Assembly: GCF_012027495.1 (NCBI RefSeq)
Contig: NZ_SNUK01000001.1
Coordinates: forward strand, 310,001-374,000
Direction of reading: 5' to 3'
From: Thermococcus sp. JdF3
GTDB lineage: Archaea > Methanobacteriota_B > Thermococci > Thermococcales > Thermococcaceae
DNA: 64,000 nucleotides
The notes under the pieces are model-generated. The model was given only the letters and a program-made list of their open reading frames with translations, was not told the DNA's origin and searched no databases. Below are positions 1 through 64,000 of this stretch, piece by piece. A program made the translations under genes and the position numbers. Within the stretch, counting starts at the first letter, position 1, and each line of letters begins with the position of its first letter.

Positions 1-134
1 GGGTTCCCCCTCGCCACGTAGAGAAAGACGGTGTCTCCCTCCCTGAACGCCCTGCTCTTCCTGAGCTCCACCGTTTTCAGTCCCCGAAATATCAGCTCCG
101 CGTAGACCTGGTGGAGCGCTATCACGTGCTCCAT
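1..134 (-). CDS. ASCH/PUA-like domain protein (partial, 3' end outside window)
   Basis: The first 44 codons of a minus-strand gene are visible, starting MEHVIALHQVYAELIFRG and continuing with KTVELRKSRAFREGD. The pattern of a short strand, a helix ending in G-K/T-VE-R, then GD followed by a strand resembles ASCH domains, a PUA-like barrel thought to bind RNA. The ATG is preceded by GGTGAG at good spacing. The C-terminus is beyond the window, so the family call rests on the N-terminal motif only. Confidence 0.6.
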   Translation of the reverse strand, partial: MEHVIALHQVYAELIFRGLKTVELRKSRAFREGDTVFLYVARGN

Positions 135-162
135 GGTCTCACCGCCCGTTCTTGGGAAGAAA

Positions 163-175
163 GCTTAAAAGGTTT
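163..175 (-). promoter_or_regulatory. TATA/BRE promoter for the ASCH-domain gene
   Basis: On the minus strand AAACC followed by TTTTAAGC lies about 30 bases upstream of the ATG at 134. This would place transcription start roughly 10 bases before the start codon. The stretch is also AT-rich when read on plus and could serve the weak plus-strand ORF. Confidence 0.45.
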
Positions 176-264
176 GAGCAGGGCTTACTCTTTGGTGAAG
201 TTAATGGGGTCAGAAGACTGAGGACCTTTCGGAAGGGCTACGCGTTCCTCCTTGTCGCTCTGTA

Positions 265-531
265 ATGGACTTTCTGGGGACCTTCCTGCTGGCCCCGGGC
301 TTTGGGCTTTTCTCCTCTTCGATGGAGAGATGCCCTGTTATACTGGATGGCGGTGAATACAGGCTCTCGGCTGGAAAGAGGGGCTCCGTCTATGAGATGA
401 CGGTGCTGAGGGACGGTTCGCCTCTGTGGGGGAATGTCCTCGATTACGTCAGGCTTGGTGAGCTGGCCCTGGATACAGGAAGTGATTGGGTGGCAGTGGT
501 CTCCAGGGAGAAAGAGGGGGAAGTCCCCTAA
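265..531 (+). CDS. small uncharacterised protein, possibly frameshifted at its N-terminus
   Basis: This is an 88-residue ORF beginning with a hydrophobic stretch (MDFLGTFLLAPGFGLF) and then a soluble tail. I do not recognise it and see no good ribosome binding site at the ATG. Just upstream, in another frame, RRLRTFRKGYAFLLVAL ends at TAA (263-265). Joining the two frames would give a basic N-terminus followed by one long membrane segment, so the ORF may be the downstream part of a frameshifted membrane-anchored protein. It overlaps the end of the convergent homoserine dehydrogenase gene by 4 bases. Confidence 0.35.
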   Translation: MDFLGTFLLAPGFGLFSSSMERCPVILDGGEYRLSAGKRGSVYEMTVLRDGSPLWGNVLDYVRLGELALDTGSDWVAVVSREKEGEVP

Positions 532-1538
532 ACCTTCAGTGCCGCCTTTATGATGTCGCTTACCACGCCGCTTGCCGTCTCCTTCAATCCCGCCCCTGCC
601 CCCTTGATGACCAGCTCGCCGAGCAGGTCGGTTCTTATTACTGCGGCGTTCTCGTGGCTCTCAACTGCGAGGGGGCTTCCGGGCGGTACCTCCCGCGGCT
701 CGACGACGACCCTTCCCCTCTCCACGGCGGCAACGAGCCTTATCGTCCTTCCGCGCTCCCGGGCCCTCCTCACCTCCCCGGATGTGACCTCCGCTATTCC
801 CTTGACCGCTATATCGTCAAATGTTATCGGGTGGAATGCGAGACAGTGGAGGATTGTTGCCTTGTAGCCCGCGTCGATACCCAGGACATCGCCGCTTGGG
901 TCTCTTTCAGCTATTCCGAGCCTTTGGGCAGTTTTTAGGGCCCTCTCGAAGTCCTGCCCCATCTCCATCTGGCTCAGAATGAAGGTCGTGGTGGCGTTGA
1001 GCACCGCCTCCATGCCTTCAATTGAGTCTGCGAGGATGCCCTCGCGCAGGAGGGTGATGATCGGCGTGCCCGCCATCACGGTGGCCTCGAAGAGGTACGG
1101 AAGGTCTCTTTTCTCGGCTTCCCCGATGAGGTCGGCGTAGTGAAAGGCCAGGGGCGGCTTGTTGCTCGTAACAATCCCTCTGCCATCCCTGAGTGCCGCC
1201 AGATGCCACTCGTGGGCGTTTTTGTCGTTGGTCACGTCCACGATTATGTCGGCATCTATTTCCCTCACGGCCTCCTTTGGTGTGAGGCTGTAAACCTCGT
1301 AGTCGTTGGTCCAGGAGGAGAGCTTTCCGAAGGTCTCCTTAACCGCGAGGACCTCGCGCAGATCCATCCCCTCGGGAAGCCACACCACCCCGCTCGTGTC
1401 CGCTACGCTCACGACCCTGAACTTCAGCCGGTACCTCTCGCGGAAGAACGCCTCCCTGCTGAGGAGAACGCGCGCGACTGCCCGTCCGACGTTCCCAAAA
1501 CCGAAGAGCGAGAGCTTCACCTCTCTCACGCGCATCAC
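528..1538 (-). CDS. hom: homoserine dehydrogenase
   Basis: The enzyme reduces aspartate semialdehyde to homoserine with NAD(P)H, the branch point to threonine and methionine. The N-terminus has the Rossmann fingerprint GFGNVGRAVARVLL, followed by the family core (DVTNDKNAHEWH, TSNKPPLAFHYADL, EATVMAGTPII, NATTTFILSQM, DAGYKATILHC). At about 336 residues it is the short form with no C-terminal ACT domain, so threonine feedback through ACT is not expected. Start codons are ambiguous: GTG-ATG at 1538/1535, or the GTG at about 1520 preceded by GTGAGAG, giving MKLSLFGFGNVG. A TTTAAG promoter lies near 1561-1567. Confidence 0.93.
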   Translation of the reverse strand: MMRVREVKLSLFGFGNVGRAVARVLLSREAFFRERYRLKFRVVSVADTSGVVWLPEGMDLREVLAVKETFGKLSSWTNDYEVYSLTPKEAVREIDADIIVDVTNDKNAHEWHLAALRDGRGIVTSNKPPLAFHYADLIGEAEKRDLPYLFEATVMAGTPIITLLREGILADSIEGMEAVLNATTTFILSQMEMGQDFERALKTAQRLGIAERDPSGDVLGIDAGYKATILHCLAFHPITFDDIAVKGIAEVTSGEVRRARERGRTIRLVAAVERGRVVVEPREVPPGSPLAVESHENAAVIRTDLLGELVIKGAGAGLKETASGVVSDIIKAALKV

Positions 1539-1572
1539 CGTAAGAAGAGGGAGAAAAGGGGCTTAAATCCTT

Positions 1573-2418
1573 TCACTTGTTGAGGATCACTTTTATGATG
1601 TCCATGTCCCTGACGATGCCGACGAGCTCGCCCTCGCCCCGGATGACGGGCAGCTGCTCTATCTCGTACTTGACCATCTTCTGGGCGACGTCGTAGATGC
1701 TCATGTGCGGTGTCGCAACGACCAGCTCGCGGTTCATTATGTCCTCAACGGGCTTCTTCGGCAGCTGGAGCTCGGCCTTCTCGAAGAGGAGCGTCGGGTT
1801 GCTCTCGAGTATCCAGTCCTCCTCGCTCGAGGCGGAGAGGGCGGTGCTCTTCATGACGCGGATAACCTCGCTGTCCTTGAGGATGTCCGTCTCGTCCACC
1901 ATTCCAACCAGGTTGCCTTCGTCGTCGATGACAGGGATGGCCATGGCGTTGCACAGGAGGAGGGCCTTGAGGGCGGCCTTGAGCGGTGTTCCCCTCCAGA
2001 CAACACCCACGTTCTTCTGGTAGTAGTCCTCTATCGTCACGTTCTTCAGCTTCTCGTTCTTGGCGAGGTATCTGCGCACTATGTCGCCGACTGTTAGAAC
2101 GCCTATAACCCTGTTCTCCTCATCAACGACGACGACACGCCTGTAGTCCATCTCCAGCATCGCCCTGACGGCCTTTTTGAGGTCGTCGTTGGGTTTGACT
2201 GCCGGCACGTCCCTCTTAACCAGCATTGCGAGCTGCTCCTCATCGGGGTGAAGCAGAACCCGCTTTATACTTATGATCCCAACGAGGGCCTTGGTGTTCT
2301 TGTTGATTACGGGAAATGACCTTACCTTATGCTTTCTGAAGAGCTCGAGGGCGTATTCCCTCGTGGCTGGAAGCTCTATAACCACCGGCTCCGAAGTCAT
2401 CAAAGTCTTCACACGCAT
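1573..2418 (-). CDS. protein with four CBS domains
   Basis: The 281-residue protein consists of two Bateman modules, with CBS repeats at roughly 5-55, 65-120, 130-185 and 225-280. Repeat hallmarks are visible (MTSEPVVI, VIGVLTVGDIVRRYL, LVGMVDETDIL, LVGIVRDMDIIKVIL). CBS modules bind adenosyl ligands such as AMP, ATP or SAM and act as energy or ligand sensors. There is no fused catalytic or DNA-binding domain, so the output partner is unknown. The ATG at 2418 is preferred over the upstream GTG codons because the upstream stretch GGTGGTGAAGG serves as the ribosome binding site. Confidence 0.88.
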   Translation of the reverse strand: MRVKTLMTSEPVVIELPATREYALELFRKHKVRSFPVINKNTKALVGIISIKRVLLHPDEEQLAMLVKRDVPAVKPNDDLKKAVRAMLEMDYRRVVVVDEENRVIGVLTVGDIVRRYLAKNEKLKNVTIEDYYQKNVGVVWRGTPLKAALKALLLCNAMAIPVIDDEGNLVGMVDETDILKDSEVIRVMKSTALSASSEEDWILESNPTLLFEKAELQLPKKPVEDIMNRELVVATPHMSIYDVAQKMVKYEIEQLPVIRGEGELVGIVRDMDIIKVILNK

Positions 2419-2505
2419 TTCCTTCACCACCGCTTTAAGTTAAAGCGCCCTCCTCCTATTTTAAGCTTTTCATTCAAAAATTGACAAAAAAGTGGGGGAG
2501 GGGTC

Positions 2506-3713
2506 TCAACCCGCCAGAACTGATAGGAAAACACCCGCAGCGACGGCGGTTCCTATAACGCCGGCAACGTTCGGCCCCATGGCGTGCATGAGGATGAAGT
2601 TGCCCGGGTCTTCCTCACTGGCCATCCTCTGGACGACGCGGGCGCTCATCGGGACCGCTGAAACGCCAGCCGCCCCTATCATCGGGTTTATCCTTCCTCC
2701 GGAGAGCTTCATCATGAGCTTTCCGAAGAGCACACCGCCGGCGGTGGCGCTGGCGAAGGCAACGATACCGAGGCCGAGGATCATCAGGGTCTCCTGTGTG
2801 AGGAAGCTGTCGGCCCTCATAGTCGAACCGACGCCGAGGCCGAGGAAGATGGTGACGATGTTCATGAGCTCCTCCTGGGCTGCCCTGCTGAGCCTCTCGA
2901 CGACGCCGCTCTCACGGAAGAGGTTGCCTATCATGAGCATTCCAACGAGCGGGGCGGCGCTCGGAACGAGGAGGCCGATGACGATCATGCTGATTATGGG
3001 AAGATTATCTTCTCCCTCTTGGACACGGGCCTGAGCTGCTCCATGCGTATCTTTCTCTCCTCCCTGCTCGTGAGGGCCCTTATGATCGGCGGCTGAATCA
3101 GCGGGACCAGACTCATGTAGGAATAGGCCGCCACCGCCGTCGCTCCCAGTATCTCGGGCGCGAGCTTCGTGGTGAGGTATATCGTCGTCGGCCCGTCGGC
3201 GCCACCGATGATTCCTATGCTCGCCGCCTGGTGCAGGTTAAAGCCGAGGGCCAGAGCTGTGAGCATCGCTATGAACACGCCTATCTGCGCCGCCGCGCCC
3301 ATGAGCGCCGTCTTCGGGTCGGCTATCATCGGCCCGAAGTCGGTCATGGCTCCCAGACCGAAGAATATCAGGAGCGGCACTATCTCCGTCCTGATGAGGG
3401 TGTAGTAGATTATGTCGAAGATGCCTGGAGGTCCGTACTGCTGGTTGAGGTAGCTCAGCGTTGCGAAGATGTTGTCCGCTATGCCCTCGGGCAGGTTAGG
3501 TGCTATGGGCCAGTTGGCCAGGTGGCCGAGCGGGATGTTCACCAGCACGGCGCTTATGCCTATCGGTAGGAGCAGGAGGGGCTCCATCTCGTAGCGTATG
3601 GCCAGGTAAACGAGGGCAAGGCCAACCGCTATCATCACCACGTTGCCCCAGCTGAGGTTGAGCAGCCCCATTCCCTGGAAGAACGCTATTATCGATTCCA
3701 CCAGTCCCGCCAT
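2506..3713 (-). pseudogene. sodium-pump decarboxylase beta subunit (OadB/MmdB family), split by a frameshift
   Basis: This would be the membrane subunit that couples biotin decarboxylation to Na+ export. The upstream part (2994-3713, 239 aa, ATG with GGTGAGG) holds the N-terminal membrane segments and the conserved GGADGPTTI stretch. The downstream part (2506-2988, 160 aa) continues the family seamlessly ([38 protein letters not shown]). The break is at about 2997-3000, where the minus strand reads TTCCCATAATC. One extra C would give ...[14 protein letters not shown] with no missing residues. This may be a real mutation, a sequencing error in a C run, or recoding. No classical slippery heptamer is seen. 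Neighbouring operon genes are intact. Confidence 0.82.
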
Positions 3714-3719
3714 CTGTCC

Positions 3720-4187
3720 TCACCCGAGTTCTATCAGTGCCTGTCCGGTGTCCACGGTGTCGCCTTCCTTGACGAGGATCTTCTTAACCACTCCGTCCTT
3801 TGGTGCCGGAATTTCGTTCTCCATCTTCATTGCTTCTAGGACGAGGAGGCCCTGTCCGGTCTTAACCTCTTCGCCCTCTTTCACGAGTATTCTCAAAATT
3901 TTGCCCGGCATTGGGGCCGTCACGGCACCCTCCCCGGCGGGAGCGGGAGTCGGAGCCGCAGGGGCAACCGGAGCCGGAGCGGGGGCGGCCGTGGGAGCGG
4001 GAACGCTCGGGGCACTAGGGGCGCTCGCGGCGGGAACCGCGCTCAGGGCACCCACGTCGATTCCAAGCCCCTTCGCTTCAACGGTGTACTCCCTGTCATC
4101 AAAGGCGACCTTAAAGCGGCCGCCTCCGAGTTCCTCAACCTCAACCTCGTATTCAACACCATCGACGATGACCTTAACCTTCGCCAT
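3720..4187 (-). CDS. biotin carboxyl carrier subunit of the decarboxylase
   Basis: The 155-residue protein carries the biotin that shuttles CO2 between carboxyltransferase (MmdA) and the membrane subunit. It has an N-terminal beta-rich segment (residues 1-50), an Ala-Pro-rich flexible linker (about 55-90) and a C-terminal biotinyl domain with EAMKMENEI; the biotinylated lysine is about K121. ATG at 4187 is chosen over two in-frame GTGs because GGTGAAG sits just upstream. It lies 6 bases before the OadB-like gene and starts just inside the end of the OadG-like gene, consistent with translational coupling. Confidence 0.93.
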   Translation of the reverse strand: MAKVKVIVDGVEYEVEVEELGGGRFKVAFDDREYTVEAKGLGIDVGALSAVPAASAPSAPSVPAPTAAPAPAPVAPAAPTPAPAGEGAVTAPMPGKILRILVKEGEEVKTGQGLLVLEAMKMENEIPAPKDGVVKKILVKEGDTVDTGQALIELG

Positions 4188-4189
4188 CT

Positions 4190-4570
4190 TCACCACTTCC
4201 CAATTTCATAGTTGAAGTCCTCAACTTCCTCCATCTGGCTCTGGACGCCGTAGAGGCGCCAGGCGTCTGAAACCTTTCTCCTGAATGGCAGGGGCCTGAG
4301 CTGGGCGGCCTTCTCGGCGGTGTACGCGAGAACCGCGGCGGTTACAACCGCGAGGTCCCTCGGCGGTATGGCGGGCTTCTCCTCCCTGGCCGCGGCGGTC
4401 GGCGCGGGGGCGGCGGGTGCCCCTGAGGGGGCCTCCTTCTCGACGAGTCTTCTCTCGCTCCAGCCAACCGCGTAGAGAACCACCGCCAGTACACTGAGCA
4501 CCATGAAGACTATGGTAACTCCCAGCACCGTCAGGTTCAGGCCCTCCATGAACTCGCTCATTACCACCAT
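4190..4570 (-). CDS. OadG-like small membrane subunit of the decarboxylase
   Basis: The 126-residue protein has one N-terminal membrane helix (about 12-35, VLGVTIVFMVLSVLAVVLYAV), an Ala/Pro linker and a C-terminal segment ending RLYGVQSQMEEVEDFNY. This is the layout of the gamma/delta subunit of oxaloacetate or methylmalonyl-CoA decarboxylase sodium pumps, which anchors and assembles the complex. GAGGTG lies 5 bases before the ATG at 4570. Its position between mmdA and the biotin carrier supports the role; the sequence family itself is weakly conserved. Confidence 0.82.
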   Translation of the reverse strand: MVVMSEFMEGLNLTVLGVTIVFMVLSVLAVVLYAVGWSERRLVEKEAPSGAPAAPAPTAAAREEKPAIPPRDLAVVTAAVLAYTAEKAAQLRPLPFRRKVSDAWRLYGVQSQMEEVEDFNYEIGKW

Positions 4571-4579
4571 GCTAACACC

Positions 4580-6148
4580 TCACAGGGGTATGTTGCCGTG
4601 CTTCTTCGGCGGCAGCTTGACGCGCTTGCTCTCGAGGGCCTCGAGTGCGAGGATTATCTTCGCCCTCGTCTCCGCGGGGTCTATGACGTCGTCGATGTAG
4701 CCCCTCGCGGCGGCGACGTACGGGTTGGCGAACTTCTCCCTGTACTCGGCTATCTTCTTCTGCCTCACTTCCTCCGGGTTTTCTGCCGCCGCTATGTCCT
4801 TCCTGAAGATGATGTTGGCCGCTCCTTCCGGTCCCATGACGGCTATCTCTGCGGTCGGCCAGGCAAAGACGAAGTCCGCGCCCAGGTGCTTGCTTCCCAT
4901 GGCGAGGTAGGCACCGCCGTAGGCCTTCCTGAGGACGATGGTGACGAGCGGAACGGTCGCCTCTGCGTAGGCGTAGAGTATCTTCGCTCCGTGTCTGATG
5001 ATTCCGCCGTACTCCTGCTGGGTTCCCGGCAGGTAGCCGGGGACATCGACGAGGGTAACTATCGGGATGTTGAAGGCGTCGCAGGTTCTCACGAAGCGGG
5101 CAATCTTGTCGGAGCTGTCGATGTCGAGAACGCCCGCGAAGTGTATCGGATTGTTGGCCACTATACCGACGGTCTGGCCGTTCATCCTTCCGAAGCCGAC
5201 GACCGCATTCGGGGCGAAGTACGGGAGTATCTCAAGGAAGTCGGGGTTGCCGTTCTCGTCCCTGTCAACTATCTCGTAGATGACCCCCCTCACGTCGTAG
5301 CCCTTGTTCGGGTCGTCGGGAACTATGGAGTAGAGGTTCTCGGTCTTCCTGAAGGGCAGGTCGTTCGTCTTGACGCGCGGCGGCTTCTCCATGTTGTTGG
5401 AGGGCAGGTAGCTCACGAGGCGCCTTATAAGCGCCAGAACCTCCTCATCGCTCTTGCCTACGAGGTGAGCCTGTCCTGCCCTCTGGGCGTGCACCATCGC
5501 CCCACCGAGCTGGGTCGGGGTGACCTCGACGCCGGTGACTGCCTTAACGACCTGCGGCCCGGTGATGAACATGAAGCTCGCCGGGTTGTCCACCATGAGG
5601 ATGAAGTCTCCTATCGCCGGGCTGTAAACGGCTCCACCGGCGCAGGGTCCCATGATGGCTGTGATCTGCGGAACAACACCGCTGAGAATCGTGTTCATCT
5701 TGAATATCTCACCGTAGCCCTTGAGCGAATCAACGCCCTCCTGAATCCTGGCACCACCGGAGTCGTTGAGGCCTATCACAGGCGCTCCCGCCTCGAGTGC
5801 CAGCTCCATGACGCGCTTTATCTTCGCCGCGTGCATCTCACCGAGCGAGCCGCCCATGACGGTGAAATCCTGAGCGAACACGAAAACGAGTCTTCCGTCG
5901 ATGGTTCCGTAGCCGGTGATGACGCCGTCGGCGGGCAGCTCCTTCTTATCGAGGCCGAACTCCGTTCCGCGGTGCCTGACGAAGGCACCTATCTCGACGA
6001 AGCTTCCGGGATCCAGGAGCTTCTCAATCCTCTCGCGGGCGGTCAGCTTGCCCTTGGCGTGCTGCTTTTCAACGGCAGCCTCTCCGCCCATCTCAAGAAC
6101 CTTTCTCTTCCTCTCATACAGCTCGTTGACCTTTTCCTCCATGCTCAT
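4580..6148 (-). CDS. mmdA: carboxyltransferase subunit of methylmalonyl-CoA decarboxylase (acyl-CoA carboxyltransferase family)
   Basis: The 522-residue protein is full length for the family and moves CO2 between an acyl-CoA and biotin. It shows GRLVFVFAQDFTVMGGSLGE, the oxyanion-hole glycines in SGGARIQEGV and GPCAGGAVYSPA, and in the second half NQPxGxxANNP-type VGIVANNP, DVPGYLPGTQQE and RKAYGGAYLAM. With OadG-like, biotin carrier and OadB-like genes directly downstream, a sodium-pumping decarboxylase is more likely than a biosynthetic carboxylase, though no biotin carboxylase gene is in this window to exclude that. ATG at 6148 follows AGGGGGAG; in-frame codons further upstream lie within or beyond the promoter. 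Confidence 0.93.
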   Translation of the reverse strand: MSMEEKVNELYERKRKVLEMGGEAAVEKQHAKGKLTARERIEKLLDPGSFVEIGAFVRHRGTEFGLDKKELPADGVITGYGTIDGRLVFVFAQDFTVMGGSLGEMHAAKIKRVMELALEAGAPVIGLNDSGGARIQEGVDSLKGYGEIFKMNTILSGVVPQITAIMGPCAGGAVYSPAIGDFILMVDNPASFMFITGPQVVKAVTGVEVTPTQLGGAMVHAQRAGQAHLVGKSDEEVLALIRRLVSYLPSNNMEKPPRVKTNDLPFRKTENLYSIVPDDPNKGYDVRGVIYEIVDRDENGNPDFLEILPYFAPNAVVGFGRMNGQTVGIVANNPIHFAGVLDIDSSDKIARFVRTCDAFNIPIVTLVDVPGYLPGTQQEYGGIIRHGAKILYAYAEATVPLVTIVLRKAYGGAYLAMGSKHLGADFVFAWPTAEIAVMGPEGAANIIFRKDIAAAENPEEVRQKKIAEYREKFANPYVAAARGYIDDVIDPAETRAKIILALEALESKRVKLPPKKHGNIPL

Positions 6149-6195
6149 GAGAACTCCCCCTGATGGCTTGGGTGCCCGGCACTTGTAGTTTGTAA

Positions 6196-6208
6196 AGTTT
6201 AAAAGGGT
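6196..6208 (-). promoter_or_regulatory. promoter of the decarboxylase operon
   Basis: On minus, CCC followed by CTTTTAAAC forms a BRE/TATA-like element about 50 bases upstream of the mmdA ATG. It sits in the only sizeable gap upstream of this four-gene operon. Confidence 0.55.
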
Positions 6209-6276
6209 TTTCAAAACCGTTAGGCCTTCCAAAGAAGAAATGTGTACAATCGTACAAAAATTGGGTGAAAAAAGGT

Positions 6277-6708
6277 TCAGAGGTGCTGTATCGGCGTCTC
6301 GGCACCGCATGCCTCACACTTGAGGAAGTGGAAGCGGCCCTTCTTGATGATCTTGGTGTCCGGCGAACCGCAGACCGGGCAGATGACGTAGTCCCTGAGG
6401 TACTTCTTCATCTTGTTCGCTATGAGGTACGGTGTGAAGCGTCCCTGGAGGATCACGCGTCTGCCTTCGAGCGTTCCGGCCGTTGCCACCTCGCGCAGGA
6501 TGAACTTGAGCAGGTGGTTGGGGTCGCGGTTCATGGCCTCGGCTATGTCCACGAAGTTCTCGATTATAGTCCTGTTTCCGGCTATTGTGACGGCCGCCGC
6601 GGGCACCTCGAAACGGGAAGTGTGATGCTTGACGTTCTCGGGGAGCTCCTCGTAAGCCTTATCGAGTAAACCTTCGAAATCGTAAAAGTCAACCTTCTTT
6701 TCGCTCAT
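6277..6708 (-). CDS. translation initiation factor aIF2 subunit beta
   Basis: This subunit of the aIF2 heterotrimer helps deliver initiator Met-tRNA to the small ribosomal subunit. The 143-residue protein has the N-terminal helix, the central domain ([35 protein letters not shown]) and the C-terminal zinc ribbon with two CxxC pairs (CPVCGSPDT and CEACGAETP). Length and motifs are normal. GGAGGTGAGAGC precedes the ATG at 6708. The transcript end is followed by T-rich sequence before the mmdA promoter. Confidence 0.97.
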
Positions 6709-6800
6709 GCTCTCACCTCCATCTTAACTATCCGAAGGCGTTTATAACCTTTTGGCGTGGGACGAGAAATGGGAATTGAAAAGCGGGGCGGGGGGAGGGT

Positions 6801-9800
6801 TCAGAGGACGCGGTAGAACCCTGCCCGCGGCTCGTATATCCTGGCATCGCGCTTGAGGTCGTTCAGAAGCTTCCTCACGTCGTTCTCCGAGCCTATGCCG
6901 GCCTGCTTCGCCGCCTCGAGGACCCTGTCCTCCGGCGCCCCGAACTCTCCCTCGCTCTCAAGATTCTTTATGATGTCCATGAGCCTGTCGATCTTGTTTA
7001 TCTTCTTGGAGCTCTTGCCGACCTCCAGTATTGAGATATCGAGCGTTCCCTCCTCGTCGGTGGCTATCTTTCGTATCATTTCCTCGATTATCTTTATCGC
7101 GGCCTTGGCGTCCTCCCTCGTCACGGTCTCGCTCAGACGCATCCTCGCGTGGGCCTCGCTCAGACGTATGAGGGCCTCCAGCTGCCTCGCCGTAACCGGA
7201 ATCGGCTGAACGCCCTCCTCCTCGCCGGAGCGCTTGAAGCCCTTCCTCATCCTGACGTAGTAGCGCTTTATCTCATCCATCGCCTCCCTGCTGAGAACGG
7301 GGTGGACGTTCTTCCTCGCGTAGGCTATGTACTTCTTGAGCAGGTCGTAGGGTATCTTCGGCGTCACGACCTCGGCCTCTCCCCTGCGGACCTTGAGTAT
7401 ATGCTCCGCTATGCTCGCGTCGACTTTCTCGTCCGGCTCGTCCAGGAGGAGGAAGATTAGGTCGAAACGGCTCAGCAGTGTGGGTGGAAGGTCGAGCTGC
7501 TCGGGGAGGCTCTTGTGGCGGTTGAAGCGGCCGTACTTGGGGTTCGCGGCAGCGATAACCGTCGTTCTGGAGTTCAGGGTCGCCGTTATTCCGGCCTTGG
7601 AGATGCTTATCGTGTTGTGGAGAACCAGACCGTGGGAGACGAATAGGTGGTAAGGCTCGACGGTTACGTCGTAGACCCACTTCCAGCGGTCGTTGGGAAC
7701 CTCCTTGACCTTGGTGACCATCAGGAAGTTCACGTTGCCGTTCCAGTACTCCATGAACCTCTCCAGATGCCCTTTGACCCCTCCGACCAGGTTCTTTACG
7801 AGGAGCCTTATGGTTGAGACCGCCCACCTGTCGCCCATCATGGCCCTCTTTTTGAGGTGACTGGCGGTTACCCCTGTGATGGCGTAAACCCTGCTCCTGG
7901 GCAGAAGTTCAACGGCCTCCGCCGGGTCGCTCTCGGCGAGGCTCTCCAGCAGGGTGATCCTCTCCATGACCCTGTTGAGGTACGGCCTGAGAACTTTCTC
8001 CCCGACCAGCGGCCGTGAGAGCTTTGCCCGTTCCTCCGGCAGCTGAACGACCCCGAGAACCCTCGCGGCCTTCTTGAGATGGCTCACTATTTCCTTTGGA
8101 AACCTTCTCTCGGAGATTTCAACAACGTACCTTCCGGCGACGCGCTTTACCCTCGAGACCGTTCCCAGGGAGTAGAGGTAGTCCTGGCGGTCCTCAGCGG
8201 TTTCACGCTCTTTGAAACGGCTCCCTTCCACCTCGGGCAGTTCCAGCGGATACCTCGAAACGCCGAGAACGATATCGCGGATTTCAATTTTCGCGGCCGG
8301 CTTCTCCTTTATCTCTCCGTCCTCCCACACCATTATCGGGTGCTCGGGGGTTACCGTTATCTCCCTGCCGTTGGAGAAGCGGAGCCTTATGAACTTCTCC
8401 GGGGCTTTGTGCCTGCTCACGCGGTCGGCTTTGACCTTCACTATTTCCTTCCTCTCAAGGTCGTAGGCGAGGAGGTAGATATCATCAACGGGCAGGATCT
8501 CGGTCCTTCTGCCGATTATCACTCTATCGTGGTTGGCCTCGATGAGCGAATCCACCAGCTCGCCTATCCTGACCTTCCTTCCGTCGGCTAAGAGAAGCTC
8601 GAAGTCGTGGTGGTAGCTCTGCTGCTCAAGCGCCTCGTGTATCGCGCTCCTGTCGCGGTCACTCATTTTGTCGAACTCGTCGATCAGTGCGAACCCGCCA
8701 TCTGCCAGAACAAGAACACCCGCTTCGAGAACCCACGATCCGGTGAACTCGTCGCGGACGGCTGCGGCCGTGTTGTGGACGACGAAGCCGTTGGCGATGA
8801 AGCTGTGGGAGCCCTCGACGGTGAGGTCGTAGACGTGGTCGTAGGGCGAGGGTATGAACTCGGTGGTAACTTCAACCGGTCCGTTCTCCGTGATTACCAC
8901 TCCGCTTATCTCTTCTGCTTTTTTCCAGCCGTCTGGAGTTAACAGCCGGGTTTCGGGCGTTACTATGATTCTACGGCCGTTTTTGGCATTTATGCGAACC
9001 AGTTTCTCCGGAGCCTTCAGTTTCCACAGGCGAAGGATTCTTCGCTTCCCGTCTTTGGTCTTTATGGTGAGTCCAAGGCGTTCGGCATCAACGCTTTCGT
9101 GATCCTCAACTGCTCCGGGTATAACCTTATCCACCAAGAACCCAATTTTCATGACTCCCATGTTGGTCTCAATAATCGAATCCGGCGCAACGCAGAGACC
9201 GGCCGCCGAACTACTCTTCCCACTCGTGTAAATTGCCCTCGGCGCTAAATTGGCGACATAACGGAGGATCTGGCTGTTGTGGACGAAGATGTCGTTGGCT
9301 ATGAAGTTGTGGTGCTCGGGAACCTGGAGATCATAAACCCAGGGATGCTCTGGGTTGTACTCTTCGATTTCAACGACCCTGTCCCAGAAAATGTCCGACT
9401 CCTTGAGGAGCTCCCTAAGGTTTTCATCATCAGTCTCGGGGATTATAATCGGTTCGCTACCCTTCCTCGGCGTTGCGATGAAATCTCCAATCTTCAGCTC
9501 TTCCGCTTTCCTCGTCCTGAACTGTCCGTCCTCGAAGGTGAAAAACGGGTGGGTGGGTGTTACCCTTATCTCCCTCCCGCTCGCCGTCCTTATGCGGTAC
9601 ATCCGTTCGGGAGCGGTCCTCTTCCAGGCGATGTTGGCTCTAACCTTTCTGACCTTCAGTGTTTTAGCGTCGAGAGCGTACAGCTCAAGGTCAATTGGGG
9701 CGTAGAAGCCGTCGTCAACTTTTTTGAGGTTTCCTTCAGTCTTGGCCTTTTCTATGGCTTCATTAACTATCTCACCTACCTCTCTCAGACTTCCATCGGC

Positions 9801-10835
9801 AAGGATGACCTTTGTGTGGTAGTCAACACATTTTGCAACACCAGGATCTCCGACCAGCAGAACGTGGCTCTCTCCCCTTAGCTTCGTTCCATCGGGGAGC
9901 GTTCTCTGCACGCCGCCGAAGAGAGCGAGCGCTATGCCCTTCTTAACTGTCTTGTGGCCCCATATGGCAGGGGCTATGGAGTCAACGATGGCATCGACGA
10001 TGTCCTTTCTCCTGGCCAGCTCGCGTATCTTCTGTTCGTCCTCAGGTGAGATTTCAAGCTCCTCTATCTCCTTGCTGAGCTGTTCTATGTGGTTCACCTC
10101 GAGAACCTTCTTGAATATCGGCCTCTTGTCCTTCTGCTCCAGGATAACGCGCAGGATTCCGGTAACTAAAACCCTGTCACCCGGCAGGGCCGTGTCCACC
10201 ATGTCGTCGAGCAAGATCGCATCAACGAAGCGTGGCATCTGGCCTCCTTTGAGGCTCTCGGGCCTGTCCTGAAGACGGAAGCTCTGGAAGTTTATGAAAC
10301 GGCTCTTCTCGACGTCGAGGTCAACGTTTCTGGAGCCGCAGGCGTCGCACTTGCTCGGCTTGACGATGTTCTCGTAGGGCCTCTGGAGACGGACCATCTC
10401 GTTGCCGCAGTCCTTGCAGACAAATACAGCCTTCTCAACGAAGGGCTTGACCTCACTCACACGTGTGATGATTCCGTCAACCTGGATGAGCCTGTTTATG
10501 TGCTCGCTCCCAAGCTCCTTGACGAGGAGCGTCTTGGGGAGGTTGTAGAACCTCGCATGGGCGGTAAACTCCTCCTTCTTCTCGATGGGGGGCTCCCTCA
10601 GGACTATCTGAATGGCATCCTCCGCTGCTAGAATACTTTCCTCAGGGTTTTCTATCAGCTCCGCCGCCAGTTCCGGGTCGAATGAGTTGAGGTGCGTCCA
10701 GTCTATCGCGAGCGACCGTCTGGGGGTCACCGTGAGCAGATCCTTCAGTTTGTTGAGGTAGACCTCCTTGCCCTCGTCGTCGACGTACTCCCTCAGAAAG
10801 CGCGCGTACCTCTCTATCATGTCCTCCCTGTCCAT
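6801..10835 (-). CDS. mcm: MCM replicative DNA helicase precursor with three inteins
   Basis: The precursor is 1344 residues; removing 661 intein residues leaves a 683-residue helicase, normal for archaeal MCM. The N-terminal domain has a four-cysteine zinc site (CKDCGNE and CDACGSR). The AAA+ core has Walker A GDPGVAK-S (interrupted by intein 1), Walker B ALIDEFDKM and the arginine finger LLSRFD; a winged-helix domain ends the protein. Numbering in the intein entries counts from the GTG one codon upstream. ATG at 10835 follows GGTGAGG and overlaps the TGA of the GINS gene, so helicase and GINS are coupled. All three inteins keep terminal catalytic residues, so a functional spliced product is expected. 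Confidence 0.96.
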   Translation of the reverse strand: MDREDMIERYARFLREYVDDEGKEVYLNKLKDLLTVTPRRSLAIDWTHLNSFDPELAAELIENPEESILAAEDAIQIVLREPPIEKKEEFTAHARFYNLPKTLLVKELGSEHINRLIQVDGIITRVSEVKPFVEKAVFVCKDCGNEMVRLQRPYENIVKPSKCDACGSRNVDLDVEKSRFINFQSFRLQDRPESLKGGQMPRFVDAILLDDMVDTALPGDRVLVTGILRVILEQKDKRPIFKKVLEVNHIEQLSKEIEELEISPEDEQKIRELARRKDIVDAIVDSIAPAIWGHKTVKKGIALALFGGVQRTLPDGTKLRGESHVLLVGDPGVAKCVDYHTKVILADGSLREVGEIVNEAIEKAKTEGNLKKVDDGFYAPIDLELYALDAKTLKVRKVRANIAWKRTAPERMYRIRTASGREIRVTPTHPFFTFEDGQFRTRKAEELKIGDFIATPRKGSEPIIIPETDDENLRELLKESDIFWDRVVEIEEYNPEHPWVYDLQVPEHHNFIANDIFVHNSQILRYVANLAPRAIYTSGKSSSAAGLCVAPDSIIETNMGVMKIGFLVDKVIPGAVEDHESVDAERLGLTIKTKDGKRRILRLWKLKAPEKLVRINAKNGRRIIVTPETRLLTPDGWKKAEEISGVVITENGPVEVTTEFIPSPYDHVYDLTVEGSHSFIANGFVVHNTAAAVRDEFTGSWVLEAGVLVLADGGFALIDEFDKMSDRDRSAIHEALEQQSYHHDFELLLADGRKVRIGELVDSLIEANHDRVIIGRRTEILPVDDIYLLAYDLERKEIVKVKADRVSRHKAPEKFIRLRFSNGREITVTPEHPIMVWEDGEIKEKPAAKIEIRDIVLGVSRYPLELPEVEGSRFKERETAEDRQDYLYSLGTVSRVKRVAGRYVVEISERRFPKEIVSHLKKAARVLGVVQLPEERAKLSRPLVGEKVLRPYLNRVMERITLLESLAESDPAEAVELLPRSRVYAITGVTASHLKKRAMMGDRWAVSTIRLLVKNLVGGVKGHLERFMEYWNGNVNFLMVTKVKEVPNDRWKWVYDVTVEPYHLFVSHGLVLHNTISISKAGITATLNSRTTVIAAANPKYGRFNRHKSLPEQLDLPPTLLSRFDLIFLLLDEPDEKVDASIAEHILKVRRGEAEVVTPKIPYDLLKKYIAYARKNVHPVLSREAMDEIKRYYVRMRKGFKRSGEEEGVQPIPVTARQLEALIRLSEAHARMRLSETVTREDAKAAIKIIEEMIRKIATDEEGTLDISILEVGKSSKKINKIDRLMDIIKNLESEGEFGAPEDRVLEAAKQAGIGSENDVRKLLNDLKRDARIYEPRAGFYRVL
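7614..8618 (-). other. intein 3 in MCM with a degenerate insert
   Basis: Residues 741-1075 (335 aa) start with Ser (SYHHDFELLLADG) and end LFVSHGLVLHN, followed by Thr. The site is EALEQQ^TISISKAG. Block B is EITVTPEHPIMV. Between blocks B and F lie about 190 residues (850-1045) where a homing endonuclease normally sits. The stretch DYLYSLGTVSRVKRVAGRY has the spacing of a LAGLIDADG helix but lacks its acidic residue, so the nuclease looks decayed. Confidence 0.9.
8772..9194 (-). other. intein 2 in MCM, a mini-intein
   Basis: Residues 549-689 (141 aa) start with Cys (CVAPDSIIETNMG) and end SFIANGFVVHN, followed by Thr. The site is SSSAAGL^TAAAV. Block B is IIVTPETRLL, where the usual His after TPE-type sequence is not obvious (TPETR rather than TxxH), so splicing kinetics could be unusual. 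There is no room for an endonuclease domain. Confidence 0.93.
9276..9830 (-). other. intein 1 in MCM, inserted in the Walker A motif
   Basis: Residues 337-521 (185 aa) start with Cys (CVDYHTKVILADGS) and end FIANDIFVHN, followed by Ser of the extein. The insertion is between GDPGVAK and SQIL, inside the P-loop, so unspliced protein cannot hydrolyse ATP normally. Block B is present (EIRVTPTHPFF). The length fits a mini-intein, and no LAGLIDADG endonuclease is seen. Confidence 0.93.
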
Positions 10836-11329
10836 CACTCCTCACCGAGCCATTCGTTCCGTATCTTCGACAGCTGCAGGTATATCCTCCTCTCCTCCGG
10901 CGACAGGCGGGAGAGGAGTTCCAGGCTGTTGGGCCTCAGCCGCACCGCCTCGAGTATCTTTCTGAATCGTATCTGCTTGAGGTGCTCAAGCTTCTTCTTC
11001 AGGTTGGCCAGTTTGGTCAGCTTGATGTTTATGGTCTCTATGCTCTCGCCCGCGTTCAGCCTCACGTAGTTCTCGAGGTAATACATGTAGAACTCCGCCC
11101 TCTCATACAGCCCGGCCGGGAGGGACGTGAGGGGCTCGCTCTCCCTCTCCTCGGCTATGGCCCTGTCTATCTCTCCGATTACCTTATCAGTCTCGTCTAT
11201 AACCTCGACCACCTTCGCTTCCCAGAGCTCCTTTGCCTTCCAATCCTCAACGAGCACGACGTCTCCGGCGCTCCAGTCCCCGAAGGGGCGGAGGATTTTA
11301 ACGGGTATCACTGCCCTCCCCGTGAACAT
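10835..11329 (-). CDS. GINS complex subunit (archaeal Gins23 type)
   Basis: The 164-residue protein is a GINS subunit; archaeal GINS joins MCM and RecJ-like protein in the replicative helicase complex. The small B domain is at the N-terminus (MFTGRAVIPVKILRPFGDWS), and the helical A domain follows (LPAGLYERAEFYMYYLENY, KLTKLANLKKKLEHLKQIRF). This B-A order fits the Gins23 class. It directly precedes mcm with overlapping stop and start, which is a known arrangement in Thermococcales. ATG at 11329 follows GGGTGATG. Confidence 0.88.
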   Translation of the reverse strand: MFTGRAVIPVKILRPFGDWSAGDVVLVEDWKAKELWEAKVVEVIDETDKVIGEIDRAIAEERESEPLTSLPAGLYERAEFYMYYLENYVRLNAGESIETINIKLTKLANLKKKLEHLKQIRFRKILEAVRLRPNSLELLSRLSPEERRIYLQLSKIRNEWLGEE

Positions 11330-11366
11330 GACATCACCCTCTCGAATATACCCCTACCCCAGGATG

Positions 11367-11378
11367 CTCTTAAAGTTT
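11367..11378 (-). promoter_or_regulatory. promoter for the gins-mcm operon
   Basis: On minus, AACTTTAAGAG is found about 40 bases upstream of the gins ATG in the short divergent region shared with the phosphodiesterase gene. On the plus strand CCTATAAG (11397-11404), about 32 bases before the ATG at 11436, could serve that gene. Confidence 0.45.
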
Positions 11379-11435
11379 GCCGAGAGATGGATAAGCCTAT
11401 AAGCCCCGCCGCCCTATTCCAGCGCAGGTGAGAGC

Positions 11436-11948
11436 ATGCTGATAGGTATAATGAGCGATACCCATGACAACCTCCCGGCAATCGCGAAGGCGGTCGAGCT
11501 GTTCAACGGAAGAAACGTTGAGCTGGTCATCCACGCGGGCGATTACGTTGCCCCATTCGTTGCCAGAGAACTCAAGAAGCTCCGGGCACCGCTCAGGGGT
11601 GTGTTTGGCAACAACGACGGCGAAAGGAAGGGCCTCTACGAGGCGCTGGGCATCTACGATGAGATACTCGAAATCGAGGCCGACGGAATGAAGATTGCCG
11701 TAACCCACGGCACCGACGAGCGCATCGTCCGCGCGCTGGCCAGGAGCAGGCTCTACGACGTTGTCATAGTCGGCCACACCCACCGCTATGAGATACGCGA
11801 GGTGGGCAGGACCATACTCGTCAACCCCGGCGAGGTCTGCGGCTACGTCACAGGGGTGAAGAGCGTCGCCCTGCTCGACACCAGGAAGAGGGAGGTGCAG
11901 ATAGTCAACCTCGACACCGGGGAGCTCCTGGGCGCAATGAGCCTCTAA
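11436..11948 (+). CDS. YfcE-type metallophosphoesterase
   Basis: The 170-residue protein has the calcineurin-like signature in order: D-x-H (MSDTHDN), GD (VIHAGDYV), GNND (VFGNNDGE), H (IAVTHGTD) and GHTH (VIVGHTHRY). Relatives from Methanocaldococcus (MJ0936) and E. coli YfcE are metal-dependent phosphodiesterases with loose specificity toward cyclic nucleotides or model substrates. It is cytoplasmic, with no signal peptide. GGTGAGAGC precedes the ATG at normal distance. Confidence 0.9.
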   Translation: MLIGIMSDTHDNLPAIAKAVELFNGRNVELVIHAGDYVAPFVARELKKLRAPLRGVFGNNDGERKGLYEALGIYDEILEIEADGMKIAVTHGTDERIVRALARSRLYDVVIVGHTHRYEIREVGRTILVNPGEVCGYVTGVKSVALLDTRKREVQIVNLDTGELLGAMSL

Positions 11949-12035
11949 AGAGCGCCTCTAAAGCGCCCCTGGCTGGTTGCCGAGCTTCCTGCCTCTCGAT
12001 TTTTGCCCGTTGAATCAGTCAGAAACTAACCGGCG

Positions 12036-12867
12036 ATGGGTATGGAGGATATACTGATTCCGAAGGAAAGGCGCGACGCGGTTGTGCTGATAGGTGTGGA
12101 TCGGTCCGGGAGCGTCGAGTTCATAAAGGTCTACGCGGTCAGCGAGGAGAAGGCAAAGCAGACCCTTGAGGAGTTCTTCAGCGCGAAGGGTCTGTTCCCC
12201 AGCGACTATCGCCTCGTGAGCAGGGGAAGCGAGGAAACCGCGGGGAAGGTGGCAATAACAACGCGGAGTGAGTCATCTCTGGGTGCATCCCTCTCGAGGC
12301 TTGGCCTCCGCCTGCTCTCGAACGGTGTGCTGTACCTTGAGGGGATCGATAGGGTCTACCAGTTCACCCTGGTGAGCGAGGACCTCTACCGCAGGATAAC
12401 CTCCGAGAAAGCTGGAGGACGGGGCCTGGAATCTGAACCGCAGGCAATACTGCCGGAGGACGTTCTCTCCCTCGGCCTGGATACGCTCGTGGAGAACCTG
12501 CGGGGGATTGAGCTGGATGAACTCCTGCCAGAGGGCGCGGTTCTTCTGCGAGAACCCCCCGTCGATAGGGTCGCCGAGATTCTGGCGGAGGCGAGGGATT
12601 ACCCGGTTGTGGTTGAGACGAAGGATGCCGGGAAATACGGATTCCTTGAGTTCCCGGTCGTACTCAGGCTCCCCCCTCTCTCGCCGGACGAGTTCGCCGC
12701 CGAGCTGTCGGCGATGCTCGGCTTCGAGGTCGGCGCGGGATACTTCCTTGACTACCCTCCTGAGAAGCTGGGCCTGAGGAACGCAAAGGCCCTCGCGCGC
12801 CTCGTCAGGGTGCTTGTGGAGAAGAGGGGTCTGGGCGAGAGGGAGGCCCTGGCCCTCGCGGTGCGGC

Positions 12868-12887
<20 letters not shown>
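12036..12887 (+). CDS. conserved-looking protein of unknown function
   Basis: The 283-residue protein is acidic and soluble, with no membrane segments or metal motifs that I can identify. The N-terminal third (residues 10-110) looks like a beta-rich domain with a repeated sensor-like pattern (AVVLIGVDRSGSVEFIKVYAV and the later GVLYLEGIDRVYQFTLVS). The C-terminal helices (LRNAKALARLVRVLVEKRGL) resemble a helical lid. I do not recognise the family. It stands alone between the phosphodiesterase and a convergent gene, with which it overlaps by 20 bases. The start is uncertain: ATG at 12036 or ATG at 12042. Confidence 0.7.
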
Positions 12888-14576
<1,689 letters not shown>

Positions 14577-14639
14577 CGCCAGCGTTGCGTGGCGAAGCGG
14601 TTAAATACAACCTCTTCCAAATCATCATCGGGTGCGGAA

Positions 14640-14828
14640 ATGGAAGGCATTGAGTACATATATGACGAACACGGACGGATCAGGGGTGTTATCATCCCCC
14701 CGGAGCTGTGGGAGAAATTAAAGGGTGAACTCTTTGAGCCGTCGAGGTACAGGGGCATATACCGGGGTAAGAGAGAGATAGAGAAGAGCCTGAAGGAGCT
14801 GAGGGACGAATGGGAGAGGGGTTTCTAA
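14640..14828 (+). CDS. antitoxin, VapB-like
   Basis: The 62-residue acidic/basic protein (MEGIEYIYDEHGRIRGVIIP, then a helical tail ending RDEWERGF) is directly upstream of and overlaps a PIN-domain toxin. Size, order and overlap identify it as the antitoxin. The N-terminal beta-hairpin with DEHGRIRGVIIPPELW resembles the AbrB-like or Phd-like DNA-binding antitoxins of archaeal VapBC pairs. ATG at 14640 is preceded by GGTG. A TTAAATAC promoter-like element is about 40 bases upstream, so the protein probably represses its own operon. Confidence 0.75.
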   Translation: MEGIEYIYDEHGRIRGVIIPPELWEKLKGELFEPSRYRGIYRGKREIEKSLKELRDEWERGF

Positions 14829-15214
14829 TTGACACGAACATTCTCATCTACTACCTCGCCGATGAGATACCCCCAGAGGAGCTTCCAAAAGTCGAGGACA
14901 TCCTGAGAAGCAGTTTCAACGTCTCGATAATCACGAAAATCGAGTTTTTGGGGTGGAGGGGACATACCCCCGAAGGTTTTGAGAAGTCTAGGGAGTTCAT
15001 CGGCTTTGCCCATGTTATACCCCTGACCGACGAGATAGCAGAGCTGGCGATTGAACTCAGGCGGAGAGGCAGAATAAAGCTCCCGGATGCTGTGATAGTG
15101 GCCACTGCCCTCCACCATGATTTAACACTCGTGACGAGGAACGTCAAGGACTTTGAAGGGATCGAAGGCCTCAGAATCTACAACCCCTTCGAAAAGGTCG
15201 ATGCAAAGGATTAG
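14810..15214 (+). CDS. vapC: VapC-type PIN-domain toxin (ribonuclease)
   Basis: The 134-residue PIN domain has the acidic residues of the active site: Asp in FLIDTNILIYY, Glu in ITKIEFLGW, Asp in KLPDAVIVATAL and Asp in TRNVKDFEG. VapC toxins cut tRNA or rRNA and are held inactive by their antitoxin. It overlaps the antitoxin by 19 bases, which indicates coupled translation. The length is complete, so the toxin should be active if released. Confidence 0.9.
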   Translation: MGEGFLIDTNILIYYLADEIPPEELPKVEDILRSSFNVSIITKIEFLGWRGHTPEGFEKSREFIGFAHVIPLTDEIAELAIELRRRGRIKLPDAVIVATALHHDLTLVTRNVKDFEGIEGLRIYNPFEKVDAKD

Positions 15215-15412
15215 CTCCCCTTCGCCTTCTTCATGCCGATTTCGACGCCTTTGGCGATGCTTTTTGGGGAGTTCCTTGTATCTTTCCCTGTAGCTTTTTC
15301 AAGATGTAGAGGCCGTAGAGTGTGAGTTCAGCTGACATAATTGAAAAAGCAAAGAACATAAACCCCGTAAATTCTGAAGAGACTTCGAGATCACTACAGA
15401 TCCATTTCCCTC
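15211..15412 (-). pseudogene. remnant of a small membrane protein gene
   Basis: In the 266-base gap between the two toxin-antitoxin pairs, the minus strand encodes protein-like stretches in two frames. One reads EFTGFMFFAFSIMSAELTLY followed by GLYILKK; the other, after a shift near 15290, reads SPKSIAKGVEIGMKKAKGS and stops at 15211. Together they look like a roughly 65-residue protein with one membrane helix and a basic tail. A TATTATAC element and GGGGGGAGG lie upstream near 15415-15435, but the ATG there runs into TAG after three codons. Two lesions suggest a decayed gene. No function is known. Confidence 0.35.
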
Positions 15413-15480
15413 CCCCCGGAGGGTATAATACTGGGCGAAGCGGTTAAATACCGTGAGGCCAACATTAATCCGGTGGGATA

Positions 15481-15732
15481 ATGGGAAAGAAGATAGTGGT
15501 TGAGCTTCCCTCAATGGTCAAGATACCCGATGAGGAGGTAGAGATGAGGGTCAAGATCGAGCTTGCGCTCCGTTTGTACGAGAGGGGCATACTGTCCTTC
15601 GGACAGGCTAGGAAGCTTGCCGGAGTGAGCAAGTGGGAGTTCATCGAACTCCTTGAGAAGGAGGGAAGAGGAATACCTTACGATGAAGAAGAGCTTGAAA
15701 GCGACCTCAAGGTTCTGGAGGAGCTCTCATGA
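15481..15732 (+). CDS. UPF0175 family antitoxin
   Basis: The 83-residue protein carries the UPF0175 core: ELALRLYERGILSFGQARK followed by LAGVSKWEFIELL, a helix-turn-helix-like segment in which S-F/x-GQA and A-G-x-S are characteristic. The family is found beside DUF3368 PIN-like toxins, exactly as here, and is taken to be the antitoxin and autoregulator. Its stop codon overlaps the next start (ATGA). The promoter GGTTAAATACC is at about 15440. Confidence 0.85.
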   Translation: MGKKIVVELPSMVKIPDEEVEMRVKIELALRLYERGILSFGQARKLAGVSKWEFIELLEKEGRGIPYDEEELESDLKVLEELS

Positions 15733-16220
15733 GGGTTGCCGTGAACTCCTCGCCGCTGATATTCCTCGCCAAGCTTGGACTCCTTGATGTGCTTGGGAAA
15801 CTCTTCGATGAGGTTTACGTAACCGACGCCGTTTACTGGGAGACCGTTGTCGAGGGCGCGGGGCGGGAAGAGGCGATATTGATTGAGAAGGCAGATTTCC
15901 TCAGGAGAGCCTCTGTGGAGAACCAGCACCTCGTAAAGTTCCTTCTGGAGCTGATAGACTATGGGGAGGCCGAGACGATAGCGCTGGCCATCGAGAGGAA
16001 ACTCGATCTGGTCGTCCTGGACGATAAGGATGCCCGAAAGGTTGCGAGGGGCTTTGGCCTGAGGGTTACGGGGACGCTCGGAATTCTGCTCCTGGCGAAG
16101 AGACGGGGCCTGATTTCTGAAGTCGCCCCCTACATCGAGACGCTCAAAAAGCATGGCTTCAGGATCTCTGATGAAGTTGTCAAAAAGATACTGGAGAGCG
16201 CTGGAGAGAATTGGCACTGA
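15729..16220 (+). CDS. DUF3368 PIN-like toxin
   Basis: The 163-residue protein belongs to the DUF3368 branch of the PIN fold: VAVNSSPLIFLAKLGLLDVL at the N-terminus replaces the usual first Asp motif, followed by GEAETIALAIERK and LVVLDDKDARKVAR with the acidic cluster, then GTLGILLLAKRRGL. In this family the toxin role is inferred from pairing with UPF0175; direct biochemical data are scarce. The 4-base overlap with the antitoxin supports one operon. Confidence 0.87.
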   Translation: MRVAVNSSPLIFLAKLGLLDVLGKLFDEVYVTDAVYWETVVEGAGREEAILIEKADFLRRASVENQHLVKFLLELIDYGEAETIALAIERKLDLVVLDDKDARKVARGFGLRVTGTLGILLLAKRRGLISEVAPYIETLKKHGFRISDEVVKKILESAGENWH

Positions 16221-16248
16221 AAATAGGGCTAAACAGAATTTTGATGAC

Positions 16249-17094
16249 CTACTCCTCCATCTCCACCCCGTAGACCTTCCTCGGGTTCTCCACGTGGATC
16301 TTGTAAACGTCCTCCTCTGTGAATAAGCCGTTCTGAAGGAATGCCTTCGTTCTCTTCGGCACGGTCTTCGGCCCGAGAACAGCCCCGGGACGGCGCTTGT
16401 CGTCTATGTAGTCGGTCTCCATCATGAAGCGGTTGCCCTGCTCTATTGCCGCTTTGATGTTCTTCCTGCTCGCGATGATGCTCGGGAAGACTCCGACCTT
16501 CTCGGCCACCTTCACGAGGGGCGGCGAGAAGTGTTTGACGACCTTATACGGCTTTATTCCAACTTCCCTCACGTACTTCCCAAGCTCCCTGAACTTCTCC
16601 TCGTCGAAGCTCTCCGTGTGGAGCTGGACCGCGCAGTCGGCTTCCTTGGCAAGGCTCATCCCGTACTTCATCAGCTCGATGCTCGCCCCCCAGATTTCCT
16701 CGCTTACCTCGTAGTGGGGCCTGCCTATCTCGCCTATGGCTATGGCCTTTCCCTCCATGCACAGCCTCTGGGCGTATTCGAGTGCCTTCATGACCTCGTT
16801 TTTGGCGTATTCAAGACCCTTCTGCTCTGCCAGGTAGACAAACTCCGCGGGGTGTACGCCAACGACGGCATAGGCTTTAACCGGCGTTTCTCGGTTGATT
16901 CTCTCGACGAGCCCGATGTGGAAGTCCATCGCCTTCATGAAGTCCTCTGTCCTCAGCCCTGGAAAGCCGTAGTCGTGGGCCGTCTTGTAGACAACCACCA
17001 GGTGGGTTCCTCCTGCCCTGTGGAACTGCTTCACTGCCTCAAGGAAGAGCCCCTTGTAGGGGTCAACGTGGAAGTGGTCGTCCCAGATTATCAT
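16249..17094 (-). CDS. TatD-like metal-dependent hydrolase
   Basis: The 281-residue TIM-barrel protein has the metal ligands of the TatD/amidohydrolase group: HFH in DDHFHVDPYKG, Glu in IAIGEIGRPHY, His in VQLHTESFDEE, His in VVKHFSPP and Asp in METDYIDD. TatD proteins are DNases or unspecific hydrolases; the archaeal subgroup is not characterised, so the substrate is unknown. It is the last gene of a possible minus-strand operon with the barrel protein and DUF257 genes, separated by 9 bases from the former. Confidence 0.82.
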   Translation of the reverse strand: MIIWDDHFHVDPYKGLFLEAVKQFHRAGGTHLVVVYKTAHDYGFPGLRTEDFMKAMDFHIGLVERINRETPVKAYAVVGVHPAEFVYLAEQKGLEYAKNEVMKALEYAQRLCMEGKAIAIGEIGRPHYEVSEEIWGASIELMKYGMSLAKEADCAVQLHTESFDEEKFRELGKYVREVGIKPYKVVKHFSPPLVKVAEKVGVFPSIIASRKNIKAAIEQGNRFMMETDYIDDKRRPGAVLGPKTVPKRTKAFLQNGLFTEEDVYKIHVENPRKVYGVEMEE

Positions 17095-17103
17095 GCCATC
17101 ACC

Positions 17104-17421
17104 TCACGACTGGTAAACTTCTATGATTTCACCCTCTTTGACCTTCAGCGTTCCCTCGAGAACCAGGGCCGCTTCGTCGTGCTCCACGACGAAATCTACC
17201 TTCCTGTTCTGGAGGTGTATCTCCCTCACGAGCGCTATTCCCCCACCCTTGAGCTTGTAGCCTGGGTATATGACGCCCTCAAGCACAACGCCGCCCAGAA
17301 CCTGCTTTCCGAGGACGTATGTTACCCCAACCACCTGGAACCTGCCCGCGGGCTTTCGGGAGGCGATCTGAACGTCTCCCCTGTTTCTGGCCCTGCCGAA
17401 CAGCCGGTCCAATATTCCCAT
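17104..17421 (-). CDS. EF-Tu domain-2-like beta-barrel protein (possibly tRNA-binding)
   Basis: The 105-residue protein has a basic N-terminus (MGILDRLFGRARNRGDVQ) and then a single beta-barrel resembling domain 2 of translation GTPases: GVTYVLGKQVLGGVVLEGVI, YPGYKLKG, REIHLQNRKVDFVVEHDEAA, LEGTLKVKEGEIIEVY. No GTPase domain is present. Related stand-alone barrels of Pyrococcus/Thermococcus are, to my memory, annotated as tRNA-binding protein Pbp11; I could not check this. ATG at 17421 follows GGTGAGAGC. It is 4 bases downstream of a DUF257 gene. Confidence 0.7.
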   Translation of the reverse strand: MGILDRLFGRARNRGDVQIASRKPAGRFQVVGVTYVLGKQVLGGVVLEGVIYPGYKLKGGGIALVREIHLQNRKVDFVVEHDEAALVLEGTLKVKEGEIIEVYQS

Positions 17422-17425
17422 GCTC

Positions 17426-18091
17426 TCACCTTGCACTCCCGTCCAGGTATGCTATCATGTCGCCGTCGACTATCTGGAGGGTAGGCCCCTTGACGAAGAC
17501 GAGGGCGTGCCGCCTGTTCCGCAGCTGAATCCTTACGACGGTTGTGGCTATCTCCTCCAGCTCCGGTATCGGGTTGGTTCTGAGGGCGGAAACCACACTT
17601 CTGTTCAGTATGTAGAACGAGACATGGCTCTCGTCCCCAAGCCGCTCCTTTATGGCTCCGGTCATCATGTAGAACTCGCGTTTGCTTTCAAAGAATGCGA
17701 ACAGCCTTTCTATGCCGAGGGTTATGTGTATGTATCTCTCACTGGGGGCGGCTTTTTTGAGGGCCGCTCTGTGCCGGCTTAGATACCTGGCGGCGTCGCT
17801 CTCTATGCCTATCCTCGCCACGACGTTTCCGATGCTCTTGACCCCGCCTGTTTTTATGACGCTGACGTCTGTAAAATCCTCGTCTATTCCAAGGAACCGG
17901 AGATGTTCCCTGACTACGTGAAGTGAGTCCAGGATGTCGTCCACGTAAACGGGTACCCCCTTCTTTCTTCCGTACTCTGCTATCAGACGGGTCATCAGAG
18001 CGGTCCCGTAGGGGGATTCGTTCTCCACCAGAATCACATCGCCGAAAAAGACGCTGTCCAGGTACTCATGGACCCTTTCCGTGGAAAGCAT
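17426..18091 (-). CDS. DUF257 family protein (second copy)
   Basis: The 221-residue protein belongs to DUF257, a family known mainly from Thermococcales. It shares a common plan with its upstream neighbour: HEYLDSVFFGDVILVENESP, YGRKKGVPVYVDDILDSLHV, REHLRFLGIDEDF, ITLGIERLFAF and PIPELEEIATTVV. The fold has alternating strands and helices like a RecA or KaiC-type domain, but there is no P-loop lysine motif. Function is unknown. It overlaps the first copy by 26 bases, so the two are translated together. Confidence 0.82.
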   Translation of the reverse strand: MLSTERVHEYLDSVFFGDVILVENESPYGTALMTRLIAEYGRKKGVPVYVDDILDSLHVVREHLRFLGIDEDFTDVSVIKTGGVKSIGNVVARIGIESDAARYLSRHRAALKKAAPSERYIHITLGIERLFAFFESKREFYMMTGAIKERLGDESHVSFYILNRSVVSALRTNPIPELEEIATTVVRIQLRNRRHALVFVKGPTLQIVDGDMIAYLDGSAR

Positions 18092-18755
18092 CGAGCATCA
18101 CCTCCAGGCTCACCTCGTACTCCCTCCCCAGGAGTTCCCTCACCGGTGTCTTCAGGAAGGTGACCTTTGCACTGACCGGGGTGGGGGTTATCTCCACAAC
18201 GGTGCTCGCTATGTACTCCAGTTCCGGCAGGGGGTTGAACTCCAGGGTTGAGGCCACCTCCGTGTTCATCAGGTACGCCGCCTTTCTCTTTGTGTTTCCG
18301 AGCATCTTCTGAAGTTCAGTTATGAACAGATAGTACTCCCTGGGGCTGTTGATGAAGGCAAAGAGCCTTTCCAGGCCGAGGACAATGTTTATGGAGTCGT
18401 TAATTTCGGCGAGTGCGTTTTTCATGGTCTCTTCGTACTTTTTTATGTAAACAAGCGGCTCCGAGCTGAACTCCACACTGGCTATTACGTTTCCAACGTT
18501 TATCCTGCCGCCCGATTTCACGACGAGTGCATCGTTGAAATCCTCCTCGATTCCCCAGAACCTGAGGTGCTTCTGGATCACATGGAGGGAATCAAAATTA
18601 TCGTCTATGACTATCGGGACGTCCCTCTTCCTCCCATACTCCATCAGCAAAAGAACGAGGAACTCGGGTGCGTAGGATGGATGGTACTTCACGAGAACGC
18701 TCTCCCCTGACTGTACCATATCAACTATTCTGAAAAGCTCCTCGAGCTGCTCCAT
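18066..18755 (-). CDS. DUF257 family protein (first copy)
   Basis: The 229-residue paralogue of the downstream gene aligns throughout: VDMVQSGESVLVKYHPSYAP, YGRKRDVPIVIDDNFDSLHV, QKHLRFWGIEEDF, IVLGLERLFAFINSPREYY and PLPELEYIASTVVEI. The strictly kept D-D-x-x-D-S-L-H-V and G-L/I-E-R-L-F-A-F motifs suggest a ligand or partner site. ATG at 18755 follows GGTGAGA. A TATA element lies about 40 bases upstream. The pair looks like a recent tandem duplication followed by divergence. Confidence 0.82.
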   Translation of the reverse strand: MEQLEELFRIVDMVQSGESVLVKYHPSYAPEFLVLLLMEYGRKRDVPIVIDDNFDSLHVIQKHLRFWGIEEDFNDALVVKSGGRINVGNVIASVEFSSEPLVYIKKYEETMKNALAEINDSINIVLGLERLFAFINSPREYYLFITELQKMLGNTKRKAAYLMNTEVASTLEFNPLPELEYIASTVVEITPTPVSAKVTFLKTPVRELLGREYEVSLEVMLDAFHGKGP

Positions 18756-18788
18756 AGTTCTCACCGTTCAGAGTTTTACCATGGGATG

Positions 18789-18799
18789 ATATAAACATT
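18789..18799 (-). promoter_or_regulatory. promoter of the DUF257 operon
   Basis: On minus, GTTTATATC is about 35-43 bases upstream of the ATG at 18755, giving a short leader that contains GGTGAGA. Confidence 0.55.
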
Positions 18800-18844
18800 T
18801 TGGGAGAATCTGAGGTTTGTGCACTGGATTTGAGGTTTTAGACT

Positions 18845-18863
18845 AAATTAAAATAAAAAACAA
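18845..18863 (-). terminator. poly-T terminator of the hydrogenase operon
   Basis: Directly after the hydA stop the minus strand reads GTTGTTTTTTATTTTAATTT. A T-rich stretch without need for a hairpin is the usual archaeal intrinsic terminator, and it lies in the 112-base gap before the DUF257 genes. Confidence 0.65.
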
Positions 18864-18867
18864 CGCT

Positions 18868-20115
18868 TCAGAGCTTCACCAGGTGCACTGAGCAGGAGAT
18901 GCACGGGTCGAATGCCCTGACGGTCTCCTCGAGTCTCTGTATCATGGCCATCTCGTCAGCCTCGCCGTAGAGCTCCCTTGCCTCTTCCAGCAGGCTGGCC
19001 TCCATCATCGCGTGGTTCAGCGCGGTTGGGGTTATTATGTTAGAGTAAGCGACCTTGCCGTTGCCGTCTATCCTGTAGTGGTGTATCAGAACTCCCCTCG
19101 GCGCCTCCACGTAGCCTATTCCCTCACCCTCCCTGGCTTCAACAGGGACGTTCTCCCCTTTGATGCCCCTATCCAGAAGAACCTTGGCTATCTCGTTTGC
19201 CCTCTCAAGGGAGTAAACCAGCTCTATCGCCTGGGCGAGGTTGTTGTAGCTCACGTACCCTGTGGCAAGCTTGTCTCTGTGCTCCTCGAAGAGCCTCTTT
19301 GCCGTGGGAGTCAGCATGTCCGCCTTGAGGAGGAGTCTTGGGAGGGCGCCAACGAAAAATGGTTCCCCCTTATAGCGGCTCTGCTTTGCGAAGCTGTACA
19401 CGAGGGAGCGCTCCTCTATCCGCTCGGTGTAGTGGAACTGTTCTCCCTCCTCCGATACCAGCTTTTCGCCCCAGAGGTAACCGTCGGTGGCGACGAAGTG
19501 TTCCGCCCGTGCGCCGTACGGGTCCAGCTGGGCGAAGAGCCTTACCGCCCTCCTGGCCAGCCTGAGGAGTGCCTCACTTTCCTTCTCCACCCTCTCAAGC
19601 TCTTCCACGGAGGGATACCTGCCGAAGCCGCCTGGCTTGACGTTTATACCGTGTATCTCCCGGCCGCCTACCAGCACCCTTATCCTGTTGCCGAAGGACT
19701 TGAGGGCCAGGCCTTCCTTCACAAGCTCGCCGTGTTTGGTCGCCATCCGTATAGCATCGGGATACCCAAAGACGTCGGGGGCAACGAGGAGGTATAGGTG
19801 CAGTGCGTGGCTTTCCAGCAGTTCGCCGATGAGTCCGAGCTCCCTGATGAGCTGAATCTCCTCCGGAACCTCCACGCCGAAGGCCCTCTCAATGCCCAGA
19901 ACCGAGGCGACGCTGTGGGAGAGGTAGCAGATGGCACATATCCTCGCTTCGAGATCGGGCACGTCGTAGTAATGCCTGCCAAGGGTTAGAAGCTCGAAGA
20001 ACCTCGGTCCCTCGATGATCTTAAGCCTGACGTCCTTTACCTCCCCGTCCTCTATGACGATCTCCGCCTTGCCGTTGCCCTCAACCCTCGTAAACTCGTG
20101 GAGTTCTATTATCAT
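18868..20115 (-). CDS. hydA: cytosolic NiFe-hydrogenase large (alpha) subunit
   Basis: This is the catalytic subunit of the soluble NAD(P)H-linked hydrogenase/sulfhydrogenase of Thermococcales, which oxidises or evolves H2 at a NiFe centre. The proximal motif is RICAICYLSHSVASVLG (C60, C63) and the distal motif is DPCISCSVHLVKL at the C-terminus (C405, C408, H411). Only four residues follow the final His, so a long C-terminal extension for maturation cleavage is absent. ATG at 20115 follows GAGGTGGGAG and overlaps the small subunit TGA (ATGA). It is the last gene of the four-gene operon beta-gamma-delta-alpha. Confidence 0.96.
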   Translation of the reverse strand: MIIELHEFTRVEGNGKAEIVIEDGEVKDVRLKIIEGPRFFELLTLGRHYYDVPDLEARICAICYLSHSVASVLGIERAFGVEVPEEIQLIRELGLIGELLESHALHLYLLVAPDVFGYPDAIRMATKHGELVKEGLALKSFGNRIRVLVGGREIHGINVKPGGFGRYPSVEELERVEKESEALLRLARRAVRLFAQLDPYGARAEHFVATDGYLWGEKLVSEEGEQFHYTERIEERSLVYSFAKQSRYKGEPFFVGALPRLLLKADMLTPTAKRLFEEHRDKLATGYVSYNNLAQAIELVYSLERANEIAKVLLDRGIKGENVPVEAREGEGIGYVEAPRGVLIHHYRIDGNGKVAYSNIITPTALNHAMMEASLLEEARELYGEADEMAMIQRLEETVRAFDPCISCSVHLVKL

Positions 20116-20852
20116 GGCTCCCACCTCGCGAAGGTCTTGAACTTCCTTATGATGTATTCGTCATCGTAGCCGAGCTCCCTGAGTACCTCGTATTCGCCCG
20201 CGGGGTTCACTTCTCCGGGCAGCGGACCGCGGCAGCCGATGCATCCCAGACCCGAGCGCACGCAGACCGCGTTGCAGCCGCCGTAGGTTATCGGGCCGAG
20301 GCAGGGGAGGCCCTTCTTCACCAGCACGCACTCGTATTCATTGAGCTTGCACTCGAGGCAGACGGGGTAGTCCTTCCTGACGGGCTCGATGCCCTTGGCG
20401 ATGTCCAGGAGCACCTGATAGACCTCGTTCTTGTCGTAAGGACAGCCTGGGAGCGCGAAATCAACTGCCACATACTCCACCACCGGCTTTGAATCGAGGG
20501 CACGCATCGGATTGCCTTCATCTCCGTAAACGGCCTTCAGCTTTTCTCTGATTGGCAGCTCAACGCTGGCCTGAACCGAGCCGTGGGTTGCGCAGGTTCC
20601 GAGTGCTATCAGGTAATCGGAGTGGTTCCTCGCCTCCTTGAGCAGGTTCAGGTCGCGCTGGGTCGAGACTGTTCCGGTAACGAGGGCGACGTCGTAGTGG
20701 TTTCCCTCGCTCAGACTGGTTGCCATGTGGAACTCGGTTATCTCGTAGAACTCAAGGAGGTCGAAGAGCCTCTCGTAGAGGAAGAGCATGTTCAGGGCAC
20801 AGCCACCGCAGTCGGTAAGCTCGAAAACCCCCAGCTTGAGCTTGTCCATCAT
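20112..20852 (-). CDS. hydD: cytosolic NiFe-hydrogenase small (delta) subunit
   Basis: The 246-residue protein holds the Fe-S relay from the NiFe site. The proximal cluster motif is ELTDCGGCALN, followed by LGTCATHGSV, then a run of cysteines (CLECKLNEYEC, GLPCLGPITYGGC, SGLGCIGCRGPLPG). There is no Tat signal, in keeping with a cytosolic enzyme. Two adjacent ATGs (20852, 20849) overlap the gamma stop; the first has the better spaced GGGGG site. All four hydrogenase genes overlap by a few bases, which indicates strict co-translation. Confidence 0.95.
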   Translation of the reverse strand: MMDKLKLGVFELTDCGGCALNMLFLYERLFDLLEFYEITEFHMATSLSEGNHYDVALVTGTVSTQRDLNLLKEARNHSDYLIALGTCATHGSVQASVELPIREKLKAVYGDEGNPMRALDSKPVVEYVAVDFALPGCPYDKNEVYQVLLDIAKGIEPVRKDYPVCLECKLNEYECVLVKKGLPCLGPITYGGCNAVCVRSGLGCIGCRGPLPGEVNPAGEYEVLRELGYDDEYIIRKFKTFARWEP

Positions 20853-21724
20853 ATCAACCCCCTCGTGGAGAGAGCGTCCCAGTAGGTGAAGACCGGGCCG
20901 TCCTGGCAGATGTACTTCATGGAGACACTTGTTCCGACGACGCAGTGGCCGCATTTGCCGACTCCGCAGCGCATGCGCCTTTCAAGGGTCATGTAAATCC
21001 TGCCCGGTGAGAGCTTCCTGTCCAGGAGCTCCTTTATGACGAACTTGTACATGACCGGCGGGCCGCAGATGAGGGCGTATGCCCTGTTAACGTCAAACTC
21101 CTCTCCCCTGAAGAGGTCGGTAACGACGCCTCTGCAGACCCTGTCCGAGAACCCCTGCTCTAGGTAGATGCACGATGGGCTTTCGACCTCGTAGGCCAGC
21201 TTTACCGAGCAGTTCATGGCCTCACCGTGCTTGAGGAGGTGAATTATCTCGTCGCGGAAGAGTATGTCCTCGTAGGCCTTGGTTCCGTAGAGCAGCCAGA
21301 CGTTCTCGTATTTGCCGGTGTCGATGGCGTACCAGAGCACCGAGCGGAGGGGAGCCATTCCAAGGCCACCTGCTACAAGAATCAGGTTCGAGCCCTCCAT
21401 CTTTTCCATCGGGAAGCCGTTGCCGTAGGGCCCGCGGATTCCTACTACGTCCCCTTCTTTCATTTTGTGAACGAACTTGGTCATTCTGCCGACCTTTCTG
21501 ATGCAGAGCTGGAGGTAGCCCCTCCTCGTGGGTGAAGAGCAGATGCTTATCGGGAACTCTCCGAAGCCGCGGATATCGACTATGACGAACTGCCCGGGCC
21601 TGAAGTCGAACTTGGCCTCGACCTCTGGGTCGAGGAAGCGCAGGGTGAAGAGTTTCTCCCTCGATGTTAAGTCCTTCACTTCGAGAATCCTTGCGTCGTA
21701 CGTCTGGTACGGGTTCTCGCTCAT
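20849..21724 (-). CDS. hydG: cytosolic NiFe-hydrogenase gamma subunit (FAD/NAD(P) reductase)
   Basis: The 291-residue protein belongs to the ferredoxin-NADP reductase superfamily. It has an FAD-binding barrel (RPGQFVIVDI, FPISICSSP), the NAD(P) domain (LILVAGGLGMAPLRSVLWY, ALICGPPVMYKFV) and a C-terminal [2Fe-2S] motif (RRMRCGVGKCGHCVVG and the later YICQDGPVF). It passes electrons between pyridine nucleotide and the Fe-S chain of the beta subunit. Length is normal. It is encoded between beta and delta with overlaps on both sides. Confidence 0.95.
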   Translation of the reverse strand: MSENPYQTYDARILEVKDLTSREKLFTLRFLDPEVEAKFDFRPGQFVIVDIRGFGEFPISICSSPTRRGYLQLCIRKVGRMTKFVHKMKEGDVVGIRGPYGNGFPMEKMEGSNLILVAGGLGMAPLRSVLWYAIDTGKYENVWLLYGTKAYEDILFRDEIIHLLKHGEAMNCSVKLAYEVESPSCIYLEQGFSDRVCRGVVTDLFRGEEFDVNRAYALICGPPVMYKFVIKELLDRKLSPGRIYMTLERRMRCGVGKCGHCVVGTSVSMKYICQDGPVFTYWDALSTRGLI

Positions 21725-22725
21725 TTCAGGGACCCCCTAACCTCCTCAAGAACTTTAACGTGCTCTATCTTCGCCGGGCAGAACTCGTCGCAGCGGCCGC
21801 AGCCGACGCAGTTGTAGCCCGAGGAGGGGTCAAAGTAGCTCTTGCAGTAGTAGCGGTGCCTGAAGCGGTCCAACCGCGTGGGCCTGAAGTTGTAGTTGCC
21901 CGCAACGAGCCCGTGGTTCTCCATGAAGCAGGAGTCGTAGCGTCTCTCGCGCACCGAGCTGTAGGCGTCCATCCAGCGGTCGCAGACCTCGTAGCAGCGG
22001 CAGGTCGGACAGACGAGGTTGCAGTTGCCGCAGGCGAGACATATTTCGGCGTACTTTTTCCACACCGGGCTGTTGTATGCCAAATCGAGCATGTCGGCGA
22101 GGCCCTCCTGCGGGACTTCCTTCTGGAAGGCCTTTGCACGTTTTTCTTCGAACTCCTTGAAGTTGGCGAGGTCTTCGTCGGTCACCTCCTCGAACAGCTC
22201 GCCGTTCTCCCAGACTATCTCGTGGCCGCGGACGCTTCCGATTCTGACCAGCCAGCCGTCGGGAAGCTCGTGGAGAAACAGGTCGAAGCCGTCCATTGCG
22301 AAGTGTGTCCCGAGGCTCTTGCAGAAGCAGTACTCGTCGGGCATACAGCTTATTCCTATTATTAAAGTCTTCTCGCGCCTGCTCTTGTAGTACGGATCGG
22401 CCGGCTCGTCGAGGTATACCCTGTCGAGTATCTTAAGACCGTGAATGTCACAGGAGTGGAGCCCGAAGAGAACCGTCGGTTCCGCTTCAAGGTTTTCTTC
22501 CCAGTGGCCGTTCTTCAGCCTGAGAATAGCCTCTTTGGGTCTGAAGAAAAACTTCTTCGGCGGAAGCATGGTTCTGTTGTAATCCAGGGCTATCTCCGCC
22601 GGGTCGTGCACTTCCTGGAAAGAATAGATGCCCCCTCTTTTGACCGGGGCATAAACACTGCCCCAGGCCTCAAGGGACTTGAAGAACTTCCCAAAGTTTT
22701 CGGAGGGCAGTTTTATATATCTCAA
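21721..22725 (-). CDS. hydB: cytosolic NiFe-hydrogenase beta subunit (Fe-S)
   Basis: The 334-residue Fe-S protein links the flavoprotein to the hydrogenase core. It contains two 4Fe-4S motifs near the C-terminus (CLACGNCNLVCPTC and CVGCGRCDEFCPAKIEH) and upstream cysteines (CDIHG, CMPDEYCFC). Start choice: TTG at 22725 (MRYIKLPSENF) is preferred because GGTGAT lies 4 bases upstream and relatives are remembered as beginning MRY-KL; ATG at 22731 or GTG at 22734 are alternatives. First gene of the operon, transcribed from the divergent regulatory region shared with the NuoE-like gene. Confidence 0.94.
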   Translation of the reverse strand: MRYIKLPSENFGKFFKSLEAWGSVYAPVKRGGIYSFQEVHDPAEIALDYNRTMLPPKKFFFRPKEAILRLKNGHWEENLEAEPTVLFGLHSCDIHGLKILDRVYLDEPADPYYKSRREKTLIIGISCMPDEYCFCKSLGTHFAMDGFDLFLHELPDGWLVRIGSVRGHEIVWENGELFEEVTDEDLANFKEFEEKRAKAFQKEVPQEGLADMLDLAYNSPVWKKYAEICLACGNCNLVCPTCRCYEVCDRWMDAYSSVRERRYDSCFMENHGLVAGNYNFRPTRLDRFRHRYYCKSYFDPSSGYNCVGCGRCDEFCPAKIEHVKVLEEVRGSLK

Positions 22726-22752
22726 GGGCATCACCGCCTTAAATGGGATTAC

Positions 22753-22764
22753 ATTTTTAAGTTT
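22753..22764 (-). promoter_or_regulatory. promoter of the hydrogenase operon
   Basis: On minus, AACTTAAAAAT forms the TATA region about 30-35 bases upstream of the proposed TTG start. The SurR-like boxes lie about 40 bases further upstream, the position expected for an activator. Confidence 0.55.
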
Positions 22765-22799
22765 GTAAAGAATTGATTTAAGAATTTTTCAAACGAATG

Positions 22800-22822
22800 G
22801 TTACCAACCAGATGTTACAAAC
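22800..22822. promoter_or_regulatory. two abutting SurR-type operator boxes
   Basis: The plus strand reads GTTACCAAC, then CAGAT, then GTTACAAAC. This fits GTTn3AAC-n5-GTTn3AAC. SurR of Pyrococcus/Thermococcus is a redox switch that binds GTTn3AAC-n5-GTT, activates hydrogenase genes without sulfur and represses others. Here the second box is complete too. The site is between the two divergent promoters, about 20 bases upstream of the plus-strand TATA and about 40 from the minus-strand one, so it may control both operons. Confidence 0.82.
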
Positions 22823-22840
22823 TTGTACTTTAGTGCACGC

Positions 22841-22848
22841 TTATAAAC
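22841..22848 (+). promoter_or_regulatory. promoter of the NuoE/NuoF/GltD-like operon
   Basis: TTATAAAC is about 45 bases upstream of the ATG at 22893. The leader contains GGTGAT at proper distance from that ATG. The SurR-type boxes end 18 bases upstream of this TATA element. Confidence 0.65.
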
Positions 22849-22892
22849 ATTAAAGTTGAGACTCTTTTGAGAAAATCCCGTGGTGATGCGAG

Positions 22893-23357
22893 ATGGAAGC
22901 CTCGTTCGATTACATGCGCTCTTATCCGCCGGAACCGAGTTCCCTAATCCCTCTTCTCCAGAGAACCCAGGAGCGCTTTGGCTACCTTCCCAGGGAGGCC
23001 CTTGAAGAGATTGCGAACTACCTCGGGATTCCCCTCAGCAGGGTCTACGGGGTCGCGACTTTCTACGCCCAGTTCCGCTTCGAGCCCCTCGGGAAGTACG
23101 TCGTCAAGATCTGCCACGGAACTGCCTGTCACGTCAACGGTGCCGTCAACATAGCGCAGGCCATAACCGAGGAGCTCGGGATTGAGGAGGGTCAGACGAC
23201 CGAGGACGGCCTTGTAACGCTGGAGCGCGTCGCCTGCCTCGGCTGCTGCAGCCTTGCCCCGGTGATAATGATAAACGAGAAGGTCTTCGGCAAGCTGAAC
23301 CCTGACAAGGTGAGGAAGCTGATGAGAAAGCTCAGGGAGGGGAAGCTCGATGTCTGA
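22893..23357 (+). CDS. NuoE-like [2Fe-2S] subunit of an NfnABC/Bfu-type oxidoreductase
   Basis: The 154-residue thioredoxin-like [2Fe-2S] protein resembles NuoE, HydC and HndA. Motifs include LLQRTQERFGYLPREALEEI, GVATFYAQFRFEPLGKY and four cluster cysteines in KICHGTACHVNGA and ERVACLGCCSLAPV. It is the small subunit of soluble NADH-dependent complexes, including bifurcating hydrogenases and transhydrogenases. ATG at 22893 follows GGTGAT. It overlaps the next gene by 8 bases. As first gene of a SurR-flanked operon facing the hydrogenase, it is likely made under the same conditions. Confidence 0.9.
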   Translation: MEASFDYMRSYPPEPSSLIPLLQRTQERFGYLPREALEEIANYLGIPLSRVYGVATFYAQFRFEPLGKYVVKICHGTACHVNGAVNIAQAITEELGIEEGQTTEDGLVTLERVACLGCCSLAPVIMINEKVFGKLNPDKVRKLMRKLREGKLDV

Positions 23358-25152
23358 AATCAAGGCCATAGCGGTCGGCATGAACTCCTGCGGTATAGCG
23401 GCTGGAGCCAAAGAGACGTACGAGGCGATAAAGGCCGAGCTTGAGAGGAGAAACCTTGATGTGAAGCTCAAGATAGTCGGCTGCGTTGGCATGTGCTACC
23501 GCGAGCCTCTCGTGGACATCATCACCGAGGACGAGATAATCACCTACGGCCACGTCGACCCGAAGAAGGTTCCGAGGATTATAGAGGAGCACGTCATTAA
23601 TGGAAAACCCGTAGAGGAGTGGGTGGTCAAGCGCGACTGGTGGGAGAACGGGGAAAGAAAGACGTGGGACGTTGACGGCTACTTTGCCAAGCAGAAGAAG
23701 ATAGTGCTCGAGAATTCGGGATACATTGACCCCGAGAACATCGATGAGTACATAGCTGCTGGCGGCTACGAGGCCCTCAAAAAGGCCCTCAAGATGGAGC
23801 CCGAGGAGATCATCGACGTAATCATGAAGTCAGGCCTGAGGGGAAGGGGCGGAGCGGGCTTCCCGACGGGGCTGAAGTGGAAGTTCGCCCGCGAGGCTAA
23901 GGGCGACGTCAAGTACATCGTCTGCAACGCCGACGAAGGTGATCCTGGAGCCTTCATGGACAGGAACGTCCTTGAGGGCGACCCGCACAGGGTAATAGAG
24001 GGCATGATAATCGGCGCCTACGCGATTGGAGCAACCAAGGGCTTCATCTACGTTCGCGCCGAGTACCCGCTCGCGATAAGGAGATTGAAGATAGCGCTGA
24101 AGCAGGCGCGCGAGATGGGATTCCTCGGCGAGAACATCCTTGGCTCGGGGTTCTCCTTCGACATCGTCATCAAGGAAGGTGCCGGGGCCTTTGTCTGCGG
24201 TGAGGAAACCGCTCTGATAGCCTCGATAGAGGGCAGGCGCGGAATGCCGAGGCCGAGGCCGCCGTACCCGGCTCAAAAAGGCCTCTGGGGCAAGCCCACG
24301 AACATCAACAACGTCGAGACGTGGGCAAACGTGCCGTGGATAATAAAGCACGGCTGGGAGGCCTACGCCTCAATCGGAACGGAGAAGAGCAAAGGAACGA
24401 AGGTTTTCGCCCTCTCCGGCAAGATAAAGCACGGCGGAAACGTCGAGGTTCCGATGGGCATGACCCTGAGGGAGATACTCTACGATATCGGCGGCGGGAC
24501 GAAGACCGGTAAAAGAATAAAGGCCGTCCAGCTCGGCGGTCCTTCAGGTGGCTGTATCCCGGAGTACCTCTTTGACACTCCCGTTGATTACGAGAGCGTC
24601 AACGCAACCGGTGCAATAATGGGAAGCGGCGGAATGGTCGTCATGGACGAGGACACCTGTATGGTCGATGTCGCCAAGTTCTTCCTGGACTTTACCGTGA
24701 AAGAGTCCTGCGGGAAGTGCACCTTCTGCCGCCTCGGAACAAAGAGGATGTGGGAGATTCTGGACAAGTTCACCCAGGGCAAGGCCACCGAGGAAGACCT
24801 TGAGAAGCTCGAAAGGCTCGCCTACCAGGTCAAGGCCGGCTCTCTCTGTGGTCTCGGCCAGACCGCCCCGAACCCGGTTCTCACGACAATCCGCTACTTC
24901 AGGGACGAGTACATGGCCCACATCGAAGGAAAATGCCCGGCCAAGGTCTGCAAGCCACTCATAAGGTACGTTATAATCGCCGACAGGTGCACCGGCTGTA
25001 CGGCATGTGCGATCTTCTGCCCGGTGAAGGCGATAAGCGGCGAGAGGCTCAAGCCCCACGTCATCAACCAGGACGAGTGCATCAAGTGCGGGACCTGCTA
25101 CGAGGTGTGCCGGTTCAACGCCATCGAGATAGTCGATGCGGGGGGTGAGTGA
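23350..25152 (+). CDS. NuoF-like NADH/flavin subunit of an NfnABC/Bfu-type oxidoreductase
   Basis: The 600-residue protein has the HydB/HndC/BfuB domain order. Residues 1-110 form a thioredoxin-like [2Fe-2S] domain (GMNSCGIAAGAKE, VGCVGMCYREP). Residues 150-400 form the NuoF core with the glycine-rich flavin/NADH loop GLRGRGGAGFPTGLKW and NADEGDPGAFMDRN. CGKCTFCRLGTKRM and CGLGQTAPNP bind the 4Fe-4S cluster. The C-terminus adds two ferredoxin motifs (CTGCTACAIFCPVKAI and CIKCGTCYEVCRFNAI). This is the usual bifurcating-type architecture; activity is inferred from family knowledge, not shown by sequence alone. Confidence 0.9.
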   Translation: MSEIKAIAVGMNSCGIAAGAKETYEAIKAELERRNLDVKLKIVGCVGMCYREPLVDIITEDEIITYGHVDPKKVPRIIEEHVINGKPVEEWVVKRDWWENGERKTWDVDGYFAKQKKIVLENSGYIDPENIDEYIAAGGYEALKKALKMEPEEIIDVIMKSGLRGRGGAGFPTGLKWKFAREAKGDVKYIVCNADEGDPGAFMDRNVLEGDPHRVIEGMIIGAYAIGATKGFIYVRAEYPLAIRRLKIALKQAREMGFLGENILGSGFSFDIVIKEGAGAFVCGEETALIASIEGRRGMPRPRPPYPAQKGLWGKPTNINNVETWANVPWIIKHGWEAYASIGTEKSKGTKVFALSGKIKHGGNVEVPMGMTLREILYDIGGGTKTGKRIKAVQLGGPSGGCIPEYLFDTPVDYESVNATGAIMGSGGMVVMDEDTCMVDVAKFFLDFTVKESCGKCTFCRLGTKRMWEILDKFTQGKATEEDLEKLERLAYQVKAGSLCGLGQTAPNPVLTTIRYFRDEYMAHIEGKCPAKVCKPLIRYVIIADRCTGCTACAIFCPVKAISGERLKPHVINQDECIKCGTCYEVCRFNAIEIVDAGGE

Positions 25153-25153
25153 G

Positions 25154-28012
25154 ATGGTCAAAATCATAGTCAACGGTAAAGAGCTTGAAGCTCCCGAGGG
25201 AAAGCCGCTCATAGACTTCCTGCGTGAAATCGGGGAGCACATCCCGGGCTTCTGCTACACGAACGAACTCGACCCCTACGGCTCGTGCAGGCTCTGTCTC
25301 GTTTCAACGCCCAGAGGAGTGACAACCTCGTGCACGCTCAAACCAATGGAAGGGCTGAAGATAGAGACCCTCAGCGATGAAGTCGTCTCAATGAGAAAGA
25401 CCGCGCTGGAGCTCATCCTCTCGGACCACTACGGCGACTGCATCGGCCCATGTCAGGATGGCTGTCCGGCGCACAGCGATGTTCAGGGCTACCTGGCGCT
25501 CATAGCGATGGGCAAATACCACGAGGCTGTTAAGCTGATGAAGGAGAAGTACATTCTCCCGGCGGTTCTCGGAAGGGTCTGCCCTGCCTTCTGTGAGGAC
25601 GCCTGTCGGAGGAATCTCGTGGATGAACCTCTGGCGATAAGGCAGCTCAAACGTTTTGCCGCCGACTACGACCTCGAGCACGGCCCGTGGATGCCGGAGA
25701 TACCGCCCTCGACCGGGAAGAGGATAGCCGTCGTCGGCGGGGGGCCAGCTGGCCTTGCCTGCGCCTATTACCTCAGGACCATGGGGCACGAGGTTACGAT
25801 AATCGAGGCCATGCCCGAGCTCGGCGGAATGATGCGCTACGGGATTCCGCCCTACAGGCTCCCGAGGGACGTTCTCGACAAGGACATCGCGACAGTCATC
25901 GGGACGGGAATAGAGGTGAAGACCAACACCGCCCTCGGAAGGGACGTTACCCTTGAAGAGCTCCGCGAGAGCTATGATGCCGTCTTCCTCGGCGTCGGCG
26001 CCTGGAAGAGCAGAAAGATGGGAATTCCGGGCGAGGAGCTTGAGGGAGTTATGCACGGCATAGAGTTCCTCCGAAAGGTCAACACCGGCGAAAAGGTTGA
26101 GCTCGGCGAGCGCGTGGTAGTTGTCGGCGGCGGAAACACCGCGATGGACGTGGCGAGGACGGCTTTAAGGCTTGGAGCCAAGGTTACCGTCGTTTACCGC
26201 CGCTCAAAGGCCGAGATGCCCGCCAACGAGAGGGAAGTCGAGGAGGCGATGGAGGAAGGCGTTGAGTTCATGTTCCTCACCAACCCGGTCAGAATCCTTG
26301 GAGACGGCAGGGTCGAGGGAGTCGAGCTGGTGAAGATGAAGCTCGGCGAGCCGGATTCGAGCGGAAGGAGGAGGCCGATACCGATAGAGGGTTCGGAGTT
26401 CCGCGTTAAGGCCGACAACGTGATCCTCGCGATAGGCCAGTACTGTGACGAGGAGTTTCTAAAGGGCCTCGGCATCGAGGCGAAGCGCGGGAAGGCCCTC
26501 GTTGATGAGGTGACGCTGCAGACGAGCATCCCCGGTGTTTTTGCCGGTGGAGACCTCGTCCTCGGGCCCTCAACCGTCATCGAAAGCATAGCGACGGGGA
26601 GAAGGGCCGCGATAATGATAGACCTCTACCTCAAGGGCAAGCTCGATAAGGCAAAGGCGGTCCTCACCGAGCCGGAGAAGCACATAGAGGAGGTTCTCAG
26701 CGACGACGACCTGTATAGGGTTCTCTTTGACCTCAGGCCCTACAACCACTGGAAGAAGGTCACGGAGAAGGACTACGAGGACGTGGAGAGGCTTCCTCGG
26801 GCCAAGGTCAAGCTCCTCGAACCGGAAAGGAGGAAGAAGACCTTCGAGGAGGTCGAGCCGGCCTTGAGTGAGGAGGAGGTTCTGAAGGAAGCCCAGCGCT
26901 GTATGAGCTGCGGCTGTATGGAGGTCTTCCGCTGCAAGCTGAGGGAGTATGCCACGCTCTACGGTGCCGAACAGCACGCCTTTGAGGGCGAGGGGAACAA
27001 GTTCGAAATAGACGAGAGCCATCCCTGGGTGACGCTCGACAACAACAAGTGCGTCCTCTGCGGCCAGTGCGTCAACTTCACCCATGAGGTCGCTGGAGAG
27101 GGCGTCCTTGACTACCTGTTCAGGGGCTTTGCCACGAGAATCGGGCCTCCACTTGGAGAGAGCCTCGGAAACATGGAGGGCAGGTTCATCGGGGAGATGA
27201 TTGACGTCTGCCCCGTTGGGGCCATAACCGAGAAGCTCCCCTTCGTCAAGCCCGGCCCGTGGAAGACGAAGCCGGTAAAGACCGTCTGCAACGGTTGTTC
27301 CTTCGCCTGCGAGATGAACGTTGAGGTCTACGACGGCATGCTCGTGAGGGCTTCGAGCATAGCTGACTCATGGAACAGGCATATCTGCGACCACTGCAGG
27401 TTTGACAGGCCCTGGGCCGAGGATTTAACCCAGCCGCTTCTCAACGGAAAGCCCGTAAGCTGGGAGGAAGCCAAGAAGTTCCTCGCCGAGAGGAGCTATG
27501 CCCTGATTCTGACGCCGGAACTCACCAACGAAGAAATTGCTTGGCTCAAGGAGTTCGCGGGGAGGAACGGTATTCCGATAGGCTCCACTGTCGAGGGCGG
27601 CCTCTCCACGGCTACCCTTGATGACATTAGAAACGCCAGGAGGGTTCTCCTGAAGGCCAGCCCGGAGAAGTTCCCGCTCCTCAGGATACTGCTGAAGGGC
27701 AAGGAAATCGTTGAGGAGAACTATGATCTGGCTGTGCTCGAGGGCCCGGCGGAGCCGCTCGAAGTGCCAACGCTGATCCTGCACGAAGGCGTCAACGCGG
27801 CCGGAATCATCAAGGCGGGCATCAGGGGAATCCCGGAGAGCGAAGCCTACGTGGTCATAGGCAGGCCGGCGAAGGAGCTACCTGGAGATGTCCTCGTGAT
27901 TCCGGCCGGAGTGTGGGCAGAGAAGAGCGGAACCGTAACCAACGCCTTCGGAATGGAGCTGAAGATGGAGAGGGCGAGGGAAGGCTACTCTCCCCTCGAG
28001 CTTTTCTCGTGA
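25154..28012 (+). CDS. NuoG/GltD-like fusion, catalytic subunit of an NfnABC-type transhydrogenase
   Basis: The 952-residue multidomain protein begins with a NuoG-type [2Fe-2S] ferredoxin (residues 1-75, CYTNELDPYGSCRLCL). A GltD/NfnB-like Fe-S region follows (CIGPCQDGCPAHSDVQGYL, CPAFCEDACRRN), then two Rossmann domains (IAVVGGGPAGLACAYYL for FAD, VVVVGGGNTAMDVARTA for NAD(P)H) and ATG-like AGGDLVLGPSTVIESIATG. After about 560 it returns to NuoG/formate-dehydrogenase-like Fe-S domains (CMSCGCMEVFRC, CVLCGQCVNF, CNGCSFACEMN). Molybdopterin-binding domains appear absent. ATG at 25154 follows GGGGGTGAG, one base after the NuoF-like stop. It most resembles NfnA of the T. sibiricus NfnABC group as I recall it. 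Confidence 0.87.
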   Translation: MVKIIVNGKELEAPEGKPLIDFLREIGEHIPGFCYTNELDPYGSCRLCLVSTPRGVTTSCTLKPMEGLKIETLSDEVVSMRKTALELILSDHYGDCIGPCQDGCPAHSDVQGYLALIAMGKYHEAVKLMKEKYILPAVLGRVCPAFCEDACRRNLVDEPLAIRQLKRFAADYDLEHGPWMPEIPPSTGKRIAVVGGGPAGLACAYYLRTMGHEVTIIEAMPELGGMMRYGIPPYRLPRDVLDKDIATVIGTGIEVKTNTALGRDVTLEELRESYDAVFLGVGAWKSRKMGIPGEELEGVMHGIEFLRKVNTGEKVELGERVVVVGGGNTAMDVARTALRLGAKVTVVYRRSKAEMPANEREVEEAMEEGVEFMFLTNPVRILGDGRVEGVELVKMKLGEPDSSGRRRPIPIEGSEFRVKADNVILAIGQYCDEEFLKGLGIEAKRGKALVDEVTLQTSIPGVFAGGDLVLGPSTVIESIATGRRAAIMIDLYLKGKLDKAKAVLTEPEKHIEEVLSDDDLYRVLFDLRPYNHWKKVTEKDYEDVERLPRAKVKLLEPERRKKTFEEVEPALSEEEVLKEAQRCMSCGCMEVFRCKLREYATLYGAEQHAFEGEGNKFEIDESHPWVTLDNNKCVLCGQCVNFTHEVAGEGVLDYLFRGFATRIGPPLGESLGNMEGRFIGEMIDVCPVGAITEKLPFVKPGPWKTKPVKTVCNGCSFACEMNVEVYDGMLVRASSIADSWNRHICDHCRFDRPWAEDLTQPLLNGKPVSWEEAKKFLAERSYALILTPELTNEEIAWLKEFAGRNGIPIGSTVEGGLSTATLDDIRNARRVLLKASPEKFPLLRILLKGKEIVEENYDLAVLEGPAEPLEVPTLILHEGVNAAGIIKAGIRGIPESEAYVVIGRPAKELPGDVLVIPAGVWAEKSGTVTNAFGMELKMERAREGYSPLELFS

Positions 28013-28100
28013 TTCTCTTTTCTCTTTGATTACTCCGCACTCACTCTCCCAACCCCGAACAGCGCCTCTGGGAATATCTTAATGTCCCCCTCCGTGTTCT

Positions 28101-28140
28101 GACCTCTTCCCCGCCCTGAAGGGCGAGGCTTTCAAAAGAA
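28101..28140. mobile_element. IS200/IS605-like end hairpin, solo
   Basis: CCTCTTCCCCGCCCTGAAGG and the following GCGAGGCTTTC form a hairpin (CGCCC-TGAA-GGGCG, with outer CCTC/GAGG). This sequence pattern resembles the right-end hairpin of archaeal IS200/IS605 and TnpB-bearing elements. No tnpA or tnpB lies nearby, so it would be a relic or a short non-autonomous copy. It might instead act as the transcription end of the NuoG/GltD-like gene. Confidence 0.45.
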
Positions 28141-28148
28141 AATGTAAA

Positions 28149-28205
28149 GATGCGGTGAGGCCCTTATTCCGTAGTGGTCGAGGACGCCGCGGTGGCTGAC
28201 TGGAT
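28149..28205 (+). ncRNA. candidate small structured RNA
   Basis: A GC-rich island within AT-rich surroundings. GCGGTG (28152-28157) can pair with CGCCGC (28185-28190), with an inner GGCC/GGTC helix, followed by GGCTGA and then a T-rich TTTTT tail at 28206-28210. It does not fit a tRNA and lacks clear C/D or H/ACA boxes. The rest of the 300-base gap (28013-28312) shows no coding potential that I trust. Confidence 0.25.
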
Positions 28206-28312
28206 TTTTAATGTTGTGGCGTTTTCAACTTCTAAAACCGGCTTTTCTCGTGAAAATATCCTAGAAAGTGGGGAAGGAGGGTTAAAGGCTTTTGGACGAA
28301 AATGGAACGGTC

Positions 28313-29215
28313 TCAGATCACCGCCGGAACGCCCGGAATCCTCGGAAACGGCTGGACTTCGGCTATGTGTTTCGCCCCCACCATGTAGCGGACGAGCCTT
28401 TCAACTCCTATCCCCGCTCCGGCGCTCGGCCTCAGCAGGCCGGCTTTAGCCACCTCCAGATAGGGCCTGAAAGCCTCGAGGCTTATGCCGGCTCTCCTCA
28501 TCTTCCTGACGATGACCTCGTACTCCCACTCCCTCTCGCCGCCGCTCGAAACTTCACCGTAGCCCTCCGGCAGGTAGAGGTCGTAGTTCCTGAAGTGGCC
28601 GGGTCTTTCCGGGTCTTCCCTGTCGTAGAACTCCCTTTCGATGTCCGTGACCCAGAAGGGTTCCTTCATAACCCTGCTGGCCTCGTCCTCATCTCCGAAC
28701 TCTGCCTTTATCTCCTCCAGCGTGAAGCGCTTGAAGGGCGGCTTAACCCTGGGCACCTCCCTCTCGAGCCCCCAGCCCCTGGCCTCCTTGAACAGTCCGC
28801 CTATAAGCCCCTCTATTAGGCCCATTACGTCGTCCATGCTCGCGCCGGCCATCTCAAAGTCCAGCTGGGTGAACTCGTAGGCGTGCCTGCCGTCGTCTGC
28901 CGAGCGACCTTCGAGCCTGATGTTGGGCGAGAGGACGAAGAGTCTATCGATGCCCATCGCAACCGCCATCTGCTTGTGGAGTATCATGCTGTGGGTCAGC
29001 CTCAGCCTGGAACCATAGACCTCGACTTCAGGCGGCTTCAGCGCCTCTTCTGCGGCCGGATCGGGCCAGAGGGGGTCGGTGATGGAGCTGAGCATCACTG
29101 GGAGCATCCACTTGAAGCCCTCACTCACCATGTATCCTGTCATATAGTCAATGACTCTCGTCTGAACTTCCATAACCGGTTCAATTTTTCTGGTCACAAT
29201 TTGGAGAGCGTTCAT
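28313..29215 (-). CDS. asnA: asparagine synthetase A of the archaeal AsnRS-related type
   Basis: The 300-residue protein is the catalytic core of a class II Asp/Asn-tRNA synthetase without the anticodon-binding domain. Motif 2 is visible as IRLEGRSADDGRHAYEFTQL followed by DFEMAG, and motif 3 as AGAGIGVERLVRYMVG. In Pyrococcus abyssi the equivalent protein was shown to be an ammonia-dependent asparagine synthetase derived from AsnRS; the same activity is inferred here. ATG at 29215 follows GGTGATAA. Alternative: an aaRS paralogue with another acceptor. The call is supported by domain content and length. Confidence 0.82.
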   Translation of the reverse strand: MNALQIVTRKIEPVMEVQTRVIDYMTGYMVSEGFKWMLPVMLSSITDPLWPDPAAEEALKPPEVEVYGSRLRLTHSMILHKQMAVAMGIDRLFVLSPNIRLEGRSADDGRHAYEFTQLDFEMAGASMDDVMGLIEGLIGGLFKEARGWGLEREVPRVKPPFKRFTLEEIKAEFGDEDEASRVMKEPFWVTDIEREFYDREDPERPGHFRNYDLYLPEGYGEVSSGGEREWEYEVIVRKMRRAGISLEAFRPYLEVAKAGLLRPSAGAGIGVERLVRYMVGAKHIAEVQPFPRIPGVPAVI

Positions 29216-29414
29216 ATTTATCACCTAATTTTTGTCACTGACTTTCTCCTTTATGGCCTTTGTGCAAAAACTTTTGGATTTTGGGCAAAGTATGACATTT
29301 GATCCCAGTGCTTTTTGGATATATGACAGTATACTGGGCTTTATTTGACGTTCATCAGAGCCCTGCGGCGATAGCGTTATAACGCCGGCCGAGAACCCTG
29401 TATGGTGGTAAAAC

Positions 29415-29996
29415 ATGGGAGTGTACATATTCACGCCTGAGGACCTGATCCGCTACGGCGCCGCAACCGAGGAGCAGTTTGAGGTTCTGAAGAACGCGAT
29501 TCTCTCCAAGAAGGACATCCTCGTGGTTGGTTCCAGCCGCTCCGGAAAGACCAAGCTGGTTGAGGCGCTGATGCACTTCATACCCGGCGACTGGAAGGTG
29601 GCCGTTATAACCGCCTACGGGGAGTTCAAGCCCTTCAAGCCGAACATCGTTGTGGTGGATACTCAGTTCGACAGCCAGCCCCTGGAGAGGCGCACCTCGG
29701 AGGTTATCTCAAAAATCAAGGCTCTGAACCCGGACTACGTCGTCATCGACACCATCCACACGGTAGATGTCGCGAGGATATTCCGCGAGCTTATAGACGA
29801 CTACGCATTCATAGTGACCTCCCTCGCGCTGACCGACGACATAAAGGACGAGGTCAGGCACTGGCTCAGGATAAGCGGTGAGACCTTCGACAAGTTTGAC
29901 GTAGTCGTCGAGCTCAAGAGGGACTTCAGAACCGGCAGAAAGAGCATAAACCGCATCTATGAGGTAAAGAACGGGGAGCTCAGGCCCGTTATTTAG
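29415..29996 (+). CDS. small secretion-type (PilT/VirB11-like) ATPase domain protein
   Basis: The 193-residue protein is a compact ATPase with an N-terminal segment (FTPEDLIRYGAATEEQFEVL), Walker A VVGSSRSGKTKLVEAL, and PDYVVIDTIHTVDVARIFRE, which occupies the position of Walker B and the TxH-type motif of GspE/VirB11 enzymes. IVTSLALTDD then resembles sensor sequences. The N-terminal domain of full-length secretion ATPases is absent, and no pilin or platform protein lies nearby, so the partner is unknown. Its end overlaps the convergent membrane protein gene by 8 bases. Confidence 0.7.
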   Translation: MGVYIFTPEDLIRYGAATEEQFEVLKNAILSKKDILVVGSSRSGKTKLVEALMHFIPGDWKVAVITAYGEFKPFKPNIVVVDTQFDSQPLERRTSEVISKIKALNPDYVVIDTIHTVDVARIFRELIDDYAFIVTSLALTDDIKDEVRHWLRISGETFDKFDVVVELKRDFRTGRKSINRIYEVKNGELRPVI

Positions 29997-30774
29997 AGCG
30001 TCCTTTCAGCCACTCCTTTACCTTTCTCCAGCCGTCATGGATTTCGTTTCTGACCTTCCTCTGCTGCTCTCTTGTGAAGTAGCCCTTCCTCCAGGCTGCG
30101 AACATCACCCCGTTGAATGCCAGGGTCGCCACTATTGCCAGGAAGAGGGAGTCGAAGGTTATGCCGGCCATCGAATACTGGGTTCTCCTGAACATTCCGA
30201 GGGCAACGTAGTCGTCCGGGGTCATGTGCCTCATGGGGAGCACGACCCTCTCCGTCCCGTTTTCGGGCAGGAGGGACAGCATGTGGTTCCAGGTAACCAC
30301 GTAGACCTTCACGTGCGTCCCGTTGGCGGCGCAGTCGGGGACGACAGTGTTCTCCTCGATCCAGAGGCAGCTGCCGTTATCGAGGAGCTGTCCGTTGACG
30401 TTGGTGTGCCCGTAGGTCTGGAAGTAGAAGGTTCCGTTGTCCGGGTTCACCTGTACTACCTCTATGTCCTGCGTCGCCCCGCCGTAGACGAGGCCGCGGA
30501 AGAAGCGGTAGAGCTTGTCTATGAGCGAGTTGCTGAAGTACTCGTCCTCCCAGACGATGTAATAGTAGATGACGCCGTCGTAGTCCACCATGTAGAGGAT
30601 TCCGACGGGCTTGTCGTCCGGGGCGGTGTAGACAACGGGGGTGTAATGGTCAACCTTATCGCTCTCCCCGGGCAGGTAGCCCTCCATGGAGTAGCCGCTC
30701 GAAGCTAAGCCGACGAACCAGAATATGAGGAAGTTGAGAACGAGCCACGTGGTTATCCACTTCTTCGAGACCAT
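29989..30774 (-). CDS. membrane protein with an extracellular domain, unknown function
   Basis: The 261-residue protein has an N-terminal membrane helix (WITTWLVLNFLIFWFVGLAS), about 170 residues of aromatic-rich domain probably outside the cell, and a second helix near 205-228 (DSLFLAIVATLAFNGVMFAA) followed by a basic cytoplasmic tail. Several N-x-T/S sequons are present (NGTF, NGSC, NGTH, NGTE). Two cysteines lie in NGSCLWIEENTVVPDCAANG and may form a disulfide. The family is not recognised. ATG at 30774 has only a weak ribosome binding site. Confidence 0.7.
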   Translation of the reverse strand: MVSKKWITTWLVLNFLIFWFVGLASSGYSMEGYLPGESDKVDHYTPVVYTAPDDKPVGILYMVDYDGVIYYYIVWEDEYFSNSLIDKLYRFFRGLVYGGATQDIEVVQVNPDNGTFYFQTYGHTNVNGQLLDNGSCLWIEENTVVPDCAANGTHVKVYVVTWNHMLSLLPENGTERVVLPMRHMTPDDYVALGMFRRTQYSMAGITFDSLFLAIVATLAFNGVMFAAWRKGYFTREQQRKVRNEIHDGWRKVKEWLKGRSK

Positions 30775-30803
30775 AACATTCACTAGGATAAAAAGAAGGG
30801 GGC

Positions 30804-31958
30804 TCAGCCCTTAAGCTTTTCTATGACCTCGCGGAGGTTGGCGAGCATTTCCTCGATGTCCTCGAAGGTCATATAGCCCATGTTTCCAATGCGGAAGGTC
30901 TTCTCGGCCACGCTTCCGTAGCCCTTGGCCAGCTCGAAGCCGCGCTCGCGCATCGCGTTGTAGACGTCGACACCCTTCATTCCTTCGGGGACGACGACGG
31001 CTGTAATGGTCGGGCTCTCGTAGCCGGGCTCGGCCAGGATTCCGAGGCCCATCTCCTTGACTCCCTCGCGTATCATTTCGCTCCTCTTCCTGTACATGTC
31101 GAGCCATTCTTTCTTTCCGCCCATCTTCTCGACTATCCTGAGGACAACGTTGAGGCCGAATATCTGCGGAAGCGGCGGGGTCGAGGGGGTTCCCTTCTTC
31201 TTGCCGTTGAACTTCTTGTAGAGCGGCAGGTCAAAGTACCAGCCGCGTTCGGGCATCTTCTCGGCTATCTCAAAAACGCGCTCGCTGACGGCGGCGACGG
31301 CCAGGCCGGGCGGGACGCCAAAGGCCTTCTGGGAGCTGGCGAATATCATGTCGAGGCCCCACTCGTCGAACTTTATGTCGGCACCGCCCATCGCCGAGAC
31401 CGCATCGACGAAGAGCAGCTTGTCGTGCTCGTGAACGACCTTTGCCAGCTCGGGGAGCGGGTTGAGGACACCGGTTGAGGTCTCGTTGTAGGTTATGGTT
31501 ACCGCAACGACGTCGGGGTTCTTTCTGAGGGCCTCGTCGAGCTCCTCCGGCTTGATTGCGTATCCCGGCTCCTTCCTCAGGATGACGGCTTCCCTGCCGT
31601 TGGCGTTGACGACATCGGCAAACCTGTCCCCAAAGGCGCCTATCGTCGTGACCAGGACCTTTCCTCCCCTTGGCACGGTGTTCCTGACGGCTGCCTCCAT
31701 GAAGCCGGTTCCGGAGCTGGGGAACATTATTATCTCGCCTTTCTCGGCTTCAAGAAAAGCCTTGAGTCTGTTGAGGGTGTCAGTGTGAACCTCCTTGGCT
31801 TCGGCCGAGCGGTGGCTGAACATCTGAACGCTCATTATGGCGAGAACCTCGGGGAAACATGCGACGGGGCCGGCGGTAAAGAGCCTGTACTTCGGCTTGA
31901 CGAGCTCGTAAACCTCCCTGTAGGCTTCTTCATACTCCATTTCGAACCTGAGTTCCAT
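30804..31958 (-). CDS. class V aminotransferase (alanine/serine-glyoxylate or -pyruvate type)
   Basis: The 384-residue PLP enzyme has LFTAGPVACFPEVL, FSHRSAEAKEV, MFPSSGTGFMEAAV for phosphate binding, VTITYNETSTGVLNPL, FVDAVSAMGGADIKF and the Schiff-base lysine in FASSQKAFGVPPGL. These are the hallmarks of the alanine-glyoxylate/serine-pyruvate aminotransferase group. The physiological donor and acceptor cannot be read from sequence. ATG at 31958 follows GAGGTG with 6 bases spacing; in-frame sequence upstream contains the promoter and is not coding. Confidence 0.9.
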   Translation of the reverse strand: MELRFEMEYEEAYREVYELVKPKYRLFTAGPVACFPEVLAIMSVQMFSHRSAEAKEVHTDTLNRLKAFLEAEKGEIIMFPSSGTGFMEAAVRNTVPRGGKVLVTTIGAFGDRFADVVNANGREAVILRKEPGYAIKPEELDEALRKNPDVVAVTITYNETSTGVLNPLPELAKVVHEHDKLLFVDAVSAMGGADIKFDEWGLDMIFASSQKAFGVPPGLAVAAVSERVFEIAEKMPERGWYFDLPLYKKFNGKKKGTPSTPPLPQIFGLNVVLRIVEKMGGKKEWLDMYRKRSEMIREGVKEMGLGILAEPGYESPTITAVVVPEGMKGVDVYNAMRERGFELAKGYGSVAEKTFRIGNMGYMTFEDIEEMLANLREVIEKLKG

Positions 31959-31989
31959 CAGCATCACCTCGGCGGGAGTTGAGCCGGGA

Positions 31990-32002
31990 TCTATAAAAGG
32001 GT
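31990..32002 (-). promoter_or_regulatory. promoter of the class V aminotransferase gene
   Basis: On minus, ACCCTTTTATAGATC lies about 32-45 bases before the ATG. It lies inside an open extension of the reading frame, which supports the shorter start. Confidence 0.6.
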
Positions 32003-32121
32003 TCTCCCAGGCTTTGCGGGGGGTTTCTGAAGCTTTTTCTGTGGAGGATTGAAGGGTATGAAAAGCCTTCGACACCGCCAAGACTTTTAAAGCTTCACAC
32101 TAACGTTTAGAAGGTGGTCTG

Positions 32122-33303
32122 ATGGAACATAGACGCCTGGCTGGGATAGTCCTCCTCATAGTCTCTGCCTTCACCGGCACTATAGCCTTTCGCCTCGCCA
32201 CTCCGGCGATAGCATTCTACACGCGCGACATACTCAAGGCCTCGATGCTCTCTGTCTCGATAGTCTCGATGTCGTTCGTGCTTGCAAGGGCATTTTCGTC
32301 CGTCTTTGGCGGGCTGATGCTCGAAAGGGGCAAGAGGCTCGTCTATATCGGCGCGGTGGCAATGATGGGAAACGCCCTGGCGGTTCAGCTCTACCCCCTC
32401 ACCTCAACGTGGGTTCAGGTCGCCGGAATAAAGCTCCTTAACGGTTTCCTCAACGGTCTGAGCTGGCCGATGGCTCAGTTCGTCATAGCCGTGGCGACCC
32501 CGAAGGAGATAAGGGCGAGGGTGACGGCGGTGTACTTCTTCTTCGGCAGCATCGCTTCCCTCCTTGGAAACTATGTCTACGCCTATACTATAGACCTCGG
32601 CCTTGGGGGCCAGATGTGGATTTCCTCGGCCTTCTTTGTCCTCACGGGCCTGATAATGGTGGCGAGCTACGTCCTCCTCTACGAGAGAATAACACCGAGG
32701 AGAAAGAAAACTCCTGATGGAGAGAGGCCGAGCCTCGACCCGAAGCGGGTTCTAATCATCGCCTCGCTGATGGCGGTTATAGTCGCGTTCACATCTGGCG
32801 AGATAACCTACGTTTACGTCTCCGAGGCCCTGGGGATGGAGAAGGCGGAGACGGCAACGCTCATCGGCTGGGCGGGCTTTCTGGCCGCCATGCTGAGCTA
32901 CTTCGCCTCCTGGGTCGCGGACGTGAGGAGCGAGAGGAGAATGGTTCGGCTCACCTCCCTGATGGCCGCGCTCTCACCGATCCTCGCGGCGATAAAAACC
33001 GCCCCAACGGTCTTCCTCGGGATCTTTCTGGCACTTTTCGCCTTCCAGAGCTTCAGACCGGTGTCGAGGAAGGTTCTCGCCTCCTACCATCGCTCATCGC
33101 TGGCGATTGGGGGTGTAAACGGAGTCCAGAACCTATCGACCTTCCTCGGGGGAATGCTGTTCGGCTTCGCCTACTCTCTGGGCGAGCTTCACGGCGTCGT
33201 AACGCTCAACCTCGCCCTGCTGACCTTCCTGCCCTTTTCAATCGGGCTGATCGTGGAGGGATTGAAGCTGCGTTCTGGGCTCGCCGTGGAGGATGCCCGC
33301 TAA
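32122..33303 (+). CDS. major facilitator superfamily transporter
   Basis: The 393-residue integral membrane protein has about 12 hydrophobic helices in two halves separated by a charged loop at 190-205 (RITPRRKKTPDGERPSLDPK). The N-terminal half has the MFS-type loop FGGLMLERGKRLVYIG, and the second half repeats it as FASWVADVRSERRMVRL. Substrate is unknown. ATG at 32122 follows GGTGGT, and ACTTTTAAAGC at about 32082-32092 is the promoter. It is divergent from the aminotransferase with no obvious functional link. Confidence 0.85.
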   Translation: MEHRRLAGIVLLIVSAFTGTIAFRLATPAIAFYTRDILKASMLSVSIVSMSFVLARAFSSVFGGLMLERGKRLVYIGAVAMMGNALAVQLYPLTSTWVQVAGIKLLNGFLNGLSWPMAQFVIAVATPKEIRARVTAVYFFFGSIASLLGNYVYAYTIDLGLGGQMWISSAFFVLTGLIMVASYVLLYERITPRRKKTPDGERPSLDPKRVLIIASLMAVIVAFTSGEITYVYVSEALGMEKAETATLIGWAGFLAAMLSYFASWVADVRSERRMVRLTSLMAALSPILAAIKTAPTVFLGIFLALFAFQSFRPVSRKVLASYHRSSLAIGGVNGVQNLSTFLGGMLFGFAYSLGELHGVVTLNLALLTFLPFSIGLIVEGLKLRSGLAVEDAR

Positions 33304-33374
33304 ACCCCCACTTCATGACGTTGTATAACAGTTGCTGAAATTACTTAGAAAAAGAAAAACCTAAAAGCATCAAA

Positions 33375-33386
33375 TGATGTATAAAT
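33375..33386 (+). promoter_or_regulatory. promoter of the secreted orphan gene
   Basis: ATGTATAAATAATC is about 20 bases upstream of the GGTGGGTCC ribosome binding site and the ATG at 33401. The surrounding sequence is much more AT-rich than the genes on either side. Confidence 0.55.
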
Positions 33387-33400
33387 AATCGGGTGGGTCC

Positions 33401-34855
33401 ATGAAAAAGGCAAAAATAATGCTTGGAATCGTTCTGATAATACTGTTGGTGTGCAGTGTGGCCGGGGCGTATCGTTTCTTTAGCAAGCCCGAGCGGGGTC
33501 TGTTAATCGAACTCCCCAGCCCCGACAGGACGATGGGCCGGAACGCTCTCGTCAGCTGGCTTCTTCCAAAGTACGAGTACTACCTCCAGGTTCAGGTGAT
33601 GACACGGGAGGGTTTTAGAACGGTTTACCTTGGTAGCTCTCATGGAGAGGTGTTGATTCCGAGTTCGAAGCTCTCCAAGATACGGAGTGCCTGGAAGGAC
33701 GTAAATCCGGCGGTTCTCGTTGACGTGTGGATCGTTGAACCCGAAACCGGGGAAGCGTACGAGGTGGGTACCTTCAGCACGAGGCTCACCGATGACTCGA
33801 TCGGTGGTCTTCAGCACTTCGCTCCAAGCTTCTCCAGGGATGATCTTGATGATCTTCGTGTTTTTTCAAGGGAGGAGTCAGAGAGGATTCCCACCGTTCC
33901 TCCAACTAGAGGGTTTTTTGCGGGCTACCGCTGGAGGACCAAGAAGGAATACCTCAGAGAGGACGACTATCCGGGGGGCATGTATCTCCCGGTCCTGATA
34001 CTGGACAACAGAAAAGGCAAGGCAACGGTTCTAGGGGCCTACAAAGTGGAGGTTCAGAAAAGCTCGTCCAGCTCATCGGGGCTTTCCATTGGTTTCTCGA
34101 CCACCGTGATCAGGGGGTCGCGGTTGAGCAGTAAAAGTGAGTTAAGCATTGAGAACGGTCTGGAGAGCGGGGAGATACGGATCGAGGTGAAAAAGGGCAA
34201 CGAGTTCATCAGGTCAATCATCGACGGGGAGGTTAAAAACGTCGGGTCCGGCCAGGTTGGACTTATAGCCATTAAGGGGGAGCCTTACATAGCCCTTCAG
34301 GTTCTCCAAAGGTGTTACGTAGATGAATTCAGGAAGAGGCACTGCTTTGACACAGACCAGGAGAGGGTGCTCATAACGGTTTCGGACGTGGAACGGGCCT
34401 ACGACCCCGGAAGGAAGGCCTACCTTATCAAAACTTTCTCCTTCGTGAACCCCCCGAGGAGCGTTTATCCTGCGGGCAACTTTGAACGGCTCGTTAAAGA
34501 GAACGCAGAGATGAGGACGCTAACGACGCTCTACGGGGAAAACCAGGCCGGTAGATCCTCCCACATGGAGATTTTCCTGGACGAGTACGATACCTACTCG
34601 AACTCGTACGTTCCGTTGCTTGCCATGGCCGTTGCCTTCCAGCCCGAAGCATGGCCGGCTTTTATGATAGGTTTGAGCGCGGTTGGGGGAGTTTACATAA
34701 CCAACGAGGAACATGAAAAGGCCTTTGGCGCCTTCACCATCGTGGATCAGTCCAGCGATGTTGAAACCACGGTCAAATACGTGGAGCTGAGGTATCACGT
34801 AAAGAATGCAAACCATAACACGAGGTTCCCCTTTGCATACCTGCTGTTCGGGTAG
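33401..34855 (+). CDS. secreted or membrane-anchored protein of unknown function
   Basis: The 484-residue protein has a clear N-terminal signal or anchor helix (KIMLGIVLIILLVCSVAGAY). A beta-rich extracellular region follows, with a Ser-rich stretch (KSSSSSSGLSIGFSTTVI, about 225-245), two cysteines near 310-320 (CYVDEFRKRHCF) and a hydrophobic C-terminal segment (VPLLAMAVAFQPEAWPAF and on, about 405-430). I do not recognise the family. Codon choice is more mixed and GC lower than in the neighbouring r-protein genes, so lateral acquisition is possible. GGTGGGTCC precedes the ATG. Confidence 0.75.
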   Translation: MKKAKIMLGIVLIILLVCSVAGAYRFFSKPERGLLIELPSPDRTMGRNALVSWLLPKYEYYLQVQVMTREGFRTVYLGSSHGEVLIPSSKLSKIRSAWKDVNPAVLVDVWIVEPETGEAYEVGTFSTRLTDDSIGGLQHFAPSFSRDDLDDLRVFSREESERIPTVPPTRGFFAGYRWRTKKEYLREDDYPGGMYLPVLILDNRKGKATVLGAYKVEVQKSSSSSSGLSIGFSTTVIRGSRLSSKSELSIENGLESGEIRIEVKKGNEFIRSIIDGEVKNVGSGQVGLIAIKGEPYIALQVLQRCYVDEFRKRHCFDTDQERVLITVSDVERAYDPGRKAYLIKTFSFVNPPRSVYPAGNFERLVKENAEMRTLTTLYGENQAGRSSHMEIFLDEYDTYSNSYVPLLAMAVAFQPEAWPAFMIGLSAVGGVYITNEEHEKAFGAFTIVDQSSDVETTVKYVELRYHVKNANHNTRFPFAYLLFG

Positions 34856-34907
34856 CGTCTTTTTTATTTTCCCTGCGTTTTCATTCTCACACCCGGTCAG
34901 GCGTTCC

Positions 34908-34922
34908 AAAACTTTTATAAAA
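34908..34922 (+). promoter_or_regulatory. promoter of rpl10e
   Basis: AAAACTTTTATAAAAGCG, with AAAAC as BRE and TTTATAAA as TATA, lies about 55-65 bases before the ATG of L10e. The leader ends in GGAGGTGAGAGT. Confidence 0.7.
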
Positions 34923-34974
34923 GCGAGGTCAAGCTAAGTTTAGGCTTAGCTTACGCTCATTTGGAGGTGAGAGT

Positions 34975-35523
34975 ATGGGACTGAGACCAGCCAAGATTGA
35001 TAGGGACGTTGATAAGCCCGCTTACACGAGGAGGAAGTACATCCGCGGTGCGCCCGGTCCGAGAATAACGATCTTCGATATGGGCAACCTCTCAGCCGAG
35101 TTCGAGTACGAGGTGAGCCTTCACGCCGAGCAGGCCATGCAGATAAGGCAGAACGCCCTCGAGGCCATCCGTATCCAGGTGAACAGGTACCTCCAGAAGA
35201 ACGTCGGTAGGAGCAACTTCCACTTCAAGATAAGGGTCTACCCCTTCCAGGTGCTCCGTGAGAACCCGATGGCTACCGGAAGGAAGGCCGACCGTTACGG
35301 AAACGGTATGCGCAGGCCCTTCGGAAAGCCGATAGGCCTCGCCGCTCGCGTCAAGAAGGACCAGAAGATCATCACCGTCTGGGTGAACGAGAACCACCTC
35401 AAGTTCGCCCTCGGCGCCATGCACAGGGCCAAGATGAAGCTGCCCTACAGCGCCTACTACAGGATCTACGACAGGGAAGGCAACGACATCACCAGCAAGG
35501 TTCTCTCGACCATGAAGCGCTGA
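34975..35523 (+). CDS. rpl10e: ribosomal protein uL16 (L10e)
   Basis: The 182-residue large-subunit protein lies near the central protuberance and the peptidyl transferase region. The start [55 protein letters not shown] and [14 protein letters not shown] are all typical. Length is normal. It is transcribed alone with its own strong promoter and a GGAGGTGA ribosome binding site, away from the main cluster. Confidence 0.97.
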
Positions 35524-35644
35524 AGTGCAGCGCTTGTCCTCTTCTACATTTTCATAACCTGTTGCGTTTGCGCCTCGATCCGATGGTTTTTTGCCATATG
35601 TTCATAATGATTATTAACGATGCCGTCCAACTTAGACTGGTGGG

Positions 35645-36790
35645 ATGATGGTAAGCTCAGGTTTCAAGGCCATGCTTCTCAAGCTCGGCGTTCCGGAGGA
35701 CAGGTTGACCGTTCTTGAGGGTAAGGGTGGAGTGATGGAGGGTGAATTCGAAGGCATCAGGTACGTTCGCTTTCGTGATTCTGCCAAGGGCTTCCGGCGC
35801 GGAACGGTTGTCTTTGATAATGGAGACGTTGTTCTGGGGTTTCCCCACATAAAGCGCGTCGTCCAGCTTGAAAAGGGTATAAAACGGGTGTTCAAGAACA
35901 AACCCTTCTACGTGGAGGAGAAGGTGGACGGCTACAACGTCCGCGTCGTCAGGGTTCGGGATAGGGTTCTCGCCCTCACAAGGGGAGGCTTTATCTGCCC
36001 CTTCACGACGGAGCGAATACTCGACTTCATAAACGAGGGGTTCTTCAGGGACTACCCAAACCTCGTCCTGGCGGGGGAGATGGCCGGGCCTGAAAGCCCC
36101 TACATCGTCGAGGGGCCGCCCTACGTGAAGGAGGACATCGAGTTCTTCCTCTTTGACATCCAGGAAAAGGGAACGGGGAGGAGCCTCCCGGTGGAGGAAA
36201 GGTATCGGCTGGCGGATGAGTACGGTATTCGTCACGTTGAGAGCTTCGGCCTCTACGACCGTTCAAAAATTGAGGAGCTGCATGAGCTAATCGAAAGGCT
36301 CAGCAGGGAGAGGAGAGAGGGCATCGTCATGAAAACGCCCGACATGAAGAGAATCGCGAAATACGTCACCTCCTACGCCAACATAAACGACATCCGGATA
36401 GGTTCCCACATATTCTTCGACCTGCCCCACGGCTACTTCATGGGGAGGATTAAACGCCTCGCCTTTTACCTGGCCGAGAGGCACGTCAGGGGTGAGGAGT
36501 TCGACGAGTATGCCAGGGCCCTTGGAAAGGCCCTTCTGAGGCCCTTCGTCGAGAGCATCCACGAGGTTGCCAGCGGCGGCGAGGTCGAGGAGGTCTTCAC
36601 GGTGAGGGTGAAGAACATAAGCACCGCCCACAGGATGGTGACCCACTTCGAGAGGCTTGGAGTCAAGATACACATCGAGGACATCGAGGACCTGAAGAAC
36701 GGCTACTGGAGGATAACCTTCAAGCGCGTCTATCCCGACGCCACGCGGGAGATGAGGGAGCTGTGGAACGGGCTGGCGTTTGTGGACTGA
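35645..36790 (+). CDS. ATP-dependent RNA ligase, Rnl3 family (Pab1020 type)
   Basis: The 381-residue homodimeric-type RNA ligase seals or circularises RNA through a lysyl-AMP. The nucleotidyl motif I is EEKVDGYNVR (lysine about K93), followed by ALTRGGFICPF, GEMAGPESPY (motif III/IIIa), EFFLFDIQEKG and motif IV/V REGIVMKTPDMKRIAKYV. The C-terminal region (about 265-381) is the extra domain of this family. Starts at 35645 and 35648 are both possible; GGTGGG is just upstream. Homologues circularise C/D-box sRNA and other RNAs in Pyrococcus; the substrate here is inferred. Confidence 0.92.
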   Translation: MMVSSGFKAMLLKLGVPEDRLTVLEGKGGVMEGEFEGIRYVRFRDSAKGFRRGTVVFDNGDVVLGFPHIKRVVQLEKGIKRVFKNKPFYVEEKVDGYNVRVVRVRDRVLALTRGGFICPFTTERILDFINEGFFRDYPNLVLAGEMAGPESPYIVEGPPYVKEDIEFFLFDIQEKGTGRSLPVEERYRLADEYGIRHVESFGLYDRSKIEELHELIERLSRERREGIVMKTPDMKRIAKYVTSYANINDIRIGSHIFFDLPHGYFMGRIKRLAFYLAERHVRGEEFDEYARALGKALLRPFVESIHEVASGGEVEEVFTVRVKNISTAHRMVTHFERLGVKIHIEDIEDLKNGYWRITFKRVYPDATREMRELWNGLAFVD

Positions 36791-36867
36791 TTTGAAGGAG
36801 TTTTGGGTACAGGGATCTGCTCTAAAGTGCAGGGAACCCCAGGGGATGGGGGGCCTCAACGGAAATC

Positions 36868-36876
36868 CTTAAATAG
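36868..36876 (+). promoter_or_regulatory. promoter of the archaeal ATPase gene at 36.9 kb
   Basis: CTTAAATAG is about 25-30 bases before the ATG at 36899, placing transcription start almost at the start codon. No ribosome binding site is present, so a leaderless mRNA is likely. Confidence 0.55.
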
Positions 36877-36885
36877 TTCACACAC

Positions 36886-36898
36886 GATTATCATAATC
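36886..36898. promoter_or_regulatory. 13-base palindrome at the ATPase start
   Basis: GATTAT-C-ATAATC is a perfect palindrome that ends on the base before the ATG at 36899 and overlaps the predicted transcription start. Position and symmetry suggest an operator, perhaps for autorepression; no regulator is known. Confidence 0.4.
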
Positions 36899-38275
36899 AT
36901 GAGTGAACTATTCGTGAACCGCACCCGGGAACTGGAGGCACTGAAGAAGGCTTACCTAAGTGAGCGGAAGGAGCTGATACTGGTCTACGGGCGCAGGAGG
37001 ATAGGGAAGACCGAGCTCGTGAAGCGGTCGGTTGAAGGGATTCCGCACGTTTATTTCTTCGCCGAGGAGGCCCTCGAAGGTGAGAACCTATCGACTTTCA
37101 GGAGACTCGTCGGGAAGGCCCTTAAGAATCCCCTGATCGGCAGGGCCGAGCTCTCGTGGGAGGAGTTGTTCGAAATCCTCGACGGCTCCGGAGTGGTGGT
37201 TATAATAGACGAGTTCCCGAACCTTATCAGGCAGAACTCCGGGATGTTGTCAAAGTTCCAGAAAATCTGGGACGGCTCAAGGGGCCTGAAGCTTGTTTTA
37301 ACCGGCTCCTCGGTTAGCGTGATGGAGAGTCAGGTTCTCGGCCACAGGAGCCCGCTCTACGGCAGGAGGACGCTCTCACTGAAGCTAAACCCCCTAAGTT
37401 TCTTCCACCTGAGGGAGTTCTTTCCCGACAGGGGCTGGGAGGAGCTGGTGAGGATTTACGGGATAACCGACGGCATTCCCGCGTACATCCAGGAGGTTCG
37501 CTTCAGGCTCAGTGCCGGTGAAAGGTTCGAGGAGGTCTTCCAGCCCAACAAGCCCCTCTTTGACGAGGCCGAATTCCTCCTGAGGAGCGAGCTGAGGGAG
37601 CCGAGGAGGTACTTCTCAATACTCAAGGCGATAGCCTTTGGGAAGACGAGGTTTGGGGAGATAGTGAGCTTCACCGGTCTGCCAAGCTCGACGGTTTCAA
37701 AGTACCTCGACAACCTGCAGGAGCTCCACATAGTCGAGGAGAGGCATCCCGTTGGCGAGTCCGGGCGGAGGAGGAACGCGAGGTACTACATAAGCGACCT
37801 GTACTTCACCTTCTGGTTCCGCTTCGTCTACCCCAACCGCTCCCAGCTCCTCGAGTACGGTCACATCGAGGGCTTCGAGGAAGACTACAACCGCTACCTC
37901 GGCTTCGTCTTTGAAAAGGTCGCCGAGCAGTTCCTGGTAAAGCTCAGCAAGTCCGGAAACCTGCCCTTCAGGTTCACCAAGGTTGGAAGGTGGTGGCGTA
38001 AGAACGAGGAGATTGACCTCGTGGCTTTGAACGAGCGGGAGAAGAAGGTGCTGTTTGTGGAGGTCAAGTGGAAGGATTTGAGGGAGAGAGAAACCATGGG
38101 GATTTTGAGGGACCTGGAGAGGAAGGCGGAACTGGTGGGTCTTGAAGATTGGGAGAAGGCTTGCGGGCTGGTGGCGAAGGAAGTTGGGGGCAGGGAGGAG
38201 CTTAGAGAGGAGGGCTACCTCGCCTGGGACCTGGGGGACTTCGAAAGGCTTATCTCCTCAAAGCTCGAAGTTTGA
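36899..38275 (+). CDS. archaeal AAA+ ATPase with C-terminal DUF234 nuclease-like domain
   Basis: The 458-residue protein has the archaeal ATPase N-terminus (MSELFVNRTRELEALKKAY), Walker A LVYGRRRIGKTELVKR, Walker B VVVIIDEFPNLI and sensor VLTGSSVSVM. A winged-helix segment (FTGLPSSTVSKYLDNLQEL) follows, then the DUF234 domain, in which EEIDLVALNEREKKVLFVEV-KWK gives the D...ExK signature of PD-(D/E)XK nucleases. Such genes are mobile and abundant in hyperthermophilic archaea, with unknown role; defence or genome upkeep are possible. ATG at 36899 lies just downstream of a palindrome and appears leaderless. Confidence 0.85.
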   Translation: MSELFVNRTRELEALKKAYLSERKELILVYGRRRIGKTELVKRSVEGIPHVYFFAEEALEGENLSTFRRLVGKALKNPLIGRAELSWEELFEILDGSGVVVIIDEFPNLIRQNSGMLSKFQKIWDGSRGLKLVLTGSSVSVMESQVLGHRSPLYGRRTLSLKLNPLSFFHLREFFPDRGWEELVRIYGITDGIPAYIQEVRFRLSAGERFEEVFQPNKPLFDEAEFLLRSELREPRRYFSILKAIAFGKTRFGEIVSFTGLPSSTVSKYLDNLQELHIVEERHPVGESGRRRNARYYISDLYFTFWFRFVYPNRSQLLEYGHIEGFEEDYNRYLGFVFEKVAEQFLVKLSKSGNLPFRFTKVGRWWRKNEEIDLVALNEREKKVLFVEVKWKDLRERETMGILRDLERKAELVGLEDWEKACGLVAKEVGGREELREEGYLAWDLGDFERLISSKLEV

Positions 38276-38288
38276 GGGGTGGTAGGTA

Positions 38289-38509
38289 ATGCTGCTGACA
38301 GTTCATCAGCTCCCCTTTGATGTGGTGCACCTGCAGGCGCTCCTGTTTTCGATAATGCCGGTGCTGTTACAACGATAGACGTCCACCCCATAAAGCAAGG
38401 GATCCCTCTGGAACTGCAAGGAACCATAAGTAACTGGCACGGAGGAGAGCCTATATACGTGGTTGCAAGGGTCTTTGAGATCGGCCTCTACGCCTTCGCC
38501 CTCAAATGA
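38289..38509 (+). pseudogene. broken small gene between two ATPases
   Basis: ATG at 38289 after GGTAGGT opens MLLTVHQLPFDVVHLQALLF and stops at TAG near 38379. In another frame a protein-like stretch runs from about 38322 to TGA at 38509 (PVFDNAGAVTTIDVHPIKQG, then ISNWHGGEPIYVVARVFEI, then LYAFALK). One shift near 38320-38340 would join them into about 72 residues. The stop overlaps a second short frame (MIRAGKFERGREVEKL). I do not recognise the product. It is probably a decayed gene. Confidence 0.35.
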
Positions 38510-38560
38510 TAAGGGCCGGCAAGTTCGAGAGGGGGAGGGAGGTGGAGAAGCTTTGACCTG

Positions 38561-39643
38561 TCAAAGCTCCCGGAAGACCCTCTCCAGGACGGGGTCGGGG
38601 ATGGTGTACCTTCCTTCCCTTTTCTCCACGTAGCCCGACTTCACGAGGTTTTCTAGCAGGGCCGAAAAGTTCGAGTCGTTCACGTAGCCCAGCTTCAGCG
38701 TGACGTAGTCCTTTATGTCCTTCCACCTTGAATAGCCGAGCGCCACCGCCTTCAAAATCACCCTGTATCTGGGGCTGTAGGCGAAGAGCCTCGAAAGCTC
38801 GCCATCTGCTATTGATTTGGCCTCCCTCAGAACCTCCTCAATGGCCTCCCCGTGTCTGAGCTTCCTCGTGACGCGGGTGTAGCCATAGAGGGCCAGCCAG
38901 CCGGGAATCCCGTCGAGTTTCTCCACCGCATCTTCGATCTCGCGCTCGCTTACCTCAACCCCCGCCTCTTCAAATCCCCTCCTCAAAAATTCGGCACTCA
39001 GCCCCGGTTCAAACCTTTCCAGGGCTATGTCGTGGTGGTACCTGCCGAAAAGGGGGGCATTTGGGTCGTCCGGCTTGAGGAAGTCAAAGAGAAGACCCAC
39101 CTCCGAGCCGGTCATGATGAAGGTCAGGTTGGGCAGGTTGTCCACGGCGTAAGCTAAAATCCCATCGTACCTTGTGGCTCCCCCGAAACGCAGGTATTGA
39201 GCCTCGTCGAAGGCTATGACGACCCTCCCGGCCTTTTCACCGTAGTCGTTGAGAGCCTCAAGGAGTTCAGTTATTGAGAAATCCCGCGAAGTTATCTCGA
39301 CCCTGAAGCCGGAAACGCTGACCCCGCGAACCCTCTCAAGGAAGGCCCTTGCCTCTTCGACCAGCCTCTTCTTCCCGCTCATCCCCGAGAGCAACATCTT
39401 TCCGATTACGTACCTGTTCACCGAGGAGAACTCCGAGTATGTTTTCCGTACGTCTATCTTGATTGAGGGGTTTGGGAGCTCGTTCAGCGCAACGTTCAGG
39501 AGAGAGCTTTTGCCGAGCCTTCTCAACCCTAGGAGAAGAACCAGCCTCTCCCCGCGCTCCACGGAGCTTTCAAGCTCCCCCAGCTCCACCTCCCTGTCGA
39601 ACAGTTCTTCCCTCCGGGTCTTCGGGTATGGTGAGAACAGCAT
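38561..39643 (-). CDS. archaeal AAA+ ATPase (MJ-type) with C-terminal winged helix
   Basis: The 360-residue protein has the N-terminal FDREVELGELESSVERGER, Walker A LLLGLRRLGKSSLLNVAL, Walker B RVVIAFDEAQYLRF and sensor FIMTGSEVGLLFDFL. The lid follows, and then a winged-helix end (YSRWKDIKDYVTLKLG, ALLENLVKSGYVEKREGRY). It has no DUF234 domain, unlike the ATPase 3 kb away. The family is common in hyperthermophilic archaea and of unknown role. ATG at 39643 lies directly on inverted repeats that overlap the promoter, so regulation by a repressor, possibly itself, is likely. Confidence 0.85.
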   Translation of the reverse strand: MLFSPYPKTRREELFDREVELGELESSVERGERLVLLLGLRRLGKSSLLNVALNELPNPSIKIDVRKTYSEFSSVNRYVIGKMLLSGMSGKKRLVEEARAFLERVRGVSVSGFRVEITSRDFSITELLEALNDYGEKAGRVVIAFDEAQYLRFGGATRYDGILAYAVDNLPNLTFIMTGSEVGLLFDFLKPDDPNAPLFGRYHHDIALERFEPGLSAEFLRRGFEEAGVEVSEREIEDAVEKLDGIPGWLALYGYTRVTRKLRHGEAIEEVLREAKSIADGELSRLFAYSPRYRVILKAVALGYSRWKDIKDYVTLKLGYVNDSNFSALLENLVKSGYVEKREGRYTIPDPVLERVFREL

Positions 39644-39682
39644 TAACTTGCACCCCCACAAGTTACTTGCACCCCTGCAAGT
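39644..39682. repeat. two tandem inverted repeats at the ATPase promoter
   Basis: TAACTTG (39644-39650) pairs with CAAGTTA (39659-39665), and ACTTGCA (39665-39671) pairs with TGCAAGT (39676-39682). Both carry a C-rich centre. They lie between the minus-strand TATA (CTTTTAAC, about 39681-39688) and the ATG at 39643, where a repressor would block initiation. Confidence 0.6.
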
Positions 39683-39698
39683 TAAAAGGTTTTCCATC

Positions 39699-39720
39699 AA
39701 ACTTCGCGAAGGCGAAGTTT
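39699..39720. repeat. perfect 9-base inverted repeat
   Basis: AAACTTCGC, GAAG, GCGAAGTTT form a perfect hairpin or palindrome upstream of the minus-strand ATPase promoter and before the plus-strand SPOUT gene promoter. It may be an operator or a remnant of a mobile element end. Confidence 0.5.
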
Positions 39721-39776
39721 GCTTTGCAAAAAATTTGTATACCTCCAAACCCAAAAAAGGGTGGAACGGTTCGAAA

Positions 39777-39788
39777 GCCTTTTAAATA
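39777..39788 (+). promoter_or_regulatory. promoter of the SPOUT gene and probably of the ribosomal cluster
   Basis: GCCTTTTAAATAGTC is about 60 bases before the ATG at 39845. No other strong TATA element is seen between here and rpl3, so it may drive the whole following block. Confidence 0.6.
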
Positions 39789-39844
39789 GTCTCCATAGAC
39801 CCCACTTCAGCGTTAAAGTACCCACAGCAAAGGATGACGGAAAA

Positions 39845-40615
39845 ATGGCCTGGCACATATTCATTCCAGATTCGCTCCTTGAAGAGACCGACGACCCGAA
39901 AATCAGGACGTACAAGGTTGGGCAGATAGCCAGGGCCGCTGCAATCTTCGGCGTCGAGCACGTGTGGATCTACAGGGCCGGCGGCAGGGACGGAAGGTTC
40001 ATCAAGACGATCCTTGAGTACGCGGAAACGCCCCAGTACCTCAGGAAGAGGCTGTTCCCCCTCATGCCGGAGCTCAGATACGTCGGCGTTATCCCGCCGC
40101 TGAGAACACCCCACCACAAGCTCAAGGGCAAGCCCAGGGTTGGAGAAATCCGCGAGGGCTTTGCCTTCCGAAAGGGAAGGAGAACTTACGCGGACATCGG
40201 CCTCGACGACCTCGCCGCGGTGGAGGGCGACGTTGAGGGGCGCGCAACTTTCAGAATCGTCTCAGCAAGGCCTCTCAGGGTGATACCGGCGAAGCCAGAG
40301 GAGTACTGGGGGTACAGTGTGCATCTCACGAGGAAGTCACTGGCAAAAACACTTAAAAAGGCCAGGCTGGATTTGGCGATTGCCACCTCCCGGAGGGGGC
40401 GTGACGTTCGAGAGGTGAAGCTTCCCCCGCTCGAGGGGGAGGTCGGATTCGTGTTTGGTTCACCGAGGAAGGGCGTGATGGAGCTCCTCGGCGAGGAGGA
40501 ATATGACTTTGATCTAATCCTCAACACCATTCCAAATCAGCGGACGGCCACCGTCCGCACCGAGGAGGCCGTGTTGGCCACACTCGCGGTGTTTAATCTC
40601 ATAAGGAGGGATTGA
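39845..40615 (+). CDS. SPOUT-superfamily RNA methyltransferase (DUF171 family)
   Basis: The 256-residue protein starts [17 protein letters not shown] and has the SPOUT features [20 protein letters not shown] near the N-terminus. The knotted SAM site at the C-terminus reads [20 protein letters not shown] followed by [20 protein letters not shown]. The middle insert (residues 80-175) may bind RNA. Homologues are described as putative RNA uridine-N3 methyltransferases; activity here is inferred. It ends one base before the rpl3 ATG, so it is tied to ribosome synthesis. Confidence 0.87.
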
Positions 40616-40616
40616 G

Positions 40617-41660
40617 ATGGGAAAAATACACAGGCCAAGGAGAGGTTCACTGGCTTACTCCCCGAGAAAGAGGGCTAGGAGTATAGTCCCAAGAATCAAG
40701 AAGTGGCCGAAGGACAGTGAGGTCAGGATGCTCGGTTTCGCCGGCTACAAGGCCGGCATGACCCACGTCCTTATGATCGACGACAGGCCAGGGCTTACCA
40801 AGGGCAAGGAGATCTTCATGCCGGTCACGGTGGTCGAGGTCCCGCCGCTCTTCGTCTACGGCATCAGGGCCTACAGGCAGGGCTACCTCGGTCTCGAGAC
40901 CGCCACTGAGGTCTGGTTCCACGAGCTCAACGACCACGTTAAGAGGCGCATAAAGACCCTGCCGAAGAACTACGACGAGGACGCGTTCAAGGCCAAGCTT
41001 GCCCAGCTTGAGGAGCTTATCAACAGCGGCGAGATAGTTGACGTCAGGCTTCTCGTCCACACCCAGCCGTGGCTCATCAAGCTCAAGAAGAAGCCCGAGG
41101 TCATGGAGTACGCCATCGGTGGCGACGACGTCAGGGCCAAGTTCGACTACGCCAAGGAGAAGATAGGCAAGGAGCTCCGCGCGAGCGAGGTTCTCCACGA
41201 GGGCGAGCTCCTCGACGTCATAGCCGTCACCAAGGGTAAGGGAACCCAGGGCCCGGTCAAGCGCTGGGGTGTCAAGATACAGTTCCACAAGGCCCAGAGG
41301 GCTGGTAAGGGCAGGCACATCGGTAACCTCGGTCCGTGGCACCCGACCAGGGTCATGTGGACCGTCCCCCTCGCGGGTCAGATGGGCTTCCACCACAGGA
41401 CCGAGTTCAACAAGAGGCTCATAGCCATAGGTGAGAACGGTGTTCTCAAGCTTGGTGACAAGAAGGAGATAGAGATCACTCCGAAGGGCGGCTTCCCGCA
41501 CTACGGTGTCATAAGGAGCGACTTCCTCATGATACAGGGCACCGTTCCGGGAGCCTTCAAGAGGATCATCAGGGTCAGGCCGGCTATAAGGGCGCCGAAG
41601 AAGAGGCCGCCGGTTGAGAGGCCGCAGATAACCTACGTCAGTAGGGAATCCAAGCAGTGA
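40617..41660 (+). CDS. rpl3: ribosomal protein uL3
   Basis: The 347-residue protein is an early-assembling large-subunit protein with a long extension reaching the peptidyl transferase centre. Archaeal hallmarks are [51 protein letters not shown] and [18 protein letters not shown]. It is the first ribosomal gene of the block, 1 base after the SPOUT gene, and L4 follows after 10 bases. Confidence 0.98.
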
Positions 41661-41670
41661 GGTGAGATAG

Positions 41671-42438
41671 ATGAAGGTTAAGGTTTTCAATCTCGAAGGC
41701 GAGCCTGTGGAGGAGATAGAGCTTCCGAAGGTCTTTGCCACTCCGTTCAGGCCCGACCTCATCAGGAGGGCTGTCATCGCCTCATGGACCCACAGGATAC
41801 AGCCGCAGGGCAGGGACCCTATGGCCGGCAAGAGAAGGGTCACCGAGAACATCGGAAAGGGCCACGGAATGGCCAGGGTTGAGAGGATAAAGACCTCCCC
41901 GAGGTTCGCCGCCTTCGTACCCTTCGCGAGGGGTGGAAGGAGAACCCACCCGCCCAAGGTTGAGAAGGTCATATGGGAGGACATCAACAAGAAGGAGCGC
42001 AGGCTCGCCATAATGAGCGCGATAGCAGCTACGGCCAACTACGACCTCGTCAGGGCCAGGGGACACATCGTTGACAACGTCCCGCAGGTTCCGATAGTGG
42101 TCACCGACGACCTCGAGAAGGTCTTCAAGACCGCCCAGACCAGGGAGATATTCAAGAAGCTCGGCGTCTGGGACGACATAGAGAGGGCCAAGAGGAACAC
42201 CAAGATAAGGGCCGGCAAGGGCAAGATGCGCGGAAGGCGCTACAAGAAGGCCAAGGGCCCGCTCATCGTTGTCGCCAAGAACGAGGGAATCGTCCAGGGA
42301 GCCAGGAACCACCCGGGCGTTGATGTCGTCACCGTTGAGAACCTTGGCGTTGAGCTTCTCGCTCCGGGCACCCACCCGGGAAGGCTCACGGTCTGGACCA
42401 AGGGCGCCATAGAGAGGCTTAGGGAGATTTACGGGTGA
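41671..42438 (+). CDS. rpl4: ribosomal protein uL4
   Basis: The 255-residue archaeal L4 lines the exit tunnel. Typical stretches are [51 protein letters not shown] and [18 protein letters not shown]. Its tunnel-facing loop is intact. GAGGTGAGATAG precedes the ATG, the standard operon site here. Confidence 0.98.
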
Positions 42439-42444
42439 TGAGAG

Positions 42445-42705
42445 ATGGATCCGTACAAGGTTATCGTCAAGCCTGTCGTCACGGAGAAGGCCGTGGCCAT
42501 GATCGAGAACGAGAACAAGCTCACCTTCATAGTTGACAGAAGGGCTACCAAGCAGGACATCAAGAAGGCCGTGGAAGCGATGTTCGATGTCAAGGTCGAG
42601 AAGGTCACCACCCTCGTGACCATGAAGGGCGAGAAGAAGGCCTACGTGAAGCTCAAGCCTGAGTACAGCGCAAGTGAGGTTGCTGCCAGGATAGGATTGT
42701 TCTGA
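42445..42705 (+). CDS. rpl23: ribosomal protein uL23
   Basis: The 86-residue protein lies at the tunnel exit and is a docking point for SRP and Sec components. It shows [39 protein letters not shown] and the extended loop. It sits between L4 and L2 as in all archaea; start codon ATG follows GATGAGAG. Confidence 0.97.
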
Positions 42706-42718
42706 CGGGGTGAGTGAG

Positions 42719-43438
42719 ATGGGAAAGAGTCTGATTCAGCAGAGGAGAGGTAAGGGAACCACGACCTTTAGGGCCCCCTCCCACAGGTACAGGGGTGCCG
42801 TCAGGTACGTTCCGCTCAACCTTACCAAGGAGAAGACCCTCGTCGGCAAGGTCGTCGAGATACTCCACGACCCGGGCAGGACCGCTCCAGTTGCCCGCGT
42901 CAAGTTCGAGAACGGCATGGAGAAGCTCATCATAGCTCCGGAAGGAGTCCTCGTCGGCGAAGAGATAGCCATCGGGCCGAACGCTCCGATCAAGATTGGC
43001 AACACCCTCCCGCTTGCCATGATACCGGAGGGAAGCTACGTCTACGACATCGAGGGAGTTCCGGGCGACGGCGGCAAGTACGTCCGCGCCGGCGGTGCCT
43101 ACGCCCTTGTCGTCAGCAGGGAGAAAGACAAGGTCATAGTCCAGCTTCCGAGCGGTGAGCTCAAGCAGTTCAAGCCGGCCTGCCGGGCAACCATAGGTGT
43201 CGTCGCCGGCGGCGGTAGGCTCGAGAAGCCCATCGTCAAGGCGGGTAAGGCCTACTACATCGCCAGGGCCAGGAACAGGTTCTGGCCGAAGCCGAGGGGT
43301 GTCAAGATGAACGCCGTCAACCACCCGCACGGTGGTAAGGAGCACCACATAGGAAGGCCGAGCACCGTTTCGAGGCGCGCCCCGCCCGGAAGGAAGGTCG
43401 GTCACATAGCCGCGAGAAGAACGGGTAGGAGGAAGTGA
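42719..43438 (+). CDS. rpl2: ribosomal protein uL2
   Basis: The 239-residue protein is needed for subunit association and the peptidyl transferase centre. It has [20 protein letters not shown], the SH3-like core ([20 protein letters not shown]) and the C-terminal conserved loop [19 protein letters not shown] with its functional histidine. ATG at 42719 follows GGGGTGAGTGAG, so the in-frame upstream codon is not used. The stop overlaps S19's initiation region. Confidence 0.98.
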
Positions 43439-43443
43439 TGAAG

Positions 43444-43845
43444 ATGGCGAGAAAGAAGGAGTTTAAGTACAGGGGTTACAGCTTCGAGGAACTGCTCAAC
43501 ATGTCACTCGAGGACTTCGCCAAGCTCCTCCCGGCCAGGCAGAGGAGGAGCCTCAAGCGCGGCCTCAGCCCGGAGCAGAAGAAGCTCCTCAGGAAGATCA
43601 GGCTTGCCAAGAAGGGCAAGTACAGCAAGCCGATAAGGACCCACAGCAGGGACATGGTTATACTCCCCGAGATGGTCGGCATGACCATCCACGTCTACAA
43701 CGGAAAGGAGTTCGTCCCGATAGAGATCAAGGAAGAGATGATAGGCCACTACCTCGGCGAGTTTGCCCTCACAAGAAAGGTCGTCCAGCACGGCTCGCCT
43801 GGTGTCGGTGCGACCAGGTCATCGATGTTCGTGGCGGTCAAGTGA
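43444..43845 (+). CDS. rps19: ribosomal protein uS19
   Basis: The 133-residue small-subunit head protein begins [20 protein letters not shown] and has [53 protein letters not shown] and [12 protein letters not shown]. Possible starts are ATG at 43438 and 43444; the latter matches archaeal homologues. It is translated directly after L2. Confidence 0.97.
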
Positions 43846-43855
43846 GGTGGTTTAG

Positions 43856-44326
43856 ATGAGCAGGGGCAGGTTTTCCTACTCATTCCAAAATTTTGACCCA
43901 GAGAAGATGGCTCGTGCCAGCGGAAGGGACCTCAGGATATCCCCGAAGCACAGCGTTGAGCTCCTCAGGGAGATCAGGGGGATGATGGTCAACGACGCAC
44001 TCAGGTACCTCGACGACGTCATAGCCCTCAAGAGGCCGGTTCCGATGAAGCGCCACAACGACAGCCAGGGCCACAAGCCGGGCAGGGGCTTCGGTCCGGG
44101 TAGGTACCCGGTCAAGGTCGCCAGGGCCGTCAAGAAGGTCCTCCTCAACGCCAAGAACAACGCCGAGCAGAAGGGCCTTGACCCGGACAGGCTCAGGATA
44201 ATCCACGCGGCAGCGCACAGGGGCCCGGTCCTCAGGGGTTACATCCCGAGGGCCTTCGGAAGGGCCACACCGTTCAACGAGCAGACCACCCACATCGAGA
44301 TAGTCGTTGAGGAGATTAGGAGGTGA
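43856..44326 (+). CDS. rpl22: ribosomal protein uL22
   Basis: The 156-residue protein extends a beta-hairpin into the exit tunnel. It begins [20 protein letters not shown] and contains [40 protein letters not shown] and [20 protein letters not shown]. Four bases at its end overlap the S3 reading frame region. Confidence 0.97.
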
Positions 44327-44331
44327 GACTT

Positions 44332-44964
44332 TTGGCGATCGAGAGATACTTCATCAAGGAAAACGTTAGGGATATGCTCATCGACGAGTACCTCGAGAAA
44401 GAGCTCAGAAGGGCCGGCTACGGTGGAATCGACATCAAGAAGACCCCGCTCGGAACCAAGGTCACCATCTTCGCCGCCAACCCCGGCTACGTCATAGGCA
44501 GGGGCGGCAGGCGCATAAGGGAGCTCACCAGGATACTCGAGAGGAAGTTCAACCTCGAGAACCCGCAGATCGAGGTCGAGGAGATCAAGAACCCCTACCT
44601 CAACGCCAAGGTCCAGGCCGTCAGGCTCGCCCAGGCCCTTGAGAGGGGCGTCCACTTCAGAAGGGCCGCCTACTCGGCCATCAGGGCCATAATGAGGAAC
44701 GGCGCCAGGGGCGTTGAGATTCGCCTGAGCGGAAAGCTCACCGGTGAGAGGGCTAAAAGCGTCAGGTTCTACCAGGGCTACCTTGCCAAGGTCGGAAATC
44801 CGGCCGAGACCCTCGTCAGCAAGGGCTACGCCCAGGCCAGGCTCAAGCTCGGTGTCATCGGTGTTAAGGTTTCCATCATGCCGCCCGACGCCAAGCTCCC
44901 GGACGAGATTGAGGTCATAGAGAAGCTCGTTGAGGAAGAGGTGAGCACCAATGAAGCCGAGTGA
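44332..44964 (+). CDS. rps3: ribosomal protein uS3
   Basis: The 210-residue protein is at the mRNA entry site. The KH domain is clear ([20 protein letters not shown]), as is the C-terminal domain ([40 protein letters not shown]). The start is TTG at 44332, giving [12 protein letters not shown], with GGAGGTGAG at correct distance. A rare TTG start here may lower translation relative to neighbours. Its end overlaps the start of L29 by 14 bases. Confidence 0.97.
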
Positions 44965-45151
44965 GATTAGGGAGATGAGCATCGAGGAGATCGACAAGAA
45001 GCTCAGGGAGCTCCGCCTCGAGCTCGCCAAGGAGAGGGGTGTGCTCACCATGGGGGCCTCCATAGAGAACCCCATGGTCATCCGCAACCTCAGGCGCGAC
45101 ATAGCGCGCCTGCTTACCATAAAGAAGGAGAAGCTTAGGGAGAAAAGGTGA
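44951..45151 (+). CDS. rpl29: ribosomal protein uL29
   Basis: The 66-residue helical protein lies beside L23 at the tunnel exit. It has [40 protein letters not shown] and the arginine-rich end [19 protein letters not shown]. It starts inside the end of S3 and is followed after 6 bases by aIF1. Confidence 0.96.
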
Positions 45152-45157
45152 GGTTCG

Positions 45158-45454
45158 GTGCCAAGGATTGTTAACCCTCTGGATGAGATGCTCTTTAAGG
45201 AGGTCCTGAAGGAGCAGCAGAGAATTAGAGTGTACATAGAGAAGGCCCGCTACGGAAAGCTTAAAACCATAATTGAGGGCATAGACGAGAAGGAGTTCGA
45301 CCTGGATGATATAGCAAAGAAGCTGAAGGCGAAGCTGGCATGCGGCGGAACGGTAAAGAAGGGAAGGATAGAACTCCAGGGAGACCACAGAGAAAGGGTC
45401 AAGAAGTTGCTCGGAGACCTTGGATTTTCCGAGGACTTGATAGAAATCGAGTGA
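45158..45454 (+). CDS. translation initiation factor aIF1 (SUI1 family)
   Basis: The 98-residue protein is the archaeal SUI1/eIF1 homologue that controls start-codon choice in the P site. Motifs include [38 protein letters not shown] and [20 protein letters not shown]. The start is GTG after GGTGAGG. Its place between L29 and the RNase P gene is typical for archaea. The stop overlaps the GTG start of the next gene. Confidence 0.95.
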
Positions 45455-45717
45455 ATCAGAAAAACATCATCTGGGGCGAGCTCATAGGGCTGAAAGCAAA
45501 AATTATAAGGGCATCTCATCCAGAGCTGGTTGGCATCGAGGGCTACGTCCTTGACGAGACGAGGAACACCCTCACCATCGGCGGTGAGAGGGTCTGGGTT
45601 ATCCCGAAGGACGTGGCGGAGCTCGAGTTTGAAGTTGGCGGTAAAAAAATCCGAATCAACGGAAAGGAACTGATTGGAAGACCCGAGATGAGATTGAAGA
45701 AGAGGTGGCGAAAATGA
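45451..45717 (+). CDS. rnp1: ribonuclease P protein component 1 (Rpp29/Pop4)
   Basis: This RNase P subunit binds the specificity part of the RNA and aids tRNA 5' maturation. The Sm-like barrel is [54 protein letters not shown] at 45451 overlaps the aIF1 stop (GTGA) and gives 88 residues. An in-frame ATG at 45340, inside aIF1, would give 125 residues with a basic N-terminal tail. Published Pyrococcus proteins are about 127 residues, so the longer form must be kept in mind. The 3' end overlaps S17 by 4 bases. Confidence 0.93.
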
Positions 45718-46049
45718 GAGAGATTGGATTGAAGGTTCAGCCTCCCGCTGAGAAGTGTGACGATCCCCACTGCCCATGGCACGGACACCTCAGGATACAC
45801 GGCAGGTACTTCGAGGGTGTCGTCGTCAGCGACAAGGGCAAGAAGACCGTCGTTGTCGAGAGGCGGCACTACCACTACCTCAAGAAGTACGAGAGGTACG
45901 AGCTCAGGAGGAGCAAGGTTCACGCTCACAACCCGGAGTGCATAGACGCCAAGGTCGGCGACAGGGTCCTCATCGCCGAGACCCGGCCGATAAGCAAGAC
46001 CAAGAGCTGGGTTGTCGTTGCCGTCACCAAGAGGGCTGGCGAGAGGTGA
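45714..46049 (+). CDS. rps17: ribosomal protein uS17
   Basis: The 111-residue protein has [20 protein letters not shown], the archaeal N-terminal extension with C-x4-C-PWHGHL, then [20 protein letters not shown] and [20 protein letters not shown]. The cysteines may bind zinc or form a disulfide. ATG at 45714 follows GAGGTGGCG and overlaps the RNase P gene stop. Confidence 0.97.
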
Positions 46050-46054
46050 TATGA

Positions 46055-46480
46055 ATGGCGAAGAAGGGTGCAGGTGCTACGAGAGGAATTAGCCCGGTCA
46101 GGCCGACTCGCGCTCTTCCGATAGGCGCTTACCTCAAGGTCGCCGACAACAGCGGCGCCAAGGTCGTCCAGATAATAGGCGTCGTCGGCTACAAGGGCAC
46201 CAGAAGGAGGCTCGCCTCCGCTGGCGTCGGCGACATGGTCGTCGCCACCGTCAAGAAGGGAAGGCCCGACATCAGGCACCAGGTTGTTAGGGCCGTTGTC
46301 GTCAGGCAGAGGAAGGAGTACAGGCGCCTTGACGGCATGCGCGTTAAGTTCGAGGACAACGCGGCAGCGATAGTCACCCCCGAGGGTGTCCCGAGGGGAA
46401 CCGAGATCAGGGGTGCCATAGCCAGGGAGGCCGCCGAGCGCTGGGTAAGGCTCGGCAGCATAGCGAGCATAGTGTTGTGA
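46055..46480 (+). CDS. rpl14: ribosomal protein uL14
   Basis: The 141-residue protein sits at the subunit interface and contacts aIF6. It shows [60 protein letters not shown] and [20 protein letters not shown]. Standard length and place in the operon. Confidence 0.98.
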
Positions 46481-46490
46481 GGTGAGAAAG

Positions 46491-46856
46491 ATGAAGTTGA
46501 AGACCAGGCAGCCGAGGAAGCAGAGAAGGTTCCTCTACAACGCTCCCCTTCACCTTAGGAGCAAGGTAATGGCCGCCACCCTGAGCGAGGATCTCAGGAA
46601 CAAGTACGGCGTCAGGAGCCTCCCGATAAGGGCTGGCGACAAGGTCCGCGTGATGCGCGGAGACTTCAAGGGTAAGGAAGGGAAGGTCGTTGAGGTTGAC
46701 CTCAAGAGGTACAGGATACACGTCGAGGGCGTTACCCACAAGAAGACCGACGGAACCGAGGTTTACTACCCGCTCCACCCGTCGAACGTTATGATAATCG
46801 AACTCAACCTCGACGATGAGAGGAGAGAGAAGATAATTAGTAGGAGGGCTGGTTGA
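46491..46856 (+). CDS. rpl24: ribosomal protein uL24
   Basis: The 121-residue protein has [40 protein letters not shown] and the KOW motif [23 protein letters not shown] at 46491 follows GAGGTGAGAAAG. Its TGA overlaps the ATG of S4e, so the two are coupled. Confidence 0.97.
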
Positions 46857-47587
46857 TGGCGAGGAAAGGCGCTAAGAGGCACCTTAAGAGACTTGCCGCT
46901 CCCACTCAGTGGTACATTTCAAGGAAGACCTACAAGTGGGCGGTCAGGCCGAGGCCGGGTCCGCACAGCATGAGGACCTCCATCCCGCTGCTCTACATAG
47001 TCAGGGACTACCTCGGCTACGCCAAGACCGCCCGCGAGGCGAGGAAGATACTCAACGAGGGCAAGATCCTCGTTGATGGCAGGGTTAGGAAGGACTACAA
47101 GTTCCCGGTCGGCATCATGGACGTCGTTTCAATCCCCGAGACCGGCGAGCACTACAGGGTCCTTCCGAACAGGATCGGCAAGCTCATACTCCACCCGATA
47201 AGCGAGAAGGAAGCCAACATCAAGCCGCTCAGGATCAGCAACAAGCGCATGGTTAAGGGGGCCAAGGTTCAGCTCAACCTCCACGACGGAAGCAACCACC
47301 TGGTCACCATGGACGAGAAGGACAGGTACATGACCGCCAGCACCGTTCTGATGAAGGTCCCCGAGAGGGAGGTCATCGAGGTTCTCCCGTTCGAGGTCGG
47401 TGCCTACGTCTTCGTTACCCAGGGTAAGAACGTCGCCAGGAAGGGTAAGGTCGTCGAGGTCAGGCAGTTCCCGATGGGATGGCCGGACGTCGTCACCATC
47501 GAGGACGAGAACGGGGAGCTCTTCGACACCCTGAAGGAGTACGCCTTCGTCGTTGGTAAGGAGAAGCCGGAGATTTCCCTTCCGTGA
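46856..47587 (+). CDS. rps4e: ribosomal protein eS4
   Basis: The 243-residue protein is specific to archaea and eukaryotes. It has [20 protein letters not shown], the S4-like RNA-binding segment ([20 protein letters not shown]) and a C-terminal KOW domain ([20 protein letters not shown]). ATG at 46856 shares its first base with the L24 stop. Confidence 0.97.
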
Positions 47588-47598
47588 GGTGAGATAAG

Positions 47599-48150
47599 AT
47601 GCAGATCAACAGAGAGGCTATCCTAGCGGACTGGGAAGCTCACCCGATGAGGAAGCCCAGGATCGCTAAGCTTACCATCAACATTGGAGTTGGCGAGAGC
47701 GGTGAGAGGCTCACCAAGGCTGAGACGATGCTGGAGGGGCTCGTCGGCCAGAAGCCGATAAGGAGAAGGGCCAAGCAGACCAACAAGGACTTCGGAATCA
47801 GGCGCGGAGAGCCGATAGCGGTGAAGGTCACCCTCCGCGGCAAGAAGGCCGAGGAGATGCTGAACAGGCTCCTCGAGGCCGTTGACAGGAAGCTCAAGGC
47901 GAGCAACTTCGACGAGCACGGCAACTTCTGCTTCGGAATCCAGGAGCACATCAACATACCGGGCGTTGAGTACGACCCGGAGATAGGCATCTTCGGTATG
48001 GACGTCTGCGTTACCCTCGACAGGCCAGGATACAGGGTTGCCAAGAGGAAGAGGCAGAGGAAGAAGCTCCCGACCAAGCACAAGCTGACCAAGGAGGAGG
48101 GTATCGTCTTCGCTATTGAGGAGTTTAAGGTCACCGTGGAGGGATTGTGA
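47599..48150 (+). CDS. rpl5: ribosomal protein uL5
   Basis: The 183-residue protein binds 5S rRNA in the central protuberance. Typical segments are [60 protein letters not shown] and [20 protein letters not shown]. The S14 gene begins 1 base after its stop. Confidence 0.97.
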
Positions 48151-48151
48151 G

Positions 48152-48322
48152 ATGGCGAAGGCTGACTACAACAAGAGGAAGCCCAGGAAGTTTGGGAAGG
48201 GCGCGAGAAGGTGCATGCGCTGCGGCCAGTACGGCCCGATAATCAGGATACACGGCCTTATGCTCTGCAGACACTGCTTTAGAGAGATAGCCCCCAAGCT
48301 GGGCTTTAAGAAGTACGAGTGA
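48152..48322 (+). CDS. rps14: ribosomal protein uS14, zinc form
   Basis: The 56-residue protein has the zinc ribbon [22 protein letters not shown] and basic N-terminus [20 protein letters not shown]. Being short and with four cysteines, it is the C+ form. ATG at 48152 follows GGGATTGTGAG. It lies between L5 and S8 as usual. Confidence 0.97.
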
Positions 48323-48333
48323 GGTGAGAGGAG

Positions 48334-48726
48334 ATGACGTTGCTTGATCCGCTGGCGAACGCTCTCTCCCACATAACCAACAGCGAGAGGGTCGGTAAGG
48401 AGGAGGTTTACCTCAAGCCGGCTTCCAAACTCATGGGAGAGGTCCTCAGGGTTATGCAGGAGAACGGCTACATCGGTGAGTTTGAGTTCATAGACGACGG
48501 AAGGGCCGGCATCTACAGGGTGCAGCTCATCGGAAAGATCAACAAGGCTGGAGCGATAAAGCCGAGGTTCCCGGTCAAGGCCAGGGAGTACGAGGCCTGG
48601 GAGAAGAGGTTCCTTCCGGCCTTCGAGTTCGGTATCCTCATAGTCTCGACCTCCCAGGGCGTCATGACCCACAAAGAGGCCATCGAGAAGGGAATCGGCG
48701 GAAGGCTGATAGCCTACGTCTACTGA
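48334..48726 (+). CDS. rps8: ribosomal protein uS8
   Basis: The 130-residue protein binds 16S helix 21. It has [39 protein letters not shown] and the C-terminal [20 protein letters not shown], which ends [10 protein letters not shown]. Normal archaeal length; GAGGTGAGAGGAG precedes the ATG. Confidence 0.98.
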
Positions 48727-48736
48727 GGTGAGAGAG

Positions 48737-49291
48737 ATGCCGATAGACGCGTGGGTAAGGGAAGAGGTTGAGATTCCAGAGGGAGTCGAGGTCACCGTTG
48801 AGGGGAACACCGTTAAGGTCAAGGGCCCCAGGGGCGAGCTCCAGAGGGAGCTCAAGTATCCGGGCGTTAGGATATTCACCGAGGACGGCAAGGTCGTCGT
48901 CTTCAAGGAGTTCCCGAGGAAGAGGGACATAGCCATAGCCAGGACCTTCAAGGCCCACATAGCGAACATGATCAGGGGAGTCACCGAGGGTTTCACCTAC
49001 AGGCTCAAGATCGTTTACAGCCACTTCCCGATGACCGTCAAGGTTCAGGGTGACGAGGTCGTCATCGAGAACTTCCTCGGTGAGAAGAACCCGAGGAGGG
49101 CGAGGATCCTTCCGGGAGTTACCGTTAAGGTCTCCGGCCAGGAGGTCATCGTCGAGGGCATAGACAGGGAAGCGGTTGGCCAGACCGCGGCCAACATCGA
49201 GCAGGCTACCAAGATAACCAAGTGGGACAGGCGTGTCTTCCAGGATGGTATCTACATCGTTGAGAAGGCTGGTAAGCCGATAAAGTTCTGA
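48737..49291 (+). CDS. rpl6: ribosomal protein uL6
   Basis: The 184-residue two-domain protein lies near the GTPase centre. It has [40 protein letters not shown] and the second repeat [23 protein letters not shown] at 48737 ([12 protein letters not shown]) follows GAGGTGAGAG; the GTG 9 bases earlier is part of that site. Confidence 0.97.
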
Positions 49292-49301
49292 GGTGTGAGA
49301 A

Positions 49302-49682
49302 ATGAACGAGAAGGCGAGACTCCTTAGGATAAGGGCCAGGATCAAGAGGAAGAAGCCCCGCTTCCTTCGCCAGGAGTGGTGGAGGTTCCCCAAGTTCAGG
49401 AACGACCCGAAGTGGCGCAGGCCGAAGGGAATCGACAGCAAGATGAGGCTCAAGAAGAAGGGCAAGCCCCGCTCACCCAGCATAGGCTGGAGCTCCCCGA
49501 GGGCCGTTCGCGGTCTCCACCCGAGCGGCTACGAGGAGGTTCTTGTCCACAACGTCAGGGAGCTTGAGGCCATCGACCCGACCAGGCAGGCTGCGAGGAT
49601 AGCGAGAACCGTTGGGGCCAGGAAGAGAGAGGCCATACTCGCCAGGGCCAAGGAGCTCGGCGTGAAGGTACTCAACCCGTGA
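49302..49682 (+). CDS. rpl32e: ribosomal protein eL32
   Basis: The 126-residue archaeal/eukaryotic protein shows [40 protein letters not shown] and [20 protein letters not shown]. The core is extended and basic. Conserved spot in the spc-type cluster, between L6 and L19e. Confidence 0.97.
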
Positions 49683-49692
49683 GGTGAGGCTC

Positions 49693-50139
49693 ATGCTCAG
49701 GATGCAGAGAAGGATTGCCGCTGATTTGTTGAAGTGCGGTGAGAACAGGGTCTGGATCGACCCGGAGAGGATTGACGACGTCGCCGCCGCCATAACCAGG
49801 GAGGACGTGAGAAGGCTCATCAACGACGGCGTCATCAAGAAGAAGCCCGTCAAGGGCCAGAGCAGGGCCCGCGCCAGGGTCTACCAGGAGGCCAGGAAGA
49901 AGGGTCGCCACAGGGGCCCGGGAAGCAAGAAGGGTAAGAAGACCGCCAGGATGGGCAAGAAGGAGCGCTGGATGATGACGATAAGGGCCCTCAGGAAGGA
50001 GCTCAGGAAGCTCAAGGCCGAGGGCAAGCTCGACGAGCACACCTACAGGCGGCTCTACATCCGCGCCAAGGGCGGCCAGTTCAAGAACAAGAGGCAGCTC
50101 TACCTGTTCATGCAGGAGCACGACATACTGAAGGAGTGA
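49693..50139 (+). CDS. rpl19e: ribosomal protein eL19
   Basis: The 148-residue protein is all-helical and bridges to the small subunit. It has [40 protein letters not shown], the basic loop [20 protein letters not shown] and [10 protein letters not shown] at the end. ATG at 49693 follows GTGAGGTGAGGCTC. Confidence 0.97.
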
Positions 50140-50149
50140 GGTGAGAGAG

Positions 50150-50755
50150 ATGGCACACGGACCGAGGTATAGGGTTCCGTTCAGGAGAAGGAGAGAGGGT
50201 AAGACTAACTATCACAAGAGGCTCGCCCTCCTCAAGTCTGGAAAGCCCAGGCTTGTCGTGAGGAAGACCCTCAACCACCACGTCGCCCAGATAGTCCTCT
50301 ACGACCCGAAGGGTGACAGGACCGTCGTTTCGGCTCACACCAGGGAGCTCATGAGGGACTTCGGCTGGAAGGGCCACGGCGGCAACACCCCGAGCGCCTA
50401 CCTGCTCGGTCTCCTCCTGGGCTACAAGGCCAAGAAGGCCGGCATCGAGGAGGCTATCCTTGACATAGGCCTCCACCCGCCGACCAGGGGTTCGAGCATC
50501 TTCGCAGTCCTCAAGGGAGCTGTTGATGCGGGCCTGGACGTTCCGCACAGCGAGGAGATCTACCCCGAGGACTACAGGATAAACGGCGAGCACATAGCCA
50601 ACTACGCCAGGGCCCTTAAGGAGGAGGACGAGGCCCTCTACAGGAAGCAGTTCAGCGGCTATCTCGTCAAGGGCCTCGAGCCCGAGAAGCTCCCCGAGCA
50701 CTTTGAGGATGTTAAGGCTAAGATAATCGAGAAGTTTGAGGGGGCGAGAGAATGA
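50150..50755 (+). CDS. rpl18: ribosomal protein uL18
   Basis: The 201-residue archaeal-type protein binds 5S rRNA. It has [60 protein letters not shown] and [20 protein letters not shown]. The stop overlaps S5 (ATGA), giving coupling. Confidence 0.97.
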
Positions 50756-51459
50756 GCGACCCGAGAGAGATGACCCAGCGCGTCCTTGAGGAGTGGGAGC
50801 CGAGGACCAAGCTCGGCAGGCTCGTCAAGGAGGGTCAGATAACTGACATTCACGAGATATTCCGCAAGGGCTACCAGATCAAGGAGCCGGAGATAGTTGA
50901 CGTCCTCCTCCCGGAGGTCAACATGAGGGAGAACCAGGAGGTTCTCGACATAGCCCTCACCGTCAGGATGACCGACAGCGGCAGGAGGATCCGCTTCAGG
51001 GTTCTCGCTGCTGTGGGCAACAGGGACGGCTACGTTGGCCTTGGAATCGGCCACGGGAAGGAGGTTGGAATAGCCATCAGGAAGGCCATCAACTACGCCA
51101 AGATGAACATCATCGAGATCAAGCGCGGCTGTGGAAGCTGGGAGTGCAGGTGCAGGAGGCCGCACTCAATCCCGTTCGCCGTCGAGGGCAAGGAGGGTAG
51201 CGTTCGCGTCAAGCTCATGCCGGGGCCGCGTGGACTTGGACTGGTCATAGGTGACGTCGGCAAGAAGATACTCAGCCTCGCCGGCGTCCAGGACGTCTGG
51301 TCCCAGACCCTCGGTGAGACGAGAACCACCGTTAACTTCGCCAAGGCGGTCTTCAACGCGCTCTACAACACCAACAGCGTCGCCATCAAGCCGGAGGACA
51401 TCGAGCGCTACGGCATAATCGTCGGAAGGGAGATGTCCACCAGCTTCCAGGTTGAGTGA
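50752..51459 (+). CDS. rps5: ribosomal protein uS5
   Basis: The 235-residue protein affects decoding fidelity. Domains: double-stranded RNA-binding-like ([40 protein letters not shown]) and the S5 C-terminal fold ([20 protein letters not shown]). The stretch [19 protein letters not shown] carries three cysteines typical of archaeal S5. Confidence 0.97.
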
Positions 51460-51470
51460 GGTGAGAAAAG

Positions 51471-51938
51471 ATGGCAAAGCTCGCACTCATCAGGCTTAGG
51501 AGCGGGATAAGGGCGAAGGGTGAGGTCAGGGACACCCTCGCCATGCTCCGCCTCCACAGGATAAACCACCTCGTCCTCGTCGACGACAACCCGAGCTACA
51601 AGGGAATGGTTCAGAAGGTCAAGGACTACATCACCTGGGGAGAGATCGACGCCGAGACCCTGGCCAACCTCATCAGGAAGAGGGGCAGGCTCATCGGCAA
51701 CAGGCCGATAACCGACGAGTACGTTCAGGAGAAGCTCGGCATGACCATCGAGGAGTTCGCCAGGAAGGTTGTCGATGGCGAGATGAAGCTCACGGACCTC
51801 CCGAGCATCAAGCCCGTCTTCAGGCTCCACCCGCCGAGGGGCGGCCTCAAGGGCGGCAAGAAGCGCACCTTCAAAGAGGGCGGAGCGCTCGGCTACCGCG
51901 GCGAGAAGATAAACGAGCTCATTGAGAGAATGCTCTGA
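51471..51938 (+). CDS. rpl30: ribosomal protein uL30
   Basis: The 155-residue archaeal form is longer than bacterial L30. It shows [59 protein letters not shown] and the C-terminal [20 protein letters not shown]. Between S5 and L15, as expected. Confidence 0.97.
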
Positions 51939-51949
51939 GGTGGCGAGAG

Positions 51950-52396
51950 ATGATAAGGAGGAAGAAGAAGGTTAGGAAGCTCCGCGGAAGTCACACTCAC
52001 GGATGGGGCTGCAAGAAGAAGCACCGCGGCGGTGGTAGCAAGGGCGGTAAGGGAATGGCCGGAACCGGAAAGAGGAAGAACACCAAGTGGACCTGGGTCA
52101 TCAAGTACGCCCCGGACCACCTCGGAAAGCGCGGCTTCCACAGGCCCAAGGCCGTCCAGTACACCCCGAATACCATAAACCTCAGCGACATAGACGAGAA
52201 CCTCGCCCTCTTCCTTGACATGGGTGTTGCCTACGAGGAGGAAGGGAAGGTCATAGTTGACACCACTCAGCTCGGTGTTGACAAGGTTCTCGGAACCGGC
52301 AGGCTCAGCAGGCCCCTCGTTGTTAAGGCCTACTACGTTACCCCGAAGGCCGAGGAGAAGATCAAGGCCGCTGGCGGCGAGGTTCTCCTCGCCTGA
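51950..52396 (+). CDS. rpl15: ribosomal protein uL15
   Basis: The 148-residue protein has [20 protein letters not shown], the Gly-rich [19 protein letters not shown] segment and [20 protein letters not shown] near the end. It is the last ribosomal gene before SecY; 35 bases with a promoter-like element separate it from secY. Confidence 0.97.
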
Positions 52397-52398
52397 TT

Positions 52399-52412
52399 CC
52401 CCTTTAATTTAA
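52399..52412 (+). promoter_or_regulatory. possible internal promoter before secY
   Basis: CCCTTTAATTTAAC lies 20-33 bases upstream of the secY ATG, in one of the few AT-rich gaps in the ribosomal block. It could let secY be expressed separately. Confidence 0.4.
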
Positions 52413-52431
52413 CTTTTGGCGGGTGTTAATC

Positions 52432-53877
52432 ATGGGGTTCAGAAACGTAGTGTTCGCGATTGAGAGGTACTTCCCGGAGGTTGAGCGGCCCAAGAGGCAC
52501 GTGCCGCTTAAGGAAAAGTTCATGTGGACAGGGATCGTTCTGCTGCTGTACTTCATCCTCGCGGAGATTCCGCTCTACGGAATTCCCGCCCAGATCCAGG
52601 ACTACTTTGCCACGCTCAGATTTGTGCTCGCGGGAAGGAGCGGTTCCCTCCTGACCCTTGGTATCGGTCCAATCGTCACCGCGAGCATTATCATGCAGCT
52701 TCTCGTCGGTTCCGAGATAGTTCACCTCGATCTCTCAAATCATGAGGATAGGAGATTCTACCAGGCCGCTCAGAAGCTCTTTGCCGTGTTTATGAGCTTC
52801 TTTGAGGCGGCTATATACGTATTCGCAGGTGCGTTTGGTAAGGTTGACATGGGACTAGGGGCGTTCCAGACAGTCACGACACCCGCCGGACAGGTTTACA
52901 TAGGCCTGGGGTTAGGGATACTCATAATACTCCAGCTCGGCTTTGCCTCCGTCATGCTCATACTCCTGGACGAGCTTGTTAGCAAGTGGGGAATAGGAAG
53001 CGGTATCAGCCTGTTCATCGCGGCTGGTGTTTCCCAGACGGTCGTCACCAAGTCCCTTAACCCGTTCACTACCAGTCAGTACGTGGATCCCGTTACCGGT
53101 GGCCCCGCCATAATAGGTGCCATTCCAGCGTTCATACAGCACCTGTTCTACGGGGACCTGACCGGCGCGCTGTACAGGGGCACCCTGCCGGACATGATGG
53201 ACGTCCTTGCCACCATAGTGGTGTTCCTCGTGGTCGTCTACCTCGAGAGCATGCGCGTGGAGATACCCCTCAGCTACGGCCGCGTCACCGTCCGTGGAAG
53301 GTACCCGATAAGGTTCATGTACGTCAGCAACATACCAATCATCCTGACCTTTGCTCTCTACTCCAACATCCAGCTCTGGGCCAGGCTCCTCAACAACTAC
53401 GGCTACACCTTCCTCGGAACGTTTGATGAAAACGGCTACCCACTGACCGGCTTCGTTACCTACCTCTACCCGCCGAGGGACATCTACCACGTCATAGCCG
53501 ACCCTGGAAGGGCCCTCGTCTACGCGCTGATGACCATATTCTGGGCCATACTCTTTGGATTCCTGTGGGTCGAGCTGACGGGCCTTGACGCCAAGAGCAT
53601 CGCCAGACAGCTTCAGAGGGCGGGGCTGCAGATACCAGGGTTCAGGCGCGACCCGAGGATACTCGAGAGGGTGCTCAACAGGTACATCCCCTACGTTACC
53701 TTCTGGGGTTCGTTCACACTGGCGTTAGTCGCAGTGCTGGCGGACTTCCTGGGTGCCCTCGGTACCGGAACGGGAATCCTCCTTACGGTCGGTATCCTCT
53801 ACAGGCTCTACGAGGAGATTGCAAGGGAGCAGGCCACGGAGATGTTCCCGGCACTCAGGAAATTCTTTACGAAGTGA
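52432..53877 (+). CDS. secY: preprotein translocase subunit SecY
   Basis: The 481-residue channel subunit has ten membrane segments. The plug/TM2 region ([40 protein letters not shown]), [20 protein letters not shown] in TM5, and the cytosolic loops with [27 protein letters not shown] and [19 protein letters not shown] are typical of archaeal SecY. ATG at 52432 follows GGCGGGTG. Exported proteins in this window, such as that at 33.4 kb, would pass through it. Confidence 0.97.
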
Positions 53878-53953
53878 GCCCTTTCTTTTCTTTCACAAAA
53901 CCTTTTAAACTCGGTCCTGTTACTTTCTCCAGAAACCTTCCTGGGTGAGCGTG

Positions 53954-54544
53954 ATGCCGTTTGTGGTCATGATAACAGGAATTCCAGGGGTGGGGAAGAG
54001 CACCATAACCAAACTCGCACTCAAGAAGTCCCGGGCCAAGTTCAGGCTCGTCAACTTCGGAGACCTGATGTTCGACGAGGCCGTCGGGGCGGGACTGGTG
54101 AGGCACAGGGATGAGATGAGGAAGCTCGACCCGAACGTTCAGAAGGAGCTTCAGATGAAGGCCGCGAGAAGGATAGTCGAGATGTCCCAGCGCGAGCCGG
54201 TCCTGATTGACACCCATGCGACGATAAGGACGCCCGTGGGCTACCTCCTCGGTTTTCCCAGGGAGGTTATTGAGGTCATAAACCCAAACTTCATCGTCAT
54301 AATCGAGGCGGCACCGAGCGAGATACTCGGAAGGCGCCTGCGCGACCTGAAGCGCGACCGTGACGTGGAGACAGAGGAGCAGATACAGAGGCACCAGGAC
54401 CTGAACCGCGCCGCCGCGGTCAGCTACGCTATGCACTCCAACGCGCTCATAAAGATAATCGAGAATCATGAGGATAAGGGCCTTCGGGAGGCCGTTCACG
54501 AGCTTGTTGAAGTACTGGATCTGGCGGTGGGAGAGTATGATTGA
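53954..54544 (+). CDS. adkA: archaeal adenylate kinase
   Basis: The 196-residue archaeal AdkA type balances ATP, ADP and AMP and has also been linked to ribosome assembly. P-loop: [20 protein letters not shown]. Further motifs are [39 protein letters not shown] and [17 protein letters not shown]. It lacks the bacterial zinc/LID domain. ATG at 53954 follows GGTGAGCGTG. Its last bases overlap the next gene by 8. Confidence 0.95.
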
Positions 54545-55064
54545 GGAGATATACACGTTCCTTGACAGCATCTTTGGGCCGATGATACAGGCCTACAACC
54601 CCATAGTGGTGGTTACGGTATCGGGAATCATACTGGGTTCCTTCTTCACCCTGCTGAACTATCTCCTAGTTGACCAGGAGAAGGTCAAGAGGCTTCAGAA
54701 GAAGAGCAAAGAGTTCCAGAAGAAGTACAAGGAAGCCCAGGCCGCGAAGGATGAGAAGAAGCTCAAAAAGCTTCAGCAGGAGCAGATGGAGCTCATGAAG
54801 CTCCAGAGCGAGGTCATGAAGGACACCATGCTCAAGGTCACCCTGCTTACGATGCCGATATTCTGGATATTCTTCGGCTGGCTCAGGAGATGGTACGTTG
54901 AGGTCGGTATCGTGAAGTCCCCCTTCGACTTTTTCCTCTTCGACTGGTTCCACGGCCTCTACCACTCCGCGCTCCCAGCGAGCGAGCTAGGCTACGTCGG
55001 CTGGTACGTTCTGACGTCAATGATAACCGGCTACGTCCTCAGGAAGCTCCTCGATATGGGTTAA
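54537..55064 (+). CDS. DUF106/EMC3-like membrane insertase protein
   Basis: The 175-residue protein has three membrane helices (about 22-44, 95-112, 147-170) and a long charged coiled coil (about 50-90, [20 protein letters not shown]). This is the layout of archaeal DUF106 proteins, related to Get1, EMC3, TMCO1 and YidC, which insert membrane proteins. Placement beside secY and ribosomal genes supports co-translational insertion. ATG at 54537 is inside the end of adkA and follows GGGAGAGT. Confidence 0.92.
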
Positions 55065-55106
55065 ATTTAAAAACGATTCCCTGAAAGGAAAGGCGAGGTG
55101 AGAAGA

Positions 55107-55379
55107 ATGAAGCCGATGTACAGGTCAAGGTCATGGAGAAGGAAGTACGTCAGGACCCCTGGCGGAAGAACCGTCGTCCACTTTGAGAGGAGAAAGCCCA
55201 AGGTTGCCCACTGCGCCATGTGCGGCAGGCCGCTCAACGGTTTCCCGCGCGGCAGGCCCAGCGAACTCCGGAAGCTCCCGAAGACAGCCAAGAGGCCGGA
55301 GAGGCCCTACGCTAACCTCTGCCCGAGCTGCATGAGGAAGGTCATGAAGGCCCAGGTCAGGGCGGGCGTTGCCCTCTGA
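55107..55379 (+). CDS. rpl34e: ribosomal protein eL34
   Basis: The 90-residue zinc protein has [20 protein letters not shown], zinc cysteines [10 protein letters not shown] and [11 protein letters not shown] at 55107 follows GGCGAGGTGAGAAG; a promoter-like TTAAATTTAAAAACG at 55060-55075 lies between the DUF106 gene and this one. Confidence 0.96.
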
Positions 55380-55398
55380 TTTCGGATGAGGTGCTAAT

Positions 55399-55980
55399 AT
55401 GCCCAAGGGCTGCCTCGTTATAACCGTCAGCGGCCTGGCAGGCTCGGGAACGACCACCCTCTGCCGCAATCTCGCCAGGCACTACGGGTTCAAACATATC
55501 TACGCCGGGCTCATCTTCCGGCAGATGGCGAAGGAGATGGGCATGACTCTGAAGGAGTTCCAGGAGTACGCCGAGCTTCACCCCGAGATCGACCGCGAGG
55601 TTGACAGGAGGCAGGTGGAGGCAGCCAGGGAGTGCAACGTCGTTATTGAGGGCCGCCTCGCCGGCTGGATGGTCAAGGATGCGGACCTCAAGATATGGCT
55701 CGACGCCCCCATGATGGAGCGTGCAAGGCGCGTTGCCCGCCGTGAGGGAGTCTCCGTCGAGGAGGCCTTTGTGGGAATTGCCGAGCGCGAGAAGGGCAAC
55801 AGGAAAAGGTATTTAAACCTCTATGGAATTGACATCGACGACAAGTCGATTTATGACTTGATTATTAACACTGCCCATTGGAATCCCGATGGCGTCTTCG
55901 CGATTGTGAAGGCCGCCATCGACCACCTATACCCCGACGGTGACGCGGGGTCGGGTGCAAACCCGGGCAACAAAAGATGA
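55399..55980 (+). CDS. cmk: cytidylate kinase, archaeal type
   Basis: The 193-residue P-loop kinase phosphorylates CMP and dCMP. It has VITVSGLAGSGTTTLCRNLA, the substrate-binding YAGLIFRQMAKEMGM, VIEGRLAGWMVKDADLKIWL and RRVARREGVSVEEAF. The position between L34e and L14e is conserved in Thermococcales. The coding end (after residue about 180) is Gly/Asp rich and probably disordered. Confidence 0.95.
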   Translation: MPKGCLVITVSGLAGSGTTTLCRNLARHYGFKHIYAGLIFRQMAKEMGMTLKEFQEYAELHPEIDREVDRRQVEAARECNVVIEGRLAGWMVKDADLKIWLDAPMMERARRVARREGVSVEEAFVGIAEREKGNRKRYLNLYGIDIDDKSIYDLIINTAHWNPDGVFAIVKAAIDHLYPDGDAGSGANPGNKR

Positions 55981-55993
55981 GGAGGTGGGATGA

Positions 55994-56245
55994 ATGCCAG
56001 CTATGGAAGTCGGAAGGCTTGCCGTTATAATCGCCGGAAGGAGGGCCGGAGAGAAGGTCGTCGTCGTTGACGTCATCGACAGGAACTTCGTCCTCGTTAC
56101 CGGCGCCGGCCTCAACAAGGTCAAGCGCAGGAGGATGAACGTCAAGCACCTCGAGCCCCTTCCGGAGAAGGTCAGCATCGAGCGCGGCGCCGACGACGAG
56201 GCCGTCAAGGCCGCCCTTGAGAGCGCTGGAATAAGCCTTGAGTGA
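55994..56245 (+). CDS. rpl14e: ribosomal protein eL14
   Basis: The 83-residue KOW-type protein starts [20 protein letters not shown] and has [20 protein letters not shown] and [18 protein letters not shown]. It is the last ribosomal gene before the short-chain dehydrogenase. GGAGGTGGG precedes the ATG. Confidence 0.96.
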
Positions 56246-56281
56246 ATTGCAGGAGGCCTTCTGGCCTCTTCTTACTTCCTA

Positions 56282-56293
56282 ACGCTTTTAAAT
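56282..56293 (+). promoter_or_regulatory. promoter of the short-chain dehydrogenase gene
   Basis: ACGCTTTTAAATTAAG is about 30-40 bases upstream of the ATG at 56324. It gives this inserted gene its own transcription. Confidence 0.6.
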
Positions 56294-56323
56294 TAAGTTT
56301 CCGAGATCCTTCTGGTGGGTTTC

Positions 56324-57034
56324 ATGAAAACCGCACTGGTGACGGGTGCAACTGGTGGCATAGGGAAGCTTCTCGTTGAGGGGCTCGTCGGGAGGGGCTA
56401 TAGGGTTGTCGGTGTGGCCAGGAACGAAGAAAAACTTCGTGAACTTCAGGAAAGACTGCAGGCTTTTGAATACATAGTTGCCGACCTGACTGCGGAGGAC
56501 TTTCCCGGCACGATTTTGAAGGGGCTCGAGAGGCTCGGTGTGCAAAAGGTTGACCTTCTCATAAACAACGCGGGCCTTGCGGTAAGGAAGCCCCTTCTTG
56601 AGCACTCTGGGGCGGAGCTGGAGAATCTATTCCGGGTAAATACCCTTGCACCTGTGGAGCTTACAATGGCAGTCCTTCCCATGCTTCGGAAGGGTTCAGG
56701 GGTGGTGTTCATAATCAGCGGCGTGGCCTTCGTCAATGTGCCTGAGATTCCCTCCTACTGCGCCGCCAAGGGTGCACTCCACTACCTGGCAGTAAACCTT
56801 GAAAAGGAGCTCAAAGTGAGGGGAATTCACGTCATGAGGGTGTACCCCAAGCAGGTCAAAACCGGATTCTGGAACGGAAATGTTCCGAAGGGTTCGATAG
56901 AGCCGGAAAGGGTTGCAAGAGCGGTATTGAAGGGGCTTGAAAAGGGCAAGCGGGAGGTTTTCGTACCTGGCTATCTAAAACTCGTCAAGTACCTCCCGAA
57001 CTGGCCGGTCTTTACCTATCGGTTTAAATATTAA
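56324..57034 (+). CDS. short-chain dehydrogenase/reductase
   Basis: The 236-residue classical SDR has the nucleotide-binding TGATGGIGKLLVEGL, an Arg after strand 2 (VARNEEKL, pointing to NADP), LLINNAGLAVRKP and the catalytic FIISGVAF...SYCAAKGAL with Tyr and Lys in YxxxK. The usual catalytic Ser is provided by IISG. Substrate is unknown. It interrupts the otherwise ribosomal block between L14e and Cbf5 and has its own promoter, so it looks like an insertion. Confidence 0.9.
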   Translation: MKTALVTGATGGIGKLLVEGLVGRGYRVVGVARNEEKLRELQERLQAFEYIVADLTAEDFPGTILKGLERLGVQKVDLLINNAGLAVRKPLLEHSGAELENLFRVNTLAPVELTMAVLPMLRKGSGVVFIISGVAFVNVPEIPSYCAAKGALHYLAVNLEKELKVRGIHVMRVYPKQVKTGFWNGNVPKGSIEPERVARAVLKGLEKGKREVFVPGYLKLVKYLPNWPVFTYRFKY

Positions 57035-57094
57035 GCTCAGGTTTATAAGGCCGTATCCCGAACTTAGGGCGATAACGCTCATCGGGTGATGCTC

Positions 57095-58099
57095 ATGGCG
57101 AGGGACGAAGTGAGGAGGATCCTTCCCGCTGACATAAAGCGAGAGGTTTTGGTTAGGGACGAGAAGGCGGAGACGAATCCAAAGTGGGGCTTCCCGCCGG
57201 AGAAAAGGCCCCTGGAGATGCACATACAGTTCGGGATAATAAACCTCGACAAGCCCCCCGGGCCGACGAGCCATGAGGTTGTTGCCTGGATCAAGAGGCT
57301 CTTCGACCTGAACAAGGCCGGCCACGGTGGAACACTCGACCCCAAGGTCAGCGGTGTTCTTCCCGTCGCCCTTGAAAGGGCCACGAGGGTGGTTCAGGCT
57401 CTCCTGCCCGCCGGAAAGGAGTATGTGGCTCTGATGCACCTTCACGGCGACGTCCCTGAGAACAAAATCCGCGCCGTGATGAGGGAGTTTGAGGGAGAGA
57501 TAATCCAGAGGCCGCCCCTGAGGAGCGCGGTCAAGAGAAGGCTGAGGACGAGAAAGGTCTACTACATCGAGATACTCGAGATAGATGGCAGGGACGTGCT
57601 CTTCCGCGTTGGAGTTGAGGCCGGAACCTACATAAGGTCGCTTATCCACCACATTGGCCTTGCCCTCGGGGTTGGAGCGCACATGGCCGAGCTGAGGAGA
57701 ACCAGAAGTGGACCCTTCAAGGAGGACGAGACGCTGGTGACCCTTCACGACCTCATCGACTACTATCACTTCTGGAAGGACGACGGCATCGAGGAGTACT
57801 TCAGGAAGGCCATCCAGCCCATGGAGAAGGCGGTGGAGCACCTTCCCAAGGTATGGATAAGGGATTCTGCCGTTGCCGCCGTAACCTACGGCGCAGATTT
57901 GGCAGTTCCGGGAATAGTGAAGCTCAACAAGGGCATCAAAAGGGGCGACCTCGTTGCTGTCATGACCCTTAAAGACGAACTCGTGGCTTTGGGCAAGGCC
58001 ACCATGACGAGCGGCGAGATGCTCCAGAGAAGCAAGGGAATAGCGGTAGACGTGGACAAGGTCTTCATGCCGAGGGACTGGTATCCCAAACTCTGGTGA
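57095..58099 (+). CDS. cbf5: tRNA/rRNA pseudouridine synthase Cbf5
   Basis: The 334-residue catalytic subunit of H/ACA RNPs also makes Psi55 in tRNA. TruB-like motifs: GIINLDKPPGPTSHEVVAWI, GHGGTLDPKVSGVLPVAL (catalytic Asp), VEAGTYIRSLIHHIG. The C-terminal PUA domain is seen in VPGIVKLNKGIKRGDLVAVM and LVALGKATMTSGEM. ATG at 57095 follows GGGTGATG. Confidence 0.97.
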   Translation: MARDEVRRILPADIKREVLVRDEKAETNPKWGFPPEKRPLEMHIQFGIINLDKPPGPTSHEVVAWIKRLFDLNKAGHGGTLDPKVSGVLPVALERATRVVQALLPAGKEYVALMHLHGDVPENKIRAVMREFEGEIIQRPPLRSAVKRRLRTRKVYYIEILEIDGRDVLFRVGVEAGTYIRSLIHHIGLALGVGAHMAELRRTRSGPFKEDETLVTLHDLIDYYHFWKDDGIEEYFRKAIQPMEKAVEHLPKVWIRDSAVAAVTYGADLAVPGIVKLNKGIKRGDLVAVMTLKDELVALGKATMTSGEMLQRSKGIAVDVDKVFMPRDWYPKLW

Positions 58100-58164
58100 G
58101 GGATTTGTCTCGACTCTCACTGCTTTTTGATGCCTTTTCTTCCCCGGTTGAGCCTCGAGGGGTA

Positions 58165-58800
58165 ATGCTCCTCGTAAGGTTTGTCCTCCTCTGGTTCTGG
58201 CTCGATGTTCTGCTCTTTCTGCTCCTCGGTGTTCTTGAGTACTCCATCAGAAACGTTCTCAGTTCGGTGATACTCCTCCTCGTGTGGTTCGCGGCGGTAA
58301 CTGTACCTAAGATTTTTGGAAAATCGAACTGGTTTGAAGACAATCCCGGTGCTGCGTATCTTTTTGCCGTTTTTCTGATGGCGCTGTTTGAGGAAACGCT
58401 GGTGACCATGAACGGCGGCGGGCTGGGAGGAAAGGCGACGAGCTTGGCGCACGACCTGACGATGGCCGTTCCGGTTTTCATAGGGATTGGAACGGGGCTT
58501 TACCTGGCCCATCGTATATTACCGATGTCGCGCGGTGAGTTCTTTCTCTTTGGAGCACTCTTTGGGTTCTTCATTGAGACAGTTTTGAACGGTGCCTGGA
58601 GCGGCTTGGTGCTGCTCGGCGGGGGTGCGATGGGTCTCTACGGCATAATACTATCGGCCCACACCCCGGAGATTGAGAATCCGGCACCGCTGGGGATTAA
58701 GAAGGTTCTAATCGTTATGTCACTCGGAACAGTGTTCATGCTCGCCGGGGCCGTTGCGGGGAACACCCTCTGGCGCTTGGCCGGGGGTTCACCTTTATAA
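58165..58800 (+). CDS. integral membrane protein of unknown function
   Basis: The 211-residue protein has six or seven hydrophobic helices (LLVRFVLLWFWLDVLLFLLL, VILLLVWFAAVTVPKIF, FLFGALFGFFIETVLNG and others). A conserved-looking loop is EETLVTMNGGGLGGKATSL. I do not recognise the family. The start is uncertain: GTG at 58096 overlaps the Cbf5 stop (GTGA), while ATG at 58165 is preceded by GAGGGG. Its 3' end contains the promoter of the following methyltransferase. Confidence 0.65.
   Translation: MLLVRFVLLWFWLDVLLFLLLGVLEYSIRNVLSSVILLLVWFAAVTVPKIFGKSNWFEDNPGAAYLFAVFLMALFEETLVTMNGGGLGGKATSLAHDLTMAVPVFIGIGTGLYLAHRILPMSRGEFFLFGALFGFFIETVLNGAWSGLVLLGGGAMGLYGIILSAHTPEIENPAPLGIKKVLIVMSLGTVFMLAGAVAGNTLWRLAGGSPL
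58787..58799 (+). promoter_or_regulatory. promoter of the RsmC-like methyltransferase gene
   Basis: CACCTTTATAAACCC, partly inside the preceding gene, is about 25-30 bases before the ATG at 58823. The mRNA is probably leaderless. Confidence 0.6.
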
Positions 58801-58822
58801 ACCCATCAACGAACCACCGCAC

Positions 58823-59410
58823 ATGAGCCACTACTACTCTGAAGAGCCCAACGTTCCGCTGAGGACGAAAACCGTAGAGGTCTGCATTAGAGGGGGCTGC
58901 TTTAAATTCATAACGGCCAGTGGTGTGTTCTCCTTCGGGAAGCTAGACCGCGGCACTGAACTGCTCGTGGAGAGCATGATACTCGATGAGGGTTGGCGCA
59001 TCCTCGATTTGGGCTGCGGCTACGGGGCGATTGGGATAGTGGCTTCTCGCTTCGTTGAATACGTGGTGATGACCGACGTGAACAGAAGGGCCGTAAGCAT
59101 GGCGAGGAAAAACTTAAAAATCAACGGCGTTAGAAACGCCGAGGTGAGGTGGGGAAGCCTCTACGAGCCCGTCAGGGGCGAAAGGTTCAACGCGATCATC
59201 ACTAATCCCCCGGTGCACGCGGGGAAGGAAGTGCTGAGGGAAATAGTTATAAACGCTCCCCGGCATCTCAACGATGGAGGCCTCCTGCAGCTGGTGATTA
59301 AGACGAAGCAGGGGGCAAAGTATATTAAGGCTCTAATGGATGACCACTTCACCGAAGTGAGAGAGCTGGTTAAGGGGAGCGGCTACCGCGTGTATGCCGG
59401 GATCGCCTAG
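58823..59410 (+). CDS. RsmC-like class I methyltransferase
   Basis: The 195-residue protein has N-terminal YYSEEPNVPLRTKTVEV and FITASGVFSFGKLDRGTELL, then the SAM motif ILDLGCGYGAIGIVASRF, TDVNRRAVSMARKNLKING and the catalytic NPPVHAGKEVL. This is the RsmC/RlmG pattern of rRNA guanine-N2 methylation; the archaeal target is not known. The final 15 bases, including the stop TAG, are also the start of tRNA-Ser. GC use is typical. Confidence 0.87.
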   Translation: MSHYYSEEPNVPLRTKTVEVCIRGGCFKFITASGVFSFGKLDRGTELLVESMILDEGWRILDLGCGYGAIGIVASRFVEYVVMTDVNRRAVSMARKNLKINGVRNAEVRWGSLYEPVRGERFNAIITNPPVHAGKEVLREIVINAPRHLNDGGLLQLVIKTKQGAKYIKALMDDHFTEVRELVKGSGYRVYAGIA

Positions 59411-59482
59411 CCTGGGATGGCGCGGGCCTTGAGAGCCCGTGTCCGTATGGACACCGGGGTTCAAATCCCCGTCCCGGCGCCA
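59396..59482 (+). tRNA. tRNA-Ser (anticodon TGA)
   Basis: The 87-base gene folds as a class II tRNA. The acceptor GCCGGGA pairs with TCCCGGC, followed by G and encoded CCA. The anticodon stem is CGGGC/GCCCG with loop CTTGAGA, so the anticodon is TGA. The long variable arm is TGTCCGTATGGACA and the T arm is CCGGGGTTCAAATCCCCG. The 5' end lies inside the coding end of the methyltransferase gene. S13 follows after 39 bases. Confidence 0.96.
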
Positions 59483-59521
59483 AAATCCTCTCTGAAGGAT
59501 TGAGATGGAGGTGTATTCGTA

Positions 59522-59971
59522 ATGACGGACAACTTCAGACACATAGTCCGTGTAGCGGGAGTTGATTTGAACGGAAATAAGCAGCTGAGATGGGCCCTTA
59601 CGGGCATCAGGGGTATCGGCATAAACTTCGCCACTATGGTGCTCAGGGTTGCAGGGATCGACCCGTACATGAAGACCGGTTACCTGACCGACGAGCAGGT
59701 CAAGAAGATTGAGAAGGTGCTCGAGGACCCGATCGCCCACGGTATCCCCGCCTGGGCCGTTAACAGGCAGAAGGACTACGAGACCGGCAAGGACATGCAC
59801 CTCATCACCGCCAAGCTCGTCATGGCCTGGCGTGAGGACGTCAACAGGCTCAGGAGAATCAGGGCTTACCGCGGCATAAGGCACGAGCTTGGACTGCCGC
59901 TCCGCGGCCAGAGGACCAGGTCGAACTTCAGGCACGGCAGCACCCTCGGTGTGAGCAGAAGGAAGAAGTGA
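59522..59971 (+). CDS. rps13: ribosomal protein uS13
   Basis: The 149-residue small-subunit head protein has [40 protein letters not shown] and [20 protein letters not shown], ending in [18 protein letters not shown]. First gene of the alpha-type part of the cluster. GGAGGTG precedes the ATG. Confidence 0.97.
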
Positions 59972-59981
59972 GGTGATGTAG

Positions 59982-60524
59982 ATGGGAGACCCCAAGAGGC
60001 AGAGGAAGAGGTACGAGACTCCCTCTCACCCCTGGATTAAGGAGAGGCTCGACCGCGAGAGAGTCCTCATGAAGAAGTACGCCCTCAAGAACAAGAAGGA
60101 GCTCTGGAGGCACGAGACCCAGCTCAAGGAGTTCAGGCGTAGGGCCAGGCGCCTCCTTGCCGCCCGCGGCAGGCAGGCCGAGGTTGAGAGGACCCAGCTC
60201 CTCCAGAGGCTCAACAGGCTTGGCCTCCTTCCGGCCGATGCTGCCCTTGATGACGTTCTCTCCCTGACGGTTGAGGACGTCCTTGACAGGCGCCTTCAGA
60301 CTCTCGTCTACAAGAAGGGCCTCGCCAGGACCATTGGACAGGCCAGGCAGCTCATAGTTCACGGCCACATCGAGATAAACGGCCAGATAATACGCTCTCC
60401 TGGCTACCTCGTCCTCAGGGAGGAGGAAGACACAATCACCTATTCAAAGACCTCTCCTTTCGCTAAGGAGAGCCACCCCGAGAGGATGGTTATTGAACAG
60501 GCTAAGCAGGGTGAGGCCTCATGA
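59982..60524 (+). CDS. rps4: ribosomal protein uS4
   Basis: The 180-residue archaeal S4 starts [20 protein letters not shown] and has [20 protein letters not shown] and the S4 RNA-binding domain ([40 protein letters not shown]). The stop overlaps S11 by 4 bases. Confidence 0.97.
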
Positions 60525-60940
60525 GCGAGCAGACCCAGCAGGTTAACCTCAAGAAGAAGGAGAAGTGGGGCGTTGCCCACATCTACTCCTCCTACAACAA
60601 CACCATCATCCACATCACCGACCTCACCGGGGCCGAGACCGTCAGCAGGTGGAGCGGCGGTATGGTCGTCAAGGCTGACAGGGACGAGCCCTCCCCGTAC
60701 GCGGCTATGATCGCCGCCAGGAGGGCCGCCGAGGAGGCCATGGAGAAGGGCTTCACCGGAGTCCACATCAAGGTCCGCGCCCCCGGTGGAAGCAGGAGCA
60801 AGAGCCCGGGACCGGGTGCTCAGGCCGCCATCCGTGCCCTCTCCAGGGCCGGCCTCAGGATCGGAAGGGTTGAGGACGCCACCCCGATTCCGCACGACGG
60901 CACCAGGCCGAAGGGCGGAAGAAGGGGCAGGCGCGTCTGA
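60521..60940 (+). CDS. rps11: ribosomal protein uS11
   Basis: The 139-residue platform protein has [60 protein letters not shown] and [24 protein letters not shown] overlap with S4. Confidence 0.98.
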
Positions 60941-60969
60941 TTCCCACAACTTCTTTTTTGGTGATGCCG

Positions 60970-61755
60970 ATGGAGCCAAAGTTTCAGATTCTTGAGAAAA
61001 GGGAGGACTCGATTAAGTTCATCGTCGAGGGAGTTGATGTACCCTTCGCCAATGCCCTGAGGAGGACCATCCTCGCGGACGTCCCCACCTTTGCGGTGGA
61101 TGAGGTTGAGTTCTTCGAGAACGATTCCGCCCTCTTCGACGAGATAATCGCCCACAGGGTGGGTATGATACCGCTCACCACTCCCCACGAGAGGTTCTCC
61201 CTCGATTCACTGGAGCTTGACGAGTACACTGTTACGCTCTCCCTCGAGGCAGAGGGTCCCGGAATGGTTTACTCCGGTGACCTTAAGAGCAGCGATGAGG
61301 GCGTGAAGCCCGCCAACCCCAACATCCCAATAGTTAAGCTTGCCGAGGGCCAGAGGCTTACGTTTAACGCCTATGCAAGACTCGGCCGCGGAAAGGACCA
61401 TGCCAAGTGGCAGCCCGGCTTCGTCTACTACAAGTACCTCACCAGGATTCACGTGAGCAAGGAGGTCCCTGACTGGAAGGAGCTCAAAGAGCTCGCCGAG
61501 AGGCGCGGTCTTCCGGTGGAGGAGACCGGAGAAGAGCTTATCATAACGACCATTAAGGCCTTCTACCTCCCGAGGAAGTTTGAGGGTTATGAGGGGGACA
61601 GGATCCGGGAAGAGGTGGTGCCCGGTGCCTTTGTCTTCACCGTCGAGACCAATGGGGAACTTCCGGTTGAGGAAATCGTGACCATAGCCCTCAAAATCCT
61701 CATGAGGAAGAGCGATAGATTTATAAGCGAACTCCATAAATTAGCGTCCGACTGA
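60970..61755 (+). CDS. rpoD: RNA polymerase subunit D (Rpo3)
   Basis: The 261-residue homologue of bacterial alpha NTD and eukaryotic Rpb3 dimerises with Rpo11 to start polymerase assembly. It has [60 protein letters not shown] and the final dimerisation helix. The Fe-S cysteine domain of some archaeal Rpo3 proteins is absent. ATG at 60970 follows GGTGAT by 4 bases; ATG at 60964 is an alternative. tRNA-Leu begins 2 bases after its stop. Confidence 0.96.
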
Positions 61756-61756
61756 C

Positions 61757-61844
61757 GCGGGGGTAGCCGAGCCTGGCCAAAGGCGCGGGATTCAGGGTCC
61801 CGTCCCGTAGGGGTTCCGGGGTTCAAATCCCCGCCCCCGCACCA
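61757..61844 (+). tRNA. tRNA-Leu (anticodon CAG)
   Basis: The 88-base class II tRNA has the acceptor GCGGGGG/CCCCCGC with discriminator A and encoded CCA. The anticodon stem is CGGGA/TCCCG with loop TTCAGGG (anticodon CAG). The long variable arm is TCCCGTAGGGGTT and the T arm is CCGGGGTTCAAATCCCCG. It lies between rpoD and rpl18e and must be cut out of the operon transcript. Confidence 0.95.
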
Positions 61845-61912
61845 GTATTTACGCTCACCCCGTTGGACCTGTCGGTTTCCCACCTGCGAGAGAGCGTTAA
61901 GGAGGTATGTTC

Positions 61913-62278
61913 ATGGTCAAGAGAACCGGACCCACTGACATCAACCTGAGGAGGCTCATCCGCTACCTCAGAAAGAAGTCTAACGAGGAAGGGGTTAAGA
62001 TATGGAAGGACGTTGCCTGGCGCCTTGAGGGGCCCAGGAGGCAGAGGGCTGAGGTGAACGTCAGCAGGATCAACCGCTACACCAAGGACGGCGACACCGT
62101 CATCGTTCCCGGAAACGTCCTCGGTGCAGGAAAGCTCGAGCACAAGGTCACCGTTGCCGCCTGGAAGTTCAGCGAGACTGCCAAGAGGAAGATAGTCGAG
62201 GCCGGTGGAGAGGTCCTCACGATTGAGGAGCTCATCGAGAGAAACCCGAAGGGTAGTGGAGTAATCATAATGGAGTGA
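61913..62278 (+). CDS. rpl18e: ribosomal protein eL18
   Basis: The 121-residue protein (uL15-like fold) has [60 protein letters not shown] and [21 protein letters not shown] at 61913 follows GGAGGTATGTTC; the ATG at 61907 is too close to the ribosome binding site. Confidence 0.96.
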
Positions 62279-62284
62279 TGGGCC

Positions 62285-62713
62285 ATGAGGATAATTAACG
62301 CTGAAGGACTCATACTCGGAAGGCTCGCCTCGAAGGTCGCCAAGATGCTCCTTGAGGGCGAGGAAATCGTCATAGTCAACGCCGAGAAGGCCATCATCAC
62401 CGGAAACCGCGAGGACATCTTCGCCAAGTACAAGCAGAGGACCGGACTGAGGACCAGGACCAACCCGAGGAAGGGTCCGTTCTACCCGAAGAGGAGCGAC
62501 GAGATAGTCAGGAGAACCGTCAGGGGAATGCTCCCCTGGAAGACCGACCGCGGAAGGAAGGCCTTCAAGAGGCTCAAGGTTTACGTCGGCGTTCCGAAGG
62601 AGTTCGAGGGCAGGGAGCTTGAGACGATAAGCGAGGCCCACAGCTCGAGGATCGCAACCCCGAAGTACGTTACCGTTGGCGAGGTTGCCAAGTTCCTCGG
62701 TGGAAAGTTCTGA
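62285..62713 (+). CDS. rpl13: ribosomal protein uL13
   Basis: The 142-residue protein has [60 protein letters not shown] and [16 protein letters not shown]. Conserved order L18e-L13-S9-RpoN. Confidence 0.97.
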
Positions 62714-62724
62714 GGTGAGAGAAG

Positions 62725-63132
62725 ATGAAGGTCATCCAGACTGCTGGTAAGAGGAAGACGGCCATCGCGAGGGCCACCATCAGGGAAGGAAAGGGTCGCG
62801 TCAGGATCAACCACAAGCCGGTTGAGATAATCGAGCCGGAGATAGCGCGCTTCACCATCATGGAGCCGCTCGTCCTCGCCGGAGAGGAGATAGTTGGCAA
62901 GGTTGACATAGACGTCAAGGTCGAGGGCGGAGGCTTCATGGGACAGGCCGAGGCCGCTAGGGTTGCCATAGCCAGGGCTCTCGTCGAGTGGACCAATGAC
63001 ATGAACCTCAAGGACAAGTTCATGAAGTACGACAGGACCATGCTCGTCGGCGACAGCAGGAGAACCGAGATGCACAAGCCCAACCGCTCGACCAAGGGTC
63101 CGCGTGCCAAGAGGCAGAAGTCCTACCGCTGA
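62725..63132 (+). CDS. rps9: ribosomal protein uS9
   Basis: The 135-residue protein contacts P-site tRNA through its C-terminal tail. It has [40 protein letters not shown] and [20 protein letters not shown], ending KSYR; the final Arg is conserved. Confidence 0.98.
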
Positions 63133-63167
63133 CCGCTTTCCTTTAATATTCGGAGAAGGTGATACGG

Positions 63168-63365
63168 GTGATAGTCCCCGTCAGGTGCTTCACGTGTGGA
63201 AAGGTCATAGGAGATAAATACTACGAGTTTAAGGCCCGCGTTGGGAAGGGCGAGGATCCCGAGAGGGTGCTCGACGACCTCGGGATCGAAAGATACTGCT
63301 GCAGGAGGACCCTCCTCAGCCACGTCGAGCTCGTGGATAGCGCCATGAAGTACAGGGTGTATTAA
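63168..63365 (+). CDS. rpoN: RNA polymerase subunit N (Rpo10)
   Basis: The 65-residue zinc protein has [20 protein letters not shown] and the invariant second pair [14 protein letters not shown]. It links Rpo3 to the largest subunits. GTG at 63168 is preferred, since GGTGAT precedes it by 4 bases; a GTG at 63159 is part of that site. tRNA-Pro starts 16 bases later. Confidence 0.97.
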
Positions 63366-63381
63366 AAACCGCACTTCTTGG

Positions 63382-63459
63382 GGGGCCGTGGGGTAGCTTG
63401 GTCTATCCTCCCGGCTTGGGGTGCCGGAGACCCGGGTTCAAATCCCGGCGGCCCCACCA
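63382..63459 (+). tRNA. tRNA-Pro (anticodon GGG)
   Basis: The 78-base tRNA has the acceptor GGGGCCG/CGGCCCC, discriminator A and encoded CCA. The anticodon stem is CCGGC/GCCGG with loop TTGGGGT, anticodon GGG, and the T arm is CCGGGTTCAAATCCCGG. It lies between rpoN and rpoK and is co-oriented with them. Confidence 0.96.
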
Positions 63460-63511
63460 AATGTTTGCAGTGGATGTTTGATGCGGAATGTGGAAGGCAG
63501 GGGTGGTAGTC

Positions 63512-63685
63512 ATGTTTAAGTATACCCGCTTTGAGAAGGCCCGTATCATCGGAGCAAGGGCCCTCCAGATAGCGATGGGTGCGCCCATACTCATCGACGT
63601 CCCGGAAGGAATCACGCCGCTCGACGCCGCGATGCTCGAGTTTGAAAAAGGAATAATCCCGCTCACCGTAATAAGGCCGAGCTGA
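63512..63685 (+). CDS. rpoK: RNA polymerase subunit K (Rpo6)
   Basis: The 57-residue homologue of Rpb6/omega has YTRFEKARIIGARALQIAMG, APILIDVPEGITPLDAAMLE and GIIPLTVIRPS. It stabilises the largest subunit. ATG at 63512 follows GGGGTGGT. It is 6 bases upstream of the enolase-like gene. Confidence 0.97.
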   Translation: MFKYTRFEKARIIGARALQIAMGAPILIDVPEGITPLDAAMLEFEKGIIPLTVIRPS

Positions 63686-63691
63686 TGAGAG

Positions 63692-64000
63692 ATGACCGTG
63701 ATAGAGAACGTGATCGGCAGGGTTGCGGTGCTCAAGGGTGGCAGATACTCCGTTGAGGTAGACGTTGTGACGAGCTCCGGCTTCGGCCGCTTTGCCGCGC
63801 CCGTGGACGAGAACCCGGGCCTTTACATAGCGGAGGCCCACCGGGCAGTCAGTGAGGTCGACGAGATAATAGGGCCGGAACTCATAGGATTCGACTCGAG
63901 CGAGCAGGAGCTCATAGACAGCTACCTCTGGGAGATAGACGGCACCGATAACTTCAGCCACATTGGGGCCAATACTGCGCTGGCAGTCTCGATGGCGGTT
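63692..64000 (+). CDS. enolase-like protein (partial, 3' end outside window)
   Basis: Only 103 residues are visible. GRYSVEVDVVTSSGFGRFAA, VSEVDEIIGPELIGFDSSEQ, YLWEIDGTDNFSHIGANTAL and AVSMAV align with the enolase N-terminal domain. The conserved DSRGNPT stretch before the first strand and the SGASTG catalytic loop are missing (PVDENPGLYIAEA instead), so glycolytic activity is unlikely. Thermococcales carry such a divergent paralogue between rpoK and the S2 gene. ATG at 63692 follows TGATGAGAG. Role unknown. Confidence 0.78.
   Translation, partial: MTVIENVIGRVAVLKGGRYSVEVDVVTSSGFGRFAAPVDENPGLYIAEAHRAVSEVDEIIGPELIGFDSSEQELIDSYLWEIDGTDNFSHIGANTALAVSMAV

Follow-up and report, generated by a model that had tools for sequence, protein, structure and literature searches.

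Positions 22792-22830 of the window (the whole stretch analysed, 64,000 nucleotides of Thermococcus sp. JdF3) are probably a common SurR operator within a divergent promoter, from which reduced SurR would activate the operons on both sides when sulfur is absent. One operon encodes sulfhydrogenase II (SHII) and the other a bifurcating enzyme of the Nfn-Bfu type. An earlier note on this DNA had proposed that SurR controls both operons from a single site, and the sequence comparisons point the same way through half-sites that are frozen while their spacers drift, a fixed spacing to both TATA boxes, retention of the array after SHII was lost, and the presence of a gene for SurR itself. That SurR binds and occupies the array, and in which direction it regulates, is what we infer from these observations.

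The genes of the two flanking operons are as follows.

18868-20124, minus strand, ShyA, sulfhydrogenase II alpha (NiFe catalytic) subunit, NF040828 above cut-off
20112-20954, minus strand, ShyD, sulfhydrogenase II delta subunit, NF040831 above cut-off
20849-21724, minus strand, ShyC, sulfhydrogenase II gamma subunit, NF040830 above cut-off
21721-22734, minus strand, ShyB, sulfhydrogenase II beta subunit, first gene of the operon, NF040829 688.5 bits (curated cut-off 690)
22893-23357, plus strand, BfuC, NuoE-like with a thioredoxin-like [2Fe-2S] domain, PF01257 (5e-54)
23350-25152, plus strand, BfuB, NuoF-like core with FMN domain, SLBB, NADH_4Fe-4S and C-terminal 2x[4Fe-4S], PF01512, PF10589, PF10531 and PF13237
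25136-28012, plus strand, BfuA, Nfn type, GltD/NfnL-like FAD-NADP domain fused to NuoG-type Fe-S domains, PF07992, PF14691, PF13510 and PF22117

The minus-strand operon ShyB-C-D-A is SHII as defined by the curated equivalog models. ShyB scored just under the cut-off of its model but far higher than the 429.5 bits obtained with the model of the paralogue HydB. The true start of ShyD lies probably further in, since the model match begins at residue 39. The plus-strand operon BfuC-B-A is, judged by its domains, of the Nfn-Bfu bifurcating type and fits the description of the enzyme of T. sibiricus. BfuB combines FMN/NADH, SLBB and C-terminal Fe-S domains in the Pfam searches and is accompanied by BfuC, and BfuA carries Pyr_redox_2, Fer4_20 and Fer2_4 in one protein of 958 amino acids, in which the NfnL/GltD-like domain takes the place of the H cluster. 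BfuB of genome G078, which we take to be T. sibiricus, is 89% identical to the BfuB found here. Two DUF257 genes (17426-18764) adjoin the SHII operon; DUF257-like genes are also located beside the SHII/Bfu locus of Palaeococcus pacificus (L259) and near Bfu in G024 (L222). At 14589-16220 the window contains two pairs of a small-protein gene and a PIN-like gene, resembling VapBC toxin-antitoxin systems.

Between the two operons the following elements were identified.

22775-22782, minus strand, predicted TATA box of the SHII operon, GATTTAAG (CTTAAATC on the minus strand), from sequence, 9 bp from the array
22783-22791, BRE-like stretch TGAAAAATT beside the SHII TATA box
22792-22830, no strand assigned, six half-sites in one register: AAC 22792-22794, GTT 22800-22802, AAC 22806-22808, GTT 22814-22816, AAC 22820-22822 and CTT 22828-22830
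22800-22822, plus strand, core of two SurR-type boxes, GTTn3AAC-n5-GTTn3AAC, exact and single in the window
22825-22838, plus strand, imperfect palindrome GTACTTTAGTGCAC (motif GTRCTTYARTGYAC) between the array and the Bfu TATA box, strongly conserved across genera
22840-22847, plus strand, predicted Nfn-Bfu TATA box CTTATAAA, 17 bp beyond the last AAC and 9 bp beyond CTT

Two complete boxes had been read at 22800-22822 in the earlier note, and the letters GTTACCAAC-CAGAT-GTTACAAAC on the plus strand are exactly those. This core is real, but the extent given was too short, as the feature spans at least 22792 to 22830 in register; a third and a sixth half-site, the mirror symmetry and the partner interchangeable with NfnI had all been missed. 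The double-box pattern GTTn3AACn5GTTn3AAC matched once in the window, against a mean of 0.00 in 100 dinucleotide-preserving shuffles. The long SurR motif, consensus GTTn3AACn5GTT, gave three overlapping exact matches at the array, one on the plus and two on the minus strand, the third of which (minus strand) takes the array leftward to 22792; the rest of the window held none, with 0.21 expected. Genome-wide pattern searches with reversed-pattern controls found 38 long motifs in the strain's own genome and 10 matches to the reversed pattern, and the form with five half-sites, AACn5GTTn3AACn5GTTn3AAC, occurred there only once. The mirror centre of the array is position 22811 and the symmetry is broken by a single letter, CTT in place of GTT. 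The CTT half-site was identified post hoc from its register and invariance and lies also within the second conserved element (22825-22838).

As had been stated before, the array lies upstream of both divergent predicted TATA boxes, and it stands 9 bp from each, the position at which an activated SurR promoter would carry its site. The SHII TATA box is a prediction, because it was chosen by conservation and the adjacent BRE-like stretch; columns -22 to -18 on this side were nearly invariant across the loci compared. A downstream TTTACAAA, favoured as the SHII TATA box by crude TATA scoring in many genomes, was dropped on the same grounds. Between the SHII TATA box and the SHII start, GTTTGTAAA at 22761-22769 carries five of the six SurR-box letters; it is kept in most SHII loci and gone where SHII is gone, and may possibly be a weak downstream SurR site. 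Elsewhere in the genome, the long motifs that precede surR, a hypF-like gene and an mbh-type operon commonly stop 7-11 bp short of the TATA box, whereas around genes of the mbs, xfn and nsr types sites were also found at or downstream of the TATA box. For this comparison the gene types were called by eye, using the starts of the translations. Across all long motifs of the genome the mean TATA score was highest at 9-11 bp.

Approximately 70 intergenic regions of Thermococcaceae and two SHII loci of Methanodesulfokora were compared. The array of five half-sites was present in 45 Bfu loci (44 genomes), where 14 of its 15 letters were invariant and the spacers variable; the sole varying letter was a T to G change in one GTT, in nine genomes. 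As these genomes are related, the independent observations are effectively fewer than 45. When mapped on a tree built from the SHII beta subunit, the half-site columns (18 with CTT counted) required two changes in total (mean 0.11), whereas the spacer columns had a mean of 6.6 in 39 loci (P=6e-8 for changes per column, phylogeny-aware counts). Relatedness by itself was rejected as the cause of the conservation, since this tree shows about 60-fold more change in the spacers than in the half-sites. Each of the 45 Bfu promoters, without exception, has its TATA box 17 bp after the last AAC, and none has a GTTn3AAC downstream of that box. The check across relatives that had been suggested thus found the array kept in orthologous promoters, and loss of the boxes with co-regulation retained, which had been named as contrary evidence, was seen at 0 of 45 Bfu loci. 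In the two Methanodesulfokora SHII loci, outside the Thermococcales, the array was absent, with scores no better than those of shuffled sequences. A Bfu-like match in G003 (L204, C181), NuoF-like at 61% identity on a short contig and without the array, was excluded, being probably a contaminant of that assembly.

The genome encodes a SurR orthologue (P0001) with an N-terminal CxxC (...LTCTECYF...) and E=4.7e-92 over 228 residues to the PF0095 structure 2qlz, and SurR is encoded in 92 of the 94 genomes of the family. Sites with this regulator's consensus were found in the genome at surR itself and at gene types known from the SurR regulon. The mechanism may be depicted as follows: Without elemental sulfur, reduced SurR would bind the mirror-symmetric array of GTTn3AAC boxes with its 14-bp period and help to bring the transcription machinery to the TATA boxes that lie 9 bp past either end. 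SHII, acting on H2 and NADP(H)/NAD(H), and Nfn-Bfu, acting on NADPH, NAD+ and ferredoxin, would then be switched on together. When sulfur is added, the CxxC of SurR would become oxidised, SurR would be released and expression of both operons would drop.

A published RNA-seq study of P. pacificus bears on this switch. The hydrogenase genes PAP_01490-01505 were down 2.66-3.20-fold with sulfur, and PAP_01510-01525, termed 'complex I' genes, were slightly down (PMC6981617); the comparison was made after prolonged growth and not upon a shift to sulfur, and HypF, contrary to a simple SurR model, was up with sulfur. The SHII and BfuCBA genes of P. pacificus (G002) are adjacent at the expected place (L259, 273888-279076), and the 'respiratory complex I' genes of that study therefore appear, from gene order and position, to be Nfn-BfuCBA and the next gene. 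The hydrogenase, named SHI there, appears to be of the SHII type. Read in this manner, both sides are lower with sulfur, in agreement with the proposal that sulfur switches the two enzymes together.

The two sides could also respond with opposite signs, SHII being activated by SurR bound at the array and Bfu being repressed or unaffected, in the way described for NfnI of certain species; we regard this as unlikely, although it is the strongest of the alternatives. The NfnI promoter of G026, which from the position of its SHII we take to be T. onnurineus, has a gap of 17 bp from the last GTT to the TATA box, versus 9 bp at Bfu. In T. onnurineus, NfnI (TON_0057) was detected only with sulfur and SHII (TON_0054) only without (PMC4463584), so that the sign at a common site may differ, and Nfn has been placed under negative control by SurR (PMC8595942). 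The Bfu promoters differ from this NfnI type, being 9 bp from an in-register half-site with no box downstream of the TATA box in any of the 45 loci, and the Palaeococcus 'complex I' genes go slightly down with sulfur. Co-activation is preferred over opposite signs because the Bfu promoters share one unvarying geometry, that of the activation type.

Much less probable is that SHII alone is regulated by SurR and that the boxes are kept for SHII, their position upstream of Bfu being due to chance. SHII is a published SurR target with the long motif 67-69 bp upstream (PMC12162507, PMC8595942), and in NfnI lineages of genus g4 (G074, G075, G079) the array accompanies SHII while NfnI has its own TATA box about 88 bp off. 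Against this stand the fixed 17-bp spacing on the Bfu side and the fate of the array where SHII is gone. Bfu occurs without an SHII operon in five genomes: G018, with only a decayed ShyB remnant, G024 (presumably T. kodakarensis), G027, G049 and G057. In all five, the five half-sites are kept upstream of Bfu and the SHII TATA box has decayed and is lost; the array is therefore maintained for Bfu too.

In SHII loci without Bfu whose upstream region was covered, the divergent gene was NfnI-S in 23 of 23. NfnI-S (at least 78% identity) was found in 25 genomes and in none of the 44 Bfu genomes, a mutual exclusion of Nfn-Bfu and NfnAB that Schut et al. 2022 had described before (PMC9304861). Mapped on the SHII tree, the partner changed nine times, at least six of which are forced by well supported branches, and Bfu and NfnI have thus been swapped at least six times in one slot beside SHII. 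In NfnI loci of genus g4 and of G093 (L169, L170, L174, L175, L192) the stretch that separates the array from the TATA box proper to NfnI contains a decaying remnant of a Bfu promoter, the footprint of a Bfu replaced by NfnI. Insertions were also observed that part SHII from the array, one of about 1 kb and transposase-like in G076 (L182) and one of about 94 bp with repeated TAAGTTTGT in G063 (L178). We tentatively suggest, with somewhat more doubt than confidence, that the fixed mirror-symmetric SurR module might be a docking slot in which the unrelated Nfn-Bfu and NfnAB were interchanged at least six times, and that a swap might alter the sulfur logic, Bfu being co-activated with SHII and NfnI being expressed in several lineages when SHII is not.

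The second conserved element, GTRCTTYARTGYAC, was present in 40 of the 94 family genomes with 44 matches, most of them at the Bfu promoter. A search for a second regulon returned few other matches, without common context save one promoter in G024 and G068, and the motif was treated as specific to the Bfu promoter because its matches elsewhere lack such context. The palindrome is a candidate for a core-promoter extension or the site of a second factor. It is very improbable that the conservation is owed to a regulator other than SurR whose site is a GTT/AAC-like palindrome, or to nothing more than the general transcription factors, since, even with GTRCTTYARTGYAC adjoining the Bfu TATA box, consensus and spacing of the array equal the published SurR values and similar sites in the genome are found at surR and genes of SurR-regulon type.

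Earlier publications cover SurR and its motif, the place of SHII among its targets, and a SurR site common to SHII and NfnI (PMC8595942, PMC12162507). For SurR at Nfn-Bfu, the mirror-symmetric array and the repeated exchange of partners, no account was found in the literature covered; the Bfu version of the common promoter, its symmetry and the partner swapping appear to be new. Control from the array would put the regulation of Nfn-Bfu, of which no description was found in the literature covered, under the master sulfur switch. It would also offer a compact case of one symmetric operator from which an archaeal activator drives two promoters. The exchange of unrelated bifurcating enzymes in one slot constitutes a natural experiment on the co-evolution of promoter wiring and enzyme choice.

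Among known systems, the Nfn-Bfu enzyme itself is closest to Nfn-BfuABC of T. sibiricus (PMC9304861), likewise a three-subunit bifurcating enzyme of the NADPH/NAD/ferredoxin type, for which bifurcation was shown and ferredoxin was reduced with NADPH only if NAD+ was present. That study deals with the enzyme and its exclusion with NfnAB, and neither control by SurR nor a linkage to SHII was found in the passages covered. FNOR1 and FNOR2 of T. kodakarensis (Hidese et al. 2017, tabulated in PMC12016516) are similar as ferredoxin:NADP oxidoreductases linked to SurR, FNOR1 reaching higher levels with sulfur and FNOR2 in its absence, but they are NfnAB-type paralogues at other loci. For the Bfu genes of T. 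kodakarensis, no expression data were found in the literature covered. The SHII promoter of T. barophilus, with a long motif 67 bp upstream (PMC12162507 Table 2), is orthologous to the one described here, the coordinates in G086 agreeing with that study; on its opposite side is NfnI, and there the array is degenerate with a best score of 12/15. Similar in layout is the SHII/NfnI promoter of T. piezophilus, where the long motif lies 69 bp upstream of SHII and 72 bp upstream of NfnI (PMC8595942 Table 2). It shares the regulator motif, the hydrogenase, the divergent arrangement and the site between the operons, but the partner is NfnAB (NfnI) and not Nfn-Bfu, and a single long motif was reported without mirror symmetry. 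Species with Bfu and species with NfnI form a contrast that is directly testable after the addition of sulfur.
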